Shown: positions 1-64,000 of the stretch, piece after piece
Position numbering within the stretch: position 1 is the stretch's first letter
Layout: each line of letters begins with the position of its first letter
Made by a program: the position numbers and the translations under genes
The notes under the pieces: generated by a model
Databases searched by the model: none
The model's input: only the letters and a program-made list of their open reading frames with translations
What the model was told of the DNA's origin: nothing
Source of the DNA: Daejeonella sp.
GTDB taxonomy: Bacteria > Bacteroidota > Bacteroidia > Sphingobacteriales > Sphingobacteriaceae
Direction: 5' to 3'
Assembly (NCBI RefSeq): GCF_030695525.1
Contig: NZ_JAUYSS010000067.1
Coordinates: forward strand, 1 to 64,000
DNA: 64,000 nt

Positions 1-93
1 ATTAATAAAACTGCTGCAGATCCAAAACTTGCTGTTGCTGAAAAGCACATAAATTTCTATGGTTTAACTCCTGAAACAAAGCGGGAGGCTTAA
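1..93 (+). CDS. C-terminal end of an unidentified protein (cut by window edge)
   Basis: An open frame enters from the left edge and stops with TAA at 91-93, giving 30 visible residues that end in GLTPETKREA. The tail is hydrophilic and Lys/Glu/Ala-rich, as expected for the end of a soluble protein. The fragment is too short to assign to a family. The next gene starts 119 bp downstream and has its own -7 box, so the two are probably transcribed separately. Confidence 0.5.
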   Translation: MNKTAADPKLAVAEKHINFYGLTPETKREA

Positions 94-183
94 TAAATAT
101 ACTCATTTAATAGCATTCCAAGGGCAGTGTAAAAGTAGAGAATGTGAGAAAAATCATAATAATAGCTGCCGGTAGTCATTCTA

Positions 184-191
184 TAGATTTG
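184..191 (+). promoter_or_regulatory. Bacteroidota -7 box TAGATTTG
   Basis: TAGATTTG matches the Bacteroidota -7 consensus TAnnTTTG and lies 21 bp before the ATG at 213. I see no TTG at the ideal -33 distance, so the call rests on the -7 box and its position. Confidence 0.45.
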
Positions 192-212
192 GAGTATTGG
201 ATAAACTTGGTT

Positions 213-593
213 ATGAAAGAGATTAATATAAAACACATTAATAACCTGCATACAGATGCACTTAGAAGTTTAGATTTTTATAAACAAGAAATCTCCATAC
301 TTACAAAGCGCCTTGAAGAGCTTGCAGCAAATAACACAGGTCTTGAGGTAGCTGTAAAGATTGAATATTTTCAGAATCAGTTCCTTATTCAGCACAACAA
401 TATTGATGAGTTGAAACATAATATCCATGAAAATCTGAAGAAGATCGAGAATCAGGTAAAGGAATTTGCGGGATTTATCACAGAGGCAAGTGCTACAGAA
501 AATGTGGTATTATATAATCAATACCTGATGGAAGAAAAGATTATTAATGGGATAAGGCAGGAATTTAACAGATTTGCTGCCAAGTGGATGTAA
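213..593 (+). CDS. Hypothetical coiled-coil protein
   Basis: This is a 126-residue protein that I do not recognise. It is almost entirely alpha-helical by composition, rich in Glu, Lys, Asn and Ile, with heptad-like stretches over about residues 15-95 (around SILTKRLEEL and ELKHNIHENLKKIENQV), so a coiled coil is likely. There is no signal peptide and no catalytic motif. An in-frame GTG at 144 would add 23 residues, but the ATG at 213 is preferred because a TAGATTTG -7 box lies 21 bp upstream, inside that extension. A terminator hairpin follows at 646-679, so it is probably monocistronic. A structural or regulatory role is possible but not shown. Confidence 0.6.
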   Translation: MKEINIKHINNLHTDALRSLDFYKQEISILTKRLEELAANNTGLEVAVKIEYFQNQFLIQHNNIDELKHNIHENLKKIENQVKEFAGFITEASATENVVLYNQYLMEEKIINGIRQEFNRFAAKWM

Positions 594-645
594 TCGTTTG
601 CTCTTTAATGTGTTTTTAAATATTATCTAATCATTTTCTGATTAG

Positions 646-679
646 GAAGGGGTTGGCTCTATTGAGCTGACCCTTTTTT
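646..679 (+). terminator. Rho-independent terminator
   Basis: An AAGGGGTTGGCTC arm and a GAGCTGACCCTT arm surround the loop TATT and are followed by a T run. The stem includes G-U pairs. It ends the coiled-coil gene. Confidence 0.7.
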
Positions 680-927
680 GTTACGGGTAATTTTTACATC
701 CGTGGAGAATGTATGAGTGAAGATTCTAAGGACCACGAAGGACTGATGCCAGGAAAGTTGGAACCTTCCGATTCTTAAATTCTGAAATTACACTTCAAGG
801 TCAATAGAAAATTACCAAACACTTATGATTTCCCCCAAACAAAATTTCCTTAATAACATCTCCATTTCCCTGCCCTGATGTAGCATTAGCTCATAAATGT
901 TCGTCTATTTAGCAAAAGACTTTCCGT
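680..927. other. Non-coding gap before the propeller lipoprotein
   Basis: I see no supported gene here. A 21-codon frame starting with ATG at 713 is too short and too weakly supported to call. The gap presumably holds the promoter of the lipoprotein gene that starts at 928, but no clean TAnnTTTG box was found at a suitable distance. Confidence 0.4.
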
Positions 928-1917
928 ATGAAAACCTCAATTTATTTGATTTTAATTATTACTCTTATTTATTCATCCTGTAGAAAGGATAAAACAATAA
1001 TTCCGGATGAAGATGTCAATAAGCCCGACTTTCCGGAATGGGTGATTTACAATAAAAGCAATTCAAATTTAACCGATAATCAGATTAATGCGCTGAGTAT
1101 TGATAAGAATGACGTTAAGTGGCTCGGTACGGCCAACGGACTAATCCGGATCAATGCTGAGTCCTGGGATTCCTTTAATTCAGCAAATTCTCTGCTACCT
1201 TCCAATAATATCAGAGCTATTACTGTTACTGATCAGGGGATGGTTTGGGTAGGTACAGATAAAGGCATTGCCAGCTATAATGGTCAGAAATGGTCTGTAT
1301 TTAATTCAGGTAATAGCGTTTTAGCAAGTAATTCAATTACCTGCATCACATACGATCAAAAGAATGGGCGGGTATGGGTTGGTACAGATGAGGGTATTGT
1401 CAGGATTGATAAAGATGGTCAATGGACTTTAATTTATCTTACTGATCTTGTAATCTCACTTACCTCTGATCGTGAAGGTAATCTATGGGCCGGCATGTTT
1501 AATCCCTTTTCTTTTACAGGCAAAATCAAGCAATATAAAGACGGCAAATGGACTAGTTTTATCTTACCTGATATTGGCTTTCCCTCTGCCTGGCCATATT
1601 CGATAGCATCCGATTTGAATAATAATCTTATCGCCGTGTTAAGTGGTACCGCTGTCAAAACTTTAATTCGATTTGACGGGAAGTCCTGGCAGGAAGTGCA
1701 GGGGCCAACAGACGCTTACGGATTAAAGTCCTTGTTAATAGAAGGCTCTGTTTTATGGGTAGGAGGAACAAGCCTCTCAGTTTTCGGATCAGCCCAAACT
1801 AAGAGTATAAGTATGCCCGGAGTCAGTTCAGGTATACTTTCAATGGCTAAAGATAAGTATGGTAGAAAATGGCTTGGTACCCTGAACGATGGCCTTGTGG
1901 TTTATACTCCAAAATAA
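928..1917 (+). CDS. Lipoprotein with two-component-regulator (Reg_prop) propeller repeats
   Basis: The protein has 329 residues. The N-terminus is a hydrophobic signal ending in a lipobox (IYSSC, Cys18) followed by RKDK, so it should be a lipidated envelope protein. The rest is built from repeats of the Reg_prop type, with W-[VL]-G-T-x-x-G-[IL] signatures: WLGTANGLIRI near 65, WVGTDKGIASY near 110, WVGTDEGIVRI near 150, then weaker copies, and WLGTLNDGLVVY at the end. Such repeats form beta-propellers and are best known from the periplasmic sensor half of Bacteroidota hybrid two-component systems. Here there is no transmembrane helix, kinase or DNA-binding domain, so it is a free-standing propeller. 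Ligand and partner are unknown. Confidence 0.85.
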   Translation: MKTSIYLILIITLIYSSCRKDKTIIPDEDVNKPDFPEWVIYNKSNSNLTDNQINALSIDKNDVKWLGTANGLIRINAESWDSFNSANSLLPSNNIRAITVTDQGMVWVGTDKGIASYNGQKWSVFNSGNSVLASNSITCITYDQKNGRVWVGTDEGIVRIDKDGQWTLIYLTDLVISLTSDREGNLWAGMFNPFSFTGKIKQYKDGKWTSFILPDIGFPSAWPYSIASDLNNNLIAVLSGTAVKTLIRFDGKSWQEVQGPTDAYGLKSLLIEGSVLWVGGTSLSVFGSAQTKSISMPGVSSGILSMAKDKYGRKWLGTLNDGLVVYTPK

Positions 1918-1987
1918 TAATTAGCATGGTAGTTTTAAATCTTATTTACAGTCTTTAAAGTCATCAATGATGCCATTTGATTTCATC

Positions 1988-4588
1988 TCATTCCCGTTTT
2001 TTTATTGAATGGGCTTTTTTCAAGCTCATTTTTATAATTTTTTCAAGCTCTACCGCCCAGAATACAATAGCTGATGCCGTAATGGTAATCAGCAATTCAT
2101 AAAGTGGTAAAGCTTGTGTTCTGAAAATCGGGTTGAAAAACGGTACATAAATGATCATGAATTGAAGAGAAACAGTGACCAGCAAGGCAACCAACATTGG
2201 TTTGTTTGAAAATACCCCTATTTTAAATATGGAATCCCTTTTTGAACGAATGGCCATTACATGTCCCAACTGGCTGAAGCATAAAACGGAGAAGGCCATA
2301 GTTTGTCCGTAAGGGTTATTATTATACACAGCCCAGGCCTGTATTGCGAGGGTAACCATTCCCATTAATAACCCTACCCAGAGAATATGCCAGGCCATGC
2401 TTCCGCCAAATATATTTTTTGAAGGATTGTGCGGGGGACGTTTCATGATGTTCGTTTCTGCAGGTTCTGAAGCCAGGGCAAGACCCGGAAGTCCATCGGT
2501 TATCAGATTTATCCATAAGATATGAATGGCAAGCAGCGGAATCGGTAGTCCCAGAAATGGCGCTAGGGAAATAGCCCAGATTTCACCTGAATTTCCGGTC
2601 ATTATGTACTTAATGAATTTTAAAATATTGTCATATATTCTTCGGCCATGCCGGATGGCTTTTATAATAGTAGCAAAATTATCATCAAGCAGGATCATAT
2701 GAGCGGCCTGTTTTGAAACTTCAGTGCCATTGATTCCCATTGCAATGCCGATATCTGCATTTTTAAGCGCAGGCGCATCATTAACGCCATCACCGGTCAT
2801 GGCTACAAAATTATTCTTGCCTTGCAATGCCTGGATTATTCTTAATTTTTGCTCAGGGTTAACACGGGCATAGACGCTAATTTTTTCAACAATTGCGTTG
2901 AATTCTGATTCACTAAGATCAGATAATTCAGCCCCGGTCATAACCAGATCATCATCAGAACTGATGATTCCCAGATCATTGGCAATTGCCGCAGCAGTTA
3001 GCTTATGATCACCGGTAATCATTACGGGCTTGATACCTGCATCTTTACACTGAGATATGGCCTGCCTGGCCTCTTCACGCGGCGGATCGATCATTCCAGC
3101 GAATCCAATCATTGTTAAAGATGACTCCAGCTCTTTTGGATTTATTTTATCCGGCATTTTAGGAAGAAGCTTGTATGCATAACCCAGCACACGATGCCCG
3201 CTGGCAGACAAAGCATTTTGTTCTTCCTCAAATTCAGAATGTTGATTCCCTTTTTGATGGGTCAATTTACCAAGTAAGACATCCATGCCACCCTTCGTGA
3301 TCATGATTATTCCATCACCGGATTGATGGAATGTGCTCATGCATTTTCGTTGAGAATCAAAAGGAATCTCAGCAACTCTTGGAAATTCTTTTTCTAATTT
3401 TAGCTTTTCATATCCCTTTGAGGAGGCATATTGAACTAATGCCAGTTCAGTGGAATCACCAAGCCATTCGCCTTTATCACTTTTTATGATGTCATTATTC
3501 AGAGCCATAACAGAAAGGAGATTATTCTTTTCAGTTGAAAAGATTGCCTTAACCTGATGGTCAGCTTCATAAGTCTTTTTGACTGTCATTTTATTGATGG
3601 TCAGTGTGCCGGTCTTATCTGTGCAGATATAGCTTACTGAGCCCAGAGTTTCGACCGCAGGAAGTTTACGGATGAGTACATGTTGTTTAACCAGTTTCTT
3701 AGCCCCAAGTGCAAGTGAAATAGTAATAAGTGCGGGCAAAGCTTCAGGAATCGCAGCAACGGCGAGTGAAATAGAGATCAAAAGCATTTCGGTTAATCCT
3801 TCCCCTCTTAACCAACCGGCAACAAATATTACTGCACAGATCAGAAGAATTATTAATGAGAGGCGTTTTCCAAAGGCTGCCAGTCGCTTCTGAAGGGGTG
3901 TACTATTATCTGCAATCTGGATCATAGATGCAATATGGCCAAGTTCAGTTTGCATCCCTGTTTCCACAACAATTGCCGTCCCATGTCCATTGGTTACAAA
4001 CGTGCCTTTGAAACCCATATTTGTCCTGTCGGCAAGCACTAAATTTTCAGATTTCAGCTTGTTAATATTCTTTTCAACATTTTCAGACTCACCGGTTAGC
4101 GTTGATTCATCGACTTTCAGGGATTGAACTTTGATAAACCGGATATCAGCAGGTATGACATCGCCAGCTTCTAAACGGATTATATCTCCGGGAACCAGAT
4201 CCATAGCATTTATTTTTCCGGCTTTCTGATTTCTTAGAACAATGGCCTGACTGCTTGCCATTTTTTTCAGGGCTTCCATTGCTTTTTCAGCACGGTACTC
4301 CTGGATGAATCCGGCAAATGCATTGAGAATAATAATAATAAGAATAATTACAGTGTCGGTTAAATCACCTGCGATACCTGAAATTACTGCAGCAATGATC
4401 AGAATCAGGATCATGAAATCGCTGACCTGATGAAACATAATATTCCATACAGTCTTCTTTTTACCTTCCTGGATTAGATTTTTACCGGATTTTGCGAGGA
4501 GTAGTTTCGCCTTATTCTGATCCAGACCGGAAGCTGAACTATCCAGTAATTTATAAATTTCGGTAATATTTAGATTATGCCAGTTCAT
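1988..4588 (-). CDS. Cation-transporting P-type ATPase, probable Ca2+ pump (P2 type)
   Basis: The protein has 866 residues, the usual length for SERCA/PMCA-like bacterial Ca2+ ATPases. It couples ATP hydrolysis to cation export across the inner membrane. The domain order is clear: a cation-ATPase N-terminal domain, membrane helices at about 50-100, an actuator domain with TGES at 165-168, helices with PEALP at 281-285, the phosphorylation motif DKTGTLT with Asp324, a nucleotide-binding domain, the hinge motif TGDGVNDAP, and C-terminal helices. NLITDGLPG in M6 resembles the Ca2+-ligand segment of P2A pumps, which favours Ca2+ over heavy metals. No N-terminal metal-binding Cys motif is present. 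It is transcribed alone, and Mn2+ or mixed specificity cannot be excluded. Confidence 0.9.
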   Translation of the reverse strand: MNWHNLNITEIYKLLDSSASGLDQNKAKLLLAKSGKNLIQEGKKKTVWNIMFHQVSDFMILILIIAAVISGIAGDLTDTVIILIIIILNAFAGFIQEYRAEKAMEALKKMASSQAIVLRNQKAGKINAMDLVPGDIIRLEAGDVIPADIRFIKVQSLKVDESTLTGESENVEKNINKLKSENLVLADRTNMGFKGTFVTNGHGTAIVVETGMQTELGHIASMIQIADNSTPLQKRLAAFGKRLSLIILLICAVIFVAGWLRGEGLTEMLLISISLAVAAIPEALPALITISLALGAKKLVKQHVLIRKLPAVETLGSVSYICTDKTGTLTINKMTVKKTYEADHQVKAIFSTEKNNLLSVMALNNDIIKSDKGEWLGDSTELALVQYASSKGYEKLKLEKEFPRVAEIPFDSQRKCMSTFHQSGDGIIMITKGGMDVLLGKLTHQKGNQHSEFEEEQNALSASGHRVLGYAYKLLPKMPDKINPKELESSLTMIGFAGMIDPPREEARQAISQCKDAGIKPVMITGDHKLTAAAIANDLGIISSDDDLVMTGAELSDLSESEFNAIVEKISVYARVNPEQKLRIIQALQGKNNFVAMTGDGVNDAPALKNADIGIAMGINGTEVSKQAAHMILLDDNFATIIKAIRHGRRIYDNILKFIKYIMTGNSGEIWAISLAPFLGLPIPLLAIHILWINLITDGLPGLALASEPAETNIMKRPPHNPSKNIFGGSMAWHILWVGLLMGMVTLAIQAWAVYNNNPYGQTMAFSVLCFSQLGHVMAIRSKRDSIFKIGVFSNKPMLVALLVTVSLQFMIIYVPFFNPIFRTQALPLYELLITITASAIVFWAVELEKIIKMSLKKAHSIKKRE

Positions 4589-4792
4589 TAAACCAAATTT
4601 AGCAGGTTTTTAAACCGGAGTATTACGGTTCAGTAAAAAATAATAGAATGTATAAACTCTTATAAGTCTAAAATCGCGCCATATTATTTTTTCTTTTTCC
4701 AGGCCATATTTATATTTTCAATAGGTATCCGTATGCATAATAAATGAGTGACAATGAATTGAATGGAAAAACCAGAGAGTATATTTTTTACT

Positions 4793-4830
4793 AAAAAGCC
4801 GGAAATAGTTGAATTTTCCGGCTTTTTAGT
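4793..4830 (-). terminator. Terminator of the hsp20 gene
   Basis: A symmetrical AAAAAGCCGGAAA / TTTCCGGCTTTTT hairpin lies just past the stop of the small heat-shock gene on the minus strand. Confidence 0.8.
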
Positions 4831-4835
4831 GTAAA

Positions 4836-5252
4836 TCAGGATACTTTAACCTGCTTTTTACGACTTTGTTTAGCATCTTCCTTCTTTTCAATGTCAATTT
4901 TTAATAGACCGTCTTCATATTTAGCTTTAACCTGATTATTATCAACACTTTCTGGTAATATAAATGACCGGCTGAAGGATGAATAACTAAATTCTCTTTT
5001 TGTAAATTGCTCGTTTTCTTCTTCTTTATCTTCTTCCTTTTCAGCACTGATTGTTAAAATGTTGTTATCAATGTCAATCTGAAAATCACCTTTTTTAAGA
5101 CCCGGAGCACTTAGTTCAATTTTGAATTTTTTGCCATTCTCAATAATGTTTACTGAGGGGGTTCGATTTACCAATTCCTTTGGAAAGATGTCAAAGAAGC
5201 GTTCATTGTCAAAGAAATCTGTAAATAAGCCTTTTCTTTTTGCTAAAGTCAT
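4836..5252 (-). CDS. Small heat-shock protein, Hsp20/alpha-crystallin family
   Basis: The protein has 138 residues, typical of bacterial Hsp20, an ATP-independent holdase that binds unfolding proteins. A short N-terminal arm (FFDNERFFDIF) precedes an alpha-crystallin domain at about 30-130. Diagnostic segments are FKIELSAPGLKKGDFQIDID, the ILTISAEKEE strand, a charged loop, the YSSFSRSFILPESVD strand and the YEDGLLKIDIEKKE end. The tail is short and basic. The start is well fixed: AAGGAGG lies just upstream of the ATG on the minus strand, an unusually strong Shine-Dalgarno for this phylum. It is a single gene with its own terminator. Heat induction is expected but no heat-shock promoter was identified. 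Confidence 0.93.
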   Translation of the reverse strand: MTLAKRKGLFTDFFDNERFFDIFPKELVNRTPSVNIIENGKKFKIELSAPGLKKGDFQIDIDNNILTISAEKEEDKEEENEQFTKREFSYSSFSRSFILPESVDNNQVKAKYEDGLLKIDIEKKEDAKQSRKKQVKVS

Positions 5253-5451
5253 GGTTTGTTCCTCCTTTTGTTTTTATAGGTTTATAATGTATAAAACTAA
5301 GAGTTTCTAAGCTGACTATTAATTGATTATGGGCATTGAAAAAAATGATTCGCATCACCTAATTATTAACAATTAATAATCAGATTCAATAGCTATTTTT
5401 CGAAATTTCACTCTGAATGATCAGGGACTTGAAAAAAAATACAAAAATGAC

Positions 5452-5481
5452 TTGTCAATTTCTGTAATTAAATTAGATTTG
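5452..5481 (+). promoter_or_regulatory. Promoter of the histone H1-like gene
   Basis: TTG at 5452-5454 and TAGATTTG at 5474-5481 are separated by 19 bp, a close match to the Bacteroidota housekeeping sigma consensus (TTG, 19-21 bp, TAnnTTTG). The ATG follows 20 bp downstream of the box. Confidence 0.8.
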
Positions 5482-5501
5482 TTTAAACAAAAAAAATAAC
5501 G

Positions 5502-5681
5502 ATGGACAAATTTACAAAAATGAAAAATTTGCTAGCTTCAGTTGAAGTTGATGCAACCAAATTCTACAATTCAGGTAACAGTGCAGCCGGAACAAGAGTT
5601 CGTAAAGGAATGCAGGATTTAAAAAATCTTGCTCAAGAAATTAGAAATGAAGTTACTGAGAAGAAAAATAGTGCTAAATAA
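5502..5681 (+). CDS. Histone H1-like protein (Hc1-like, Bacteroidota type)
   Basis: The frame encodes 59 residues, beginning MDKFTKMKNLLASVEVDATK and ending TEKKNSAK. The pattern of N-terminal helix, NSGNSAAGTRVRKGMQDLK core and LAQEIRNEVTEKKN tail is typical of short Bacteroidota proteins related to chlamydial histone H1-like Hc1. These are small basic abundant proteins thought to bind DNA. It is charged but less Lys-rich than true H1 tails, so DNA condensation is inferred from the family only. A near-consensus promoter and a strong terminator bracket it, so it makes a compact monocistronic and probably highly expressed mRNA. Confidence 0.85.
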   Translation: MDKFTKMKNLLASVEVDATKFYNSGNSAAGTRVRKGMQDLKNLAQEIRNEVTEKKNSAK

Positions 5682-5702
5682 TTATTCTCACTGTTTTAAA
5701 TA

Positions 5703-5746
5703 ATAAAAAAGCCCCCCGATTTATTTAATTCGGGGGGCTTTTTTAT
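5703..5746 (+). terminator. Bidirectional terminator
   Basis: AAAAAAGCCCCCCGA and its complement TTCGGGGGGCTTTTTT flank an 8-nt loop. It can serve both the histone-like gene (+) and the convergent HEAT-like gene (-). Confidence 0.9.
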
Positions 5747-5759
5747 TATCCTTTCTGTT

Positions 5760-6665
5760 TTAAATTGGACCAAATGGATCATTCTGACCTTGGTTCATAT
5801 ATTTTTTTTCGAGCAGAATATCGATCGTTTTGTTCAAATATTTCAGCAGGTCTTGATTTTTACTTAAATAATTGTGAAAGCTTGAAATAAAATGATGAAG
5901 TTCCATAATTAGAAGCTGTACCAGTTCCCGGTTCGATGTTGAGAGGATATCTTCACTAATGAATAAAATATTACTTCTGATGATTGAATCAATCTCTAAC
6001 CGACCCAAAAACCTAAGGTATATCCTGATTAGCTCAATTTTATTGAATTTGTTGCGGGCTTTCAGACGTTGTTTAATAAAACTAAGGTCATTTGTGTCAC
6101 CTTCATTCTGAAAAATTTCAGCAATGGCAATATCCAGATTTCCACTAGATGACTCCGTTCTGAATTTAGCCATCTGATATGCCTTTTCCTTATCCAGCTT
6201 ATATAATCCTTTTAAGCCGGCTGATGATTCCTTTGAGCCTTTTAACAAAGAAGTTGAGAAAAATAAATCATAGTGTTCCGGATCATTAAATTCAGAGAGT
6301 CGCTCCAGGGCAAGAGCCCTCAATTGCAGCTTCTCATCGTTTTGTGCAATATCTGTCAAACAATCCTTGATATTAGGGTCAATTAGCCCTGAAAATTTTA
6401 AATGTTTTAAAACATAAACTTTTACCTGAGAACAGAAGTCCTTAAGGGCGTCCGCCAACACCTTCTCCGGATAGCTGTATTTGCCTTTAACACTGATGAG
6501 GTATTTTACAGCTTCCAGCCTTTCCTGATAGTTTTTTGATTCGTAAAACTGTTCAACGAACTTATCTGTCTGTGCTTGACCCTCATTCGTAAGCATTCTC
6601 AGGAATCCTCTGGTGTACCTGCTGCTATATCGTTCAGATTTTACAGGATTTTCATCATTCAACAT
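5760..6665 (-). CDS. HEAT-like helical repeat protein, function unknown
   Basis: The protein has 301 residues, no signal peptide and no transmembrane helix. It is made of successive amphipathic helix pairs, with segments such as YPEKVLADALKDFCSQVKVY, LQLRALALERLSEFNDPEHY and KEKAYQMAKFRTES spaced like HEAT or armadillo repeats over about residues 40-220. The C-terminal part is also helical. Such solenoids usually bind proteins or nucleic acids, but no enzymatic motif is visible and I cannot name an ortholog. It converges on the histone-like gene with a shared terminator and has no operon partner. Confidence 0.6.
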   Translation of the reverse strand: MLNDENPVKSERYSSRYTRGFLRMLTNEGQAQTDKFVEQFYESKNYQERLEAVKYLISVKGKYSYPEKVLADALKDFCSQVKVYVLKHLKFSGLIDPNIKDCLTDIAQNDEKLQLRALALERLSEFNDPEHYDLFFSTSLLKGSKESSAGLKGLYKLDKEKAYQMAKFRTESSSGNLDIAIAEIFQNEGDTNDLSFIKQRLKARNKFNKIELIRIYLRFLGRLEIDSIIRSNILFISEDILSTSNRELVQLLIMELHHFISSFHNYLSKNQDLLKYLNKTIDILLEKKYMNQGQNDPFGPI

Positions 6666-6870
6666 GCTTGTTCCTATTTATTTTACGTGATAAACTTTGA
6701 AATTGAACGCACAATAAGTTTCTCTAAAATTAGGCAAATTAATCATAGGATTTTTTAAAATATTGCATTGAATGTGGTTTCTAGCATGTAAAAAATCATA
6801 GTGTGCATTTAAATATTTTTTTGATTGCCCCCCAAATTTTTGGATACTCATTCAAAGCATGAATTTATTA

Positions 6871-7326
6871 TCATCTCCTAGTCAGGACATCCCCGGGTTC
6901 TGTTGGTGTAAAGAACTTGTTTATCCGGGTAATCTTCCATTTTCCATTCCTGTCAAGCTCAAGGGTCAGGAAGTTTTCAATCACGAAATCTTCATAAATA
7001 AAGTTCACTTTTGCCATTGCCAAAGCAGAACCGCTAGCAATTACATCAATAGTAGTGGAACAATTTTGCTTAATTCCCTCATTCTGTTTCATAATCTTCA
7101 TGATTGAAATTTGACTCTGGGAGAGTACTTCATCACCTTTTGAAAATTTCAAAACTGCATCCGAACTGAGGATTCTGCCTAGTTTGGCAGCGTCGGTGTT
7201 TACATGGCTTTCTGCATATTCATTGATTACATTTTTAACATTAGGTGCAGGACGATTTTTTGCGAATGATGAGGTTGTTAGAACTGCACATAGTACAGTA
7301 TAAAACATAATTGATTTAAGGTTCAT
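6871..7326 (-). CDS. Secreted NTF2-like (lumazine-binding/SnoaL-type) protein
   Basis: The protein has 151 residues. Residues 1-22 form a signal peptide (hydrophobic core, then TTSSFAKN), so it is exported. The remainder has the order of an NTF2-like cone: an N-terminal helix (VINEYAESHVNTDAAKLGRIL), a short strand with the DAVLKFSKGDE turn, a helix, then three long strands, the last around WKITRINKF. This matches the putative lumazine-binding/DUF4440 group common in Bacteroidota. Substrate or ligand is unknown. The gene stands alone, with an AT-rich gap upstream. Confidence 0.7.
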   Translation of the reverse strand: MNLKSIMFYTVLCAVLTTSSFAKNRPAPNVKNVINEYAESHVNTDAAKLGRILSSDAVLKFSKGDEVLSQSQISIMKIMKQNEGIKQNCSTTIDVIASGSALAMAKVNFIYEDFVIENFLTLELDRNGKWKITRINKFFTPTEPGDVLTRR

Positions 7327-7606
7327 TTTTGTGTTTTTTTAATTTAATTTTCTGGTCTAAATTTCCATATAAAATCAGCCTTGCACATAGGCAAAAAACA
7401 CCATTGATTCCATTTGGAGTAAATACTTTCAGGTTCTGATATTTTTTGATAGTGTCTATGAAATGTTAATTAATTTATTTTAACTAATTGATAATTAATT
7501 AAATATGATTAATTATCCTGTTTGATAATTTCTGTTTTAGAACTAGAAAATTGAAATTTTTGAAATCATTCAACTTATGGTCTGTTAAATTTTGTTAAGG
7601 AGAAAA

Positions 7607-7939
7607 ATGAGCAAAGATTCAGGGATGGATGGGATCAGTTTTTCGATAAGTAATGCAGGTGACAGTACCTTACTTGAAACGATAAAAATATATGAGTCTG
7701 CTGTTCGTATTTATCATGAACCAAGCGGAAATGGAGCAGGTAATGATTCTACAGTTAGGTTCAGATTAATTTCGACGAAGGATGTATTTTTTGTTTTTGA
7801 AAATAAGAATCATGATTTTCCTCAGCGAATTTCCTATCAATCCCAATCAGCAAGCAATGTTCTGGCCTGGATTGAAGGTGGTGTAAACGGCAAATTCAGA
7901 AAGATTGAATTCCCTTACTGCAGGGAAAAGCTAAATTAG
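7607..7939 (+). CDS. DUF6265-like protein lacking the usual N-terminal part
   Basis: From the ATG at 7607 the frame gives 110 residues. AAGGAG at 7597-7602 is a good ribosome-binding site for this start; the upstream TTG at 7592 is less likely. The C-terminal half carries the family signature: a VFFVFENKNHDFPQRISYQ block, then an AWIEGGVNGKFRKIEFP block, typical of DUF6265. Complete members begin with a signal peptide and a G-x-W strand (LxGxW), and both are missing here. No frame in the AT-rich 7327-7600 stretch supplies them. It is either a 5'-deleted remnant with a new start or a divergent short member. Its stop overlaps the convergent AraC gene by 4 bp. Confidence 0.55.
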   Translation: MSKDSGMDGISFSISNAGDSTLLETIKIYESAVRIYHEPSGNGAGNDSTVRFRLISTKDVFFVFENKNHDFPQRISYQSQSASNVLAWIEGGVNGKFRKIEFPYCREKLN

Positions 7940-8814
7940 CTCGCTTGAAGATTCAGGCGATATTTCCCGGGAGTGATACCGTTCATCGTTTTGAAAAGTC
8001 TTATAAATGAACTTGGACATTCAAATCCAACTATTTCCACGATTTCGTTCAGCGTGTATTTTGTGTTTATGAGCAGATATTTTGATCTGTTTATCCTTAC
8101 TTTTATCAGGTATTGATGTGGGGATATGCCATAAGCCTGTTTGAATGTACGCAATAAATGATTTACAGATAAACAGGCAGTCTGCGCAATATCGTCAAGA
8201 GCTATATTTTTATTGTAATTGCTCGAGATGTATTCTTTTGCAAAAGTGAGACGTTTGAGTATTTCGATCTTTGTGCTTTTATTCAGAAAACTAAGATTTT
8301 CTGATTTATTAGAAACTTCTTTATTGTAGATTTTAAAGTAGTTGATCAGGCTATGGTGGAGATATTCATTGATAAGAAGATCATCAGGCGATTCCAGTTC
8401 AAGTTGGTTTTTAAGGTTCAGGATGTTATACTTCATATCACCTGAAAAGGGATAGATAGTTTCTAAAAAGAATCCCTCAGAATGCTCAGTTGAATTGAAA
8501 GGGTCATCCAGTAGTGCGTTAATATTTTTATGCTGGGTTCTGTAAAAATCACTCAGAAATTCAGGAGCAAAGGAGATTGAAAGCATATTCACCGGTATAT
8601 TGGAATCTACCTTACTGGAATATTGTGTGCCCTTATTCAGAGCAAGAAAACAGTCAGGATATAGATTTAAATGTCTTTTCCCGATATCATAAGTTGAATT
8701 ACCACTAAATACCATTTGCATCGAAAAGTTGCTTATGTGCTCCGGATAATAAGCTTGCTTTACAGTTTCGCTTGATATCTGATTTTTATTCTTAAGTACA
8801 CGTAAGTATTTCAT
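7936..8814 (-). CDS. AraC-family transcriptional regulator
   Basis: The protein has 292 residues. The N-terminal ~180 residues are a sensor domain of no recognised type, possibly cupin-like. The C-terminal ~100 residues contain two helix-turn-helix motifs typical of AraC/XylS: IALDDIAQTACLSVNHLLRTF and YTLNEIVEIVGFECPSSFIR followed by ITPGKYR. It should bind DNA as an activator or repressor. It lies 11 bp downstream of a VOC-fold gene on the same strand, and the pair looks like an operon, which suggests the regulator and the VOC protein respond to the same small molecule. Its 3' end overlaps the DUF6265-like gene by 4 bp. Confidence 0.9.
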   Translation of the reverse strand: MKYLRVLKNKNQISSETVKQAYYPEHISNFSMQMVFSGNSTYDIGKRHLNLYPDCFLALNKGTQYSSKVDSNIPVNMLSISFAPEFLSDFYRTQHKNINALLDDPFNSTEHSEGFFLETIYPFSGDMKYNILNLKNQLELESPDDLLINEYLHHSLINYFKIYNKEVSNKSENLSFLNKSTKIEILKRLTFAKEYISSNYNKNIALDDIAQTACLSVNHLLRTFKQAYGISPHQYLIKVRINRSKYLLINTKYTLNEIVEIVGFECPSSFIRLFKTMNGITPGKYRLNLQAS

Positions 8815-8825
8815 TTTCTTTTGAA

Positions 8826-9263
8826 CTATATATCTGTATATATTCTTTCTTCCAGTAAAGTATACCGGTTTTCTTTATGTCCAAGGAAATCTACCCTCAG
8901 GCCTGCAGCAGTATATTCAGGCCTGCTAATAAATTCAACCCCTGCAAGAGTATATTTGTGGTAATCCCTCAGGCAATCATTTGTATGAAAAATGATATAA
9001 TTGAATTCGGGCTTATATTCAATTTCCTGCATAATAAGGGTTAATAAATTACCATTACTATCTCTCAAGTGAATGGGCTCATTTTTCGGGGCCTCACTTA
9101 AAAAGAACTTTTCAGTTGGTATGAATTGCAGTTTTTCAATAACAAAATCAAGGGCATCAGCTATATGAGGGACATGATCAGGTATATAACTTAGTTTTAA
9201 AGTTATAGGTCTGCGCTCTGGGCTAATAGACTGATTTTTAATATTTTGATCCTGACTTACCAT
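8826..9263 (-). CDS. VOC (glyoxalase/bleomycin-resistance fold) family protein
   Basis: The protein has 145 residues. The second half reads as one VOC beta-alpha-beta-beta-beta module: NYIIFHTND, then DYHKYTLAGVEFISRPEY, AGLRVDFLGHKENRYTLLEE, matching the usual GVxF..P....G....D..GN...L.E pattern. The first half (LKLSYIPDHVPHIADALDFV...LTLIMQEI) is a second divergent module. Metal ligands expected of glyoxalase I are not evident, so it may bind a ligand rather than catalyse. It is the first gene of a two-gene unit with the AraC regulator. Confidence 0.65.
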   Translation of the reverse strand: MVSQDQNIKNQSISPERRPITLKLSYIPDHVPHIADALDFVIEKLQFIPTEKFFLSEAPKNEPIHLRDSNGNLLTLIMQEIEYKPEFNYIIFHTNDCLRDYHKYTLAGVEFISRPEYTAAGLRVDFLGHKENRYTLLEERIYTDI

Positions 9264-9422
9264 AGATTGCTACATTTCCTATTGCTTTACTTGACTATAT
9301 GACGACAGCTATTACAAAATGTTGCAAAAAAATATATAAAAAGTGATTTTCGCATATTTGGACCTAGATATGTATGGGATATTAATTCATTTCGCCGGAT
9401 AAAATTATCAGGGCATTTGTCT

Positions 9423-9430
9423 TAGATTTG
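9423..9430 (+). promoter_or_regulatory. -7 box TAGATTTG before the SRPBCC gene
   Basis: This is a consensus TAnnTTTG box 12 bp before the ATG at 9443. It overlaps the alternative upstream TTG start at 9428, so the ATG is the credible start. No well-placed -33 TTG was found. Confidence 0.5.
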
Positions 9431-9442
9431 CATTTCACAATT

Positions 9443-9823
9443 ATGAAAGATTTTAAGAAATATTACCTCATCCAGGCAAGCCCAGAGGAGGTTTACCTCG
9501 CATTGACCAATCCTCTGACCATTTCTTTATGGACCGGAGCTGAAGCGATCATGAGCACTCAGCCCGGCTCAGAGTTTTCACTTTGGGATGATAGTATTTG
9601 CGGGAAAAATATTGAGTTTGTAGAAAACAGGAAAATTGTTCAACAATGGTATTTTGGAGATCAGCAGGAAGAATCAATTGTGACATTTATCCTCCATCCC
9701 GACAAAAACGGCACTTCAGTTGAACTCAGACATACCAATATCCCCGATTCTGATATTGATGACATGATTGACGGATGGAATCTGAATTATTTTGGTGCAT
9801 TGCAGGACTTCTACGACGAATAA
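9443..9823 (+). CDS. SRPBCC / AHSA1-like domain protein
   Basis: The protein has 126 residues from the ATG at 9443. It has the START/Bet v1-like order of Aha1-C proteins: an initial strand (FKKYYLIQASPEEVYLALTN), a helix with ISLWTGAEA, strands around GSEFSLWDDSICGKNIEFVENRKIVQQW, a TFILHPDKNGTSVELRHTNIP pair, then a long C-terminal helix. Such small proteins bind hydrophobic ligands or client proteins. No partner gene suggests the ligand. The gene lies between the divergent VOC-AraC unit and the convergent mannosyltransferase. Confidence 0.8.
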   Translation: MKDFKKYYLIQASPEEVYLALTNPLTISLWTGAEAIMSTQPGSEFSLWDDSICGKNIEFVENRKIVQQWYFGDQQEESIVTFILHPDKNGTSVELRHTNIPDSDIDDMIDGWNLNYFGALQDFYDE

Positions 9824-9834
9824 TTTTGAAATAT

Positions 9835-11133
9835 TCAGGTTAAGATTTGTGATGATTCCTGATTATTAAGTTCCCAAATAAGGAATCCGATAACGATAAG
9901 ATATTCAATCCCGGTAAACCAATAATTTTCCCTGTAAGGGATCACGCTATAAGTATAATAGCTTAAAGGTATCATTGCTGACCATATTAATGCAAAACGA
10001 AATCTGATAAAGGCTGACAGTGCTACCAGGGGTGTTAGATACCAGGGATGAATTACAGCAGAGAAGGCCATATAAATAATCAGCAGCCAGAACATACCAT
10101 TTAAAAGCTCAAATTTTTTGGAGTAAGCCCAAATCATTCCTGACAGAGCAAAAAGGAACATAATCTTACTTAATACAGCGATGGGATTATAAGCAAGTAT
10201 ACCCTGGCCAATGGATCTGAAGAGAAGATAAATGCTTCCATTAAATTCGAATTTACCGTAATAAAGCCTCAGGCTTTCTGCAAAATGAGCAAATCGCTCT
10301 GTGGAATTAAGTAATAAAAGACTCAGGACTGATGTGATAATCAGGCAAACAATTGCATATTTAATGGTCTTTTTCAGGCCTATTTGTCGGAAGAGTAAAG
10401 GAATAAAAATCAGAGGCAATAATTTCGCCTGAATGGCTAGTGACAATGCTCCGGCTGAACTGATATACCTCTGATTATTAATCAGCCAAACTGCAAGCAG
10501 CATAAATAAGATCATAAATGCTTCAAAATGTATATTTCCACTGAGTTCTATAATTACCAATGGGTTCAGAGTATAGATCAGTTGAAGTGAATTAGTTTTG
10601 ATTCTTGCTGAAAGAAGTTTTTTTAAAAGTAGGATCGTGCCCAGTTCAGAAAGAAAGATTGCAGATTTTAAAATAACAACAGTCCGATACAGACTATCAC
10701 CGCCAATTCCGGAGGCAATTTTAAAAATCGACTGGCAAATTTGTGGATAGACGCTATAATAATCAGGAGAGTTGAGATAAGGAAAGATTTTGTGCAGCAA
10801 TGGATCGGCATGCTGTTTAATAAATTGTGCCGGAGTAAAGTCGAAGGGGTTAATTCCTAAGTGCTGAATCCTTCCGTCCCATACAAAACGATAAAAATCA
10901 TCAGAAAGAGCAGGAATAGAAAAGATCAGGCAAAACCGAAAGAGGATACCACTTAACAACAAAACCCTGAAATTATCAGGAGTGTTGTATTTTTGAAGAA
11001 TAAAAGCAATCAGAAATAATGAACTGTAAACGCCAATAATTTGCAGAAAATCTGATCTTTCAATATGATATCCAATCAAAATATAGCCTGTAAGCGATAA
11101 TAACAGCAGAAAATATTGGATCCATTTAGGCAT
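9835..11133 (-). CDS. Integral membrane GT-C mannosyltransferase-like protein
   Basis: The protein has 432 residues and about ten or more hydrophobic helices along its whole length. The first periplasmic loop has the acidic motif ALSDDFYRFVWDGRIQ at about residues 75-90, followed by GINPFDFTP, the arrangement seen in polyprenol-phosphate-sugar-dependent GT-C enzymes (GT87/MptA-like). These transfer mannose or another hexose from a lipid carrier to an acceptor outside the membrane. The real donor and acceptor are unknown. It is divergent from the metal-receptor gene, with 28 bp between starts. A separate GT2 operon lies at 18-22 kb and could supply a lipid-linked donor. Confidence 0.75.
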   Translation of the reverse strand: MPKWIQYFLLLLSLTGYILIGYHIERSDFLQIIGVYSSLFLIAFILQKYNTPDNFRVLLLSGILFRFCLIFSIPALSDDFYRFVWDGRIQHLGINPFDFTPAQFIKQHADPLLHKIFPYLNSPDYYSVYPQICQSIFKIASGIGGDSLYRTVVILKSAIFLSELGTILLLKKLLSARIKTNSLQLIYTLNPLVIIELSGNIHFEAFMILFMLLAVWLINNQRYISSAGALSLAIQAKLLPLIFIPLLFRQIGLKKTIKYAIVCLIITSVLSLLLLNSTERFAHFAESLRLYYGKFEFNGSIYLLFRSIGQGILAYNPIAVLSKIMFLFALSGMIWAYSKKFELLNGMFWLLIIYMAFSAVIHPWYLTPLVALSAFIRFRFALIWSAMIPLSYYTYSVIPYRENYWFTGIEYLIVIGFLIWELNNQESSQILT

Positions 11134-11161
11134 TTATAAAAATTAGCTTAATTGTAAAAGT

Positions 11162-11941
11162 ATGCAAAAGCGCAGATTTACCGATCAGATGGGAAGGCTA
11201 ATTTCCGTTCCATATCCTCCTCTACGAATTATTTCTCTGGTTCCATCACAAACAGAATTACTTTTTGAATTGGGTTTGGCCACAGAAATAGTTGGTATTA
11301 CAAAATTTTGTATTCATCCCTGGGAAAAATTTAAGCTAACCACCAAAATTGGTGGTACGAAAATGCTGGATATTAATAAGATTCACGAATTAAAGCCTGA
11401 TCTAATTATTGGGAACAAAGAAGAGAATGACAGAACCCAGATAGAGGAACTGATGAAGGAATTTCCTGTTTGGATGAGCGACATACAGATTCTGCCTGAA
11501 GCGATTGATATGATCAAGCAGATTGGTGAATTGACAGGCAGATCAGAAAAAGCCGCTGTAATTGCAGATGATATCAATGAACAGTTTTTGAAATTGAAGA
11601 ATCTACATAAGCCGGTCAGAACTGCCTATTTTATTTGGAAGAACCCCTACATGCTTGCAGGAAAACACACTTTTATTGATGATATTTTAAGCAGAGGAGG
11701 GTTTGAGAATGTGATTAGTGCTGACCGCTATCCGGAAATTACAGCGAATCAGTTAAGAGATATCAAACCTGAGCGAATCTTTCTTTCTTCCGAACCCTAT
11801 CCATTTAAAGATGAACATGTTAGGGAAATTAAAAGTATTTGTCCTGATGCCCGGGTATCCATTGTTGACGGTGAAATGTTCTCCTGGTATGGTAGCAGGC
11901 TGCAACTTAGCCCTACTTATTTGAGATCACTATGGCTATAA
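11162..11941 (+). CDS. Helical-backbone metal receptor (BtuF-like ABC substrate-binding fold)
   Basis: The protein has 259 residues and resembles periplasmic-binding-protein class 2 proteins for vitamin B12 and siderophores. The diagnostic start is RIISLVPSQTELLFELGLAT with IVGITKFCIHP, then KPDLIIGNKEEN, a long backbone helix (AVIADDINEQFLKLKNLH) and a C-terminal lobe with IKPERIFLSSEPYPF. There is no signal peptide, so it may act in the cytoplasm rather than as a classical importer component, and no ABC permease or ATPase lies nearby. Cobalamin binding is suggested by family only. Confidence 0.8.
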   Translation: MQKRRFTDQMGRLISVPYPPLRIISLVPSQTELLFELGLATEIVGITKFCIHPWEKFKLTTKIGGTKMLDINKIHELKPDLIIGNKEENDRTQIEELMKEFPVWMSDIQILPEAIDMIKQIGELTGRSEKAAVIADDINEQFLKLKNLHKPVRTAYFIWKNPYMLAGKHTFIDDILSRGGFENVISADRYPEITANQLRDIKPERIFLSSEPYPFKDEHVREIKSICPDARVSIVDGEMFSWYGSRLQLSPTYLRSLWL

Positions 11942-11977
11942 TAATCAGACATACTGAAATAATAAGCATAAATCATT

Positions 11978-12007
11978 TTGTAGTTAGATAGAAAAACGTT
12001 ATTTTTG
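11978..12007 (+). promoter_or_regulatory. Promoter upstream of tRNA-Leu
   Basis: TTG (11978-11980), 19 bp, then TATTTTTG (12000-12007) matches the Bacteroidota consensus. The tRNA begins 89 bp downstream of the box, leaving a leader to be trimmed. Confidence 0.7.
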
Positions 12008-12096
12008 CCGACCGAAATATATCGGAATAATGATGAATATCGTTAACCAATAACAGTGTTCAGGTTCCGTAAAATTTTGGAAAATAATCCTAAAAT

Positions 12097-12178
12097 GCGG
12101 ATGTGGCGTAATTGGTAGCCGCACCAGACTTAGGATCTGGCGCTTCACGGCGTGGGGGTTCGAGTCCCTTCATCCGCA
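12097..12178 (+). tRNA. tRNA-Leu (anticodon UAG)
   Basis: The sequence folds as a class II tRNA. Acceptor arms GCGGATG and CATCCGC pair fully, the anticodon stem CCAGA/TCTGG encloses loop CTTAGGA with anticodon TAG, the T arm contains GGTTCGAGTCC, and a long variable arm (CGCTTCACGGCGTG) marks it as Leu. Discriminator is A; CCA is not encoded. Length is 82 nt. A hairpin-plus-T-run terminator follows immediately. Confidence 0.95.
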
Positions 12179-12184
12179 CAGAAT

Positions 12185-12215
12185 AATTCCCCGGCTACAA
12201 ACCGGGGAATTTTTG
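12185..12215 (+). terminator. Terminator after tRNA-Leu
   Basis: AATTCCCCGG, loop CTACAAA, CCGGGGAATT, then a T run. It lies between the tRNA and tig, so tig has either read-through or its own promoter. Confidence 0.85.
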
Positions 12216-12245
12216 TATAAACAAAAACGACATAAAACATACAAA

Positions 12246-13592
12246 ATGAACATTACACAGGACAAAATAGACAAACTGAATTCTGTACTTACTGTTAAGA
12301 TTAATCCTGAAGATTACAAAGAACGCGTAGAAAAGGCGATCAAGGCGCAGGCGAAAAAGGCCAAACTACCGGGTTTTCGTCCGGGAATGGTTCCAGCCGC
12401 CCATATTAAAAAGATGTACGGGAAGAATATTCTGGTTGATGAGATTAACACGATCCTGAATGATACTTTGAGTAATTACATCAGCGAGAATAAGATTGAA
12501 GTTCTTGGTCAGCCATTACCAAAAATTGATGACAGCAAAGAATTTAACTGGGATTTTACCGATGAATTCGAGTTTATTTATGAACTGGGTATAGCACCTG
12601 AATTTGAGCTTGATTTTACTTCCAAAGATAAATTAACTCATTATCAGGTTAAAGTTGATAAGGATACACTTGCTTCAAGAATCAAAAACCTTAGAAAAAG
12701 TTATGGCAAAATGTCAAATCCTGACGTATCGGCAGATGATGATGTTATCTATGCAGATTTAAGTCAAATTGCTGCAGATGGTTCTGTTTTTGAAGGAGGT
12801 ATTTCGAATACGGCATCTGTTCGTTTAGATCAGGTAGAAGATTCGAAGATTAAGAAATCATTGATTGGTCTTAAAAAAGACGATGAGGTGGTTCTGGATA
12901 TTCAAAAGGCATTTGGCAGCAATGAAACAATCATTGCAAAGCTTCTGAATATTTCTGAAGAGGATGCGCAGGACCTTAAGTCTAAATTTAAATTATCAGT
13001 TAAAAATATTAATCGACTGGAAGAAGGCGATCTGAACCAGGAATTTTTTGACAAGATATTCGGTGAAAATGTTGTAAAGACAGAAGTTGAATTTGAGCAG
13101 AAAATCAGGGAAGAGCTTGAAAGTATGATGGTTCAGAATGCTGACCAGAAACTTCAGGCAGATTTGTTCCAGTTTGGATTGGATAAGGTTAAACTTAGCC
13201 TTCCCGACGATTTCCTGAAACGCTGGTTAAAAGCAACGAATGAGAAGCTGAGTGAAGAGGAATTGGAAAAGGGTTATGATGACTTTGCACGTAATCTACG
13301 CTGGACTTTGATCGAAAACAAGATTATCAAGGATAATAAATTGGAGATCAAGTACGAGGAAGTGTTTGCTGCTGCTAAAAATCGCCTTGACGGACAGTTC
13401 CGTATGTATAGTCCGCAACCACTTTCTGAAGAGCAATTGGGACAGTATACTGCTCAGTTCTTACAAAATAAAGAGAATGCAAATCGTATTTTTGAGGAAG
13501 TAAAAGCACAACATGTATTTGAATATCTGAAGGGTGTTATTACCTTAGATAAAAAAGACATAGAATATAATAAGTTTCTGGAGTTAAAATAA
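12246..13592 (+). CDS. tig: Trigger factor, ribosome-associated chaperone
   Basis: The protein has 448 residues from the ATG at 12246; an in-frame TTG further up lies in the terminator and is unlikely. Trigger factor binds at the ribosome exit tunnel and shelters nascent chains. The ribosome-binding N-domain includes the signature LPGFRPGMVPAAHIKKMYG at about residues 37-55. The middle PPIase-like domain is divergent and the C-terminal chaperone arms are long and helical, as usual in Bacteroidota. It precedes clpP and clpX by the classical tig-clpP-clpX order. An inverted repeat sits in the tig-clpP gap. Confidence 0.93.
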   Translation: MNITQDKIDKLNSVLTVKINPEDYKERVEKAIKAQAKKAKLPGFRPGMVPAAHIKKMYGKNILVDEINTILNDTLSNYISENKIEVLGQPLPKIDDSKEFNWDFTDEFEFIYELGIAPEFELDFTSKDKLTHYQVKVDKDTLASRIKNLRKSYGKMSNPDVSADDDVIYADLSQIAADGSVFEGGISNTASVRLDQVEDSKIKKSLIGLKKDDEVVLDIQKAFGSNETIIAKLLNISEEDAQDLKSKFKLSVKNINRLEEGDLNQEFFDKIFGENVVKTEVEFEQKIREELESMMVQNADQKLQADLFQFGLDKVKLSLPDDFLKRWLKATNEKLSEEELEKGYDDFARNLRWTLIENKIIKDNKLEIKYEEVFAAAKNRLDGQFRMYSPQPLSEEQLGQYTAQFLQNKENANRIFEEVKAQHVFEYLKGVITLDKKDIEYNKFLELK

Positions 13593-13620
13593 TTTGATTC
13601 TTTTTGGTTTAATTATGGCC

Positions 13621-13660
13621 ATTTATTTCGATCATTTTTTTATACTCTTTCGAAATAAAT
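13621..13660 (+). repeat. Inverted repeat between tig and clpP
   Basis: ATTTATTTCG (13621-13630) and CGAAATAAAT (13651-13660) form a perfect 10-bp inverted repeat around a 20-nt spacer rich in T. The AT-rich stem is weaker than the terminators elsewhere in this window and has no terminal T run, so it could be a processing site, operator or attenuator. Confidence 0.5.
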
Positions 13661-13686
13661 ATTAAATAATAATTATAAATTCAAAA

Positions 13687-14388
13687 ATGAACATAGATAA
13701 GAATGAATTCAGGAAATATGCCGTTAAACATCATCGTATCGGCAGTCAGCATGTAGATAGCTTTATTGGAAGGGTTCAAAATGCTTCCATTCCTACAGCT
13801 ATGACACCTTATATTATAGAGGAACGTCAGTTAAACGTAGCACAAATGGATGTGTTTTCACGTTTAATGATGGATAGGATCATCTTTTTGGGTGATGCTG
13901 TTCACGAAGGGATAGCCAATATTATCCAGGCTCAATTGTTGTTTTTGCAGTCAACTGATGCAAAGCGGGATATCCAGATCTACATTAATTCACCGGGAGG
14001 CTCTGTTTATGCAGGTTTAGGTATCTATGATACCATGCAGTACATTAGTCCGGATGTTGCCACAATATGTACCGGTATGGCAGCTTCAATGGCAGCAGTA
14101 TTACTTTGTGCAGGAACAAAAGGTAAGAGGGCAGCATTGCCACACTCCAGGGTGATGATTCATCAGCCATCAGGCGGAGCTCAGGGAGTTGCTGCTGATA
14201 TGGAAATCAATCTTCGTGAGATGCTTAAACTTAAGAAGGAACTCTATGACATCATCGCCAAGCATTCAGGCCAAACATATGAGTGGGTGGAGAAAGCTTC
14301 AGACCGTGACTATTGGATGATTGCTAATGAAGCCAAAGAATTTGGTATGATTGATGAGGTATTAGTTGGAACCGGAGATAAAAAATAA
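13687..14388 (+). CDS. clpP: ATP-dependent Clp protease proteolytic subunit
   Basis: The protein has 233 residues, with an N-terminal extension of about 35 residues relative to E. coli mature ClpP. ClpP forms the tetradecameric serine-protease barrel fed by ClpX. The catalytic triad is intact: Ser134 in GMAAS, His159 in RVMIHQP and Asp208 in SDRDYW. The oxyanion segment INSPGGSVYAG is also present. Its stop codon TAA shares one base with the clpX start (TAATG), which implies translational coupling with the unfoldase. Confidence 0.96.
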   Translation: MNIDKNEFRKYAVKHHRIGSQHVDSFIGRVQNASIPTAMTPYIIEERQLNVAQMDVFSRLMMDRIIFLGDAVHEGIANIIQAQLLFLQSTDAKRDIQIYINSPGGSVYAGLGIYDTMQYISPDVATICTGMAASMAAVLLCAGTKGKRAALPHSRVMIHQPSGGAQGVAADMEINLREMLKLKKELYDIIAKHSGQTYEWVEKASDRDYWMIANEAKEFGMIDEVLVGTGDKK

Positions 14389-15626
14389 TGAGTAAAGGAA
14401 ATAAGGATATTAAATGTTCATTCTGTGGCTCTGGCAAGCAGGATACACTAATGCTGATCGCGGGTCTTGATGCCCATATTTGTGATAAGTGTGTCACGCA
14501 AGCGAATCAGATTTTGGCGGAGGAACTTAATGTCCGGAAAGCCAAATCAACCCAGACATTCGAAACCCTTTTGAAGCCTGTTGAGTTAAAAACTCACCTT
14601 GATCAGTATGTTATTGGACAGGATCAGGCAAAAAAAATTCTTTCTGTAGCTGTTTATAATCACTATAAACGATTGAATCAAAAGATAGGTAAGGATGAGG
14701 TTGAGATTGAGAAGTCCAATATTATCATGGTTGGCGAAACAGGTACTGGAAAAACCCTTCTTGCCAAAACAATTGCCAAAGTTTTAAATGTTCCTTTTTG
14801 TATATGTGATGCTACGGTATTAACTGAAGCAGGTTATGTAGGTGAAGATGTGGAAAGTATCCTAACCCGTTTATTACAGGCAGCCGATTATGATGTAACT
14901 TCTGCAGAACGTGGTATAGTTTACATTGATGAGGTTGATAAGATTGCCCGCAAGAGTGATAACCCCTCAATTACACGTGATGTATCAGGTGAAGGAGTAC
15001 AACAAGCCTTGTTAAAGATTCTGGAAGGGACGATAGTTAATGTTCCCCCACAGGGAGGAAGGAAACATCCCGATCAAAAGATGATTCCGGTGAATACCAA
15101 TAATATCCTTTTCATTTGTGGTGGTGCATTTGATGGGATAGAGAAGAAAATTGCCAACAGGCTTCGTACTCAAACTGTAGGTTATAAGGTAGATAAAGAT
15201 GAATTGAATATTGATCTTAAAAATCTTTATAAATATATTACCCCTCAGGATCTGAAGTCCTTCGGACTTATTCCTGAACTAATTGGCAGATTACCGGTGA
15301 TTACCCACCTAAATCCTTTAGACCGGGAAACCTTGCTTAGCATCCTGGAAGTACCGAGAAATTCATTGATCAAGCAATATAAAAAGCTATTTGAATATGA
15401 AAATGTAAAGCTTGAGTTTGATAAAGAGGTAATGGAATTTATTGTTGATAAAGCCATGGAATTCAAATTGGGGGCCAGGGGTTTACGTTCTATTTGTGAA
15501 GCGATTATGATCGATGCAATGTATGAAACACCTTCTGGGAAAAGTGGTAAGGAGTTGTTCATTACACTCGATTATGCGAAAGATAAATTTGAGAAATCTG
15601 ATCTGAAAAAGTTAAAAGTTGCATAA
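14388..15626 (+). CDS. clpX: ATP-dependent Clp protease ATP-binding subunit ClpX
   Basis: The protein has 412 residues, normal for ClpX, the AAA+ unfoldase that delivers substrates to ClpP. Four zinc-binding Cys lie near residues 10-35 (CSFCGS and HICDKC). Walker A is GETGTGKT, the pore loop is GYVGEDV, Walker B is YIDEVDKI and sensor/arginine regions follow, with [16 protein letters not shown] typical of ClpX and its ClpP-docking loop. It overlaps clpP by one base and ends at a strong terminator. Nothing is unusual. Confidence 0.96.
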
Positions 15627-15627
15627 A

Positions 15628-15661
15628 ATAAGCCCCGGATCAAAACCGGGGTTTTTTGTTT
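15628..15661 (+). terminator. Terminator of the clpPX operon
   Basis: AAGCCCCGG, loop ATCAAAA, CCGGGGTT, then a T run just after the clpX stop. Confidence 0.85.
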
Positions 15662-15680
15662 GATGAATTAGTTACTAATT

Positions 15681-16535
15681 ATGGAAAAGAAAGATCATAA
15701 ATCTGAGCCAGCCTCTTCTATTAAAAAGAATAGTGAAATTGAAACACCTGTAAAATCCGGTCTCAAGATTAAGGAGGATATAGTCGCTAATTGGTTGCCA
15801 CGCTATACCGGTAGACCCCTTGCTGAGTTCAGTAGTTTTATTTTGCTCACAAATTTTTCCAGATACCTGACACTTTTTTCAGAATGGAATGATAATGCTC
15901 CAATTAAAGGGATGGATAAACCAATGCAGAGTGTTACTGCAAATGGGATCACATTGATTAATTTTGGAATGGGCAGTCCGATGGCAGCAACAATGATGGA
16001 TCTGCTTACCGCAATCAGGCCTAAAGCAGTATTGTTTTTGGGAAAATGCGGGGGCATAAAGAAAAAAAATAAAATAGGTGATCTGATCCTTCCCATTGCT
16101 GCCATCAGGGGAGAGGGTACATCGAATGATTATTTACCGGCTGAAGTTCCGGCCCTGCCTGCCTTCGCCTTGCAAAAGGCTATTTCTACAACTATTCGTG
16201 ATCACTCATTAGATTACTGGACAGGCACAGTTTATACCACAAATCGCAGGGTATGGGAGCATGATAAGACCTTTAAGAAATATCTCAAAAGTTTACGTGC
16301 AATGGCCGTTGATATGGAAACTGCAACCATTTTTACTACTGGATTTGCCAATAAAATACCAACGGGTGCCTTGTTACTAGTATCTGATCAGCCGATGATC
16401 CCGGAAGGCGTAAAAACAGCAGAAAGTGATTCGGTTGTGACTGAAAATTTTGTTGAGAATCACCTCAGGATAGGTGTTGATTCATTAAAGCAACTGATCA
16501 ATAATGGCTTAACGGTTAAGCATTTGAAATTCTAA
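15681..16535 (+). CDS. amn: AMP nucleosidase (short form)
   Basis: The protein has 284 residues of the PNP/UDP-phosphorylase superfamily, annotated in Bacteroidota as AMP nucleosidase (AMP + H2O to adenine + ribose 5-phosphate). The substrate-binding core shows LGKCGGI and the catalytic acid/ribose segment AVDMETATIFTTGF with VSDQPM downstream. E. coli Amn is much longer (about 480 residues) with an extra N-terminal domain; this is the compact form. The first ~35 residues are hydrophilic linker. It follows clpX but is separated by a terminator. A different purine nucleoside or nucleotide substrate is possible. Confidence 0.8.
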   Translation: MEKKDHKSEPASSIKKNSEIETPVKSGLKIKEDIVANWLPRYTGRPLAEFSSFILLTNFSRYLTLFSEWNDNAPIKGMDKPMQSVTANGITLINFGMGSPMAATMMDLLTAIRPKAVLFLGKCGGIKKKNKIGDLILPIAAIRGEGTSNDYLPAEVPALPAFALQKAISTTIRDHSLDYWTGTVYTTNRRVWEHDKTFKKYLKSLRAMAVDMETATIFTTGFANKIPTGALLLVSDQPMIPEGVKTAESDSVVTENFVENHLRIGVDSLKQLINNGLTVKHLKF

Positions 16536-16624
16536 TCAATTTCATTTAAGAATTTTTTATTTCAGAATCCTGGATGCGGGCTTAATTTTTCTTCTGTTTT
16601 TTCCCGAATTTCCAATGGTTTAGA

Positions 16625-16673
16625 CTACTGAAATAGTAGTATTATGGTATATTATTTTGTCTTAGTAATATAC
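16625..16673 (+). repeat. Two inverted repeats upstream of the CBS-like gene
   Basis: ACTACT/AGTAGT with a 5-nt spacer (16625-16641) is followed by GTATATTA/TAATATAC with an 11-nt spacer (about 16647-16673). They lie about 75-125 bp before the start of the cystathionine beta-synthase-like gene, upstream of its -7 box, where operators or an end-of-transcript hairpin would be expected. Confidence 0.4.
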
Positions 16674-16717
16674 ATAAAATATTATTTTGATTTTATTCCC
16701 ATTTGGCATTTATTCTG

Positions 16718-16745
16718 TTGTTTCGGGCTTAAATGCTTATTTTTG
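16718..16745 (+). promoter_or_regulatory. Candidate promoter of the CBS-like gene (near-leaderless)
   Basis: TTG at 16718-16720 and TATTTTTG at 16738-16745 are 17 bp apart, slightly short of the usual 19-21. The ATG at 16750 begins only 4 bp after the -7 box, so transcription would start at or next to the start codon. Confidence 0.5.
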
Positions 16746-16749
16746 TGTT

Positions 16750-18111
16750 ATGTGGTATAACAATATTCTTGAAACCATTGGGAACACCCCTCTGGTCAAA
16801 TTAAACTCAATAACCAAAGATGTTAAGGCTACGGTTTTAGCAAAGATTGAAACTACCAATCCGGGAAACTCCATAAAAGACCGGATGGCGGTTAAAATGA
16901 TTGAAGATGCTGAGCGGGAGGGCAAACTCAAGCCTGGAGGGACTATTATTGAGGGAACTTCCGGTAATACCGGAATGGGATTGGCAATGGCAGCAATTGT
17001 AAAGGGTTATAAGTGTATTTTCACAACCACTGATAAGCAATCAAAAGAAAAAGTTGATGCATTGCGTGCTTTTGGGGCTGAGGTTATTGTTTGTCCTACA
17101 AATGTTGATCCTGAAGATCCCCGCTCATATTATTCAGTATCCTCACGTCTGGAGCGCGAAGTTCCGAATTCATGGAAACCTAATCAATACGACAACCTTT
17201 CCAATTCAAAGGCTCATTATGAGGAAACCGGTCCTGAAATATGGAAACAAACTGAGGGGAAAATTACTCATCTGGTTGTGGGGGTGGGAACAGGTGGTAC
17301 AATATCCGGTACCGGAAGATACCTCAAAGAACAAAATCCAGCTATTCAAGTTTGGGGAATTGATACCTATGGTTCTGTCTTTAAGAAATATAAGGAAACT
17401 GGTATCCTCGATAAAAATGAGATCTATCCGTACATTACAGAGGGAATAGGGGAAGATTTTCTTCCTAAAAATGTTGACTTTGACATCATTGACCGTTTTG
17501 AGAAGGTAACAGATAAGGATGCTGCATTAATGACCAGAGAGATTGCCCGCAAAGAGGGTATATTTGCTGGTAACTCTGCCGGATCAGCACTTGCCGGTTT
17601 AATGCAGCTTAAGGATGAGTTGAAGGAAGGTGATGTTGTTGTAGTCATTTTTCATGACCACGGATCCAGATATATGGGAAAAATGTATAACGAAGATTGG
17701 TTGAGGGAAAGGGGTTTTCTTAAGGATGAAAAACTGACAACTAAATCTATTTTAAAAAAACGTGGCCGTCAGGAAATTGTAACGATTGATTGTGAACAGT
17801 CAGTACTTCAGGCAATCAACACAATTAAGTCATTGAATATCTCACAGATACCGGTCACTCAAAAAGGAATGATTGTAGGTAAGATAACTGAGAGCGATAT
17901 TCTAAGCTCTGTTATGGAGAACCCCGCACTTCGATCAGGTTCTGTAAAGGATATCATGACATCTTCTTTCCCTTTTGTTGATTTGAATACTTCTATTGAT
18001 AAGATTACATCAATAATTAATAAGGATAATATGGCAGTACTGGTCGAGTGTGAACTAGGTGAAATCGAGATTATTACTCAGTATGATATCATAAATGCGA
18101 TATCTGCCTGA
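16750..18111 (+). CDS. Cystathionine beta-synthase-like PLP enzyme with CBS domain pair
   Basis: The protein has 453 residues from the ATG at 16750 (an upstream in-frame TTG at 16687 overlaps the promoter). Residues 1-~320 form a fold-II PLP enzyme: the ILETIGNTPLVKL start, the PLP-lysine segment NPGNSIKDRMA, the substrate loop EGTSGNTG, the GVGTGGTISGTGRYL phosphate cup and GIFAGNSAGSA. The C-terminal ~110 residues hold two CBS motifs (ISQIPVTQKGMIVGKITESDI and a second copy), which usually bind adenosyl ligands. It should make cystathionine from serine and homocysteine, or act as a cysteine synthase; sequence alone does not decide. Confidence 0.88.
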   Translation: MWYNNILETIGNTPLVKLNSITKDVKATVLAKIETTNPGNSIKDRMAVKMIEDAEREGKLKPGGTIIEGTSGNTGMGLAMAAIVKGYKCIFTTTDKQSKEKVDALRAFGAEVIVCPTNVDPEDPRSYYSVSSRLEREVPNSWKPNQYDNLSNSKAHYEETGPEIWKQTEGKITHLVVGVGTGGTISGTGRYLKEQNPAIQVWGIDTYGSVFKKYKETGILDKNEIYPYITEGIGEDFLPKNVDFDIIDRFEKVTDKDAALMTREIARKEGIFAGNSAGSALAGLMQLKDELKEGDVVVVIFHDHGSRYMGKMYNEDWLRERGFLKDEKLTTKSILKKRGRQEIVTIDCEQSVLQAINTIKSLNISQIPVTQKGMIVGKITESDILSSVMENPALRSGSVKDIMTSSFPFVDLNTSIDKITSIINKDNMAVLVECELGEIEIITQYDIINAISA

Positions 18112-18116
18112 TCAGA

Positions 18117-19565
18117 TTAATTCTCGGATGCTTCAGTCCAGGCACTCCATATAACAAAGCCAAAACCTGAAAGCATTAAAACATGATAGATTAGAAATCC
18201 GAAATCCCTGAAGTAAATATCCGAGAAAACAGCAAATAGAAAGTAAATACTTAGAAGAAATTCAGGAGTAAAACTTTTATAATTCTGTATCTGTATGTAG
18301 GGATTTTTTCCGATCGACTCACTGATCTTTGGAGTTCTGATAAATGCGGTCTTTTTTCCTATAAGTCCATGTATTATTGCCTTTGTATTATGGTATGACA
18401 TACCCAAAGAAAGAACCATGGCAATTGGGAATGCAGTTATTACTTCAATTAGTGCAGAGATAAACTTCTTTTTATCAACTAAGATTGCAGTAAAACAATA
18501 CAGGAAGTTTATCAGCATTACTGCCGTAATAATAGCATTCCATTTAAAGGTCTGAATAAATTCTGTTGAGAGGTTTTTTACAAACATCAGGGGAACGCTT
18601 ATTAAAGCACTAATTAAAATAAAGGCATAAATAAAATTATTCAGGAGCTGTATGCTCCCAAATAATTTCACAGCAAGGCTGAGTTCAGCTTTCCATAGCC
18701 TTCCTAATAGTTTTTTGGATGTTTCAACTCCTCCTTTTGTCCAGCGAAATTGTTGTGTACGTACTGCGCTAATCCGGTCCGGTAATTCAGCCGGTGTGAT
18801 TATGTTTGGACAATACTTAAATTTCCATCCTTTAATCTGGGCACGAAAACTCAGATCAAGGTCTTCTGTAAGGGTATCCGATTTCCAGCCACCGGCATCG
18901 AGGATGCACTCTTTTCTCCAGATTCCCGCAGTACCATTAAAATTTATAAAATATCCGCCTTTATTTCTTCCTTCCTGATCAATTATAAAATGGTTGTTCA
19001 GTCCTGTTCGCTGTGCCCTGGTCAGCAAGGATTGACCTGCATTCAGATGTCCCCACCTGGTTTGAACCATTCCAATTTTCTCTTCAGTGAAATAAGGCAG
19101 TGTATCGATCAGGAAATCCGGATGTGGAACAAAGTCTGCATCAAAAATCACAATATATTGACCTGAAGCACTGAAAAGTCCGTTTTGTAATGCACCTGCT
19201 TTATACCCCTCCCTGTTTGATCGGAGTATATGCCCTATGTTAAAGCCAAGTTCCTTTAATTCTTCAATTCTTTTTGAAACAATTGTCTTAGTATCATCAG
19301 TAGAATCATCGAGTATCTGAATCTCCAGGAGGCTTTTGGGGTAATTTAATGCTTCCACTGCATCCAGTAATCGTTTAATTACAAAGCGTTCATTAAATAC
19401 GGGTAATTGAACAGTCAGCAGGGGTAATTTGAAATTTTCAATAAATGGATTTTCTTTTTTTCTGTTAAAAAGGAATGTAATTAACAAGGCCATCTGCCCA
19501 ATGCTGAAGAGGATGATAAAAAAAAAGAAAAAGTAATAAAGTATTACAATACCCTGTTCAAGCAT
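18117..19565 (-). CDS. Membrane glycosyltransferase family 2 (cellulose-synthase-like)
   Basis: The protein has 482 residues: an N-terminal membrane helix, a cytoplasmic GT2 domain and four or so C-terminal helices. The processive-type motifs are all visible: LPVFNERFVIKRLLDA, DDSTDDT, FDADFVPHPDF (DxD), TEDLDLSFRAQIKGW (TED) and QQFRWTKGG (Q-x-x-R-W). Such enzymes polymerise or transfer hexose from a nucleotide sugar at the inner membrane. Product is unknown. It is the last gene of a four-gene operon behind another GT2, a polyferredoxin and an FAD oxidoreductase; 18 bp separate it from the GT2 upstream. Confidence 0.88.
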   Translation of the reverse strand: MLEQGIVILYYFFFFFIILFSIGQMALLITFLFNRKKENPFIENFKLPLLTVQLPVFNERFVIKRLLDAVEALNYPKSLLEIQILDDSTDDTKTIVSKRIEELKELGFNIGHILRSNREGYKAGALQNGLFSASGQYIVIFDADFVPHPDFLIDTLPYFTEEKIGMVQTRWGHLNAGQSLLTRAQRTGLNNHFIIDQEGRNKGGYFINFNGTAGIWRKECILDAGGWKSDTLTEDLDLSFRAQIKGWKFKYCPNIITPAELPDRISAVRTQQFRWTKGGVETSKKLLGRLWKAELSLAVKLFGSIQLLNNFIYAFILISALISVPLMFVKNLSTEFIQTFKWNAIITAVMLINFLYCFTAILVDKKKFISALIEVITAFPIAMVLSLGMSYHNTKAIIHGLIGKKTAFIRTPKISESIGKNPYIQIQNYKSFTPEFLLSIYFLFAVFSDIYFRDFGFLIYHVLMLSGFGFVIWSAWTEASEN

Positions 19566-19583
19566 AAACCCGCAGTAAAAAAA

Positions 19584-20285
19584 TTAAATATTTTTAAAAA
19601 TGGTGAGTAATATTTTATATCCGGCCAAAATTGTACCTTTTATTGTACCGGAAACTTTACTTACACCGATTCTCTTTCGGTAACTGACCGGAATTTCGGT
19701 AAACTTTAGTTTAAGCTTGGCTGCTTTTACCTGCATCTCGACAGTCCAGCCGAAGGTTTTATCCTGCATGTTTATTTGATGCAAGGCATTCCAGGTGATT
19801 GCCCTGAAAGGGCCCAGATCGGTAAATTGGGCATTGAAAAACAGTTTAATCAACTTTGTGGCCAGCCAGTTTCCTGCAATTTGCTGAAATAGCATGGAAC
19901 CTTTCTGCCTATTACCAGATACTCTTGATCCGATAACCATATCAAAACCGGATGAGATTATTGGAGAGATCAGCATTCCAATTTCAGCGGGATAGTCAGA
20001 ATAGTCACCGTCCAAAAAGACAATGATATCATTCTTTTTAGCTTTATTACCGATATAGTCCATGCCTTTTAAACAGCTATATCCATAACCTTTTCTGTCT
20101 TCCCTTAAAACGGTGGCACCTTGTTCTTTAGCGAATTCCCCCGTATGATCTGTCGAAGCATTGTCAACTACAATAATTTCAGTGACAATGTCAGGGATAT
20201 CAGCAATAACCTTTCCTATCGATTTGCTTTCGTTGAATGCAGGGATGATTACATAAATTAATGGTTTTTGTTGGTCCTGATTCAT
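19584..20285 (-). CDS. Glycosyltransferase family 2 (polyprenyl-phosphate sugar synthase-like)
   Basis: The protein has 233 residues with a single GT2 domain and no clear membrane helix. It begins IYVIIPAFNESKSIGKVI, with VDNASTDHTGEFA and the DxD-type FLDGDYSDYP, then GPFRAITW and an acceptor segment KFTEIPVSYRKRIGVSKVSG typical of dolichyl/undecaprenyl-phosphate mannose or glucose synthases. It probably charges a lipid carrier with a hexose. Its start overlaps the stop of the ferredoxin gene by 4 bp (ATGA arrangement), so the two are coupled. Confidence 0.87.
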   Translation of the reverse strand: MNQDQQKPLIYVIIPAFNESKSIGKVIADIPDIVTEIIVVDNASTDHTGEFAKEQGATVLREDRKGYGYSCLKGMDYIGNKAKKNDIIVFLDGDYSDYPAEIGMLISPIISSGFDMVIGSRVSGNRQKGSMLFQQIAGNWLATKLIKLFFNAQFTDLGPFRAITWNALHQINMQDKTFGWTVEMQVKAAKLKLKFTEIPVSYRKRIGVSKVSGTIKGTILAGYKILLTIFKNI

Positions 20286-21604
20286 TTCCTGTCTTCATGA
20301 CGGATATATGGAATAAACCGGCCTTCCTCTTCCAGGTTTTCTAACTTCAGAACACCACGCGGACAAACAGATGAACAAACACCGCAACCTACACAAGAAG
20401 CCCGGATTATATTCTCTCCTTTTTGTGCATAGGCCCTGACATCAATTCCCATTTCACAGTAAGTTGAACAATTCCCGCAGGAGATACACTGTCCTCCATT
20501 TGTCGTAATTCTGAATTTCGATTTGAATCTCTGGAATAATCCCAGAATAGCTGCCATCGGGCATCCAAAGCGGCACCAAACACGAGATCCCATAATTGGA
20601 TAAAATCCGGTTCCAATTACCCCTGAAAATACAGAGCCTATCAGGAATCCATACCATTGAGAAAATAAGCCTGATGCATCACCTAAAATTGTTCCGCTTT
20701 TCCACGAATTCAGCCAGAGCAGAGCTGTAGTGAGTACAATGAATACAAGGACGGAATGAACCATCCAGCGTTCAATTTTCCATGCTTTCAAGGATTTATC
20801 TGAATTTTGCCGGTAAGGATCACCTAAAGTTTCGGCCAGGGCACCACAACCGCAAACCCATGAGCAGTACCATCGTTTACCATATTTATAGGTTAGAACT
20901 GGAGTAGCGATGAATGTCATAACCAATCCCCAGAATACCATAAATACCCCCAGATTGCCTGATTGGATCAGATAATCTATATCATTCGGGAATAAATAGG
21001 AGTATTTCAATGGCCAGAAGTAGGAAAAGTAAAATTCCGGCTGATTTAATTTTAATAGAAATGCAGGCAATAAGAAAGCAAAGCCCATCTGAAAAAACAT
21101 TACTGAAATAGTTCTTATGATGTGATAACGACTGAATTTATACTTTGCAATAAAGCGCATTCCCATGATAAGAACGGCCAGGGTATAGAAGGCACCATAT
21201 AAGAACCATTGATCAGACGCTTTACTTCTAAGCATCATGCTTAATGGATCCATAGTCCGGATAAGACCTTCGAGATAATAAGGAAACCAGTAAAGGATGA
21301 TATAAAACCCGGTCATTAATATCGCAATACCCCAGGCAATTGCACCCCGGTTGCTCAGGGGATTTTGCATAATCCCATCATTTTTGATTCCGGCTTGTGC
21401 CTTAAAATAGGGAATTGAATAGAATAGGCCTCCCGAAATGAATAAGCCGATAATCAGAAAAAAGAATAACAGGGGATTGGTCTTTCCAACTCCGAAAGCG
21501 GCAATTATTGAGCAGAGTATTGCACAGGCAGTAAGCGCAGCTCCTGCTTTTTGGAAAGGGCTGCCTGCAGATGGACTGGCGATAGAAAGTGAAATATCCT
21601 TCAT
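20282..21604 (-). CDS. Membrane-bound 4Fe-4S polyferredoxin (NapH/CcoG-like)
   Basis: The protein has 440 residues. Several membrane helices in the first ~320 residues are interspersed with two NapH/NosR-type cysteine motifs: YCSWVCGCGALAETLGDP and WCRFGCPMAAILG. The C-terminal domain has two classical 4Fe-4S clusters, CISCGNCSTYCEMG and CVGCGVCSSVCPRG. Such proteins pass electrons between quinols or NAD(P)H-linked flavoproteins and an acceptor. The likely donor is the FAD oxidoreductase encoded 16 bp upstream; the acceptor is not evident. Linking an electron-transfer protein to glycosyltransferases is unusual. Confidence 0.87.
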   Translation of the reverse strand: MKDISLSIASPSAGSPFQKAGAALTACAILCSIIAAFGVGKTNPLLFFFLIIGLFISGGLFYSIPYFKAQAGIKNDGIMQNPLSNRGAIAWGIAILMTGFYIILYWFPYYLEGLIRTMDPLSMMLRSKASDQWFLYGAFYTLAVLIMGMRFIAKYKFSRYHIIRTISVMFFQMGFAFLLPAFLLKLNQPEFYFSYFWPLKYSYLFPNDIDYLIQSGNLGVFMVFWGLVMTFIATPVLTYKYGKRWYCSWVCGCGALAETLGDPYRQNSDKSLKAWKIERWMVHSVLVFIVLTTALLWLNSWKSGTILGDASGLFSQWYGFLIGSVFSGVIGTGFYPIMGSRVWCRFGCPMAAILGLFQRFKSKFRITTNGGQCISCGNCSTYCEMGIDVRAYAQKGENIIRASCVGCGVCSSVCPRGVLKLENLEEEGRFIPYIRHEDRK

Positions 21605-21620
21605 TTATTTTAAATGTGTA

Positions 21621-22916
21621 TTATTCATTATTGCCGTCTTTTATACCTTGAAAATAAGAAAGTGAGATATCCTTGTAAAAGGTTTTGGAAAATTCAGGGT
21701 CAAACCAGCCTTTTTCCAGATTTTGAATTACAAAAGCGATTGTTTTGCGCTCCCTGATCCATTCTTCTGCAATAACTTGCCTGAATCTGATGCCTATGAA
21801 ATTAAAGCCTAATATACTTTCATCGGTATTACTGTAATTTGCCCTGAAGGCATGTTTTCCATTAGGATGTTCCCAATAAAAACTTTTCTGCTGATCATTG
21901 ATTTCAGGCAGAACCTGCCCATATGTCTGATATTCTATATCAAAGAATTTAGCCGAATTAAACCATATGCCCCGATTGTAGACAGATTTATCTCCGCAAA
22001 TAGTTTTTGCCAACGTTTCTCCCTGCATTTTTCCGGTATACCATAATTGTTCGATAGCTGGTTCACCTTGTTTTGGATTACGAAACTGGGCACAATCACC
22101 AGCAGCATATACATCCGGGACACTGGTTTCTAAGTATTCATTAATGAGAATTCCTCTGTCAGTTTCCAGTTCATTTTCCATAAGGAAACCGATGTTCGGT
22201 TTTACGCCAGCCGTGAGCCCAACAAACTGGCATTCAAATTTTTCGCCTGTGCTTGTGAGTACTCCTGCCACACGATCCTGATTATCGGAAATAATCTCTT
22301 CAAGCTCAGTATTAAGACGAAGAACTATTCCGTGTCCGGCCATATGTTTACCAATCAGTTCTGCTTCTTCTTTGGGTAAGATATTATTCCAATAAAATTT
22401 CTCGCGAACAAGTATAGTAACAGGTATTTTTCTGCTATGAAGCATCTCCGCCATTTCAATACCAATCAATCCTCCGCCTACAATAACTGCGGATGAAATA
22501 TTTTGGGTATTTCTCTCCATTTGTTCAAGATCCTGAATACTGTAAAGTCCCTGAACTCCATGGAGGTTTTCACCCGGCCATCCAAATTTATTAGGTTTTG
22601 AACCACATGCAATGATCAGCTTGTCGAAAGCAATAGGTTTGCCATTTTCGAGGACAAGTATTTTATCAATTGCATTCAGGGTTTTAACATATGCCCTGAT
22701 TAGATTTATTCTGTTTTTAATCCAAAACCAATCTTCATAAGGCTTGGTATGTTCAAATTTCATGTGGCCCATGTAGATATACATCAAAGCGGTACGTGAA
22801 AAGAAATGATCGCTTTCTCCCGAGATTAAAGTAATAGAAGCCTTGGAATCCAGCTTTCTGATATTCCGTGCACAGGTTATTCCTGTGATACCATTCCCGA
22901 TGATGACGATATTCAT
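21621..22916 (-). CDS. NAD(P)/FAD-dependent oxidoreductase
   Basis: The protein has 431 residues. It has two Rossmann modules: an N-terminal FAD site (VIIGNGITGITCARNI), an NAD(P)-binding GxGxxG (AVIVGGGLIGIEMAEML) near residue 145, and the second FAD motif VYAAGDCAQF near 270. No redox CxxC or CxxxxC is seen, so it resembles ferredoxin/rubredoxin reductases and nitrite-reductase-like flavoproteins rather than disulfide reductases. It is first in the operon, with the polyferredoxin next, and may feed it electrons from NAD(P)H. Confidence 0.88.
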   Translation of the reverse strand: MNIVIIGNGITGITCARNIRKLDSKASITLISGESDHFFSRTALMYIYMGHMKFEHTKPYEDWFWIKNRINLIRAYVKTLNAIDKILVLENGKPIAFDKLIIACGSKPNKFGWPGENLHGVQGLYSIQDLEQMERNTQNISSAVIVGGGLIGIEMAEMLHSRKIPVTILVREKFYWNNILPKEEAELIGKHMAGHGIVLRLNTELEEIISDNQDRVAGVLTSTGEKFECQFVGLTAGVKPNIGFLMENELETDRGILINEYLETSVPDVYAAGDCAQFRNPKQGEPAIEQLWYTGKMQGETLAKTICGDKSVYNRGIWFNSAKFFDIEYQTYGQVLPEINDQQKSFYWEHPNGKHAFRANYSNTDESILGFNFIGIRFRQVIAEEWIRERKTIAFVIQNLEKGWFDPEFSKTFYKDISLSYFQGIKDGNNE

Positions 22917-23119
22917 GAATGAAATTTATGTAAGCGGGTATGCACTTTTATGCCTTATTCTATCCATTGTACGAATAATGTACTATTAATATAGTTTATT
23001 TTACGAAGAGCATTACTTTTGGAGTGTAATTAAACCCAAAATTGAGAACGTGAAAAGATGTGAAGAACAAATCAAAATTCTGCACTAAGGGTGTTAAGTT
23101 TGAGTAGCTTATTTAATAA

Positions 23120-24448
23120 TTAATGCCCTGTTTGGTTAGTGACATTTATCCGTTTTATATCAGCTCCCAATGCCTTAAGTCGTCCATCAATGTTCTGATA
23201 TCCACGTTCAATTTGTTCGATATTATAAATTATGGATGTACCCTGTGCAGAAAGAGCCGCGATGAGTAATGAAACGCCTGCCCTGATATCAGGGGAAGTC
23301 ATTTCAATTCCACGAAGATTTACTTTTTTATCCAGACCAATTACTGTTGCGCGGTGAGGATCGCATAAAATAATCTGGGCGCCCATGTCAATCAGTTTAT
23401 CAACAAAGAATAGGCGGCTTTCAAACATTTTCTGATGAATCAGGACATTTCCTTTGGCCTGGGTAGCTATTACCAGCATGATACTAAGTAAATCCGGCGT
23501 AAATCCCGGCCATGGGGCATCGGCAATGGTCATAATTGAACCATCAATAAACGTATCAACTTCGTAATGTTTCTGTGATGGGATGAAAATATCGTCACCT
23601 CTCAATTCAAATTTAATACCCAGTTTTCGGAAAACTTCAGGAATCATACCTAGTTCCTCATAATGGACATTTTTGATAGTGATTTCAGATTCAGTCATAG
23701 CCGCCAATCCAATGAATGAGCCAATTTCAATCATATCCGGTAAGAGCCTGTGTTCAGTCCCGCCAAGTTTTTTGACGCCTTCAATTTTCAGGAGGTTAGA
23801 GCCAATACCGGTAATTTTAGCGCCCATCCGGTTGAGCATTTTGCATAATTGCTGCAGATAAGGCTCGCAGGCTGCATTATAAATTGTTGTCTCTCCTTTA
23901 GCAAGAACGGCGGCCATAACCACATTGGCTGTTCCTGTAACTGAAGCCTCATCCAATAAGATATAGGCACCTTTCAGGTTACTGGCATCAACGTTAAAGA
24001 AGTTTGTTTTTTTGTCATAAATGAATTTGGCTCCCAGCTTTTCAAATCCAAGAAAGTGGGTGTCAAGACGTCTTCTTCCAATTTTGTCGCCACCGGGTTT
24101 TGGAATTGCTGCTTTTCCGAAACGTGCCAATAGGGGTCCAACAATCATGATCGATCCCCTTAAACTACCGCCCTTTGCTCTGAATACCTCTGATTGAAAA
24201 AAATCAAGATTGATTTTTGAAGCTTCGAAAGTGTAGGTGTCCTGATTGATGCGTTCAACTTTTACCCCAAGATCTGAAACTAACTCGATCAGTTTATTTA
24301 CATCTTTAATATCCGGAATATTGCTGATTGTTATTTTTTCTTCAGTTAAGAGAACGGCTGAAATGATTTGTAATGCTTCATTTTTTGCGCCCTGAGGTAT
24401 AATTTCCCCTTTTAAAGGTTTGCCACCAACAATTTCAAATGCATTCAT
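23120..24448 (-). CDS. murA: UDP-N-acetylglucosamine 1-carboxyvinyltransferase (Asp-type active site)
   Basis: The protein has 442 residues of the EPSP-synthase fold. MurA adds enolpyruvate from PEP to UDP-GlcNAc, the first committed peptidoglycan step. The N-terminal QGAKNEALQIISA loop, RGSIMIVGPLLARFG, and DRGY-like ERGYQNIDGRLKALGA are as expected. The catalytic-loop residue that is Cys115 in E. coli is Asp121 here (PGGDKIGRRRLD). Asp at this site is known from other MurA enzymes and makes them insensitive to fosfomycin. The gene follows DUF4290, a conserved Bacteroidota pairing, with 129 bp between them. Confidence 0.95.
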   Translation of the reverse strand: MNAFEIVGGKPLKGEIIPQGAKNEALQIISAVLLTEEKITISNIPDIKDVNKLIELVSDLGVKVERINQDTYTFEASKINLDFFQSEVFRAKGGSLRGSIMIVGPLLARFGKAAIPKPGGDKIGRRRLDTHFLGFEKLGAKFIYDKKTNFFNVDASNLKGAYILLDEASVTGTANVVMAAVLAKGETTIYNAACEPYLQQLCKMLNRMGAKITGIGSNLLKIEGVKKLGGTEHRLLPDMIEIGSFIGLAAMTESEITIKNVHYEELGMIPEVFRKLGIKFELRGDDIFIPSQKHYEVDTFIDGSIMTIADAPWPGFTPDLLSIMLVIATQAKGNVLIHQKMFESRLFFVDKLIDMGAQIILCDPHRATVIGLDKKVNLRGIEMTSPDIRAGVSLLIAALSAQGTSIIYNIEQIERGYQNIDGRLKALGADIKRINVTNQTGH

Positions 24449-24577
24449 CTTTAGTGTAAAGGGTTTTAATGGTATTATTATTTAGCGAAAAAGCTAATTT
24501 ACAAAAACAAGCCTTCCTTAATAAATAAGTGTTATTGAATTGGTTAATTCTTTAAATCAAGAAGAAAAAAGTATTCT

Positions 24578-25255
24578 TTAATATCTTTTTCCACCAGTAT
24601 TATTACTCCTCTGGCGGTTTGAGCCTGAGTTATTTCTGTTGCTGCTATTTTGCCTTCCTTTATTTTGATTGGTATTCCTTTGACGGCTGGCACTTGGAGC
24701 TTGTCTGACCTCTACACGTTGCAGGTTAACATTTTCTTCTAATTGTAAAGCACCATTTGACATTTCACGCAAATCTTTGATAATGGTTTCATCAGCAACG
24801 CTGTCTTTGTTCCAGGTAACATATGCCATTTTCATGAAATTGGCAATGGATTGAACCATAGCCTGTTTTCGTTCAGGATCTTCAATACTTTTAGCCCGGC
24901 TGATCATCAGTTCTACGGTTTTTCCGTAATGTTTATATTTTATCCTTTGTTGCGGATAAGACAATGGCGCAGGTTTAAAACGAATGGCATCTTCAGATGG
25001 TTTTGGATAAGGTGAGTCTACATCGATTTTAAAATCAGAGATAATGTGTAAATGGTCCCATAGTTTATGTTTGAAATCAGCCACATCACGTAAGTGTGGA
25101 TTTAAAAAACCCATAAGGTCTATGACAACCTGAGCATAGCGATTACGTTCATCTTTGGTTGGAAGATCGACAATATATTTAACCATATTCTGGACATTAC
25201 GTCCATATTCGGCAAGAATTAATTTTTTCCGGGTTGTATTATAATCAAATGTCAT
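24578..25255 (-). CDS. DUF4290 domain protein with Arg/Asn/Ser-rich tail
   Basis: The protein has 225 residues. Residues 1-~180 match DUF4290: an opening DYNTTRKKLILAEYGRNVQNM, then LMGFLNPHLRDVADFKHKLWDHL and YAYVTWNKD-like helical segments (here MAYVTWNKDSV). The last ~45 residues are low-complexity, rich in Arg, Asn, Gln, Ser and Gly (GRQNSSNRNNSGSNRQR), a disordered basic tail that could bind RNA or DNA. The biochemical role of DUF4290 is unknown. Consistent placement before murA suggests an envelope link. Confidence 0.9.
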   Translation of the reverse strand: MTFDYNTTRKKLILAEYGRNVQNMVKYIVDLPTKDERNRYAQVVIDLMGFLNPHLRDVADFKHKLWDHLHIISDFKIDVDSPYPKPSEDAIRFKPAPLSYPQQRIKYKHYGKTVELMISRAKSIEDPERKQAMVQSIANFMKMAYVTWNKDSVADETIIKDLREMSNGALQLEENVNLQRVEVRQAPSASRQRNTNQNKGRQNSSNRNNSGSNRQRSNNTGGKRY

Positions 25256-25319
25256 GGTAATTATGTGTTGGCGCGGGCCTAAATATGCGGTTTTTAAGCT
25301 CTAAATCGCGATTTTGAAT

Positions 25320-27590
25320 TTATTTTATAATTTTCAATTTAGCAAATTTTAGCAATAATTGCTTCTGTCCCAAATCTTTAAAAAATATAGTTGCTTTGAT
25401 GTCGGGTTTATTGCCTTCCAAATGGATTACTTTACCAAATCCAAAGCGTTCATGTTCAACTTCCATGCCCATCTGTAAACCCGAAGTATCCGATGGAGCG
25501 AATCCTTCACTTGGTACGTGTGCTTTAGGAAGTATGGACCTAGTCTTTGGAAGGGATGAGGGTTTTGGCTTGCTAAATGTTTCTTTTTGTTGCCATGCCG
25601 ACCTTTCATCATCAAAAAGTGAATTGCCTGCAGTTTTGGTATTGGATTTGAACTCGAGTTCAAGATATCGGGCATCAATTTCTTCAATAAACCTGCTGGG
25701 TTCACAGCTGGTCAAAGTCCCCCATCGGTAACGTGATGTGGCATAGGAGAGCATTAGTTTTTTACCTGCCCGGGTTATTGCAACATAAAAAAGTCTGCGC
25801 TCTTCCTCCAGATCTGCTCGTGAACTCAATGACATCTGGGAGGGGAAGAGGTTCTCTTCGAGACCAACTACAAATACATTGTCAAACTCCAGTCCTTTTG
25901 CCGAATGAATGGTCATTAATGATACGGTATCTGCATCAGGGTTCTTGTCATTATCATCATTGGTGAGCAGGGCTATATCCTGCATAAAGATATCAAGGCC
26001 TTTTTCTTCAATATCTTCACGTTCGCTGAATTCTTTGATACCATTTAGAAGTTCCTGGATATTTTCATACCTGCTTAAACCTTCAACAGATTTATCAGAA
26101 TAAAGATCTTTAAGGAGGGTGGAATGTTGGGCAATATGCAAGGCTGTATCATAGGCAGAATGCGTTTTAGTCATCACCTGAAAACTTTGTATCAAAGAAG
26201 CGAAATTTGCGACAGAAGCTGAACTTCTTGAATCAAGGTATTTTGGAGCATCACAAATGACTTCCCACATGGTCAGGTTATACTGATCAGCTGCAATCAT
26301 GATCCGTTCAATCGTAGTATCTCCAATCCCGCGTCGCGGATAATTAATTACCCTTTTAAGGGCCTCTTCATCATTTGGATTGAAAGTGAGTCTGAAGTAA
26401 GCAATCAGATCCTTTATTTCTTTACGCTGATAGAATGAAAGTCCTCCATAAATTTTGTAAGGTACGTTCAGTTTTCGGAGCGCTTCTTCCATTGCTCTTG
26501 ATTGAGCATTGGTGCGATAGAGTATAGCAAAGTCATGATATTTTGACCCCTTCAGGGCCTGTTCCTGTGCGATGGCCTCTGCGACAATTTTGCCCTCTTC
26601 ATTATCACTAAATGCCCTCGAAACCTTGATTTTATCTCCTTCTTCATTTTCAGAAAAGACTGACTTTTTGAGTTGATTTTTATTATTTGCAATAATACTA
26701 TTTGCAACACTGACAATGTTTTTGGTTGAGCGGTAGTTTTGTTCAAGTTTAAATACTTTCAGGTCAGGATAGTCTTTTTCAAAATTTAGAATATTTTGAA
26801 TATTAGCCCCCCGAAATGCATAAATACTTTGGGCATCATCTCCAACTACACAGATATTTTCATTGTTCGCTGCCAGTTTTTTGACAATAAGGTATTGAGA
26901 GAAATTAGTATCCTGGTACTCATCAACCATTAAGTATTTAAATTTATTCTGGTATTTATACAGCACTTCCGGATGTTCCCGCAACAGAACATTTGTTTTA
27001 AAAAGCAGATCATCAAAATCCATTGCACCAGCTTTAAAACAACGCTGAGTATATATTTGATAGATTTCGCCTAAATTCCCGCGACCTGTTGAAAAATCCT
27101 CAGCCTGAATATGTTCGTTATTGAGATATTCGGCCGGAGAAATAAGATTGTTTTTAGATGAGGATATCCGGTTATAGACGAAATTGGCATTATATAATTT
27201 ATCATCTAATTGTTTCTCCTTAAGGATAGTTCGGATAAGACTCTTACTATCATCGGTATCGTAGATAGTAAAATTGGATGGATAACCAATTTTTGCAGCT
27301 TCAACCCTAAGGAGTTTTGCGAATACCGAGTGAAAGGTGCCCATCCAGATGTTTTTGGCCTCTGAACCGACTACTTTCATAATACGTTCCCGCATTTCTT
27401 TCGCAGCCTTATTTGTGAATGTTAATACCAGAATATTGAATGGGTCAACTCCCTTTCTGATGAGATGAGCTACACGGTAAGTAATTACCCGTGTTTTTCC
27501 GGATCCCGCACCGGCAACTATCATCACTGGTCCCTCTATCTGTTCAACTGCCGCCCGCTGAGAAGGATTTAATCCGTCTAAATAATCCAA
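25320..27590 (-). CDS. UvrD/PcrA-family DNA helicase
   Basis: The protein has 756 residues of superfamily 1A. Motifs in order: Q-motif LNPSQRAAVEQ, Walker A GAGSGKT near 30, Ia FTNKAAKEMRERI, motif II VDEYQDTN near 225, III GDDAQSIYAFRGA, IV QNYRST, V MTIHSAKGLEFDNVFVVG and VI LFYVAITRA. The C-terminal ~50 residues form the PcrA/UvrD Tudor-like end (VEHERFGFGKVIHLEG), which in homologs binds RNA polymerase. It should unwind DNA 3'-5' in repair and conflict resolution. Naming it pcrA or uvrD is a matter of convention in this phylum. Confidence 0.93.
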   Translation of the reverse strand: MDYLDGLNPSQRAAVEQIEGPVMIVAGAGSGKTRVITYRVAHLIRKGVDPFNILVLTFTNKAAKEMRERIMKVVGSEAKNIWMGTFHSVFAKLLRVEAAKIGYPSNFTIYDTDDSKSLIRTILKEKQLDDKLYNANFVYNRISSSKNNLISPAEYLNNEHIQAEDFSTGRGNLGEIYQIYTQRCFKAGAMDFDDLLFKTNVLLREHPEVLYKYQNKFKYLMVDEYQDTNFSQYLIVKKLAANNENICVVGDDAQSIYAFRGANIQNILNFEKDYPDLKVFKLEQNYRSTKNIVSVANSIIANNKNQLKKSVFSENEEGDKIKVSRAFSDNEEGKIVAEAIAQEQALKGSKYHDFAILYRTNAQSRAMEEALRKLNVPYKIYGGLSFYQRKEIKDLIAYFRLTFNPNDEEALKRVINYPRRGIGDTTIERIMIAADQYNLTMWEVICDAPKYLDSRSSASVANFASLIQSFQVMTKTHSAYDTALHIAQHSTLLKDLYSDKSVEGLSRYENIQELLNGIKEFSEREDIEEKGLDIFMQDIALLTNDDNDKNPDADTVSLMTIHSAKGLEFDNVFVVGLEENLFPSQMSLSSRADLEEERRLFYVAITRAGKKLMLSYATSRYRWGTLTSCEPSRFIEEIDARYLELEFKSNTKTAGNSLFDDERSAWQQKETFSKPKPSSLPKTRSILPKAHVPSEGFAPSDTSGLQMGMEVEHERFGFGKVIHLEGNKPDIKATIFFKDLGQKQLLLKFAKLKIIK

Positions 27591-27723
27591 AATGTACTCC
27601 TGTTTTTGTCTGCTAAATTAAGAAAGAGATTTGAGATTAAGGCTTGGTGTTAAATACTTATGTCTAATCAGGCAATTAATTGTTTTGATAAAATCTGATT
27701 TTATCGCTGAAGAAGACAAAAGA

Positions 27724-29187
27724 TTATTCATCGCTCATCAAACTTGATTTTTGAGGGTTATTGAGATTCTCATTCATATTGATAATCTTATCATCAAGAT
27801 CATAAACACATTTTCCAATCTGTTCAAGCAGTTCATCCCGTTCAATTAAATTATCCTTATCCAAAAGCATGAGCCCTTTCAATGTTGCTACAGGACTTCT
27901 GATCTGATGAGACAGGTGAGAGGAATATTCCGATAATTTTTTATTTTTAATCTTTATATCTCTGGTCCGATCTTCAATAATTTCTTCGAGATTCTGATTG
28001 ATTGTATCCAAATCATCTTTTTGTTTTGAAATCTCGAGATTTAGCCGGCTTAGTTCTCTATTATTATTAGCAGACTTGCCGACGATTTTCACTAATAGGA
28101 AAATGACAAAAAATGCCATTATTGCAATCGCAATACTTGCCCAAAGAAATACCCGGGTATTTTTTTGTCGGGCAATTGTCAGTTCATTTTCTTTCTGCTT
28201 TTCAAGCTGAACATGTTGTGCCTGAAGGAGTCTGATTTTGTCAGATACATTATTCACGTATCGGGCACTATCTACCCGATAGGCTTTACGTAAATAATTT
28301 AAGGCTTGAAAATAGTTTTTACGTTTACTCTCAAGCTCATAGGAGGTTAGGGTATAGTTGTGTATGAGCTTAGAATCCTGTAGTAGTTCGGCATACTTTA
28401 AACCTTCCTCAATTGTTTTTTCAGCCTCTTCGTACCTGCTTTGTGCAATATGGACAGAGCTAAGGGTTAAGTTAATTGCTGCAATTGAGTTATTTAATTT
28501 TTCTTCCTTCGACTTTTTCAAGGCATTAATCAAATGGCTTTCTGCACTATTAAAGTCTCTCAGATTTAAGTAAAGTACCCCGAGATTTTGATGACTTTGA
28601 ATGATTCCTATTTTATTGTCCAGGTTCTCAAACATGCTTAGGCTTTCCTGGTAATACGTCAATGCTTTCGAATAATTTTGTTGTTGTTGATAAGCTGTAC
28701 CGATATTTAACTTAAGGCCTGCTATTAAATCTTTAATGTTGAGTTTTGTGGCTATCGTTAAAGATTTTTCAAAGTTTTCTAATGACTTATTATAGTCGAT
28801 ACCCCGGTAAAGATTCCCTATATTATTATAAACTTTAGCCTCTCCTTCCAGATTATTGGTTTGCTTGAAATAGCTTAGGGCATTTAAATAGTTATCAATT
28901 GCTGCTTCAATTGAATTTTTATAACTATTTCCGACTCCTATTACACGATAGGATTCTGCAATTCCATTGATATAATTGATTTGTTCAGCTAAGGCAAGGG
29001 CTTTTTTAGCTTCTGAAATTGTGATGTCCGGGTCTGTTAAGCGGGATCTAAAGGCCTGACTATTAAGCTTAATAACTGTACTAGTGTCAGAACTTATCTT
29101 TAAATTTATAGAACTTTTTTGAATACCTGGAGTATAAATGAAAAAGCTTATAAGTATTAATACCAGGTTCAACATATTCATCACCAT
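27724..29187 (-). CDS. TPR membrane sensor with HisKA-like helix but no ATPase domain
   Basis: The protein has 487 residues. A signal/anchor segment lies at 1-20, then about six tetratricopeptide repeats at 55-320 (e.g. AKVYNNIGNLYRGIDYNKSLENFEK, ALTYYQESLSMFENLDNK) that should face the periplasm. A membrane helix follows (FLWASIAIAIMAFFVIFLLV), then a coiled coil, and a histidine-kinase DHp helix with HLSHQIRSPVATLKG (His427). It ends about 60 residues later; no N, G1 or G2 box of a HATPase domain exists, and the downstream DNA does not encode one. It therefore cannot autophosphorylate alone; it may be a phosphotransfer partner or scaffold. Two secreted peptides are encoded divergently. Confidence 0.82.
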   Translation of the reverse strand: MVMNMLNLVLILISFFIYTPGIQKSSINLKISSDTSTVIKLNSQAFRSRLTDPDITISEAKKALALAEQINYINGIAESYRVIGVGNSYKNSIEAAIDNYLNALSYFKQTNNLEGEAKVYNNIGNLYRGIDYNKSLENFEKSLTIATKLNIKDLIAGLKLNIGTAYQQQQNYSKALTYYQESLSMFENLDNKIGIIQSHQNLGVLYLNLRDFNSAESHLINALKKSKEEKLNNSIAAINLTLSSVHIAQSRYEEAEKTIEEGLKYAELLQDSKLIHNYTLTSYELESKRKNYFQALNYLRKAYRVDSARYVNNVSDKIRLLQAQHVQLEKQKENELTIARQKNTRVFLWASIAIAIMAFFVIFLLVKIVGKSANNNRELSRLNLEISKQKDDLDTINQNLEEIIEDRTRDIKIKNKKLSEYSSHLSHQIRSPVATLKGLMLLDKDNLIERDELLEQIGKCVYDLDDKIINMNENLNNPQKSSLMSDE

Positions 29188-29311
29188 ATTTAGGAGTAAG
29201 TTTAAAAAAAAATAAACAATTACAGGCAGCGATTAATTTTTATTTAAACCTGATTTTTAATAGATTCTATTGACATTACAAAATAATTTATAAACAAAAA
29301 ACCCCATACTT

Positions 29312-29476
29312 ATGAAAAAGTTATTATTAACAGTTGCTGTTTTAGGAACAGTATTACTTAGTGCTTGTGAAAAAGATGAACTGGCAGTTCCATCTGAAAA
29401 ATCATTGATCAAAACAGAAAAAGGTGTGGCATGCCGTGGTTGTGGTGATTGGGATATTACCGAACCTCAGCCATAG
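29312..29476 (+). CDS. 54-residue lipopeptide with CxxC and C-terminal GDWDITEPQP
   Basis: The frame encodes 54 residues: a lysine-starting signal (MKKLLLTVAVLGTVLLSAC) with a consensus lipobox and Cys19, a hydrophilic linker, then VACRGCGDWDITEPQP at the end. It should be exported and lipidated, leaving a 36-residue mature peptide whose last 14 residues carry CRGC, Trp and acidic residues. It is too short for usual gene finders. A second 54-residue secreted peptide follows 119 bp on, and the TPR sensor starts 124 bp upstream on the other strand. I do not recognise the family. Confidence 0.6.
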   Translation: MKKLLLTVAVLGTVLLSACEKDELAVPSEKSLIKTEKGVACRGCGDWDITEPQP

Positions 29477-29595
29477 TTTACCTTTCTGAAAATACCTCAT
29501 GTTCAGTAAAATTTAGGTAAAGCAGGAAGAAAAATTTATTATAAAAAGATCATTCATCAGACCTGACAAATTTCAGGGACAAAAAATTAATTATC

Positions 29596-29760
29596 ATGAA
29601 AAAAATTATCATTTCATTATCGGTAGCAGGTTTTATATCATTAGGTTTCACAGTTGTTGGAAATACAAATTCCAAGGAAGAGAATGTAAAAATTGAGCAA
29701 AATGAAAAGTACAACAGGTCAGTTGATATCAGCGACAAACGTCTTGCAAATTGGGATTGA
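29596..29760 (+). CDS. 54-residue secreted peptide ending in KRLANWD
   Basis: The frame encodes 54 residues: a signal peptide (MKKIIISLSVAGFISLGFTVVG) without a lipobox, a charged middle rich in Asn, Lys and Glu, and the C-terminus SDKRLANWD. Length equals that of the preceding lipopeptide and both end near a Trp-Asp, but the middles do not align. It may be cleaved to a ~30-residue periplasmic or extracellular peptide. There is no terminator-like hairpin right after it. Function is unknown; a signalling or immunity-type peptide is possible. Confidence 0.55.
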   Translation: MKKIIISLSVAGFISLGFTVVGNTNSKEENVKIEQNEKYNRSVDISDKRLANWD

Positions 29761-29880
29761 TTTGAATTGAATCGATAAAAATTCGCTTTTGGATCATCCC
29801 TTTAGTATTTGATTAATGGAGATTAAGTTAATCTCCGATTGATTTTTTCATACATTGATTCATGACTAAGCATAGATTCA

Positions 29881-29888
29881 TATCTTTG
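29881..29888 (+). promoter_or_regulatory. -7 box TATCTTTG before the dipeptidase
   Basis: This is a consensus TAnnTTTG box 16 bp upstream of the ATG at 29905. The nearest TTG upstream leaves a spacer of about 23 bp, longer than ideal. Confidence 0.5.
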
Positions 29889-29904
29889 TATAAAAACCAA
29901 TTAT

Positions 29905-31275
29905 ATGCAAGATATTAGATCCTATGTGAGCGAAAATAAGCAGCGTTTTCTGGATGAGTTATTTGAATTGTTGAGATTTCCATCCGTAAGTGCAGATCCA
30001 AAGTTTAAAGCTGAAATGCTAAAAACTGCGGAATACGTTGCTGAAAAGTTAAAATCTGCTGGTGCCGATACTGTTGGAATTTGTGCAACAGCAGGCTATC
30101 CAATAGTATATGGCGAAAAAATTATCGATAATTCGCTTCCAACGGTTTTAGTGTATGGACATTATGATGTTCAGCCACCTGATCCACTTGAACTATGGCA
30201 TACCCCTCCCTTTGAACCGACAATTCGGGATGAAAAGATCTATGCACGTGGTTCATGTGATGACAAGGGACAGTTTTATATGCATGTGAAGGCTTTTGAA
30301 CTGATGATGCGTACAAACTCACTCCCGTGTAATATTAAATTTATGATTGAGGGGGAGGAAGAAGTTGGTTCAAGCAACTTAGGAATTTTTGTTAATCAGA
30401 ATAAGGAGCGCTTGAAGGCGGATGTGGTGTTGATTTCAGATACTTCTATGATAAGTTTGGAACATCCTTCATTGGAAACCGGATTACGTGGACTATCTTA
30501 TGTAGAAGTGGAGGTTACTGGTGCGGACCGAGATTTACATTCAGGTGTTTATGGGGGTGCAGTTGCGAATCCGGCTACTATCCTGGCGAAAATGATAGCC
30601 TCAATGCACGACGAAAACAATCATATTACGATCCCCGGCTTTTATGATGATGTGCTTGACCTAAGTAAAGAAGAAAGGGAAATGCTCAACAAAGCACCCT
30701 ATAATGAGTCGGATTATAAAATCGATTTGAAAGTTGATGAATTATGGGGGGAGAAAGGTTATACCACTCTTGAACGAACAGGTACCCGTCCAACTCTGGA
30801 AGTTAATGGTATATGGGGTGGCTATATTGGCGAAGGAGCCAAAACCGTTCTGCCATCTAAAGCATTCGCAAAGATTTCTATGCGCCTGGTGCCAAACCAG
30901 CAATCTGATAAAATTACAAAACTTTTTAAAGATCATTTCGAAAGTATTGCCCCCAAAAGTGTAAAAGTTAAAGTTACACCACACCATGGAGGTGAACCCG
31001 TGGTAACGCCTACTGACAGTATAGCCTACAAGGCAGCACAAAAAGCAATTCTTGAATCATTTGGTAAGGAACCGATTCCAACCAGAGGTGGAGGGAGCAT
31101 TCCAATTGTAGCATTATTCGAGAAGGAGCTGGGTATTAAAACGGTTTTAATGGGTTTCGGTCTGGATAGTGATAATCTTCATTCTCCGAACGAAAAATTT
31201 GATATTGCTAATTTTTACAAGGGAATTGAGACTATTCCACTATTCCATAAATACTTTGCTGAATTCAGTAAATAA
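29905..31275 (+). CDS. M20-family dipeptidase (carnosinase/PepV-like)
   Basis: The protein has 456 residues and is a two-zinc aminoacyl dipeptidase. Visible metal-site motifs are VYGHYDVQPPDP (His and catalytic Asp), RGSCDDKGQ (bridging Asp), MIEGEEEVGS (catalytic Glu and ligand Glu), the dimerisation-domain HSGVYGG and a C-terminal LHSPNEKF with the last His. There is no signal peptide, so it works in the cytoplasm on imported dipeptides. It converges with an L-Ala-D/L-Glu epimerase gene 370 bp away; together they could process murein-derived dipeptides. A strong terminator follows. Confidence 0.92.
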   Translation: MQDIRSYVSENKQRFLDELFELLRFPSVSADPKFKAEMLKTAEYVAEKLKSAGADTVGICATAGYPIVYGEKIIDNSLPTVLVYGHYDVQPPDPLELWHTPPFEPTIRDEKIYARGSCDDKGQFYMHVKAFELMMRTNSLPCNIKFMIEGEEEVGSSNLGIFVNQNKERLKADVVLISDTSMISLEHPSLETGLRGLSYVEVEVTGADRDLHSGVYGGAVANPATILAKMIASMHDENNHITIPGFYDDVLDLSKEEREMLNKAPYNESDYKIDLKVDELWGEKGYTTLERTGTRPTLEVNGIWGGYIGEGAKTVLPSKAFAKISMRLVPNQQSDKITKLFKDHFESIAPKSVKVKVTPHHGGEPVVTPTDSIAYKAAQKAILESFGKEPIPTRGGGSIPIVALFEKELGIKTVLMGFGLDSDNLHSPNEKFDIANFYKGIETIPLFHKYFAEFSK

Positions 31276-31293
31276 AGAAACGATAAATTTTCA

Positions 31294-31330
31294 AATAACA
31301 AAGGCCGAAAAATTCCGGCCTTTGTTATTT
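31294..31330 (+). terminator. Terminator of the dipeptidase gene
   Basis: AACAAAGGCCGG-type arms (AACAAAGGCCG / CCGGCCTTTGTT) enclose a short A/T loop and end in T-rich sequence. Confidence 0.85.
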
Positions 31331-31331
31331 G

Positions 31332-31606
31332 ATGTGTGTTCGATATAAAATCTTGCTTGGCTATTTTAAAATGAATTATAGCAAATGGTCCTTTTGCAGG
31401 TCTGCCCGTCCCAATGAAAAACAGCATCGGGTAAAATAAACCTTGCCGGAGGAGGTAGCTTCCGGCTATTCGAAAATTTGAAATAGAACGTAATTTCTTG
31501 CCTGAACTACTCCGGAGGAAAGGACTGAACCAGCCTATAAGACACAGGTATTGCTTTCCAAAAGCAAATTATTTAGGCACTGGAGCCTTATTTGGATAAT
31601 TATAAC
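31332..31606 (+). repeat. Dispersed intergenic repeat, copy 1 (MITE-like, internally deleted)
   Basis: The left edge ATGTGTGTTCGATATAAAATC matches the left end of copy 2 (44190 onward). The core includes AAATGGTCCTTTTGC, GGGTAAAATAAACCTTGCCG, GTAGCTTCCGGCTATTC, CGGAGGAAAGG and CAGGTATTG, ending GAGCCTTAT. Relative to copy 2 it lacks about 130 bp after the left end and its right inverted repeat is not recognisable. It lies between the convergent dipeptidase and epimerase genes. It has no credible coding frame. The right boundary is approximate. Confidence 0.75.
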
Positions 31607-31644
31607 CGTTTTATTTTACCCTTCATTAAACCGATTCAGGTTAA

Positions 31645-32742
31645 TTAAATACTCCACTTTTCGCAGGATTTTAGAAATCCTTCATCAGCATCTGCTCCAA
31701 TACCGGGTGTTTCAGGAATATCCAGAAAAAAACCATCATAATTGAGCCCGCCACTAACAGGATCCACCAGATGCCCAAGCAGGCAGGTATCCAGATCGAA
31801 ATATTTAATTCCAGGGCAGGCATAGGCAAAATGTAAGTTCGCGCTCAGGGCAATTCGGCTTTCGAGCATACTTCCAATCATACATGGAATGCCTGATTCA
31901 AAAGCCATTTGATGAATTTTAAGTCCTTCATTAATACCCCCCGACTTAGCGAATTTGATATTGATATAATCACAGGATCCCGAATTAATAAGTCTCCTTG
32001 CATCATGATGATTATAACAACTCTCATCAGCCATGATTTTTGTGTTTGTCTGCTGTTTTAATTCGGGAAGTTTATCATCATACCAGGTACGCATGGGTTG
32101 TTCACAAAACTCGATATTAAGTTCCTGCATACTATTTAAACACCTTAATGCATCATCAAAATTCCAGCCCTGATTTGCATCAATCCTAAGAATTATTTGC
32201 TCACCAATTTTTTTCCTTATTGCCCTGATTCGCAGCAGATCCAGATCGGGATCTTTACCTAATTTTATTTTCAGAATCCGTGCACCCTGCTTCTGATATT
32301 TTGCTGCTAAATCAGCCATTTGCTCAGGCTCAGCGATACCTATGGTTATATCGGTTTCAATCACTCTTTTTTCCCCACCTAAAAATCTGTAAAGTGGCTG
32401 TCCCTGTTTTTTTGCAGCAAGATCATAAAGCGCCATATCGAAAGCACTTTTTATGGTTGAGTTAAGTGCGGTGAAATTGTGAAGATCCTGAAGCCTTTCA
32501 GTTATTGCTATTGGGTCTTTCCCTTTGAGTATTCCTGCAAAATCTTTGGCCATTGCCAGACAGGTTTCCTGAGTTTCTCCAACAATCATTGGAAATGCAG
32601 AGCACTCTCCAACCCCATAATGTTCGCTGTCTGTATAAATTCTTACTAGAACATTTTGAGCAAAATCCATAGTGCCGGTTGCAATTGTAAATGGCTCCAT
32701 GGGGATACTAAATCGATATATATCAGTATGGGTTATTTTCAT
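31645..32742 (-). CDS. L-Ala-D/L-Glu (dipeptide) epimerase, enolase superfamily
   Basis: The protein has 365 residues of the mandelate-racemase/muconate-cycloisomerase subgroup. Catalytic lysine in KIKLGKD (K-x-K), metal ligands in RIDANQGW (Asp), EFCEQP (Glu) and ADESCYN (Asp), and the second catalytic Lys in INIKFAKSGG are all present. The DES-type motif and ACPGIKYFDLDT end favour dipeptide epimerase, which interconverts L-Ala-D-Glu and L-Ala-L-Glu from murein. It has no signal peptide. Its neighbour is a cytoplasmic dipeptidase that could hydrolyse the product. o-Succinylbenzoate synthase is a less likely alternative. Confidence 0.87.
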   Translation of the reverse strand: MKITHTDIYRFSIPMEPFTIATGTMDFAQNVLVRIYTDSEHYGVGECSAFPMIVGETQETCLAMAKDFAGILKGKDPIAITERLQDLHNFTALNSTIKSAFDMALYDLAAKKQGQPLYRFLGGEKRVIETDITIGIAEPEQMADLAAKYQKQGARILKIKLGKDPDLDLLRIRAIRKKIGEQIILRIDANQGWNFDDALRCLNSMQELNIEFCEQPMRTWYDDKLPELKQQTNTKIMADESCYNHHDARRLINSGSCDYINIKFAKSGGINEGLKIHQMAFESGIPCMIGSMLESRIALSANLHFAYACPGIKYFDLDTCLLGHLVDPVSGGLNYDGFFLDIPETPGIGADADEGFLKSCEKWSI

Positions 32743-32920
32743 GGCGAAATTTAAAGCTTTATGTTTAATCTGAGAGATATTTCTTTAGAATAAGATCTGA
32801 TAATCTGAGAGATTAAAGTTTTTTACCCTTACAATCAGTTTCAACATGAAGAGGTCATTAAATTGTAAAGACTCCTCAATTGCCCAGGCCTTTCTTATTT
32901 TTACATAAATATATCAGATT

Positions 32921-34960
32921 ATGTCAAACAGATTAAAGAATCAAAGCTCTCCCTATTTACTGCAACATGCAGAAAATCCTGTTGATTGGTATCCCTGGGG
33001 TGATGAAGCTCTGGAAAAAGCCAAGTTGGAGAATAAACTGATTTTGGTAAGTATAGGATATTCGGCCTGTCATTGGTGCCATGTGATGGAACATGAAAGC
33101 TTTGAAGATTCAGAGGTTGCTGAAATTATGAACCGGCACTTTGTCTGTATTAAAATCGACCGCGAGGTACGCCCGGATATTGATCAGATTTATATGAATG
33201 CCGTACAGCTAATGACTGGCAGTGGCGGCTGGCCGCTTAATTGTTTCTGTCTTCCTGATCAAAGGCCAATTTATGGAGGAACCTATTTCAGGAAGAATGA
33301 CTGGAAAAGTTTATTGAAGAATCTCGCCGATTTCTGGAGAGAAAAACCAGATGAGGCTGTTGGCTATGCAGTCAGGCTAACTGAAGGTATAAATCAAACC
33401 GAGCAGTTAGTTCCGGTTAGAGAAGAAATTGTTTTTACCAGGAAGGATCTGGAAGCCATCTTTAATCCCTGGAAGCGATCTTTTGATTTGATTGATGGAG
33501 GATATAATCGGGCTCCGAAATTTCCATTGCCAAATAACTGGCAATTTATGCTGAGGTATGCTCATTTAATGAAGGATGATGCTGCTCATGCTGCAGTGAG
33601 GATTACCCTGCAAAAAATGGCATTTGGGGGAATTTATGATCAGATAGGAGGGGGATTTGCCCGATATTCTGTCGACGGAAAGTGGCATGTACCACATTTC
33701 GAAAAAATGCTTTATGACAATGCTCAGTTAATTTCACTTTATTCTGAAGCATATCAATACACTCCTGATCCGATATATAAGAACATTGTTTATGAAAGTC
33801 TGGAATTTGTGGAGAGGGAGTTAACTTCAGATGAATTTGGGTTTTATTCGGCACTGGATGCAGATAGTGAAGGTGTTGAAGGCAAGTTTTACACCTTTAC
33901 AAAAGAGGAGATAAAAGCCATTCTAAAGGATGATGAAGATCTGTTTTCTATTTATTATCAGATTACTGATGATGGCAACTGGGAGGAGGAAGGGACAAAT
34001 ATTCTGATGAGAAACATGGAAGATTCTGAATTGGCCTCCCAGCTTGGATTAAGTGAGGATGAACTGACCGATAAAATTTCAGAAGGAAAGAAAAAGCTTC
34101 TTACTGCGAGGGCAGACCGTATTCGTCCGGGACTCGATCATAAAATCCTTGCTTCCTGGAATGGTATGATGCTTAAAGCCTATACTGACGCCTATCGCGT
34201 TTTCGGAGAGCCGGAATTTCTTGAAAAAGCAAAATTAAGTGCTGCATTTATTCAGAATAAACTGATGGTTGGCAATGAAATCAGGCGAGTGTTTTCTTCA
34301 AATAATTCTCCGGATGAATGGTCAGGAGCATTTCTGGATGATTATGCCTTTGTGATAGATGGTTTCATAGGCTTGTATGAAGCCTGTTTTGATGAAGCCT
34401 ACCTGTATAAAGCAAAACTATTACTGGATTATACTATTTCAGATTTTTATGACAATGAAAGTGGGATGTTTTTCTATACACCGGCTTCAGGAGAGCAGCT
34501 CATTGCCAGAAAGCAGGAAATTATGGATAACGTGATTCCTTCATCCAATTCTGTCATGGCCAATAACCTGTATAAATTTGGTCATCTCTTTGATCAGCAG
34601 AATTATCTGGAGATTTCTTCAAATATGTTACGAACTGTTCATCCTCATATCAAATCATACGGTTCTGCCTATTCGAACTGGGCTATTTTGTTGTTAAACA
34701 ATGTTTTTGGATTATATGAAATAGCTATTACCGGAATTGAGGCAGAGGAAAGGCGTAAGGAAATAGAAAAATATTACATTCCTAACAAAATACTTTTGGG
34801 AGGAACTTCAGGAACATTACCTTTGTTAGCTGACAAGCTGGCTTCAGATACAAAAATTTATGTGTGCCGTAATAAAACTTGTCTTTTGCCTGTAAATGAG
34901 GCGATTGAAGCTATTAAACAAATCGATAACCCAAATACAAGGCCGGGGCGGAAGGATTAG
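32921..34960 (+). CDS. DUF255 thioredoxin-domain protein (YyaL/SSP411-like)
   Basis: The protein has 679 residues, full length for the family. The N-terminal ~160 residues are a thioredoxin-like domain with the family motif [16 protein letters not shown] (C50-H-W-C53) and [13 protein letters not shown]. The remainder is an (alpha/alpha)6 barrel like N-acylglucosamine epimerases, with [23 protein letters not shown] and [17 protein letters not shown]. The enzymatic activity is not established. It lacks a signal peptide. The SlyD-like gene begins 36 bp downstream and may be co-transcribed. Confidence 0.92.
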
Positions 34961-34996
34961 GAATCCCAAACCTGTTTTTACTTAAAATCTATTAAA

Positions 34997-35494
34997 ATGA
35001 CAATTCAATCAAACAGCGTTGTAGCGCTAACCTATGATCTTTACACAAAAGAAAATGATCAGGAAGTATTTGTAGAAAAAGCTGATGAGCAAAACCCATT
35101 AATTTTTTTATATGGAGTAGGCATGATGCTTCCAAAGTTCGAAGAAAATCTGGAAGGTTTGAACATAGGCGACCTGTACGACTTTCATCTTATCGCGGAG
35201 GATGCTTACGGTTTAAAAGATGAAAATGCAATTACCGAACTCCCTTTGGATATGTTTGGAGAAATGGAAATGCCTGAAATCGGATCAATTCTTCCATTAC
35301 AGGATAACGAAGGGAATCAGTTTAGGGCAAAAGTACATGAGTTGACTGAATCGGCTGTAGTCGTAGATTTGAACCATCCAATGGCGGGTCAGGATCTTCA
35401 TTTTATCGGTAAAATCATTTCTGTTCGTGCTGCTACAGAAGAAGAACTTGCACATGGACATGCTCATGGTGCCGACGGTCACGAAGCCCATTAA
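34997..35494 (+). CDS. SlyD-like FKBP-type peptidyl-prolyl isomerase
   Basis: The protein has 165 residues. The FKBP domain with an inserted flap shows PLIFLYGVGMMLPKFEENLEGL (active-site wall), GDLYDFHLIAEDAYG and VVVDLNHPMAGQDLHF, the exact hallmarks of SlyD. The tail (GHAHGADGHEAH) is His-rich, like SlyD tails that bind Ni2+ or Zn2+, though shorter and without Cys. It should catalyse prolyl isomerisation and chaperone folding in the cytoplasm. It ends at a strong hairpin terminator. Confidence 0.92.
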   Translation: MTIQSNSVVALTYDLYTKENDQEVFVEKADEQNPLIFLYGVGMMLPKFEENLEGLNIGDLYDFHLIAEDAYGLKDENAITELPLDMFGEMEMPEIGSILPLQDNEGNQFRAKVHELTESAVVVDLNHPMAGQDLHFIGKIISVRAATEEELAHGHAHGADGHEAH

Positions 35495-35513
35495 TTTAAG
35501 CTATTTTTATCAG

Positions 35514-35546
35514 AAGGGTATTGCCATTGGCAATGCCCTTTTTTAT
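35514..35546 (+). terminator. Terminator of the slyD-like gene
   Basis: AAGGGTATTGCC, loop ATT, GGCAATGCCCTT followed by a T run. Confidence 0.9.
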
Positions 35547-35692
35547 TTAAATGTTCAGGCTAATCAGGTTTATTAAATAGTTTATTCCTGTTCATGCTGG
35601 TTTGGGCAGTAAATTCCTGATATTTTCTTAAAAATATCAAAAATCATTTGTTCTTCATCTTGTGTCTTTTTTTTTACATAAAAAACACAGAT

Positions 35693-36613
35693 ATGAAAAG
35701 ATCCACAAACATTAAAAGCATCATACTGGTAGTCAGTATGGCTATTTTGAGTCTTAACTCATGCAAAAAAGACAATACAGTATCTCTTGATGATGAACTT
35801 CAGTTTGCCAAACTTGAAGCTATTACTATCAGCAGTACCACGGCAATCAAAGGTTCGGGAAGCAGTACAGATTCCTTATTTGCTATGGATGCTTGTAAAA
35901 AAGGGAATAAAAAAACCAGGGTTGAGCAAAGTTTACTCCCGGCATCAGTATTATCTTACTTAAGTGCGAATTATGCCGGTCATAGTTTTATGAAGGCTTA
36001 TCAAATTGCAAATCAATCCACTGCTGTATTAGATAGTTATGTAATCATTGTGCAATTCAATGATAAACCAGTAGCGATAAAATTTGATGCAGGCGGGAAC
36101 TTTGTCAAAGTACTTGAAATCAGGGAAGGCCGCAATATGAAAGGCAAAGGCGGATGGCATGCAGGCGGTTGCTTTGATAACAGGGATGGTAAACAGCGTG
36201 ATACCCTTGTCATTAGCGCTATCCCTGCTGCAATCAAAACCTATATGTCTTCAAATTACCCTACCGATACCCTGGTTCATGCCTTTGTAAATAAGGATCT
36301 GAGTATTGTTCTGATCAGTAAAAATATTGATTTTTATGCTACATCCTTTTCAGCCGCAACTACATTTATTAAACGCATTCAATTGCCGGCAGGACATGCT
36401 AAAGGAAGATCAATAGAGGCTTCAGCATTGCCTTCAAATGCAACATCATACCTTAATGCCACCTATCCTAATTATGTTTTCAAAAAAGCTTTTGAGCTGA
36501 AAGTAAATGGAACTTTGAAAGGGTACCTGGTTCTGATTGATGCGAACTTGACCAAATATGCAATCCATTTTGATGCTAAGGGACAATTTGTAAAGGGTAT
36601 AACCATCCGATAA
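35693..36613 (+). CDS. Lipoprotein with three PepSY-like (DUF2874-type) repeats
   Basis: The protein has 306 residues from the ATG at 35693; the frame upstream is hydrophobic and starts only at a TTG. The lipobox LSLNSC precedes KKDN. Three repeats of about 75 residues each follow, each opening with a helix of the form [IL]P-x-x-[VI]-x-x-Y-[LM]-x-x-x-Y and closing with a strand pair and F-V-K: VLSYLSANYAGHSF...GGNFVKVLE, AIKTYMSSNYPTDT...FIKRIQL, ATSYLNATYPNYVF...GQFVKGI. Such PepSY-like domains occur in envelope proteins; ligand is unknown. A Gly/Lys/His-rich linker (KGKGGWHAGGCF) separates the first two. Confidence 0.8.
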   Translation: MKRSTNIKSIILVVSMAILSLNSCKKDNTVSLDDELQFAKLEAITISSTTAIKGSGSSTDSLFAMDACKKGNKKTRVEQSLLPASVLSYLSANYAGHSFMKAYQIANQSTAVLDSYVIIVQFNDKPVAIKFDAGGNFVKVLEIREGRNMKGKGGWHAGGCFDNRDGKQRDTLVISAIPAAIKTYMSSNYPTDTLVHAFVNKDLSIVLISKNIDFYATSFSAATTFIKRIQLPAGHAKGRSIEASALPSNATSYLNATYPNYVFKKAFELKVNGTLKGYLVLIDANLTKYAIHFDAKGQFVKGITIR

Positions 36614-36637
36614 AATTCTCTGTTGCATTCTGCCTTT

Positions 36638-36676
36638 GAAGGCCGCTTCTGACAATGAAGCGGCCTTTTTTTATTT
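36638..36676 (+). terminator. Terminator of the PepSY-like lipoprotein gene
   Basis: AAGGCCGCTTC, loop TGACAAT, GAAGCGGCCTT and a run of T. Confidence 0.9.
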
Positions 36677-36844
36677 TTCGGGCGGCCTGATTTCAGTTAA
36701 AATATATTTGGATTTCGAATCAATTTATAGGGTTCAGGTTTATTTATATAAATTGCCTCCGCGATAATTTAATCAGTAATTATTGGTTAATAATCATATG
36801 GATAAGGTTTTCAAACCCTTATTAAATTAAAAAATTATTTAGTA

Positions 36845-38758
36845 ATGAAGTTCAGTATTCAATTTTTATTTTGTTTTTTCATATCAGTTAAGACATTTAG
36901 TCAGGTAATTAATCCTGAAATTTCGATAATTCCCAAGCCGGTCGAAATGCATAAAGGAACAGGTCATTTTAATCTGCCCCAAAATATAAGTCTCTATTCT
37001 ACTGCTGCTCCTGAGCTAGCACAAACCCTTGTTTTCTTAAAGGAACGCTTAACTGTACCTACTGGTTTTCATGTTTCTTCAGTGAGTAGTCAGGAAAGTG
37101 CTTCGGTTAAACTCTTAATCAATTCGCATGCAGATAATACACTTGGAACGGAAGGGTATCACCTCTCTGTGACCTCTTCGCAGGTAATTATCAGGGCAAA
37201 TCAGTCTGCGGGTCTATTTTATGGGGTCCAAACCTTGTTGCAACTTTTACCAAAGGAAATAGAAAGTAAATCACTCATAAAGAATGTCAATTGGGTTATT
37301 CCTGCTGTTGAAATTACCGACTATCCTAAGCTTGGCTGGCGTGGTTTAATGTTTGATGTTGCCAGGCATTTTTTCACAAAAGAAGAAGTGAAACAATACA
37401 TTATTGCTATGTCACGCTATAAATACAATGTGCTGCATCTGCATCTTACTGACGACGAAGGCTGGAGAATTGAAATTAAGGGTTTCCCTAAGCTGACAGA
37501 AGTTGGAGCTTGGAATGTTAAAAGAGTAGGAGTGTTTGGCGATTTTATCCCACCAAAAGCTGATGAACCCCGCGACTATGGTGGTTTTTATACACAGGAT
37601 GATATCCGGGAGCTGGTACAATTTGCAAAAGACCGGTTTATAAATATTTTACCTGAAGTAGATGTTCCGGGTCATAGTCTTGCAGCCATTGCTTCTTATC
37701 CTGAATTGTCATGTACCCCAGAGGCTGTAAAATATAAAGTAAGATCAGGTGAGAAGATTATGGATTGGTCGAGGGGCGCGCCTCCAATAGCATTATTAGA
37801 TAATACGCTTTGCCCTGCCAATGAATTGGTTTATAGTTTCATGGATACTGTAATTACACAACTGGCAGAACTATTCCCATTTGAGTATATACACTTAGGA
37901 GGTGATGAGGCGCCAATAAATTTCTGGCAGAAGAATGAGCAGATCAAGGCTTTGATGATTCGTGAAGGTATTAAAGATATCAAAAAGGTGCAGGGATATT
38001 TTACCGGAAGGGTTGAAAAGATTGTGGAATCGAAAGGCAAGAAAATGATGGCCTGGGATGAGGTACTGGAAGGAGGGGTTAGTCCCTCTACTGCAGTTAT
38101 GAGCTGGCGCGGGATGAAATATGGAATAGAAGCAGCACTTAATAAACATCAGGTGGTGATGAGCCCTACAACCTATGCTTATCTTGATTACATGCAATCT
38201 GACGAGATATCTGAACCCAGGGTTTATGCTTCATTACGTCTGAGTAAATCCTATGAATTCGAGCCTGTTCCGGCAGGGGTTGATCCGCAATATATAAAGG
38301 GGGGGCAGGCCAATTTATGGACTGAGCAGGTTTATAACATCCGGCAGGCAGAATATATGACCTGGCCCAGAGGTTTTGCAATTGCAGAGTCAGTATGGTC
38401 ACCAAATCAACAGAAAAACTGGCCAGAGTTTTTTAACAGGGTTGAGCAGCATTTTGGGCGCCTTGACTTCTCTGAAACCAAATATTCTCCCGCAGTCTAC
38501 GATCCTATATTCAAGGCCGGTAAAACAGCCGATAACAAATTGACGATTGATCTGAGTACTGAAGTGGAAGGACTGGATATTTATTATTCATTTGATAATT
38601 CATTCCCCGATAGGTTTTACCCTAAATTCATGAGTACCTTGACCGCACCTATCGATGCCAAACAATTGAAAGTAATTACTTACAGAGGAAAGGAACCTGT
38701 GGGCCGGATGCTGACCATGCCAATTGCTGAATTAAGGAAGCGGGCAAGATTATATTGA
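36845..38758 (+). CDS. Beta-N-acetylhexosaminidase, glycoside hydrolase family 20
   Basis: The protein has 637 residues. A signal peptide (1-~20) is followed by the GH20b domain (IIPKPVEMHKGTGHF...QTLLQLLP) and the catalytic barrel with YKYNVLHLHLTDDEGWRIEI, NILPEVDVPGHS and the catalytic Asp354-Glu355 in LGGDEAP. WTEQV, and MTWPRGFAIAE, close the active site; an extra C-terminal domain follows. It removes terminal GlcNAc or GalNAc from glycans by substrate-assisted catalysis, in the periplasm or on the surface. It stands alone, but an amino-sugar cluster lies at 46.7-50.2 kb. Confidence 0.94.
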   Translation: MKFSIQFLFCFFISVKTFSQVINPEISIIPKPVEMHKGTGHFNLPQNISLYSTAAPELAQTLVFLKERLTVPTGFHVSSVSSQESASVKLLINSHADNTLGTEGYHLSVTSSQVIIRANQSAGLFYGVQTLLQLLPKEIESKSLIKNVNWVIPAVEITDYPKLGWRGLMFDVARHFFTKEEVKQYIIAMSRYKYNVLHLHLTDDEGWRIEIKGFPKLTEVGAWNVKRVGVFGDFIPPKADEPRDYGGFYTQDDIRELVQFAKDRFINILPEVDVPGHSLAAIASYPELSCTPEAVKYKVRSGEKIMDWSRGAPPIALLDNTLCPANELVYSFMDTVITQLAELFPFEYIHLGGDEAPINFWQKNEQIKALMIREGIKDIKKVQGYFTGRVEKIVESKGKKMMAWDEVLEGGVSPSTAVMSWRGMKYGIEAALNKHQVVMSPTTYAYLDYMQSDEISEPRVYASLRLSKSYEFEPVPAGVDPQYIKGGQANLWTEQVYNIRQAEYMTWPRGFAIAESVWSPNQQKNWPEFFNRVEQHFGRLDFSETKYSPAVYDPIFKAGKTADNKLTIDLSTEVEGLDIYYSFDNSFPDRFYPKFMSTLTAPIDAKQLKVITYRGKEPVGRMLTMPIAELRKRARLY

Positions 38759-38759
38759 A

Positions 38760-38802
38760 ACAAAAAAAGCCGATGAATCAGTATTTACCGGCTTTTTTAT
38801 TC
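38760..38802 (+). terminator. Bidirectional terminator between GH20 and ABC-F genes
   Basis: AAAAAAAGCCG and CGGCTTTTTT arms enclose a loop of about 17 nt between two convergent genes. Confidence 0.75.
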
Positions 38803-38815
38803 TATTTTTTTTGTT

Positions 38816-40474
<1,659 letters not shown>

Positions 40475-40542
40475 TTAAAGGGGTATTATAAACATTAGGG
40501 AATGTTTGTAAGTGAAAATCGTTAATTCTCAATGTTATTTGT

Positions 40543-41082
40543 ATGGATAGGGATAAATTATTTAAGAGACTTTCCAAATCCCTCATTAAAGCTGATACTG
40601 TCATGATTGCCTCAGACAAAGCCTGTGTGCCGGGCGATTTGATTGCAATAAGCTTATACCCTCAGCATGAAATTGCCTTCAGGGCATCATGGGTTCTTGA
40701 ACAGTTTCTATATCACAGATGGGAGGATATCGTTCCATCCCTTCCCGATTTTATGGTTGGATATCTCATTCAGAAGAATGGTAGTTGTCAGCGGCATTTT
40801 ACTAAGATCATGATGTATCTGACTGATTCAGGATCGAACACAGAAATCAAGGCCCTGATAAGTGAACATCAGGAGCAGATTATTGAAACTACTTTCGATT
40901 GGCTGATCGATCCGCAAACACCAGTCGCCGTGAAAGTTAATTGCATGGATATTTTACTTTATTTTGGTAAAGAGCAAGCCTGGATTCATGACGAACTCCT
41001 TTCACAGGTTCAGTTCCTGCTAAAGGATGGTTCGGCTGCGCTCCAAAGTCGCGGGAAGCGAATTCTAAAAAAACTAAAATAA
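40543..41082 (+). CDS. Hypothetical helical (HEAT-like) protein
   Basis: The protein has 179 residues, all-helical by appearance, with no signal peptide. Helix pairs such as HEIAFRASWVLEQFLYHRW, LPDFMVGYLIQKNG and TPVAVKVNCMDILLYFGK resemble HEAT/adaptin repeats (conserved Pro/Ala/Asp turn pattern). I do not recognise a family or active site. It lies between the ABC-F gene (divergent) and a GreA-like gene on the same strand 102 bp downstream. Confidence 0.65.
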   Translation: MDRDKLFKRLSKSLIKADTVMIASDKACVPGDLIAISLYPQHEIAFRASWVLEQFLYHRWEDIVPSLPDFMVGYLIQKNGSCQRHFTKIMMYLTDSGSNTEIKALISEHQEQIIETTFDWLIDPQTPVAVKVNCMDILLYFGKEQAWIHDELLSQVQFLLKDGSAALQSRGKRILKKLK

Positions 41083-41184
41083 TCAACAGGCTATGTCTAG
41101 GTTTTATCAATTGTTCATAAATATCAACCTTCAAAATGCGCTGACAGCTTCACGAATCCTGAAAAAATATGCTTCTTTGCACAA

Positions 41185-41637
41185 ATGACTGTGATAAAAG
41201 AAAAACTGTATAAAGAATGCCTGAATTATGTTCAGGATTGTATTGATACTGCTCAGCAGGCTATTAACGCAGCAATTGAATCATCTAATGATGATACGAA
41301 AAGCAGTGCCGGGGATAAGTATGAAACAGGGAGGGAGATGATGCAACAGGAAATCGACAGAAACAGGAAACAACTGGAAGAAGCTAAGAGACAAAAATCA
41401 AGTCTGGATCAGATTGAACATCAAAAGCATTATGATATTGTTCAAACGGGAAGCCTGGTCAGTACAAATTTTGGCAAATTTTATATCGCAATCAGTCGTG
41501 GACAGATGCAGATTGAGGGGGTCAATTATTTCGCTATTTCTGCAGCCTCGCCAATAGGGGCAAAATTAATGAAGCAGAAAAGAGGTTATGAGTTTGACTT
41601 TAATGGCAAGACATTTAAAATAGAAGATATTCAATAA
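41185..41637 (+). CDS. GreA/GreB-like transcription factor-related protein
   Basis: The protein has 150 residues. The N-terminal ~85 residues form a long helical hairpin (coiled coil) with KYETGREMMQQEIDRNRKQLEEA; the C-terminal ~65 residues read as the GreA/GreB FKBP-like domain: GSLVSTNFGKFYIAIS, VNYFAISAASPIGAKLM, and YEFDFNGKTFKIEDI. Gre factors restart stalled RNA polymerase. The usual acidic tip (DxxE/EE) of the coiled coil is replaced by GDKYETG, which keeps acidic residues, so cleavage stimulation is possible but uncertain. A competing RNAP secondary-channel role is an alternative. Confidence 0.75.
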   Translation: MTVIKEKLYKECLNYVQDCIDTAQQAINAAIESSNDDTKSSAGDKYETGREMMQQEIDRNRKQLEEAKRQKSSLDQIEHQKHYDIVQTGSLVSTNFGKFYIAISRGQMQIEGVNYFAISAASPIGAKLMKQKRGYEFDFNGKTFKIEDIQ

Positions 41638-41643
41638 TAGCCT

Positions 41644-42546
41644 TTATTTAGCCTTTGGTTTATCTATCATCGTATCATCAAACCAGTTCACTATTTCTTT
41701 AGCCAGGGCAATACGTTTGTTCGTAAAAGCGTGGTCTGTGTTCCAGATTTTGTAGTCGAAATTTTTCCTTGGATTAAATTTGGAGAAATAGGTATTGTTC
41801 TGGTGTTCATCCAGAACCAGTATTGCCTTATTCGATTTGGAAACTTGTGTTTCAATATCATATAAATCAAGTTTGGCCAGGATATCATCTAAAAATTTGT
41901 TGGGTTCACAGTTAAGCATATCTAAGGTTAAAAGGTATTCTTTGAGTCCGATCAGATTACCTTCAGCACCCCCTCCCTGTAACAGGGTGTAGGGGTTAAA
42001 CACCGAAACTCCAACAATTGACTTAACTCTTGGATCTTTTAATCCTGCAAGCAGGGCTATTCCAGCTCCCATACTGTGGCCTGCAAATGCTATTTTTGAA
42101 GTATCTACCCGTAAAGTTTCTATGGTGGCACTATCAGTAAGATAATCTACTACAGCAATAGCATCATCAATTGCATTCTGAAATCCGAATGTGCCCTTAC
42201 TTCCCCATGCTCCACGGTAATTAAAATAAATGGTATTATACCCTGCACGCCTTAAATTCTGAGCCAGGTCGTGACTTCGTTCATTACCAGGTAATCCATG
42301 CAATAGAACCACTGTTGGATGTGGACCCTTTCCATCTGCTGTATAAGCAAAACCATACATGGTTGAGCCATCAGATTTTATTTGTAATTCAACCTGCCCG
42401 GCCGGATAAAATTCATCCGGTTTAAAATCATTTTGAAGATAGTCGGTATTTCTTTTCTTAGAATTTGTTTTATTGTCTGATTTACAAGAAGATAGCAGGA
42501 TGAGTGAAACAAAACTGAGTAAGGTAAAAGAGTAAAGAATCTTCAT
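41644..42546 (-). CDS. Alpha/beta-hydrolase lipoprotein
   Basis: The protein has 300 residues. A lipobox (LLSSC, Cys21) marks an exported lipoprotein. The hydrolase fold shows the oxyanion VLLHGLPGNERSHDLA, the YFNYRGAWGSKGTFG strand-loop, the nucleophile elbow AFAGHSMGAG (Ser), and a terminal His in WNTDHAF; Asp in VLDEHQN is the probable acid. The substrate is likely an ester or peptide in the envelope, not defined further. It converges on the Gre-like gene with 6 bp between stops. Confidence 0.88.
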   Translation of the reverse strand: MKILYSFTLLSFVSLILLSSCKSDNKTNSKKRNTDYLQNDFKPDEFYPAGQVELQIKSDGSTMYGFAYTADGKGPHPTVVLLHGLPGNERSHDLAQNLRRAGYNTIYFNYRGAWGSKGTFGFQNAIDDAIAVVDYLTDSATIETLRVDTSKIAFAGHSMGAGIALLAGLKDPRVKSIVGVSVFNPYTLLQGGGAEGNLIGLKEYLLTLDMLNCEPNKFLDDILAKLDLYDIETQVSKSNKAILVLDEHQNNTYFSKFNPRKNFDYKIWNTDHAFTNKRIALAKEIVNWFDDTMIDKPKAK

Positions 42547-42585
42547 AATGAGTTTCAGGATAAGCTCAAACTAAATAAATGGACA

Positions 42586-42622
42586 TAAAAAAAGGACTTA
42601 AGTAATTAAACTTAAGCCCTTC
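42586..42622 (-). terminator. Terminator of the DUF2911 gene
   Basis: GGACTTAAG / CTTAAGCCC arms with a TAATTAAA loop, A-rich on the left side, so it ends minus-strand transcription. Confidence 0.7.
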
Positions 42623-42639
42623 TAATATAAGAAACTTTT

Positions 42640-43152
42640 TTATTGAACTTTAAAAACTACTTTAGTATCAGCCCACATCATAGATACATTTCCGTTGTCA
42701 GTAATATCAAAAGTAAATACCTCTGTATTTTCTGAGGATTTTCCGGCCTTAACATTCACCCGTAATGCGTCTTCACTGTCTTTGTAAACGGTTCCCCACT
42801 GCTTCCAGCTCTTATTGAAAATAATAGTCCATTCATCATCTCCCGGAATAGTATAAAGGCCATATTTTCCGGCGGGTAAGGTTTTACCCTCGATTTTTAC
42901 ATCCTTACTTGTTTCAAATACAGTAGCCTCGTTTGCTCCGGTACGCCAAACTTTTCCAACCGGAGCAAGAGCTGATAAAGCTCTTCCTTTTAGAGATGGC
43001 TGACTGTAATCAACTGAAATTTCAGCTCCTGAAGCAAGAGTTTTTGAAACCTTTGCGGGCGGACTAGGTCTTTTACTTTTATCCTGCTGAGCGGATGAAC
43101 TAAGACTTAAAAATAGTCCGGTTACCAGGGTTAATAGAAATAGTTTTTTCAT
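42640..43152 (-). CDS. DUF2911 domain secreted protein
   Basis: The protein has 170 residues. A signal peptide (MKKLFLLTLVTGLFLSLSSSA) precedes the DUF2911 core: ISVDYSQPSLKGR, VGKVWRTGANEATVFETSKDV, LPAGKYGLYTIPGDDEWTIIFN and a WGTVY segment. The family is common in Bacteroidota envelopes, with no assigned function. There are 56 bp between it and the deacetylase upstream; they may be one unit, with the terminator following DUF2911. Confidence 0.92.
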   Translation of the reverse strand: MKKLFLLTLVTGLFLSLSSSAQQDKSKRPSPPAKVSKTLASGAEISVDYSQPSLKGRALSALAPVGKVWRTGANEATVFETSKDVKIEGKTLPAGKYGLYTIPGDDEWTIIFNKSWKQWGTVYKDSEDALRVNVKAGKSSENTEVFTFDITDNGNVSMMWADTKVVFKVQ

Positions 43153-43208
43153 GGTTTTATCTTTTATAATTTATAAATATATCGATTAGGATATTCTTAA
43201 GAATAAAA

Positions 43209-44093
43209 TTAAAAACTTTTTACAATGCTATTATGAAGTGTACGTGTATTCCAGTAACCGCTGGCAATTATCCTGCGAATGGTAAATAATGGATCATTTT
43301 CATCTCTTTTTTCTGCAAGAATGAATGCAGAGGTAAATCCTCTTTTCTTTAATTCAGGGATGGCTTCCTTATTCCATAAGCCGAAGGGATAGGCAAAATA
43401 TTTCACATCTTTCCCGGTAATTTCCCTTAATGTTTTTGTGGGTTTCTCTATCTGAGTCACCCAGTCTTCACCCTGATATTTCTTAACATTTTGGTGGTCA
43501 TAGGTATGTGATCCAATCACATGTCCGGCATCAGAAAGTTCTTTAACCTGTGCTTTGCTCATATAATTCGGTTTGCCTAAAGATACTGTCATGATAAAAA
43601 ATACACCTTTAAAGCCGTATTTATTCATTTCTGGAATAGCAGTGGTATACTGATCGAGTTTGGTATCATCAAAGGTTAACATGATTGGTTTCTTTGGTAA
43701 TTTGGCACCATAAACCAGATAATTATAAAGCTGATCCGGCAAAATAGTCTGATAGCCGCTGTCAGCAAGCATTTTCATTTGTGATTTGAATTCTGCAATA
43801 GGAACAATATAATCTTTCCCCATTTTACCGTCGGTTGAAACCCAGTTTCTTATCTGGTGATAACAAAGAATAGGTACCTGAGGTCTGGCCAGAATCTCTG
43901 CTGCAGTGGCCTTTTTACCTCCAGTTTTTTGTGGTTCTGCATTTTCGGGCTCGTTGGAGCTGCTTTCCTCAATATTTTGGATTGCTGAAATACTGTCGGA
44001 TGATCCTGATGCCAGAGGTTTAGAATTTGATTGGCAGGAAGCCAGGGAAATGCATAAAATCAGTACATAGAATGGAATTGGGTTTTTGTTCAT
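43209..44093 (-). CDS. Polysaccharide deacetylase (NodB-type, CE4) lipoprotein
   Basis: The protein has 294 residues. A lipobox (LASC, Cys20) and a Ser/Glu/Asn-rich linker precede a NodB domain. Motifs are VPILCYHQI (MT1-like start), IMLTFDDTKLDQY (Asp-Asp metal/catalytic), and VIGSHTYDHQNV (H-x-x-x-H), with FAYPFGLWN as the later motif. It probably removes acetyl groups from N-acetylglucosamine-type polymers in the envelope. It may be co-transcribed with DUF2911. Upstream lies 1 kb of non-coding DNA with a MITE-like repeat. Confidence 0.9.
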   Translation of the reverse strand: MNKNPIPFYVLILCISLASCQSNSKPLASGSSDSISAIQNIEESSSNEPENAEPQKTGGKKATAAEILARPQVPILCYHQIRNWVSTDGKMGKDYIVPIAEFKSQMKMLADSGYQTILPDQLYNYLVYGAKLPKKPIMLTFDDTKLDQYTTAIPEMNKYGFKGVFFIMTVSLGKPNYMSKAQVKELSDAGHVIGSHTYDHQNVKKYQGEDWVTQIEKPTKTLREITGKDVKYFAYPFGLWNKEAIPELKKRGFTSAFILAEKRDENDPLFTIRRIIASGYWNTRTLHNSIVKSF

Positions 44094-44183
44094 CGTTTGA
44101 AAATAGCCAGGCTTGAGGATTTGATTAATTGTTCACGAAAATAGATAAAAATAGGCTGATAAGCAGAATTGGCTACAAATTTA

Positions 44184-44189
44184 TATTTA
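44184..44189 (+). repeat. Left copy of 6-bp target-site duplication (TATTTA)
   Basis: TATTTA immediately precedes the terminal inverted repeat of copy 2, and the same hexamer follows its right end at 44617-44622. Confidence 0.6.
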
Positions 44190-44616
44190 ACGTGAGTTCG
44201 ATATAAAATCATATTGGAGTAAATTTAGATTGAATATTTTTCTTTTGTTTTAGAAAGCAGGGTCTGTTTCTCTTCGGTTTTGCCAGTCCCGTGTTCTGCC
44301 GTAGTTTTTTGCAGCAGATTTAATATATATCAGGAAATTCAGTATTGCAAAAAAGCTACAGCTGCCACCCGGGTTTATTTCAAATGGCAAATGGTCCTTT
44401 TGCCAGACTGGCTGTTCTAATTAAAATCAGCTCCGGGTAAAATAAACCTTGCCGGAGGAAGTAGCTTCCGGCTATTCCTAAATTTAGGATAGAGCGGGAA
44501 TTCCTGCCGGAACTACCCCGGAGGAAAGGGCTGAACTAGCCTATAACACACAGGTATTGCTGTCCAAAATCAAATTATTTTGGCCCCAGAGCCTTTTCCA
44601 TATATTGAACTCACGT
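44190..44616 (+). mobile_element. Dispersed intergenic repeat, copy 2 (complete MITE-like element)
   Basis: This is 427 bp of non-coding DNA bounded by 16-bp inverted repeats: ACGTGAGTTCGATATA at the left (44190-44205) and its complement TATATTGAACTCACGT at the right (44601-44616), with one mismatch. The flanking TATTTA duplications support insertion. Inside are a GGCAAA/TTTGCC hairpin around TGGTCC near 44388-44406, a GCCGGA/TCCGGC hairpin near 44450-44472, CCGGAGGAAAGG and CAGGTATTG. It encodes no transposase, so it would need enzymes from elsewhere. It lies between the divergent deacetylase and DbpA-like genes. Confidence 0.8.
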
Positions 44617-44622
44617 TATTTA
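44617..44622 (+). repeat. Right copy of 6-bp target-site duplication (TATTTA)
   Basis: This is a perfect match to the left hexamer, directly after the right inverted repeat. AT-richness makes a chance match possible. Confidence 0.6.
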
Positions 44623-45132
44623 ATAAAATAATCCCTGAGAAATCGACATTGATTTTACCTCCTGTTAGAAAATCGAAATTCTACCAATTCCTTTCAGTGT
44701 ATTGAAAGAATTTCAACAACTAAAGGAAAAATCGCGCTTCTGGCAAGAAATTTAAAATCAATGTATGCCCTATCCGGCGATTCAAATACAGATTCATTTT
44801 CAGCGCTTATTACCAAGCCGTTAAGGCTTATTACCCTCATGTTTATAAACACAAATATATAGCACATGGAAAAGGAAGAAAACAGGGATAAAAGACGCTC
44901 ATGTTTTGTGTTCTATTCGAGTTCTATTTGAGTTTGATCCGTGTTTGGTAACAAAACGGCATCCAGTTTTTTTTGATCTTTCATACCCTTTTCTTTGAGG
45001 ACTTCCGGGCTTGCTTTGGGTGATTTTGATGCAACTTTCAGCCTTGTGATTTGCCCATTTTCGTTAAGCCGATTCTTAAAGGGCTTTCCATAAACTTTAC
45101 CAAATGACTAAATCGATTGAGGATATTTGCAT
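44623..45132. other. Non-coding stretch right of the MITE-like element
   Basis: I see no supported gene in these ~500 bp. A reverse-strand frame open from 45107 to 44913 lacks a start until its last third and matches nothing I know. A short AAGCC/GGCTT inverted repeat occurs near 44817-44831. It may be decayed sequence. Confidence 0.4.
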
Positions 45133-45140
45133 TACCTTTG
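45133..45140 (+). promoter_or_regulatory. -7 box TACCTTTG before the DbpA-like gene
   Basis: This is a consensus TAnnTTTG box 16 bp before the ATG at 45157. The nearest TTG (45117-45119) is only 13 bp upstream, so the -33 element is unclear. Confidence 0.45.
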
Positions 45141-45156
45141 CACTTTGAAAAGCCAG

Positions 45157-46458
45157 ATGACTGAAAAGGTATTAAAGAATTTAAAAATAGCATCCCTTAA
45201 CGAGATGCAGCGTGTTGCAATAGATGCTGCAGCGAATAAGGATACGATTATTTTAGCGCCTACAGGCTCCGGAAAAACTATTGCTTTCCTGATTCCCATG
45301 TTAAAACGACTTGAGGATTCAAAGCAAGGTGTTCAGGCAATGATTCTGGTGCCTTCGAGGGAATTGGCCATGCAAATTGAACAGGTTTTTAAAGCGATGC
45401 TTACAGGTTTTAAAGTCAATTGTTTTTATGGAGGACATCCTGTGAGGACGGAGAAGAACAACCTGACACAGGCCCCCGCTGTTTTGATTGGTACTCCCGG
45501 AAGGATAGCCTATCATATCCGTCATGAAAATTTAAACCCCGATTCTATCCATACCCTGGTATTGGATGAATTTGATAAGGCGCTGGAATTCGGTTTTGAA
45601 GATGATATGAGCTTTATTATCAGTCGTCTCAAAAACGTCAAAAGAAGAATACTGACTTCTGCGACAAAGATGGAGGGAATACCATTGTTTACCGGACTCG
45701 TACACCCTCTAGAGGTTAATTTCTTAAAGGATACCAATAGCCTTCCTAACCTAAAGATCAAATCAGTGATTTCTGATGCTGCGGATAAACTGGAGACCTT
45801 ATTCTCCCTGATATGTAAAATCGGGAATGGCTCAGCTTTGGTTTTTTGTAATCATAGGGAAGCGGTTGACAGGATCAGTGCTTTACTTTGGGATATGGGA
45901 TTAGACCATGGGGTATTTCATGGTGGAATGGAACAGGAAGATCGTGAGAAGGCTTTATTAAAATTTAGAAATGGCAGTTATCGACTTCTAATCACCACTG
46001 ATCTTGCTTCCAGAGGACTGGATATACCGGAGATTGATTATGTTATTCACTATCAGTTACCTCATAATGAAGAAAGCTTTCTGCATAGAAATGGGCGTAC
46101 TGCAAGGATGCATTCAAGTGGAACTGCCTATGTGATACTTACCGAAGCTGAACATCCATCTTTCCTCTCAGATAACATAGAAACAGTGCAACTGCCTGAA
46201 AAAGTTGTAGTCCCATCAAATACCGAATGGGCGACTTTGTACCTTGGAGCTGGCAGAAAGGATAAAATAAATAAGATTGATATTGTTGGCCTTTTAATGA
46301 AAAAAGGTAAATTGGATAAGGATGAACTGGGTTTGATAGAGGTTCAGGACTTTTCATCATACGCTGCTGTAAAGCGAAATAAAATTGATGCGGTTGTAAG
46401 ACTGCTGAAAATGGAAAAAATTAAGAATAAAAAAATCAAAATTGAAGTTTCCAGATAA
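45157..46458 (+). CDS. DEAD-box RNA helicase, DbpA-like, with DEFD motif
   Basis: The protein has 433 residues from the ATG at 45157. Motifs: Walker A APTGSGKT (34-41), PSREL (Ia), TPGR, DEFD (137-140) in place of DEAD, TSAT (III), the C-terminal RecA domain with DLASRGLD (V) and HRNGRTARM (VI). The last ~75 residues (TLYLGAGRKDKINKIDIVG...YAAVKRNKIDAVVRLL) match the DbpA RNA-binding domain, which in E. coli binds 23S rRNA hairpin 92. A role in ribosome assembly is likely. DUF1456 starts 5 bp downstream in the same operon. Confidence 0.9.
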   Translation: MTEKVLKNLKIASLNEMQRVAIDAAANKDTIILAPTGSGKTIAFLIPMLKRLEDSKQGVQAMILVPSRELAMQIEQVFKAMLTGFKVNCFYGGHPVRTEKNNLTQAPAVLIGTPGRIAYHIRHENLNPDSIHTLVLDEFDKALEFGFEDDMSFIISRLKNVKRRILTSATKMEGIPLFTGLVHPLEVNFLKDTNSLPNLKIKSVISDAADKLETLFSLICKIGNGSALVFCNHREAVDRISALLWDMGLDHGVFHGGMEQEDREKALLKFRNGSYRLLITTDLASRGLDIPEIDYVIHYQLPHNEESFLHRNGRTARMHSSGTAYVILTEAEHPSFLSDNIETVQLPEKVVVPSNTEWATLYLGAGRKDKINKIDIVGLLMKKGKLDKDELGLIEVQDFSSYAAVKRNKIDAVVRLLKMEKIKNKKIKIEVSR

Positions 46459-46463
46459 TTGAT

Positions 46464-46688
46464 ATGAGTAATAATGACATTATGAAAAAGCTTCGGGTAG
46501 CACTCAAGCTAAACGATCAGGAAATTGTTGATATACTTAAATTGGTAGATTTCTCAATTACCAAAGCCGAACTTGGAGCGATTTTCCGGAATAAGGAGCA
46601 TGAGAATTTTAAGCCTTGCGGTGATCAGATTCTTCGGAATTTCCTGAACGGACTGATTATTTATAAACGTGGTCCGAAACCGGAATAA
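46464..46688 (+). CDS. DUF1456 (YehS-like) small protein
   Basis: The protein has 74 residues and matches DUF1456: NNDIMKKLRVALKLNDQEIVDIL opens the domain, ITKAELGAIFRNKEH and LRNFLNGLIIYKRG close it. E. coli YehS has two such copies; this has one. It is 5 bp after the DbpA-like gene and is surely co-transcribed, which suggests a translation- or RNA-related role, inferred only from context. Confidence 0.88.
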   Translation: MSNNDIMKKLRVALKLNDQEIVDILKLVDFSITKAELGAIFRNKEHENFKPCGDQILRNFLNGLIIYKRGPKPE

Positions 46689-46695
46689 TACGTGG

Positions 46696-46735
46696 AAAGA
46701 TTATTTTCCTAACATTGGAAATAATCTTTTTATGT
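46696..46735 (+). terminator. Bidirectional terminator overlapping the PIG-L gene end
   Basis: AAAGATTATTTTCC and GGAAATAATCTTT flank TAACAT, then T run. The hairpin lies on the last codons of the convergent deacetylase gene (stop at 46701-46703). Confidence 0.75.
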
Positions 46736-47579
46736 CCTCCTCGCTTGGGCGGCTGCCATATTCACATATTTCAAATGATTCGGCAAACCTTACCTGCCCT
46801 GCTTTTGCTGTTCCATACCATTTTTCAAGACTGCTTTTAACCGCCGGGTTGATGCCGCTTCCCCTCAATTTCTTTATCCATTCCAAACGTTCAGTCTGTC
46901 CTTTTGGTACCTGGTTCTCAGACCTTCCAATCCATGGAAGCCACTCATAAAATTGTGACTGATGGGCATCCAGACTATATACCTTTTTGTCGATTACGCT
47001 AGTAATATCAACCGCAATATCCGGTTGAAAGGGATTAGGTTTTTTAAAATTATCCTGGAAATAAAGGAAAACCGGGTTCTTCCTTAGCGGAGGAGTATCC
47101 GGAGCAATATTTGGAACCCCAACCATAAATGCGGCATCCTGTACCAATATTCCTGTATAACGGTGGTCAGGATGATAGTCATTTGACCTTGGTGCAATAA
47201 CAACATCAGCATTCCATTCTCTGATCCTTTTGATGATCTCCATGCGGATGGCTAAGGTTGGAAGTAATTCCCCATCGTGATTATCCAATACTTCATAGCT
47301 AACTCCTAATCTTCTTGAAACTTCTTTTGTTTCTTCCAATCTCCTTTGGGCGAGCATTCCACCGCCCTCTTTCATATGACCTGCATCCCCATTGGTAACT
47401 GATAAAAATTTAACCTTATGCCCCAGTGCTACGAACAGAGCTGCAGTACCCCCTGATTTGATATCACAATCGTCGGGGTGTGCTCCAATCATAATGATTT
47501 GCAGTGGCTTTTCTTGTGCTATCACTACAGTAATCATCGGAAAAAGTAGAAATAACAGCTTTAAGAATTTTAGTCTCAT
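46701..47579 (-). CDS. Secreted PIG-L/LmbE-family deacetylase
   Basis: The protein has 292 residues. A signal peptide (1-~21, ending VVIAQE) makes it periplasmic. The zinc motif is AHPDDCDIKSGG (H-x-D-D), and the distal ligand is in NDYHPDHRYTG (HPDH). PIG-L enzymes remove N-acetyl groups from GlcNAc-containing sugars, glycolipids or small molecules. The start is next to the divergent DUF5690 gene, and the NahK-like kinase is beyond it, which suggests metabolism of amino sugars. Other substrates are possible. Confidence 0.9.
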   Translation of the reverse strand: MRLKFLKLLFLLFPMITVVIAQEKPLQIIMIGAHPDDCDIKSGGTAALFVALGHKVKFLSVTNGDAGHMKEGGGMLAQRRLEETKEVSRRLGVSYEVLDNHDGELLPTLAIRMEIIKRIREWNADVVIAPRSNDYHPDHRYTGILVQDAAFMVGVPNIAPDTPPLRKNPVFLYFQDNFKKPNPFQPDIAVDITSVIDKKVYSLDAHQSQFYEWLPWIGRSENQVPKGQTERLEWIKKLRGSGINPAVKSSLEKWYGTAKAGQVRFAESFEICEYGSRPSEEDIKRLFPMLGK

Positions 47580-47700
47580 GAGTTCGGGTTATATATGAGT
47601 TGAAGTTATACAATTCATGCTGAATTGAAAATTTTTGATCATTTTCAGGATCAACTTATTCCTGAATAATAATCAAGCATACCAGAAAATCCGAAGATCA

Positions 47701-47708
47701 TATTTTTG
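47701..47708 (+). promoter_or_regulatory. -7 box TATTTTTG before DUF5690
   Basis: This is a consensus box 63 bp before the ATG at 47772. No good -33 element was seen. Confidence 0.4.
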
Positions 47709-47771
47709 CATTGGCAAAGGTTTTACTACCTTCCTGCCTTAATGAGATTCTATTGATAGCCTGGAAATTGA

Positions 47772-49067
47772 ATGAGTTTATTTAAACCCGCATATATTAA
47801 AGGGAATTCCCTTCAGATAGGTTTGTATGCAGCCATCACCGTATTTCTGACCTACACTATGGTTTTTGGATTCAGAAAATCTTTTACTGTTGCAACCTTC
47901 GATGGGATGACAATTGCAGGATACAGTTATAAAACTGTATTGGTAATCTCCCAGATGTTAGGTTATATGCTTGCAAAGTTCTACGGGATAAAGTATATAT
48001 CTGAACTAAAACGACATGGACGTGGAAAGATCATTCTTGTATTAACGCTCATAGCATGGCTAAGCTGGTTGTTTTTTGCGCTGGTTCCTGCTCCATATAA
48101 TGTACTTTTTCTGTTCATTAATGGCTTTCCATTGGGGATGTTATGGGGAGTTGTGTTCTCCTATGTTGAAGGTAGAAGGAGTACTGATTTTATAGGTGCA
48201 ACGCTTGCTGTAAGCTTCATCTTCGCTTCCGGCTTTGTGAAAACAGTTGGAGCCTGGTTAATGCTGAACTTTAATATTACGGAATTCTGGGTTCCTTTTT
48301 ATACCGGATTGGTGTTTGCAGCCCCATTGCTGCTATTTGTCTACCTTATCGAAAAAATTCCGGCACCTGATGATGAAGATATTGCATACAGGATGGACAG
48401 GGTTCCAATGTTAGCTGCTGACCGTAAAAAGTTTATCAGAATGTTTTTTCCCGGACTTGCAGCCTGTATCCTGATCTATACCTTCGCAACTATTTTCAGG
48501 GATATGCGGGATAATTTCAGTGCTGAAATGTGGAAGGAAATGGGCTTTTTTGATAAACCCGATCTCTTTGCGAAGACTGAAACGCCAATAACCATCATTA
48601 TTCTGGTACTCATTGGTAGTATGGTACTGATCAAAGATAGTTTTAAAGCCTTTATGCTTTCCCATTTTTTCATTGGATTTGGTTTTGTGCTGGCGGGAAT
48701 ATGCTCTTACCTCTTTATTTCTGGTGCGATGGCACCTGTATGGTGGATGACGCTCGTTGGGCTTGGCTTGTATATGGTCTATATTCCGTTTAATTCTGTG
48801 TTTTTTGAACGAATGATTGCAAGTTTTAAACATACCGGGAACGTAGGTTTTCTGATTTACCTCGCAGATTCTTTCGGTTATGTTGGAAGTGTTGGGGTTA
48901 TGCTTAGCAAAGAGATCTTTAAAGTACAGCTAAATTGGGTAACCTTCTTTTCCAATAGTGTCATTGGCTTATCGGTAGTCGGACTAGCTCTGACAGTCTT
49001 TTCATTTATTTACTTTTATACAAAATATCAAGCATTGGTTTTAAGTAAGCCATCCTCCGAACATTAA
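47772..49067 (+). CDS. DUF5690 family MFS-like membrane transporter
   Basis: The protein has 431 residues and about 11-12 membrane helices, with the length and helix pattern of a major facilitator. The start (LYAAITVFLTYTMVFGFRKSFTVATFDG) and the helical hairpin FLFINGFPLGMLWGVVFSYVEGRR are typical of Bacteroidota DUF5690. The next gene on the same strand, 24 bp later, is a NahK-like sugar kinase, so the natural guess is a sugar permease for N-acetylhexosamines or related sugars. No biochemical assignment is available to me. Confidence 0.88.
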   Translation: MSLFKPAYIKGNSLQIGLYAAITVFLTYTMVFGFRKSFTVATFDGMTIAGYSYKTVLVISQMLGYMLAKFYGIKYISELKRHGRGKIILVLTLIAWLSWLFFALVPAPYNVLFLFINGFPLGMLWGVVFSYVEGRRSTDFIGATLAVSFIFASGFVKTVGAWLMLNFNITEFWVPFYTGLVFAAPLLLFVYLIEKIPAPDDEDIAYRMDRVPMLAADRKKFIRMFFPGLAACILIYTFATIFRDMRDNFSAEMWKEMGFFDKPDLFAKTETPITIIILVLIGSMVLIKDSFKAFMLSHFFIGFGFVLAGICSYLFISGAMAPVWWMTLVGLGLYMVYIPFNSVFFERMIASFKHTGNVGFLIYLADSFGYVGSVGVMLSKEIFKVQLNWVTFFSNSVIGLSVVGLALTVFSFIYFYTKYQALVLSKPSSEH

Positions 49068-49091
49068 TCTAGAAATTTCGCTTTAATCAAA

Positions 49092-50174
49092 ATGGAAAAT
49101 CAACTCATCGATCAAGTTCTAAATGAATATGGATTTGAAGCCGGTCAGGTAAATTATAAGCCCTTTGGAACGGGTCATATTAATTCCACCTGGTTAATAA
49201 GTATTCAAAATAGTTCAGAACAGTTCATATTGCAAAGTATTAACAGCAATGTATTTAAGGAGCCGGAAATTATTGCCGCCAATGTGAAGCTGTTATCAGA
49301 TTATCTTAAAAAACACAATCCTGATTATCTTTTTGTGGGTGCTATTCCAACCCGGGATGGGAAAGAAATGGCTTTTGTAGGGGATATTTACTGGAGGCTG
49401 ACTGATTTTATAAAAAATTCGGTTTCATTTGATACGCTGAGTGACCCTGACCAGGCCTACGAAGCTGCCATGCAGTTTGGGAGGTTAAACAGGTTACTCG
49501 CTGATTTTGATGCTTCTCAGTTGAAAGAAACCATTCCGGGTTTTCACGATCTTGGATTGCGTTATAAGCAATTTGCCGAGGCGCTGGAGAATACATCTGA
49601 AACATTTAAACAAAAGGCGGGGCCTGAAATTCAGAAGGCCAGACACTATTCCTTTATTCTCGACTATTTTAATTCATTTAAGAATTCGCGTGATTTCCCC
49701 AACAGGGCGATGCACCATGATACCAAGATCAGCAATATGCTGTTTGATAAAGATACCATGAAGGGTATTTGTGTGATTGATCTGGATACAATGATGTCAG
49801 GAAAGTTTATTTCAGATCTGGGTGATATGATGCGGACTTACCTCTGTGCCTTTTCAGAAAACGAACCGGACACAGATAAGATCTTTATTCGTATAGAATA
49901 TTTTGAGGCTATTGTCAGAGGATATTTGCACGAAATGGGCTCTATTTTAACTGAAATTGAAAAGGATTTGATCTTGTTTTCCGGAAAGTACCTGATTTAT
50001 ATGCAGGCAATCAGGTTCTTAAGTGATTATCTGAATGGAAATATTTATTATCCTATCTCTTATCCGGAGCAAAACCTCGATCGCACAAGAAATCAGTTTA
50101 AATTATTAGCTGAATTTTTTGAAAAGGAGAAAATATTGGTGGGTATCGTAAATCAGTGTTTAAAAGAGAATTAA
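49092..50174 (+). CDS. NahK-like aminoglycoside-phosphotransferase-fold sugar kinase
   Basis: The protein has 360 residues. It closely follows the pattern of Bifidobacterium N-acetylhexosamine 1-kinase: FGTGHINSTWL near the start, FILQSINSNVF, ADFDASQLKETIPGFHD near 135, the catalytic HHDTKISNML and Mg-binding VIDLDTMMSGKFISDLGD, and IRFLSDYLNGNIYYPISYPEQNLDRTR near the end. It probably phosphorylates GlcNAc or GalNAc at C1. It pairs with the DUF5690 transporter in one operon and the divergent PIG-L deacetylase. Confidence 0.87.
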   Translation: MENQLIDQVLNEYGFEAGQVNYKPFGTGHINSTWLISIQNSSEQFILQSINSNVFKEPEIIAANVKLLSDYLKKHNPDYLFVGAIPTRDGKEMAFVGDIYWRLTDFIKNSVSFDTLSDPDQAYEAAMQFGRLNRLLADFDASQLKETIPGFHDLGLRYKQFAEALENTSETFKQKAGPEIQKARHYSFILDYFNSFKNSRDFPNRAMHHDTKISNMLFDKDTMKGICVIDLDTMMSGKFISDLGDMMRTYLCAFSENEPDTDKIFIRIEYFEAIVRGYLHEMGSILTEIEKDLILFSGKYLIYMQAIRFLSDYLNGNIYYPISYPEQNLDRTRNQFKLLAEFFEKEKILVGIVNQCLKEN

Positions 50175-50286
50175 ACGAATTTTTAGTCCAATGCTGGCTA
50201 TGACTGTTTGTATACCTGTATTTTTAGTTCTCCTTACCAAAAATTAAATTAGCCGAATTTAATTTTGTTTTTTATATATTTATTTA

Positions 50287-50311
50287 TTGCAAATAAATAA
50301 GTAATTTGCAA
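50287..50311 (+). repeat. Inverted repeat upstream of the cold-shock gene
   Basis: TTGCAAAT and ATTTGCAA are perfect 8-bp inverted arms with a 9-nt spacer, 38-62 bp upstream of the ATG at 50349. Position suits an operator or part of a structured cold-shock leader. Confidence 0.45.
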
Positions 50312-50348
50312 TAACACTTAACAAATTAAACAACTAAACTATTTATTA

Positions 50349-50537
50349 ATGGAAACCGGTACAGTAAAATTTTTCAACGAGTCCAAAGGATTCGGATTTA
50401 TTACCCAAGAGGATGGCAAAGAAATTTTTGTTCACGTAAGCGGACTTAAACAGGATATAAGACAAAATGATAAAGTAGAGTTCGATGTTGAAGAAGGTAA
50501 AAAAGGCTTAAGCGCAGTTAACGTAAGGTTAGCTTAA
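50349..50537 (+). CDS. Cold-shock domain protein
   Basis: The protein has 62 residues and forms a single cold-shock OB fold: GTVKFFNESKGFGFI (RNP1-like KGFGFI) and IFVHVSG (RNP2-like). It binds single-stranded RNA or DNA as a chaperone. Its 5' region has an inverted repeat that could fold the leader. A terminator shared with clpB follows. Confidence 0.95.
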   Translation: METGTVKFFNESKGFGFITQEDGKEIFVHVSGLKQDIRQNDKVEFDVEEGKKGLSAVNVRLA

Positions 50538-50577
50538 ACTTTTAATCATTCTATTCGGATATTGATATTACATCCTA

Positions 50578-50620
50578 ACAAAAAAGCCGTGCAGATTTAG
50601 ATCTTCACGGCTTTTTTCTT
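50578..50620 (+). terminator. Bidirectional terminator between csp and clpB
   Basis: AAAAAAGCCGTG and CACGGCTTTTTT arms enclose a 14-nt loop between convergent genes. Confidence 0.9.
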
Positions 50621-50633
50621 TAATAATTCAGGC

Positions 50634-53234
50634 TCATGCTTTGTCTGCATTCAGAAATACAAATTGATTGTCAAATACATCCAGTTTAATTCTACTGTCT
50701 TTATCTATTTTCCCCGAAAGGATTTCTTTTGATAATTCATTCAAAATTCTCTTCTGTATAACTCTTTTCAAAGGGCGTGCTCCAAATTGCGGATCATATC
50801 CCAATTGTGCCAGCCAGTCGAGCGCTTCTTCAGAAGCTTCAATTTCAATACCCATTTCAGCTAAAGTACTTTGTACACCTTTGAACTGAAGTGTTACGAT
50901 ATCCCTGAGTTCGTTCCGGTTAAGCGGAGTAAACATAATCAGTTCATCGATACGGTTTAAAAATTCAGGTCTGATAGTTTGCTTCAAGAGATCAAAAAGT
51001 TCAGTCTTTGTTTTGGCAATGACTTCATCCCTGTTTATTTCGTTCAGATCTTTAAAATTATCCTGTATCAGGTGAGAGCCAATATTGGAGGTCATAATGA
51101 TGATTGTATTTTTGAAATCAACCAAACGTCCTTTATTATCTGTCAATCTCCCATCATCCAATACCTGTAATAAAATATTAAACACATCCGGATGGGCTTT
51201 TTCTATTTCATCCAATAGAATTACTGAATAGGGTTTTCTTCTTACTGCTTCTGTTAACTGTCCGCCTTCATCATATCCAACATATCCCGGAGGCGCACCA
51301 ATCAGTCGCGAAACAGCATGGCGCTCCTGATATTCACTCATATCAATCCGGATCATTGCATGCTCATCATTGAATAGATAATCTGCTAAAGCTTTGGCAA
51401 GCTCGGTTTTGCCTACACCAGTGGTTCCCAGGAAAATAAATGAGCCAATTGGCTTGCGCTTATCCTGCAATCCGGCGCGTGAGCGTCGAATAGCATCAGA
51501 AATAGCTTCAATAGCTTCATCCTGCCCGGCTACACGTTTATGGAGTTCAGCTTCCATATGTAGCAGCTTTTCGCGTTCACTCTGTATCATTTTGGTAACC
51601 GGAACACCTGTCCAGCGTGAGACAATACCGGCAATATCTTCTGAAGTTACTTCTTCTTTCAGCATTCGGTTGTCGACCTGAGTTTCGGCCAGTTGTTGCT
51701 TCAATTGCTCAACCTTGTCCTGGGCTTCCTTGATCTTACCATATCTCAGTTCAGCAACTTTGCCATAATCCCCTGCACGCTCGGCCTGATCTGCTTCTAG
51801 TTTAAAGTTCTCTATTTGCTCCCCCTCATTATTAATCGCATCAACCAAATCTTTTTCAGCCTTCCAGCGAGCCTTAAGCGAATCGCGTTCACTCGAAAGG
51901 TTCGCTATCTCCTCTGAAAGTTCTTTTACTTTTTTCTCGTCATTTTCTCTCTTAATGGCCTCGCGTTCAATTTCAAGCTGCATGATCTTGCGATCCAGTT
52001 CATCTACAGCTTCAGGCACCGAGTCCATTTCTAAACGAAGTTTTGAAGCAGCTTCGTCCATAAGGTCAATAGCCTTGTCGGGAAGGAAACGGTCAGAAAT
52101 ATAACGTTGCGATAATTCAACTGCGGCAATTATGGCTTCATCCTTGATTCTTACCTTGTGGTGTGTCTCATATCTTTCCTTTAAACCCCGTAGAATAGAA
52201 ATTGCATCCTGGGTGTTTGGTTCATCAACCATTACCTTTTGAAAGCGACGCTCTAATGCTTTGTCTTTCTCGAAGTATTTCTGGTATTCATTCAGGGTAG
52301 TTGCTCCGATAGCACGTAGTTCTCCCCGAGCAAGTGCAGGTTTAAGGATATTTGCAGCATCCATTGCGCCTTCTCCACCTCCGGCACCTACCAGCGTATG
52401 GATCTCATCAATAAAGAGGATGATTTCGCCATCACTTTGAGTTACTTCTTTGATTACTGCTTTCAAACGCTCTTCAAACTCACCTTTATATTTTGCTCCT
52501 GCAATCAGGGCACCCATATCCAAAGAGAAAACGGTTTTGGTCTTCAGATTTTCGGGCACATCTCCCTGTATGATTCTAAAGGCAATTCCCTCCGCTATAG
52601 CAGTTTTACCTACCCCTGGCTCTCCAATCAGAATCGGATTGTTTTTAGTACGTCGTGAAAGAATCTGAATAACCCTTCTGATCTCTTCGTCTCGACCAAT
52701 TACCGGATCGAGCTTGCCAGATTCTGCATATTCATTCAAATTGCGGGCATATTTATTCAGTGCATTATAGGTGGCTTCTGCATTCTGATCAGTGACTCTG
52801 GTATTTCCCCGAAGCTCCAGAATCGCTTTCTTCAGATCTTTTTGATTTACACCCGCATCTTTTAGAATAGAGCTAACCTTATCGCCTGTTTCAAGCAATC
52901 CCATAAGGACATGCTCTACAGAAACAAATTCATCTTTAAATTCTTTTAAATAAGAAACTGCTTTTTGCAGCGCAGAATTGGCTCCTGAAGAAAGGTAAAT
53001 CTCACTTCCGCTGACTTTTGGAAAGCTTTGGATCTGAGCATCCAGAACTTCAGAAATCCGGTTAATATTGACATTTAGTTTTTTCAGAAGGTAGCTGATC
53101 ACATTCTCATCAACACTTAATAATCCTTTCAGTATGTGTGCAGTTTCTATAGCCTGCTGCTGATTGCCGCCTGCTATTTCGGAAGCTTTCTGAATTGCTT
53201 CCTGTGCTTTGATGGTGAAGTTGTTTAGATTCAT
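50634..53234 (-). CDS. clpB: ATP-dependent chaperone ClpB
   Basis: The protein has 866 residues, standard for ClpB, the hexameric disaggregase that works with DnaK. Order: N-domain ([15 protein letters not shown] and [10 protein letters not shown]), NBD1 with GEPGVGKT near 205 and pore [10 protein letters not shown], a coiled-coil M-domain around 410-520 ([16 protein letters not shown]), NBD2 with GTTGVGKT near 605 and pore GYVGYDEGG, and the C-terminal [10 protein letters not shown] sensor 2. All Walker residues are intact. It is monocistronic. Confidence 0.97.
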
Positions 53235-53438
53235 AGTACCAATATACCCTCAAATTAATTGCCATTTTTGTTTAAAATTGACGAGCTGAAATTTTGTCAG
53301 TAACACTTCAGTTATTACTGACTAAATGTCTGATAATTAGTATATTGTACTGATAAATTGTCTTATTGAATTAAATCAGAGGGACAGGAGATAGGAATCT
53401 GTTTTGCAGGACAAGATTAGTAAAGAAATTAAATTTGT

Positions 53439-53840
53439 TTATTTTGACAGAAGGGCTTTAAGTTGAGCTGCTTCATGATCTACTAGTTTTTGCAGCGGTC
53501 CGGAAACAATCATTTTCATCATCATGTTCAGGTCTGCAGTAATGGTATAGACAGCTTCTGTTTTTCCATCGCCTAGGTCATTAAGGGTCCATTTTAATTC
53601 CAGTTCGAATGGAGCTGCTTCTGATGGTTTGACAACAATTTCTTTATCTTTTGTTATGGAAGAGACCTTTAAAGCCAGTTTTGCCATATTTTGTATGGTG
53701 AAACGGGCTTCATCTTTTGTTGAGGACCAATTGTAAATATTCTCAGGCATCAACTGCTGATGGTTATTCAGGTCGGCCAGGAAATCGAATACCTCTGTAA
53801 GCGGTCTGTCGATAGATACTGTGCTTTCAATGGTTGTCAT
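53439..53840 (-). CDS. SRPBCC-family protein
   Basis: The protein has 133 residues with a START-like fold: TIESTVSIDRPLTEVFDFLADLNNHQQLMP opens it and the C-terminal helix LQKLVDHEAAQLKALL closes it; strands between carry WSSTKDEARFTIQNMAKLALK and ELELKWTLND. Polyketide cyclase-like or CoxG-like hydrophobic ligand binding is possible. It starts 10 bp after pyrE and is likely in the same transcript. Confidence 0.8.
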   Translation of the reverse strand: MTTIESTVSIDRPLTEVFDFLADLNNHQQLMPENIYNWSSTKDEARFTIQNMAKLALKVSSITKDKEIVVKPSEAAPFELELKWTLNDLGDGKTEAVYTITADLNMMMKMIVSGPLQKLVDHEAAQLKALLSK

Positions 53841-53850
53841 ATGACCAGGT

Positions 53851-54504
53851 TTAGCTTACTAAGGTCTTTCCCCAGTTCTGAGGATCTTCACGCCATGCTC
53901 GTAATAATTTCAAATCATCTGCTGAAACAAAACTATGTTCGGCAGCATAGTCGATCAAAGCATTATAATTTGAAAGTGTAAGGAAACGGCATTTTGCTTT
54001 TTTGAAATTTTCATCAGCAGCGTCAAAGCCATAGTTAAATATTCCAACTAATCCCGCTACTTCACAACCGGCCTCCCGAAGCGCCTGAACTGCCTGTAAA
54101 CTACTATTTCCGGTTGAGATAAGATCTTCTACAACTACAACCCTCTGGCCTGCTGAAAATTCGCCTTCAATCAGATTCCCTCTGCCATGCTCTTTGGCTT
54201 TTGCTCTCACATAAATGAATGGTAAGCCCAGTTCCTGTGCCACCAGAACCCCCTGTGGAATCCCGGCAGTTGCCACTCCGGCAATTACAGAAACAGAACC
54301 GAATTCTTCCTGAATCAAAGAAGAAAGTTTTTGCCTGATATAGGTACGGATAGATGGATGCGATAAAGTGATGCGATTGTCGCAGTAAATAGGGGATTTC
54401 CAACCTGAAGCCCATGTAAATGGGTTGTTGGGTTGTAATTTAATTGCTTTAATTTGTAGCAAAAATTCAGCTACTTTTTGTTCAATCTCACTCTTGTTAA
54501 TCAT
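53851..54504 (-). CDS. pyrE: Orotate phosphoribosyltransferase
   Basis: The protein has 217 residues, the usual PyrE length. It converts orotate and PRPP to OMP. FTWASGWKSPIYCDNR (orotate binding), VIAGVATAGIPQG, YVRAKAKEHGRGNLIEG (flexible loop) and the PRPP signature VVVVEDLISTGNSS are all seen. Its start codon overlaps that of the divergent NUDIX gene by two bases (CATG at 54502-54505), so regulatory regions must lie inside each other's coding sequence. Confidence 0.96.
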   Translation of the reverse strand: MINKSEIEQKVAEFLLQIKAIKLQPNNPFTWASGWKSPIYCDNRITLSHPSIRTYIRQKLSSLIQEEFGSVSVIAGVATAGIPQGVLVAQELGLPFIYVRAKAKEHGRGNLIEGEFSAGQRVVVVEDLISTGNSSLQAVQALREAGCEVAGLVGIFNYGFDAADENFKKAKCRFLTLSNYNALIDYAAEHSFVSADDLKLLRAWREDPQNWGKTLVS

Positions 54505-55111
54505 GGCTCAAATTTATAAAATTTATATCAACGAAGTAGCTTTAATCATTACTGATTCTCAACCTACTGATATTCAAGACTATCAGGTACTTCAAGTTTC
54601 TAAGTTTAATTTTTTCAGCTTTTATGAACAGGCCAGGGAGCTTAGCAGCCCAAAGGTATTTCTCCTTTTAAGTAAAAATTTCAAGTCGCATTTCATGAAA
54701 ATTAAGCAATCCATGAAAATGATAAGGGCAGCAGGCGGACTTGTGAGTAATGAAGAAAAGCGCTACTTGTTTATTTTCAGAAATGGTAAATGGGATTTGC
54801 CAAAGGGGAAGCTGGATAGCGGAGAAACCATAAAAGAGGCTGCAGTTCGTGAAGTGGAAGAGGAGTGTGGTATTCAAATCAATAGCCTGGGAGAAAAAAT
54901 CTGTAATACGTATCATATCTATGAAATGAATCATGAACGAATATTAAAAAAAACTTCCTGGTACCGGATGTACGCTGTTAATCAGAAGGTATTGATCCCT
55001 CAGCTGGAAGAAGGAATCACAGATGTACGATGGCTTGCACCGGGCGATTTTATGATGATCAGGCAGAATACTTATCCCCTGATCAGGGATTTGCTGAATG
55101 CTGAGTTCTGA
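54503..55111 (+). CDS. NUDIX hydrolase
   Basis: The protein has 202 residues from the ATG at 54503. The first ~75 residues form an extra N-terminal domain (AQIYKIYINEVALIITD). The NUDIX box is GKLDSGETIKEAAVREVEEECGI (G-5x-E-7x-REVxEExGI) near residues 100-122, with all acidic residues intact. It should hydrolyse a nucleoside diphosphate linked to another moiety; the substrate is unknown. The longer frame upstream begins at a non-ATG codon inside pyrE and is less likely. The start codon overlaps that of pyrE. Confidence 0.85.
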   Translation: MAQIYKIYINEVALIITDSQPTDIQDYQVLQVSKFNFFSFYEQARELSSPKVFLLLSKNFKSHFMKIKQSMKMIRAAGGLVSNEEKRYLFIFRNGKWDLPKGKLDSGETIKEAAVREVEEECGIQINSLGEKICNTYHIYEMNHERILKKTSWYRMYAVNQKVLIPQLEEGITDVRWLAPGDFMMIRQNTYPLIRDLLNAEF

Positions 55112-55137
55112 TTTTCAAGCATTCAAGATTTCTGTTT

Positions 55138-55326
55138 GGTACCGTTTTGCCCATTTGCCCTGTAGAGGCGATATGTCATAATGGATTAGCTTCCGGAGAT
55201 TGGAAATTTGAATCAGAACGCGATTTCTTGCCGGAACTAAGCGGAGGAAAGGCCTGAATCAGCCTATAACACGCAGGTATTGATTTCCAAAATCTCATCA
55301 TTGTGCACCAGAGCCTTATATGACCA
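55138..55326 (+). repeat. Dispersed intergenic repeat, copy 3 (truncated MITE-like)
   Basis: It shares the right-hand core of copies 1 and 2: TTAGCTTCCGG, CAGAACGCGATTTCTTGCCGGAACT-like, GCGGAGGAAAGGCCTGAA, CAGCCTATAACACGCAGGTATTG, TTTCCAAAATC and CCAGAGCCTTA. The left part is shorter and the outer inverted repeats are not visible. It lies between the convergent NUDIX and coaD genes. Boundaries are approximate. Confidence 0.7.
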
Positions 55327-55362
55327 ATTTTAAAGTATTATTTTATCCTTCCCTTATCGAAT

Positions 55363-55830
55363 TCAGTGATTAATTAAATCAAAGGCCTCCTGAGGTATAA
55401 ACTGCCTCACATCCCCATTATTTCGCATAATATCACGAACAATTGTTGAACTTATGGATGAATAGCCTGGTTTGCTTACAATAAAGATACTTTCAATTTC
55501 AGGTACCAGGGCATGGTTCATCTGTGCGATTGCCTTCTCATATTCAAAATCTGAAACGGTTCGTATACCTCTGATCATGTAAGAGGCTTTGATCTTTTTG
55601 CAAAATTCAACGGTTAGACCTTCGTAAGTTTGAACTTCAACTTTAGGCTCATTAGCGAATACGGCTCTTAGCATTGCTTTTCTGATGTCGATACCGAGGT
55701 ATGGGGCTTTGGTACTGTTGAGGCCAATGCCGACGATAACTTTGTCAAAAAGAGGTAGGGAACGTTTCAATATATCAACGTGTGCTTTTGTAACCGGATC
55801 GAATGAGCCTGGAAATAGGGCGATCTTCAT
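55363..55830 (-). CDS. coaD: Phosphopantetheine adenylyltransferase
   Basis: The protein has 155 residues, normal for CoaD, which makes dephospho-CoA from phosphopantetheine and ATP. The nucleotidyl-transferase signature FPGSFDPVTKAHVDIL contains T-x-x-H in place of the usual H-x-G-H, the commonly tolerated Bacteroidota variant. YMIRGIRTVSDFEYEKAIAQMN and SKPGYSSISSTIVRD match the family. It is followed by the rsmD gene upstream on the same strand after a 111-bp gap. Confidence 0.94.
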   Translation of the reverse strand: MKIALFPGSFDPVTKAHVDILKRSLPLFDKVIVGIGLNSTKAPYLGIDIRKAMLRAVFANEPKVEVQTYEGLTVEFCKKIKASYMIRGIRTVSDFEYEKAIAQMNHALVPEIESIFIVSKPGYSSISSTIVRDIMRNNGDVRQFIPQEAFDLINH

Positions 55831-55941
55831 GATTTTTTTGTTTTTACCGCCAAGGGCGGCTCGATTAATTAAATTAGTCTGTATGAATTCAGAAATTCTT
55901 TTATTAAGCTTTTTGATTAAAGTAAAATTAATTGAATATAA

Positions 55942-56496
55942 TCAATCTTCATTTATGCTCTGCTTTTCCTGAAAAAAGCTGAATGAAGAGGAGCCATACT
56001 TACGCTGTTCAACATAGCCCGGGTGATTATCCAGTTTTTTCATGCTTGGATGTTCTATAATCAGATAGCCATCAGGTTTTAAGAGTTTATGATCAAAAAT
56101 TTTTGATGCAATTATATTGATCTGCGGGAGGTCGTAAGGTGGGTCAGCAAATATCAGGTCATACTTTTCTGTTTCAGATTCCAGAAATTTGAATACATCA
56201 GCCTTAAGCGGTTTTATTGCCTGAAGATCGTACTGTTTAACTAATGTTTTGAGGTAATTATAGCATCCAAAGTCACGGTCCACTGAGCGGATATCAGGAA
56301 CTCCTCGTGATGCAAATTCTACTGAAATATTTCCGGTTCCGCTAAAAAGGTCTAAAACCCGGATTTTTTCAAAATCAAACTGGTTATAAAGAATGTTAAA
56401 CAGGGCTTCCTTTGCAACATCCGTAGTTGGTCTGACAGGCAATTTTGCTGGAGGGTTTAAACGCAGGCCTTTTAAATCTCCGCCAATTATTCGCAT
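55942..56496 (-). CDS. rsmD: 16S rRNA (guanine966-N2)-methyltransferase-like RsmD
   Basis: The protein has 184 residues. It opens MRIIGGDLKGLRLNPPAKLPVRPTTD as RsmD does, with the SAM site VLDLFSGTGNISVEFASRG and the catalytic FADPPYDLP (N/DPPY). It should methylate G966 of 16S rRNA in the 30S subunit. Its start overlaps the DUF3822 stop by 10 bp, and this pairing is conserved in Bacteroidota. Confidence 0.92.
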   Translation of the reverse strand: MRIIGGDLKGLRLNPPAKLPVRPTTDVAKEALFNILYNQFDFEKIRVLDLFSGTGNISVEFASRGVPDIRSVDRDFGCYNYLKTLVKQYDLQAIKPLKADVFKFLESETEKYDLIFADPPYDLPQINIIASKIFDHKLLKPDGYLIIEHPSMKKLDNHPGYVEQRKYGSSSFSFFQEKQSINED

Positions 56497-57341
56497 TCGT
56501 CCAAACTAAGCAGTGAAAAATAGGTATGAGGACGTATTTTATGGAACATTTCGGGATGATTAACAATTAATCTGCCATCTGCATACACCGGAGATTCAAA
56601 ATATTTCAGGATTCTCTGATAGTATTCATCATTTTCGGAAGCCACATTTCCAGACATAATTACTTTTGTATTTGTTGTCTCAAGTGCTAATAAATCAATT
56701 GTGTTCAGTAAATAGTAATTGAATTCATCTGCATTGATACATTCAAGTTTGTTGTATAATACAAGATCAGATTTATTCAAGCAAGCGATCTGGATATGAT
56801 CATCATGGAAATCGATGAATAAGCAGATGCCGTTTCTATCAGGGTTGGTTTTTTTTATGCCTTCAATAAAGGAAGTAGCCTGACTATAGATGCGAGGTTT
56901 CTGAAAGATATGGTTAAGAGCACTATTGAAATTGGCATCAATTGCGAAAACATTTCTGATTTTTGAAGTTCTGATCCTGTTTGTGAGTATTAAATCAGAA
57001 GCCAAAGGCTTGATGAATTTTGCATATTCCTGCTCATTCTCATTCTCATATAATTCTTCCGGGATGAATGTGTACTTATAAGAGTCGAAAGAGACCCGGA
57101 TTTTACTAAAAGGGTACTTAAATTCCTTTTTAGTTTCAGGAAGTTTCTCTATCGCAAACATCAGATCAGCCAGATTGCTCATCTCTGGTAATTCATATTC
57201 TGCCAGAGCTTTAAGTTCATCCCTTACCTTATCAATAATTGCGTATTGAAGTTTGCCGGTACCTACATGGATCAATAGATCGCACTTGGCTGCCGTTTGA
57301 GATTGTAAGCTATTGTCAACTAAGTGAAGTAATTTGATCAT
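56487..57341 (-). CDS. DUF3822 family protein
   Basis: The protein has 284 residues from the ATG at 57341 (earlier in-frame TTG codons overlap a -7 box). It matches DUF3822: CDLLIHVGTGKLQYAIID near the start, FIPEELYENENEQEYAKFI near 95, and FIDFHDDHIQIACL / LVLYNKLECINADEFNYYLLNTID in the second half. The fold resembles actin-like ATPases with two duplicated beta-sheet lobes, but ATP-binding motifs are not obvious. Function unknown; co-transcription with rsmD is certain from the overlap. Confidence 0.85.
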   Translation of the reverse strand: MIKLLHLVDNSLQSQTAAKCDLLIHVGTGKLQYAIIDKVRDELKALAEYELPEMSNLADLMFAIEKLPETKKEFKYPFSKIRVSFDSYKYTFIPEELYENENEQEYAKFIKPLASDLILTNRIRTSKIRNVFAIDANFNSALNHIFQKPRIYSQATSFIEGIKKTNPDRNGICLFIDFHDDHIQIACLNKSDLVLYNKLECINADEFNYYLLNTIDLLALETTNTKVIMSGNVASENDEYYQRILKYFESPVYADGRLIVNHPEMFHKIRPHTYFSLLSLDECE

Positions 57342-57347
57342 CAACAA

Positions 57348-57355
57348 CAAAAATA
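57348..57355 (-). promoter_or_regulatory. -7 box TATTTTTG before DUF3822
   Basis: On the minus strand TATTTTTG ends 6 bp before the ATG at 57341, suggesting a very short or absent leader. Confidence 0.5.
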
Positions 57356-57464
57356 TAGTTTCTCAGCAATATTTTATCCATAGAGCTGATTTACTCTCCT
57401 AATTATTTTCAATCCATTTTGTGCTTTCGAAAAAAAATAGATTCATTATTTGCAATTTGCAGGA

Positions 57465-58889
57465 ATGTATATCCGGGATCTAATCGAGCAAAATTTTGGC
57501 AATATACCTACCGCCCAGCAGAGAGAAGTGTTTGTTATGCTGGAGAAATTTCTTACATCAGCAAACGCTGATGAATGCTTCATTCTGAAAGGCTATGCAG
57601 GTACCGGTAAAACTACCTTGATCAGTGCACTGGTAAAAGTTCTTCCGCAACTAAAGTTAAAATCAGTTTTACTCGCACCTACAGGCCGGGCAGCAAAAGT
57701 AATCAGTAATTATTCGGGTAAAAAAGCATTTACCATTCACAAGAAAATTTACCGGAAAAAGGTTGCTGCAAGCCCTGAAATGAATTTCGTTTTGGGTGAG
57801 AATATCATGGAGAATACCTTGTTTATCATTGATGAAGCTTCTATGATCTCCGATCAGGTGCATGATTACAGCAGGCAGAGTCTTTTGCAGGATTTGATTT
57901 CCTATGTTTACAATGGTAAGAATTGTAAACTGATGCTGGTAGGGGATACGGCACAATTGCCGCCGGTAGGTTCAGCGATAAGTCCGGCACTGAACAGTCA
58001 ATTTATTTCCGATCATTTTCGATTGAGTGTTTTAACTTTTGAACTAACTGATGTAGTTCGTCAGGAAAAGGAATCCGGAATACTGTTTAATGCTACTCAA
58101 CTCCGTGAATTGATACGAAAAGGAGAGGAGGTCTTTCCAAAATTTAAGATCAAAGGATACAAGGACATTTTCAGGATGACGGGTGAACGTCTTGTTGAAG
58201 GCCTGAACTATGCCTATGATAAATATGGAATGGAGAATACCATTGTAATCTGCCGCTCCAATAAAAATGCGAATGCCTACAATCAAAATATCCGTAACCG
58301 GATTCTTTACCGGGAAGAGGAGTTAAGTGGTGGCGACCACATTATGGTTGTTCGGAATAATTATTTCTGGCTAAAACCGGAAGATAACAGCGGGGATTTT
58401 ATTGCAAACGGAGATATTGCCCGGATAAGGAAGGTAAGAAGAATTGAGGAGCAGTATGGGTTCCGCTTTGCTGAGCTTGTTATTGAGCTGCTTGATTATC
58501 CTGAGGAGGAACCTCTGAGCTGTAAAGTGATGCTGGATACTCTGTATTCTGAAACACCAAGCCTTTCAAATGCCGACAATAAACGCTTTTATGAAGCTGT
58601 ATTGCAGGATTATATGCATATCGAAAATAAGAAATTCAGAATGGAGGAATTAAAAAAGGATCCATACTACAATGCCCTCCAGATAAAATTCGCCTTTGCT
58701 GTCACATGCCATAAAGCTCAGGGTGGCCAATGGCCTGCTGTTTTTATTGATCAGGGATATCTTACAGATGAAATGCTGAACACTGAATTTTTAAGATGGT
58801 TGTATACTGGTGTTACCCGCTCTAATAAGGAGTTATTTCTGGTCAATTTTAGTGATCAGTTTTTTCTGGAGAATTCTAATTCTATTTAG
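57465..58889 (+). CDS. RecD-like superfamily 1B DNA helicase
   Basis: The protein has 474 residues from the ATG at 57465. Walker A is GYAGTGKTT near residue 45, motif Ia LLAPTGRAAKVI, motif II IIDEASMISD, motif III LVGDTAQLPPVG, IV DVVRQEKESGI and the UvrD-C2/motif VI segment FAVTCHKAQGGQWPAVFID followed by WLYTGVTRS. It is about the length of the small stand-alone RecD/AAA_30 helicases of this phylum, lacking RecD2's N-terminal domains. It probably unwinds 5'-3'. The substrate process is unknown. Confidence 0.9.
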   Translation: MYIRDLIEQNFGNIPTAQQREVFVMLEKFLTSANADECFILKGYAGTGKTTLISALVKVLPQLKLKSVLLAPTGRAAKVISNYSGKKAFTIHKKIYRKKVAASPEMNFVLGENIMENTLFIIDEASMISDQVHDYSRQSLLQDLISYVYNGKNCKLMLVGDTAQLPPVGSAISPALNSQFISDHFRLSVLTFELTDVVRQEKESGILFNATQLRELIRKGEEVFPKFKIKGYKDIFRMTGERLVEGLNYAYDKYGMENTIVICRSNKNANAYNQNIRNRILYREEELSGGDHIMVVRNNYFWLKPEDNSGDFIANGDIARIRKVRRIEEQYGFRFAELVIELLDYPEEEPLSCKVMLDTLYSETPSLSNADNKRFYEAVLQDYMHIENKKFRMEELKKDPYYNALQIKFAFAVTCHKAQGGQWPAVFIDQGYLTDEMLNTEFLRWLYTGVTRSNKELFLVNFSDQFFLENSNSI

Positions 58890-58899
58890 TGATTTAAAA

Positions 58900-59661
58900 C
58901 TATTCACTGTATTTGAAATAGAAGTTAATAGTGATTTTCATTGACTTCAGGTATGAAAGGAGCATGTTAATGAACATAATAATTCCAATCATTTCACAAC
59001 TCTCTTCCAAAGTTGTCACTAAATTATACATCAGATCTTTAGGACTTTGCTCCAGATTGATAAATATCTTAGCACTTAAAGTTTCCAGACCAATTGCACC
59101 GCCTAAAAAAATGAGGCATGAGCAAAAGAAGCCTTTTATATAAGGTTTCGGTAAGGCTTTTAAAAATTGAAAGTAGTACAGGGAAAAACCGGTCATGAAA
59201 ATAACTCCCAAAATAACCCAGGGGAACCTCATGTAACCGTTAAGATGAAAAGTCTGTACCAGGGGGTCGATGGTCATTTCGTGAAAGCCTGCAATTTCAT
59301 CTATTGATAAAAGAACAAACAGGATTGAAAGAATCCTCCAGTGTAGAGTAAAGGGATCATTAACCCTTGACTTTAAATTTGTAATTAAGGCTAATAAAAT
59401 TCCTGCGAATAACAGGTTAATTGCTGAAAAGTAGGTAGGTATGGTTTCTTCATCATCAAAATAGAACTTTTTAAATCCATAAAAATTGGTATATCCTGCT
59501 TCAGTTAAAAAGACTACTGCAAGATTGAATGAAAGTTGTATCAGGAAAGCGAAGTATAGAAAAATTTTGATCTTTGGGATGTCAATATATATATGGTTGG
59601 CAAAATAAGCAGTTTTTTGAAAGTACTTATCACTTGCATCATCTTTTTCCTGAGTCTGCAT
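58900..59661 (-). CDS. Hypothetical multi-spanning membrane protein with buried His/Glu residues
   Basis: The protein has 253 residues and about seven hydrophobic helices. Conserved-looking charged residues sit in or next to helices: LSIDEIAGFHEMTID near 120-135, and TLEESCEMIGIIMF near 220. The pattern (acidic pairs plus His in membrane) is reminiscent of metal-dependent membrane hydrolases, but I cannot assign one. It converges on the RecD-like gene with 10 bp between stops. It has no operon partner. Confidence 0.6.
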   Translation of the reverse strand: MQTQEKDDASDKYFQKTAYFANHIYIDIPKIKIFLYFAFLIQLSFNLAVVFLTEAGYTNFYGFKKFYFDDEETIPTYFSAINLLFAGILLALITNLKSRVNDPFTLHWRILSILFVLLSIDEIAGFHEMTIDPLVQTFHLNGYMRFPWVILGVIFMTGFSLYYFQFLKALPKPYIKGFFCSCLIFLGGAIGLETLSAKIFINLEQSPKDLMYNLVTTLEESCEMIGIIMFINMLLSYLKSMKITINFYFKYSE

Positions 59662-59861
59662 ACATCTGTTATTTTAGATTAATACATTTTAATATGAGAA
59701 TTTAACAGTTTATTACGAATACAAATTATAGATTTTTAGCAATTAAATTCTGTCAAAATGGTCTGATGAAAAATTTTCTGGTTAGAAAATAATTTCTTCT
59801 TGCGACATTAATGATTTATTAATATGACAGAAAACATTCCCATTCCAATAAGAACGATTCC

Positions 59862-61352
59862 TTATTTCTTCAATAACTCATTTTGAAGCAGACTTTTCAA
59901 TTCACCCAATTTTGCAGGAACAGAAGCAGCGAGATTATATCTTTCAAAAGGATCTCTGCTCAGATCGTAGAGTTGTTCTGCTTCATCATTCCCATATTCG
60001 ATATCGACTTTAGGATTGTAAGCAGGGCCTTTATTCGGTTTAATATACTTCCAGTTGCCTTGTACAATACTTAAGGTGCCTGATTGCTCGATAATATGAG
60101 CTCTGCCTTTACTATCGGTACCCGACCAGGTTTTTAGCTGATCCTGACTGTCTGAAGCTGAAGCTACATCATATTTCTGATTCGTTAGTCCGGCCATTGT
60201 TGCCAAAAAATCGATCTGTGATACCAATGCACTAGAGGTTTCGTCTGCTTTTACGGATGGATGCCTGACAATAAATGGCACCCGTGTACCTGCTTCAAAG
60301 GCACTGTATTTTCCTCCCCTTAAGCCTGCAGCGGGCTTATGTTTTCCAATATTCTCTTTTGAACCATCATGGTATCCATCATCCACAACGGGTCCGTTAT
60401 CACTTGTCAGAATAACCATAGTGTTTGAACTTAGTTGAAGCGAATCGAGTAATTTCATAAGCTGCCCAACTGAATCATCAAACTGCAAAATTGCATCGCC
60501 TCTGTTTCCAAGGCCACTTTTGCCAAGGAATCTGGAATTAGGTACTCTCGGAACATGAATATCATGGGTGGAGAAAAACAGGAAGAATGGATTTTGGCTA
60601 TTCTTTGAAATAAATTCCTTGGCTTTATCAGTAATACGCTGGGCAATATCTTCATCCTTCCATAGGGCGCTGGTTCCGCCAGTCATGTAACCTATACGAC
60701 CTACTCCGTTGACTATGGTGTTATCATGCCCGTCTGAATGTTTCATTCTTAAAAGTTCAGGATTTTCTTTTCCTGTGGGCCATTGGCCTATTTTATTTAC
60801 ATAATTCACCTGAATTGGGTCCTTAGGATCTAGATTTATTACCCGATCATTTTCAACATAAACACAAGGTACCCTATCGCCGGTAGCAGGGATAAGAAAT
60901 GCGTAATTAAATCCGATGTCAAGCGGCCCATTAGTTATTTTCCCATTCCAATTTGGGCCTTCAGCACCGCCCAGGCCCAGATGCCATTTACCAACAACAG
61001 CCGATTGATAGCCTGCTTTTCCGAAGACCGTAGCCACACTCTGCTGCCCGCCTTTAATTAATGCAGAAGCATCTCCCGGTGCGATCCCGGTATCATTCCG
61101 ACGAAATGCATAACGGCCGGTTAACAAAGAATATCGGGACGGGGTGCAGGTTGCCGAAGTACTATGGCTCCTCGTGAATTTTATTCCTTGTTTTGCTAAT
61201 TTGTCAATATTGGGTGTTTTTATAGCTTTAGCACCGTAGCAACTTAGATCGCCATAACCAAGGTCATCGGCATAAATGAGTATTACATTTGGCTTCTGTG
61301 CGAATGGTTCTGCAGCCAGAATCATGAATAATATTAAAAATCTATACTTCAT
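59862..61352 (-). CDS. Sulfatase (CTPSR type)
   Basis: The protein has 496 residues, including a signal peptide (1-~19). The metal-binding DD (LIYADDLGYGDLS, Asp29-Asp30) and the sulfatase signature CTPSR (Cys69, converted to formylglycine) lie in TSATCTPSRYSLLTGR; VGKWHLG and FFLFFSTHDIHVPR and VILTSDNGPV follow, all typical of formylglycine sulfatases. It probably desulfates a glycan. It lies 32 bp after a second sulfatase on the same strand, and a third is divergent; the maturase is not in this window. Confidence 0.94.
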   Translation of the reverse strand: MKYRFLILFMILAAEPFAQKPNVILIYADDLGYGDLSCYGAKAIKTPNIDKLAKQGIKFTRSHSTSATCTPSRYSLLTGRYAFRRNDTGIAPGDASALIKGGQQSVATVFGKAGYQSAVVGKWHLGLGGAEGPNWNGKITNGPLDIGFNYAFLIPATGDRVPCVYVENDRVINLDPKDPIQVNYVNKIGQWPTGKENPELLRMKHSDGHDNTIVNGVGRIGYMTGGTSALWKDEDIAQRITDKAKEFISKNSQNPFFLFFSTHDIHVPRVPNSRFLGKSGLGNRGDAILQFDDSVGQLMKLLDSLQLSSNTMVILTSDNGPVVDDGYHDGSKENIGKHKPAAGLRGGKYSAFEAGTRVPFIVRHPSVKADETSSALVSQIDFLATMAGLTNQKYDVASASDSQDQLKTWSGTDSKGRAHIIEQSGTLSIVQGNWKYIKPNKGPAYNPKVDIEYGNDEAEQLYDLSRDPFERYNLAASVPAKLGELKSLLQNELLKK

Positions 61353-61384
61353 ATTTGTGTGTTGAAACTTTGGTCTATAAAATA

Positions 61385-62905
61385 TTAGTTCCTGATGATT
61401 TTTGGGTCAATAAATTCCCAATCAAGTATATGAGGATGAATATGCTCCCGCTTTACAATGGCATTCATCTTTTCAATAATCTCAGGATGGTGAGCAGCAA
61501 GATTATTGCGCTCAAATTTGTCAGTTGCAAGATCAAAAAGCTCCCAGGCTCCTTTTGGGTTCTTTCTAACATCTCTTTTTACCCCTTTCCAGTTTCCGAT
61601 TCTTACAGCCAGTTGACCTCCATTTTCCGGATACTCAAAATAAAGAAATTCATGTTTTGTCTGCTCTGTTTTCTTATCTAATAATTCGGGAAGTAAAGAT
61701 TTTCCATCTGATTTGGAAATTTTTGAGCCAGTCAACTCTGCAAGGGTAGGCATAATATCATACTGAATGGAAACATGATCGCTAACTGTATTAGCTTTGA
61801 TATGATTTGGCCATCTTGCTATGAAAGGTACCCTGATTCCACCTTCATAGAGATCCATTTTTAAACCACGTAACCCTGAAACACTGTTAAAAAATCTGGT
61901 ATCAACCCCTGCCGAAAATGTAGCCCCATTATCGCTTGAAAACATAATGATCGTGTTCTCATCTAATCCGAGTTGTTTAATCCTGTTCATAATAATCCCA
62001 ACCTGGTCATCCAAAAATGTAATCATTGCAGCATAGGTGGAGAGCGGGTATTTATTGGGTGCATAACCATTTTCACCGAAATAGGGCTTTTCATCAAACT
62101 GACCGATATATTTCCTGACATATTCCTCAGGAGCCTGCAATGCAAGGTGTGGCAGGGTATAGGGCAGGTATAAAAAGAATGGCTGTTTACTGTTTTTTTC
62201 AATAAAACTCAGTGCTTTCTGCGTGAATTTTGCAGGAGCATAATCTTTGCCCCTGAACTTTTCAAAATCGCCGTCCGTAGCAGTTTTTGGATCAATTTTC
62301 CCATGAACATGGAATGAATGATTGTTTAAAGCATCCCATTTGTCGTTTTCCCAAAGATGTGTTGGGTAAAAATTATGTGCCTGCTTCTGATCAAGAACCC
62401 CGTAATAATAATCAAATCCTTGGTTCAGTGGACTGCCGGTAGTGTTTGTAACTCCCATTCCCCATTTCCCGACAAGGCCGGTATGGTAGCCTCTTTCCTT
62501 CAGCATTTTGGCAATTGTGTAGGCGCCTTCATGTAAGGGCATTTGTCCACCCTCCAGACTATCAGCAAAACCCCCCATTTCATAATTCCCTCTGATGTAG
62601 GAGTGTCCTGAATGTTTGCCTGTCATCAATATACTTCTGGATGGAGCGCATACGGGTGCTCCACTGTAGTGCTGTGTAAAACGCATTCCCTCCTTTGCCA
62701 TCTGGTCAAGATTAGGAGTTTTTATTTTTGTTTGACCATAGCTGCCCAATTCTCCATAACCAAGATCGTCTGCATAAATGTAAATGATGTTTGGTTTTGT
62801 TTTTTGCTGCTGTGCTATCGTCAGTAATGGGATCAGAGAAAATAAAATATACAGGCCTGGAATCTTCAGGGATTTTTTTAAGAGATTTCCTGACAATTTG
62901 AACAT
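61385..62905 (-). CDS. Sulfatase (CAPSR type)
   Basis: The protein has 506 residues from the ATG at 62905 (Met16 of the longest frame); the added upstream residues do not resemble a signal peptide. The signal peptide (1-~32) is followed by IYADDLGYGELG and the signature CAPSR (Cys86) in SGAPVCAPSRSILMTG. VGKWGMG, LPHLALQAP and MFSSDNGATFS complete the active site. It should desulfate an extracellular glycan. The next sulfatase starts 32 bp downstream, so they form an operon. Its start is 152 bp from the divergent third sulfatase. Confidence 0.92.
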   Translation of the reverse strand: MFKLSGNLLKKSLKIPGLYILFSLIPLLTIAQQQKTKPNIIYIYADDLGYGELGSYGQTKIKTPNLDQMAKEGMRFTQHYSGAPVCAPSRSILMTGKHSGHSYIRGNYEMGGFADSLEGGQMPLHEGAYTIAKMLKERGYHTGLVGKWGMGVTNTTGSPLNQGFDYYYGVLDQKQAHNFYPTHLWENDKWDALNNHSFHVHGKIDPKTATDGDFEKFRGKDYAPAKFTQKALSFIEKNSKQPFFLYLPYTLPHLALQAPEEYVRKYIGQFDEKPYFGENGYAPNKYPLSTYAAMITFLDDQVGIIMNRIKQLGLDENTIIMFSSDNGATFSAGVDTRFFNSVSGLRGLKMDLYEGGIRVPFIARWPNHIKANTVSDHVSIQYDIMPTLAELTGSKISKSDGKSLLPELLDKKTEQTKHEFLYFEYPENGGQLAVRIGNWKGVKRDVRKNPKGAWELFDLATDKFERNNLAAHHPEIIEKMNAIVKREHIHPHILDWEFIDPKIIRN

Positions 62906-63057
62906 TTTAGGAATTGAATTTGAACTACAATATAGAAAAATTGTATTCAATTTTAAGACAATTTCCCAGTTGTGTTTAAGAAAAACTGACTTCCGTTTTC
63001 AATCAAGCTTTTTTATTACCTGAACAAATTTTTGGTTTTATTAACTATTTTAGTCAG

Positions 63058-64000
63058 ATGCTAAAGATCAGATACTCCCTTCTAATTGCTTTGCTATCAG
63101 TTATTTCGATGCAAGCCTTTTCCCAGCAGAAAAAAAAGAATATCATCCTATTTCTGGTTGATGATATGGGCTGGCAGGATACTTCAGTCCCATTCTGGTC
63201 AAAATCAACCGGTTTAAACGGGATCTATCTTACTCCAAATATGGAGCGTCTTGCCAGCCGTGGGATGAAATTCAGTAATGCCTATGCTAATTCAGTTTGT
63301 ACACCAACCCGTGTTAGTCTGGTAACCGGAATGAATGTAGCCAGGCATGGAGTAACTAACTGGACTAATGTGAAGAAGAATACGCCTACTGATTATCCGG
63401 ACAGTGTTCTGATTCCTCCGGTGTGGAACCATAACGGACTAGCATTGGCAGAGGGTATTAACAATACGATTATAGCTACATCCTTGCCTGTGCTATTAAA
63501 GCAGGCAGGTTATTTCAATATACATTGCGGAAAGGCCCATTTTGCGCCCTATGGTACACCTGCATCTGATCCTTCAAACATCGGTTTTGATGTTAATATT
63601 GCCGGAACAGCTGCAGGTCATCCGGGAAGTTTTCTGGCCGAAGACCGTTATCGAAACAATCCAAATGACACTACCTGGGGCGTCCGTGGATTGGACAAAT
63701 ATGCAGATCAGGGTTTAAATCTTACCGATGCTCTGACCAGAGAGGCCATCGCTACTTTATCATCAAACAGGAAAAATAAGAAGCCATTCTTTTTGTACAT
63801 GTCGCATTATGCAGTGCATCTGCCATTCAGTAAAGACAAACGTTTTTATCAGCACTATATCGATAAGGGTTTGTCGGATACCGAAGCCCGATATGCGGCT
63901 TTAGTTGAAGGCATGGATAAGAGTTTGGGTGATCTGATGGATTATCTGGATACAGAGGGAATAGCTGATGATACCTATATCTTGTTTCTTTCTGATAACG
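63058..64000 (+). CDS. Sulfatase (CTPTR type), cut by window edge
   Basis: The frame begins with ATG at 63058 and runs to the window end (314 residues seen). A signal peptide (MLKIRYSLLIALLSVISMQAF) is followed by LFLVDDMGWQD, the signature CTPTR (Cys81) in NSVCTPTRVSLVTG, CGKAHF and LYMSHYAVHLPF. The reading frame continues with SDN, the next sulfatase motif, at the edge. A probable third member of a sulfatase cluster, transcribed divergently from the other two. Confidence 0.92.
   Translation, partial: MLKIRYSLLIALLSVISMQAFSQQKKKNIILFLVDDMGWQDTSVPFWSKSTGLNGIYLTPNMERLASRGMKFSNAYANSVCTPTRVSLVTGMNVARHGVTNWTNVKKNTPTDYPDSVLIPPVWNHNGLALAEGINNTIIATSLPVLLKQAGYFNIHCGKAHFAPYGTPASDPSNIGFDVNIAGTAAGHPGSFLAEDRYRNNPNDTTWGVRGLDKYADQGLNLTDALTREAIATLSSNRKNKKPFFLYMSHYAVHLPFSKDKRFYQHYIDKGLSDTEARYAALVEGMDKSLGDLMDYLDTEGIADDTYILFLSDN

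Follow-up and report, generated by a model that had tools for sequence, protein, structure and literature searches.

The element at positions 44190-44616 of the window, the whole stretch of 64,000 nucleotides analysed here, is a MITE with IS982-type ends and no gene, and its core is an inverted pair of one structured module of about 130 nt. Judged by a chain of linked sequence searches, this module is, on its other strand, kin to the Flavo-1 motif of Rfam (RF01705). Our preferred reading, to which we assign a probability of about 0.82, treats the element as a MITE whose IS982-family ends enclose two convergent, inverted Flavo-1-type modules. Both IS982 MITEs and Flavo-1 have been described before; their combination is new as far as we found. 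In addition, our results suggest that the Flavo-1-type motif, instead of being a conventional RNA gene, may be a palindrome that moves.

Borders of the element and the orthologous site in relatives

The borders are given by four features:

44184..44189, no strand: left target duplication TATTTA, from the sequence
44190..44205, plus strand: left terminal inverted repeat ACGTGAGTTCGATATA, IS982 type; identical 16 bp at the IS982 relic L114
44601..44616, minus strand: right terminal inverted repeat, 1 mismatch
44617..44622, no strand: right target duplication TATTTA, from the sequence

The earlier note had described 427 bp with inverted ends, framed by perfect TATTTA copies and encoding no transposase, and the coordinates and the sequence bear this out. 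The element measures 427 bp; ACGTGAGTTCGATATA at 44190-44205 returns as its complement at 44601-44616 with 15 of 16 positions matching, TATTTA stands at both 44184-44189 and 44617-44622, and no open reading frame of 80 aa or more overlaps 44190-44616. The marks of a MITE (inverted ends, shortness, no coding capacity and dispersed copies with different flanks) are all present. A polysaccharide deacetylase gene lies on one side of the element and a DEAD-box helicase gene on the other.

At the orthologous site in two relatives (G019 and G009), about 9 bp separate the conserved flanks, compared with about 910 bp in the window. Of these roughly 910 bp absent from the relatives, the element makes up 427 bp, and a further 484 bp lies to its right. 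The comparison with an empty site, which the earlier note had proposed, therefore succeeded only in part: the element is absent from the relatives, but the site is not cleanly empty, because the adjoining 484 bp is gone as well. This adjoining stretch (44617-45100) is single copy in its own genome and holds a perfect 12-bp inverted repeat (44646-44657/44753-44764).

Copies, spread and target duplications

With the whole element as the query, at least 49 stretches of its own genome were matched (E 7e-230 to 7e-8); this is a lower bound, as 40 of 103 candidates were scored, and it corresponds to only about 40 elements, because several stretches are two pieces of one element. The copies range from full length to one half. 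Of the 59 relatives searched, 13 gave matches, some with short stretches only: 12 belong to the element's own genus, which is represented by 19 relatives, and the remaining one to a different genus. The search of the genome and its relatives that had been suggested thus yielded copies with the same ends and different flanks, and the proposed spread in the genome is confirmed.

The 16-bp end occurs 115 times at up to three mismatches, compared with 29 times for the reversed pattern. A target duplication of 6-8 bp (6 bp exact, or 7-8 bp with one mismatch allowed) is kept in 20 of 41 copies with clear ends, whereas 2000 trials with shuffled right flanks averaged 5.9 and never exceeded 13; both ends were called in 57 copies, 16 of which were excluded from this count for poor ends, and the 41 copies are not all independent, because flanks common to L095/L096, L014/L139 and L091/L148 identify orthologous insertions. 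A looser 6-mer count over all 57 copies was not significant (10 copies with at least five matches; shuffle mean 4.1, largest 10). That AT-rich sequence acquired inverted ends by accident might be imagined from ends that are AT-rich in part, but the copies that share these ends refute this explanation, as do the excess of the end motif and the target duplications, and its probability is practically negligible.

The earlier note had also seen the core at two other loci of the window. Both are present, the first matched at 31378-31589 by the whole-element search and the second at 55187-55305 by nhmmer, and both are detected by the structure model R1, which is described below:

31332..31641, plus strand: second, shorter copy; left end ATGTGTGTTCGATATA, right end set by eye, no clear duplication
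31432-31562, minus strand: R1 module of the second copy, 76.5 bits
55167..55368, plus strand: third, decayed copy; degenerate right end with 5 mismatches at 55353-55368
55167-55291, minus strand: R1 module of the third copy, 20.6 bits

Genome G000 (L017-L040) also contains shorter copies in which the 5' module is missing and the starting point ahead of the 3' module varies; several of them have one recognisable end only.

Ends of the IS982 type

An IS982-like transposase was found in five of the 20 genomes of the genus, in two of them above the curated score. One IS982 element of the genus (L109) measures 1,044 bp, has the ends ACGTGAGTTCGGG and is flanked on both sides by TAAATA, the complement of the window's TATTTA; its protein is assigned to IS982 at 244 bits (cut-off 130), with a DDE domain. 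At another locus (L114), the exact 20-bp end of the window element (the 16 bp and their neighbours) lies roughly 100 bp ahead of a disrupted IS982 gene. The element has its ends and its target size in common with these IS982 elements, and by this likeness its ends belong to the IS982 family.

As the element's own assembly (73 contigs, 98% complete) gave no IS982 transposase match at E 0.001, we infer, on the evidence of sister species, a supply in trans. A transposase supplied in this way would have recognised the ends and moved the element, with insertion probably into AT-rich targets resembling TATTTA or TAAATTA. Ten aligned near-full copies from the genome are at most 89% alike (median 78%). 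Given this divergence and the absence of an IS982 match, the MITE family looks old and may now be idle in this genome.

Cardinium belongs to the Bacteroidota. MITECca01 of Cardinium cOegib is an IS982 MITE from ISCca4, of about 240 bp and with 169 copies; it was found in one strain and is likely derived from its parent IS (PMC9769881). The element resembles MITECca01, as the available text presents it, in its Bacteroidota host, its IS982-type inverted ends, the lack of a transposase and the many copies, whereas a structured or Flavo-1 core is not described for MITECca01 in that text (PMC9769881).

A second family, of about 200 bp and with ends of the same type (ACGTGAACTCGACATA at one of them), occurs at L006 (1229-1428), L063 (about 1501-1700) and L053, with one copy flanked by a 7-bp duplication, TAATATA. 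Its core is palindromic but different (TTTAACCACATAG..CTATGTGGTT), and such ends therefore carry at least two different cores. The second core gave no match in the window.

Two facing modules in the core and their pairing

The core consists of the following features:

44249..44382, plus strand: 5' structured module, Flavo-1 type; R1 152.9 bits, a training row of R1; the Rfam Flavo-1 strand here is the minus strand
44288..44291, plus strand: helix CCCG, left arm, pairs with 44370-44373
44301..44312, plus strand: hairpin left arm GTAGTTTTTTGC, from covariation
44347..44359, plus strand: hairpin right arm GCAAAAAAGCTAC, from covariation
44370..44373, plus strand: helix CGGG, right arm, pairs with 44288-44291
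44438..44568, minus strand: 3' structured module, inverted and facing the 5' module; R1 65.9 bits, E 1.1e-14
44457..44474, plus strand: helix of the 3' module, left arm, from covariation
44505..44519, plus strand: helix of the 3' module, right arm, from covariation

R1, which finds the 3' module on the minus strand, is a covariance model trained on eleven 5' modules plus five distant ones and contains no 3' module of the window's MITE family. The profile of the whole element weakly matches its own complement. With a profile of the 5' parts, the complemented 3' parts gave matches that were weak but spanned the full length (best 16.1 bits, E 2.3e-5), 21 of the 62 lying above the inclusion line.

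Pairing was assessed in two alignments. Alignment A1 holds 62 of 144 distinct nhmmer hits, near full length and scoring above 286; nine named loci were dropped from it: six that have an extra arm or are lengthened to a similar degree, one that is long, and two from duplicate-genome records. Alignment A2 holds 11 of 14 diverse 5' modules, picked from the 62 after ten of these had been set aside, together with five distant modules. The extra arm, of about 65 nt (GGTTGGTGTTATCACCRACC...), sits in the loop of the 3' module hairpin in L009, L014 and L008, and L095, L096, L015 and L016, which are of about the same length as L009 and L014, may carry it too.

The strongest pair, 44301-44359, is CG in 29, GC in 16, TA in three and AT in one of the 58 copies with letters there and unpaired in nine; the second strongest, 44464-44513, is TA in 42, GC in 15 and unpaired in three of 60 copies. 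In relatives, the helix 44288-44291/44370-44373 reads CCTG/CAGG, CGGG/CCCG or CCCC/GGGG. Among the 62 copies, 60 cells were changed on both sides of pairs, compared with 20.0 after shuffling (a value of 60 was reached in none of 500 shuffles) and with 8-20 in slid controls, and the diverse set A2 gave 28 such cells against 9.8. In the 62 copies, pairs changed on both sides were in weak excess (9 against 6.0, reached in 15 of 500 shuffles), and further pair types showed no excess (28 against 26.7; 168 of 500). For each of the two best pairs, trees built from the remaining columns imply a minimum of 11 changes in pair type. We read these data as strong evidence, not as proof, that the modelled pairing has been kept through changes on both sides, because short sequences underlie the trees, kinship is not accounted for in the shuffles, and the structure, built from column covariation and the distant modules, is fitted to the same data.

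Folding of the window copy gives -134 kcal/mol, with z -5.9 (z -4.6 for the minus strand). RNAalifold on a plain MAFFT alignment returned 22 pairs only, with a covariation term of almost nil. The folding and covariation check proposed in the earlier note thus upholds a foldable core, and with the ends, target duplication, spread and lack of a transposase, the MITE-like reading as a whole is supported. The two arms singled out there fared less evenly. GCCGGA/TCCGGC forms five or six of its six pairs in 57 of 62 copies, but both-side changes favour a longer pairing, of TTCCGGC with a downstream GCCGGAA, that adjoins the TA/GC pair (42 and 15 of 60); GGCAAA/TTTGCC reaches five or six pairs in 35 of 62 copies.

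An alternative is a plain IS982-derived MITE, the core of which is junk, palindromic by chance, with a pairing inherited from palindromic founders. MITE cores are often palindromic, the copies descend from common founders, and two of the five pairing measures on the 62 copies are weak or null. However, the both-side changes lie far above shuffles and slid controls, the trees call for 11 or more switches of pair type, and the module occurs with the same helices in other genera without such ends; we consider this alternative very unlikely. If the element is instead a MITE that carries a pair of Flavo-1-type modules, selection may keep the folded single strand of the module, as DNA or RNA.

The module outside the MITE and its kinship to Flavo-1

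Genome scans with R1, in which up to 22 candidates a genome were scored in all 151 genomes of the family and up to 150 in nine of them, found the module in at least 54 of 151 genomes (the own genome included) and at least nine of 25 genera. At least 40 of the genomes lie outside the genus, and one genome among the nine searched more deeply holds at least 75 module copies. IS982-type ends were found within 250 bp of none of 43 module loci detected by R1 (36 from other genera) and none of five Flavo-1 loci of the own genome, compared with an end within 380 bp, a wider distance, in 49 of 62 MITE copies.

The opposite strand of module copies in other genera matches RF01705 at 49.8, 47.6 and 45.6 bits, above the gathering score of 42, and many more matches in other genera fall below that score. 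At two loci (L226 and L232), Flavo-1 is found above the gathering score at the places detected by R1. The own genome holds five RF01705 matches above the gathering score and ten more at E <0.001; R1 recovers all five of the former (57.8-74.4 bits) and one of five weaker loci, missing four. At E up to 10, RF01705 gave matches in 10 of 14 control genomes, none above the cut-off. The window element gave no match to RF01705 up to E 10 and thus did not reach 42 bits, and Rfam as a whole returned tRNA alone at the gathering score in the window and chance matches within the element. The window copy is therefore too far from the Rfam model to be a member by score, and is a relative of Flavo-1 by linked steps. 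On the opposite strand, helices and flanks of the module match those of Flavo-1 in alignments of copies from other genera; in contrast to the single unit of 76 positions in Rfam, the module here is about 130 nt long, paired and inside a MITE.

It may be that two transposon ends at some time came to enclose a Flavo-1 pair, and that such pairs also multiply without IS982 ends, by other machinery. The element is an example of transposon ends carrying a structured repeat that occurs alone elsewhere.

Pairs, arrays and possible mobility of Flavo-1

Flavo-1 copies stand in facing pairs, 16-98 bp apart. In ten loci, chosen for opposite-strand neighbours, there are 16 neighbour pairs within 150 bp, of which 11 are convergent and five divergent, with no same-strand pair; all seven loci of this count that have two copies are convergent. 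Same-strand neighbours occur 166-197 bp apart at L188 and L191, and many R1 loci hold a single module only. Tandem arrays with a Flavo-1-type module in each unit were found at L222 (1651-2575, 3.0 x 305 bp) and L224 (1373-2376, 3.5 x 283 bp), where an inverted partner is seen as a weak Rfam match in L222 and by eye in L224. A coding role of the arrays was rejected, as units of 305 and 283 bp do not run in threes. Likenesses to attC sites, retrons and group II introns were also considered and provisionally set aside.

These observations bear on the annotation of Flavo-1. Weinberg (2010) marks it 'y' (probably RNA), followed by 'n' in two columns, in the available part of that paper (PMC2864571), and a review seen in excerpt counts it among the most abundant sRNA families (PMC9029176). 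The modules might accordingly be functional small RNA genes, as annotated, some of them picked up by a MITE, with an RNA that acts in the cell. The compensatory changes in pairing agree with this explanation, Rfam types Flavo-1 as an sRNA, and in the accessible portions of the Flavobacterium psychrophilum transcriptome study several 5' transcribed regions coincide with Flavo-1 matches (PMC9723704). However, the matches in the same portions lie in either sense, many are untranscribed, and no functional clue is given (PMC9723704). Moreover, the copies are numerous, arrayed and in inverse pairs. We consider this explanation unlikely on balance.

The modules could also be REP-like palindromes moved by a Y1 (RAYT) transposase. 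As in BIMEs, a short structured repeat is arranged in inverted pairs and in arrays. A Y1 partner seemed attractive because atypical structures, with copies elsewhere in the genome, are described beside subclass 2.6 TnpA-REP genes of Bacteroidetes in the available text of PMC6006769. However, G018, G002 and G006 have modules without a Y1 match, G012 and G033 have Y1 genes without a module, and one of the 20 Y1 loci fetched has a module match at E <0.01. An association of Y1 genes with the modules is thus unsupported across 26 genomes and around 20 Y1 loci, in contrast to the RAYT-linked BIMEs and REPs, and the units of REPs, 20-40 bp in the part of the source available (PMC3733652), are shorter than the roughly 130 nt found here. 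An origin by Y1 transposition is therefore improbable, more so than a role as small RNA genes.

Rather than RNA genes or Y1-moved repeats, Flavo-1 may in truth be a mobile convergent pair of modules of about 130 nt that proliferates within Sphingobacteriaceae, and perhaps wherever else Rfam detects Flavo-1, with the folded single strand as a transposition substrate that keeps the structure and with IS982 ends that captured it as a second vehicle; we propose this tentatively, at somewhat less than even odds. If so, many annotated sRNAs of Bacteroidota are repeats, and the element offers a concrete unit (ends, pair and arrays) to test. Within the available text of the Flavo-1 literature (PMC2864571, PMC9723704 and PMC9029176), neither the combination with an IS982 MITE nor the reading as a paired mobile repeat appears, and our search for literature on a MITE with a structured RNA in Bacteroidetes found no paper.

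In one relative (G009), a pair is duplicated about 3.6 kb away. The likeness between the two copies stops at the borders of the pair, with GAAAAGCAGG at one border and TTTCCAAAA at the opposite one.
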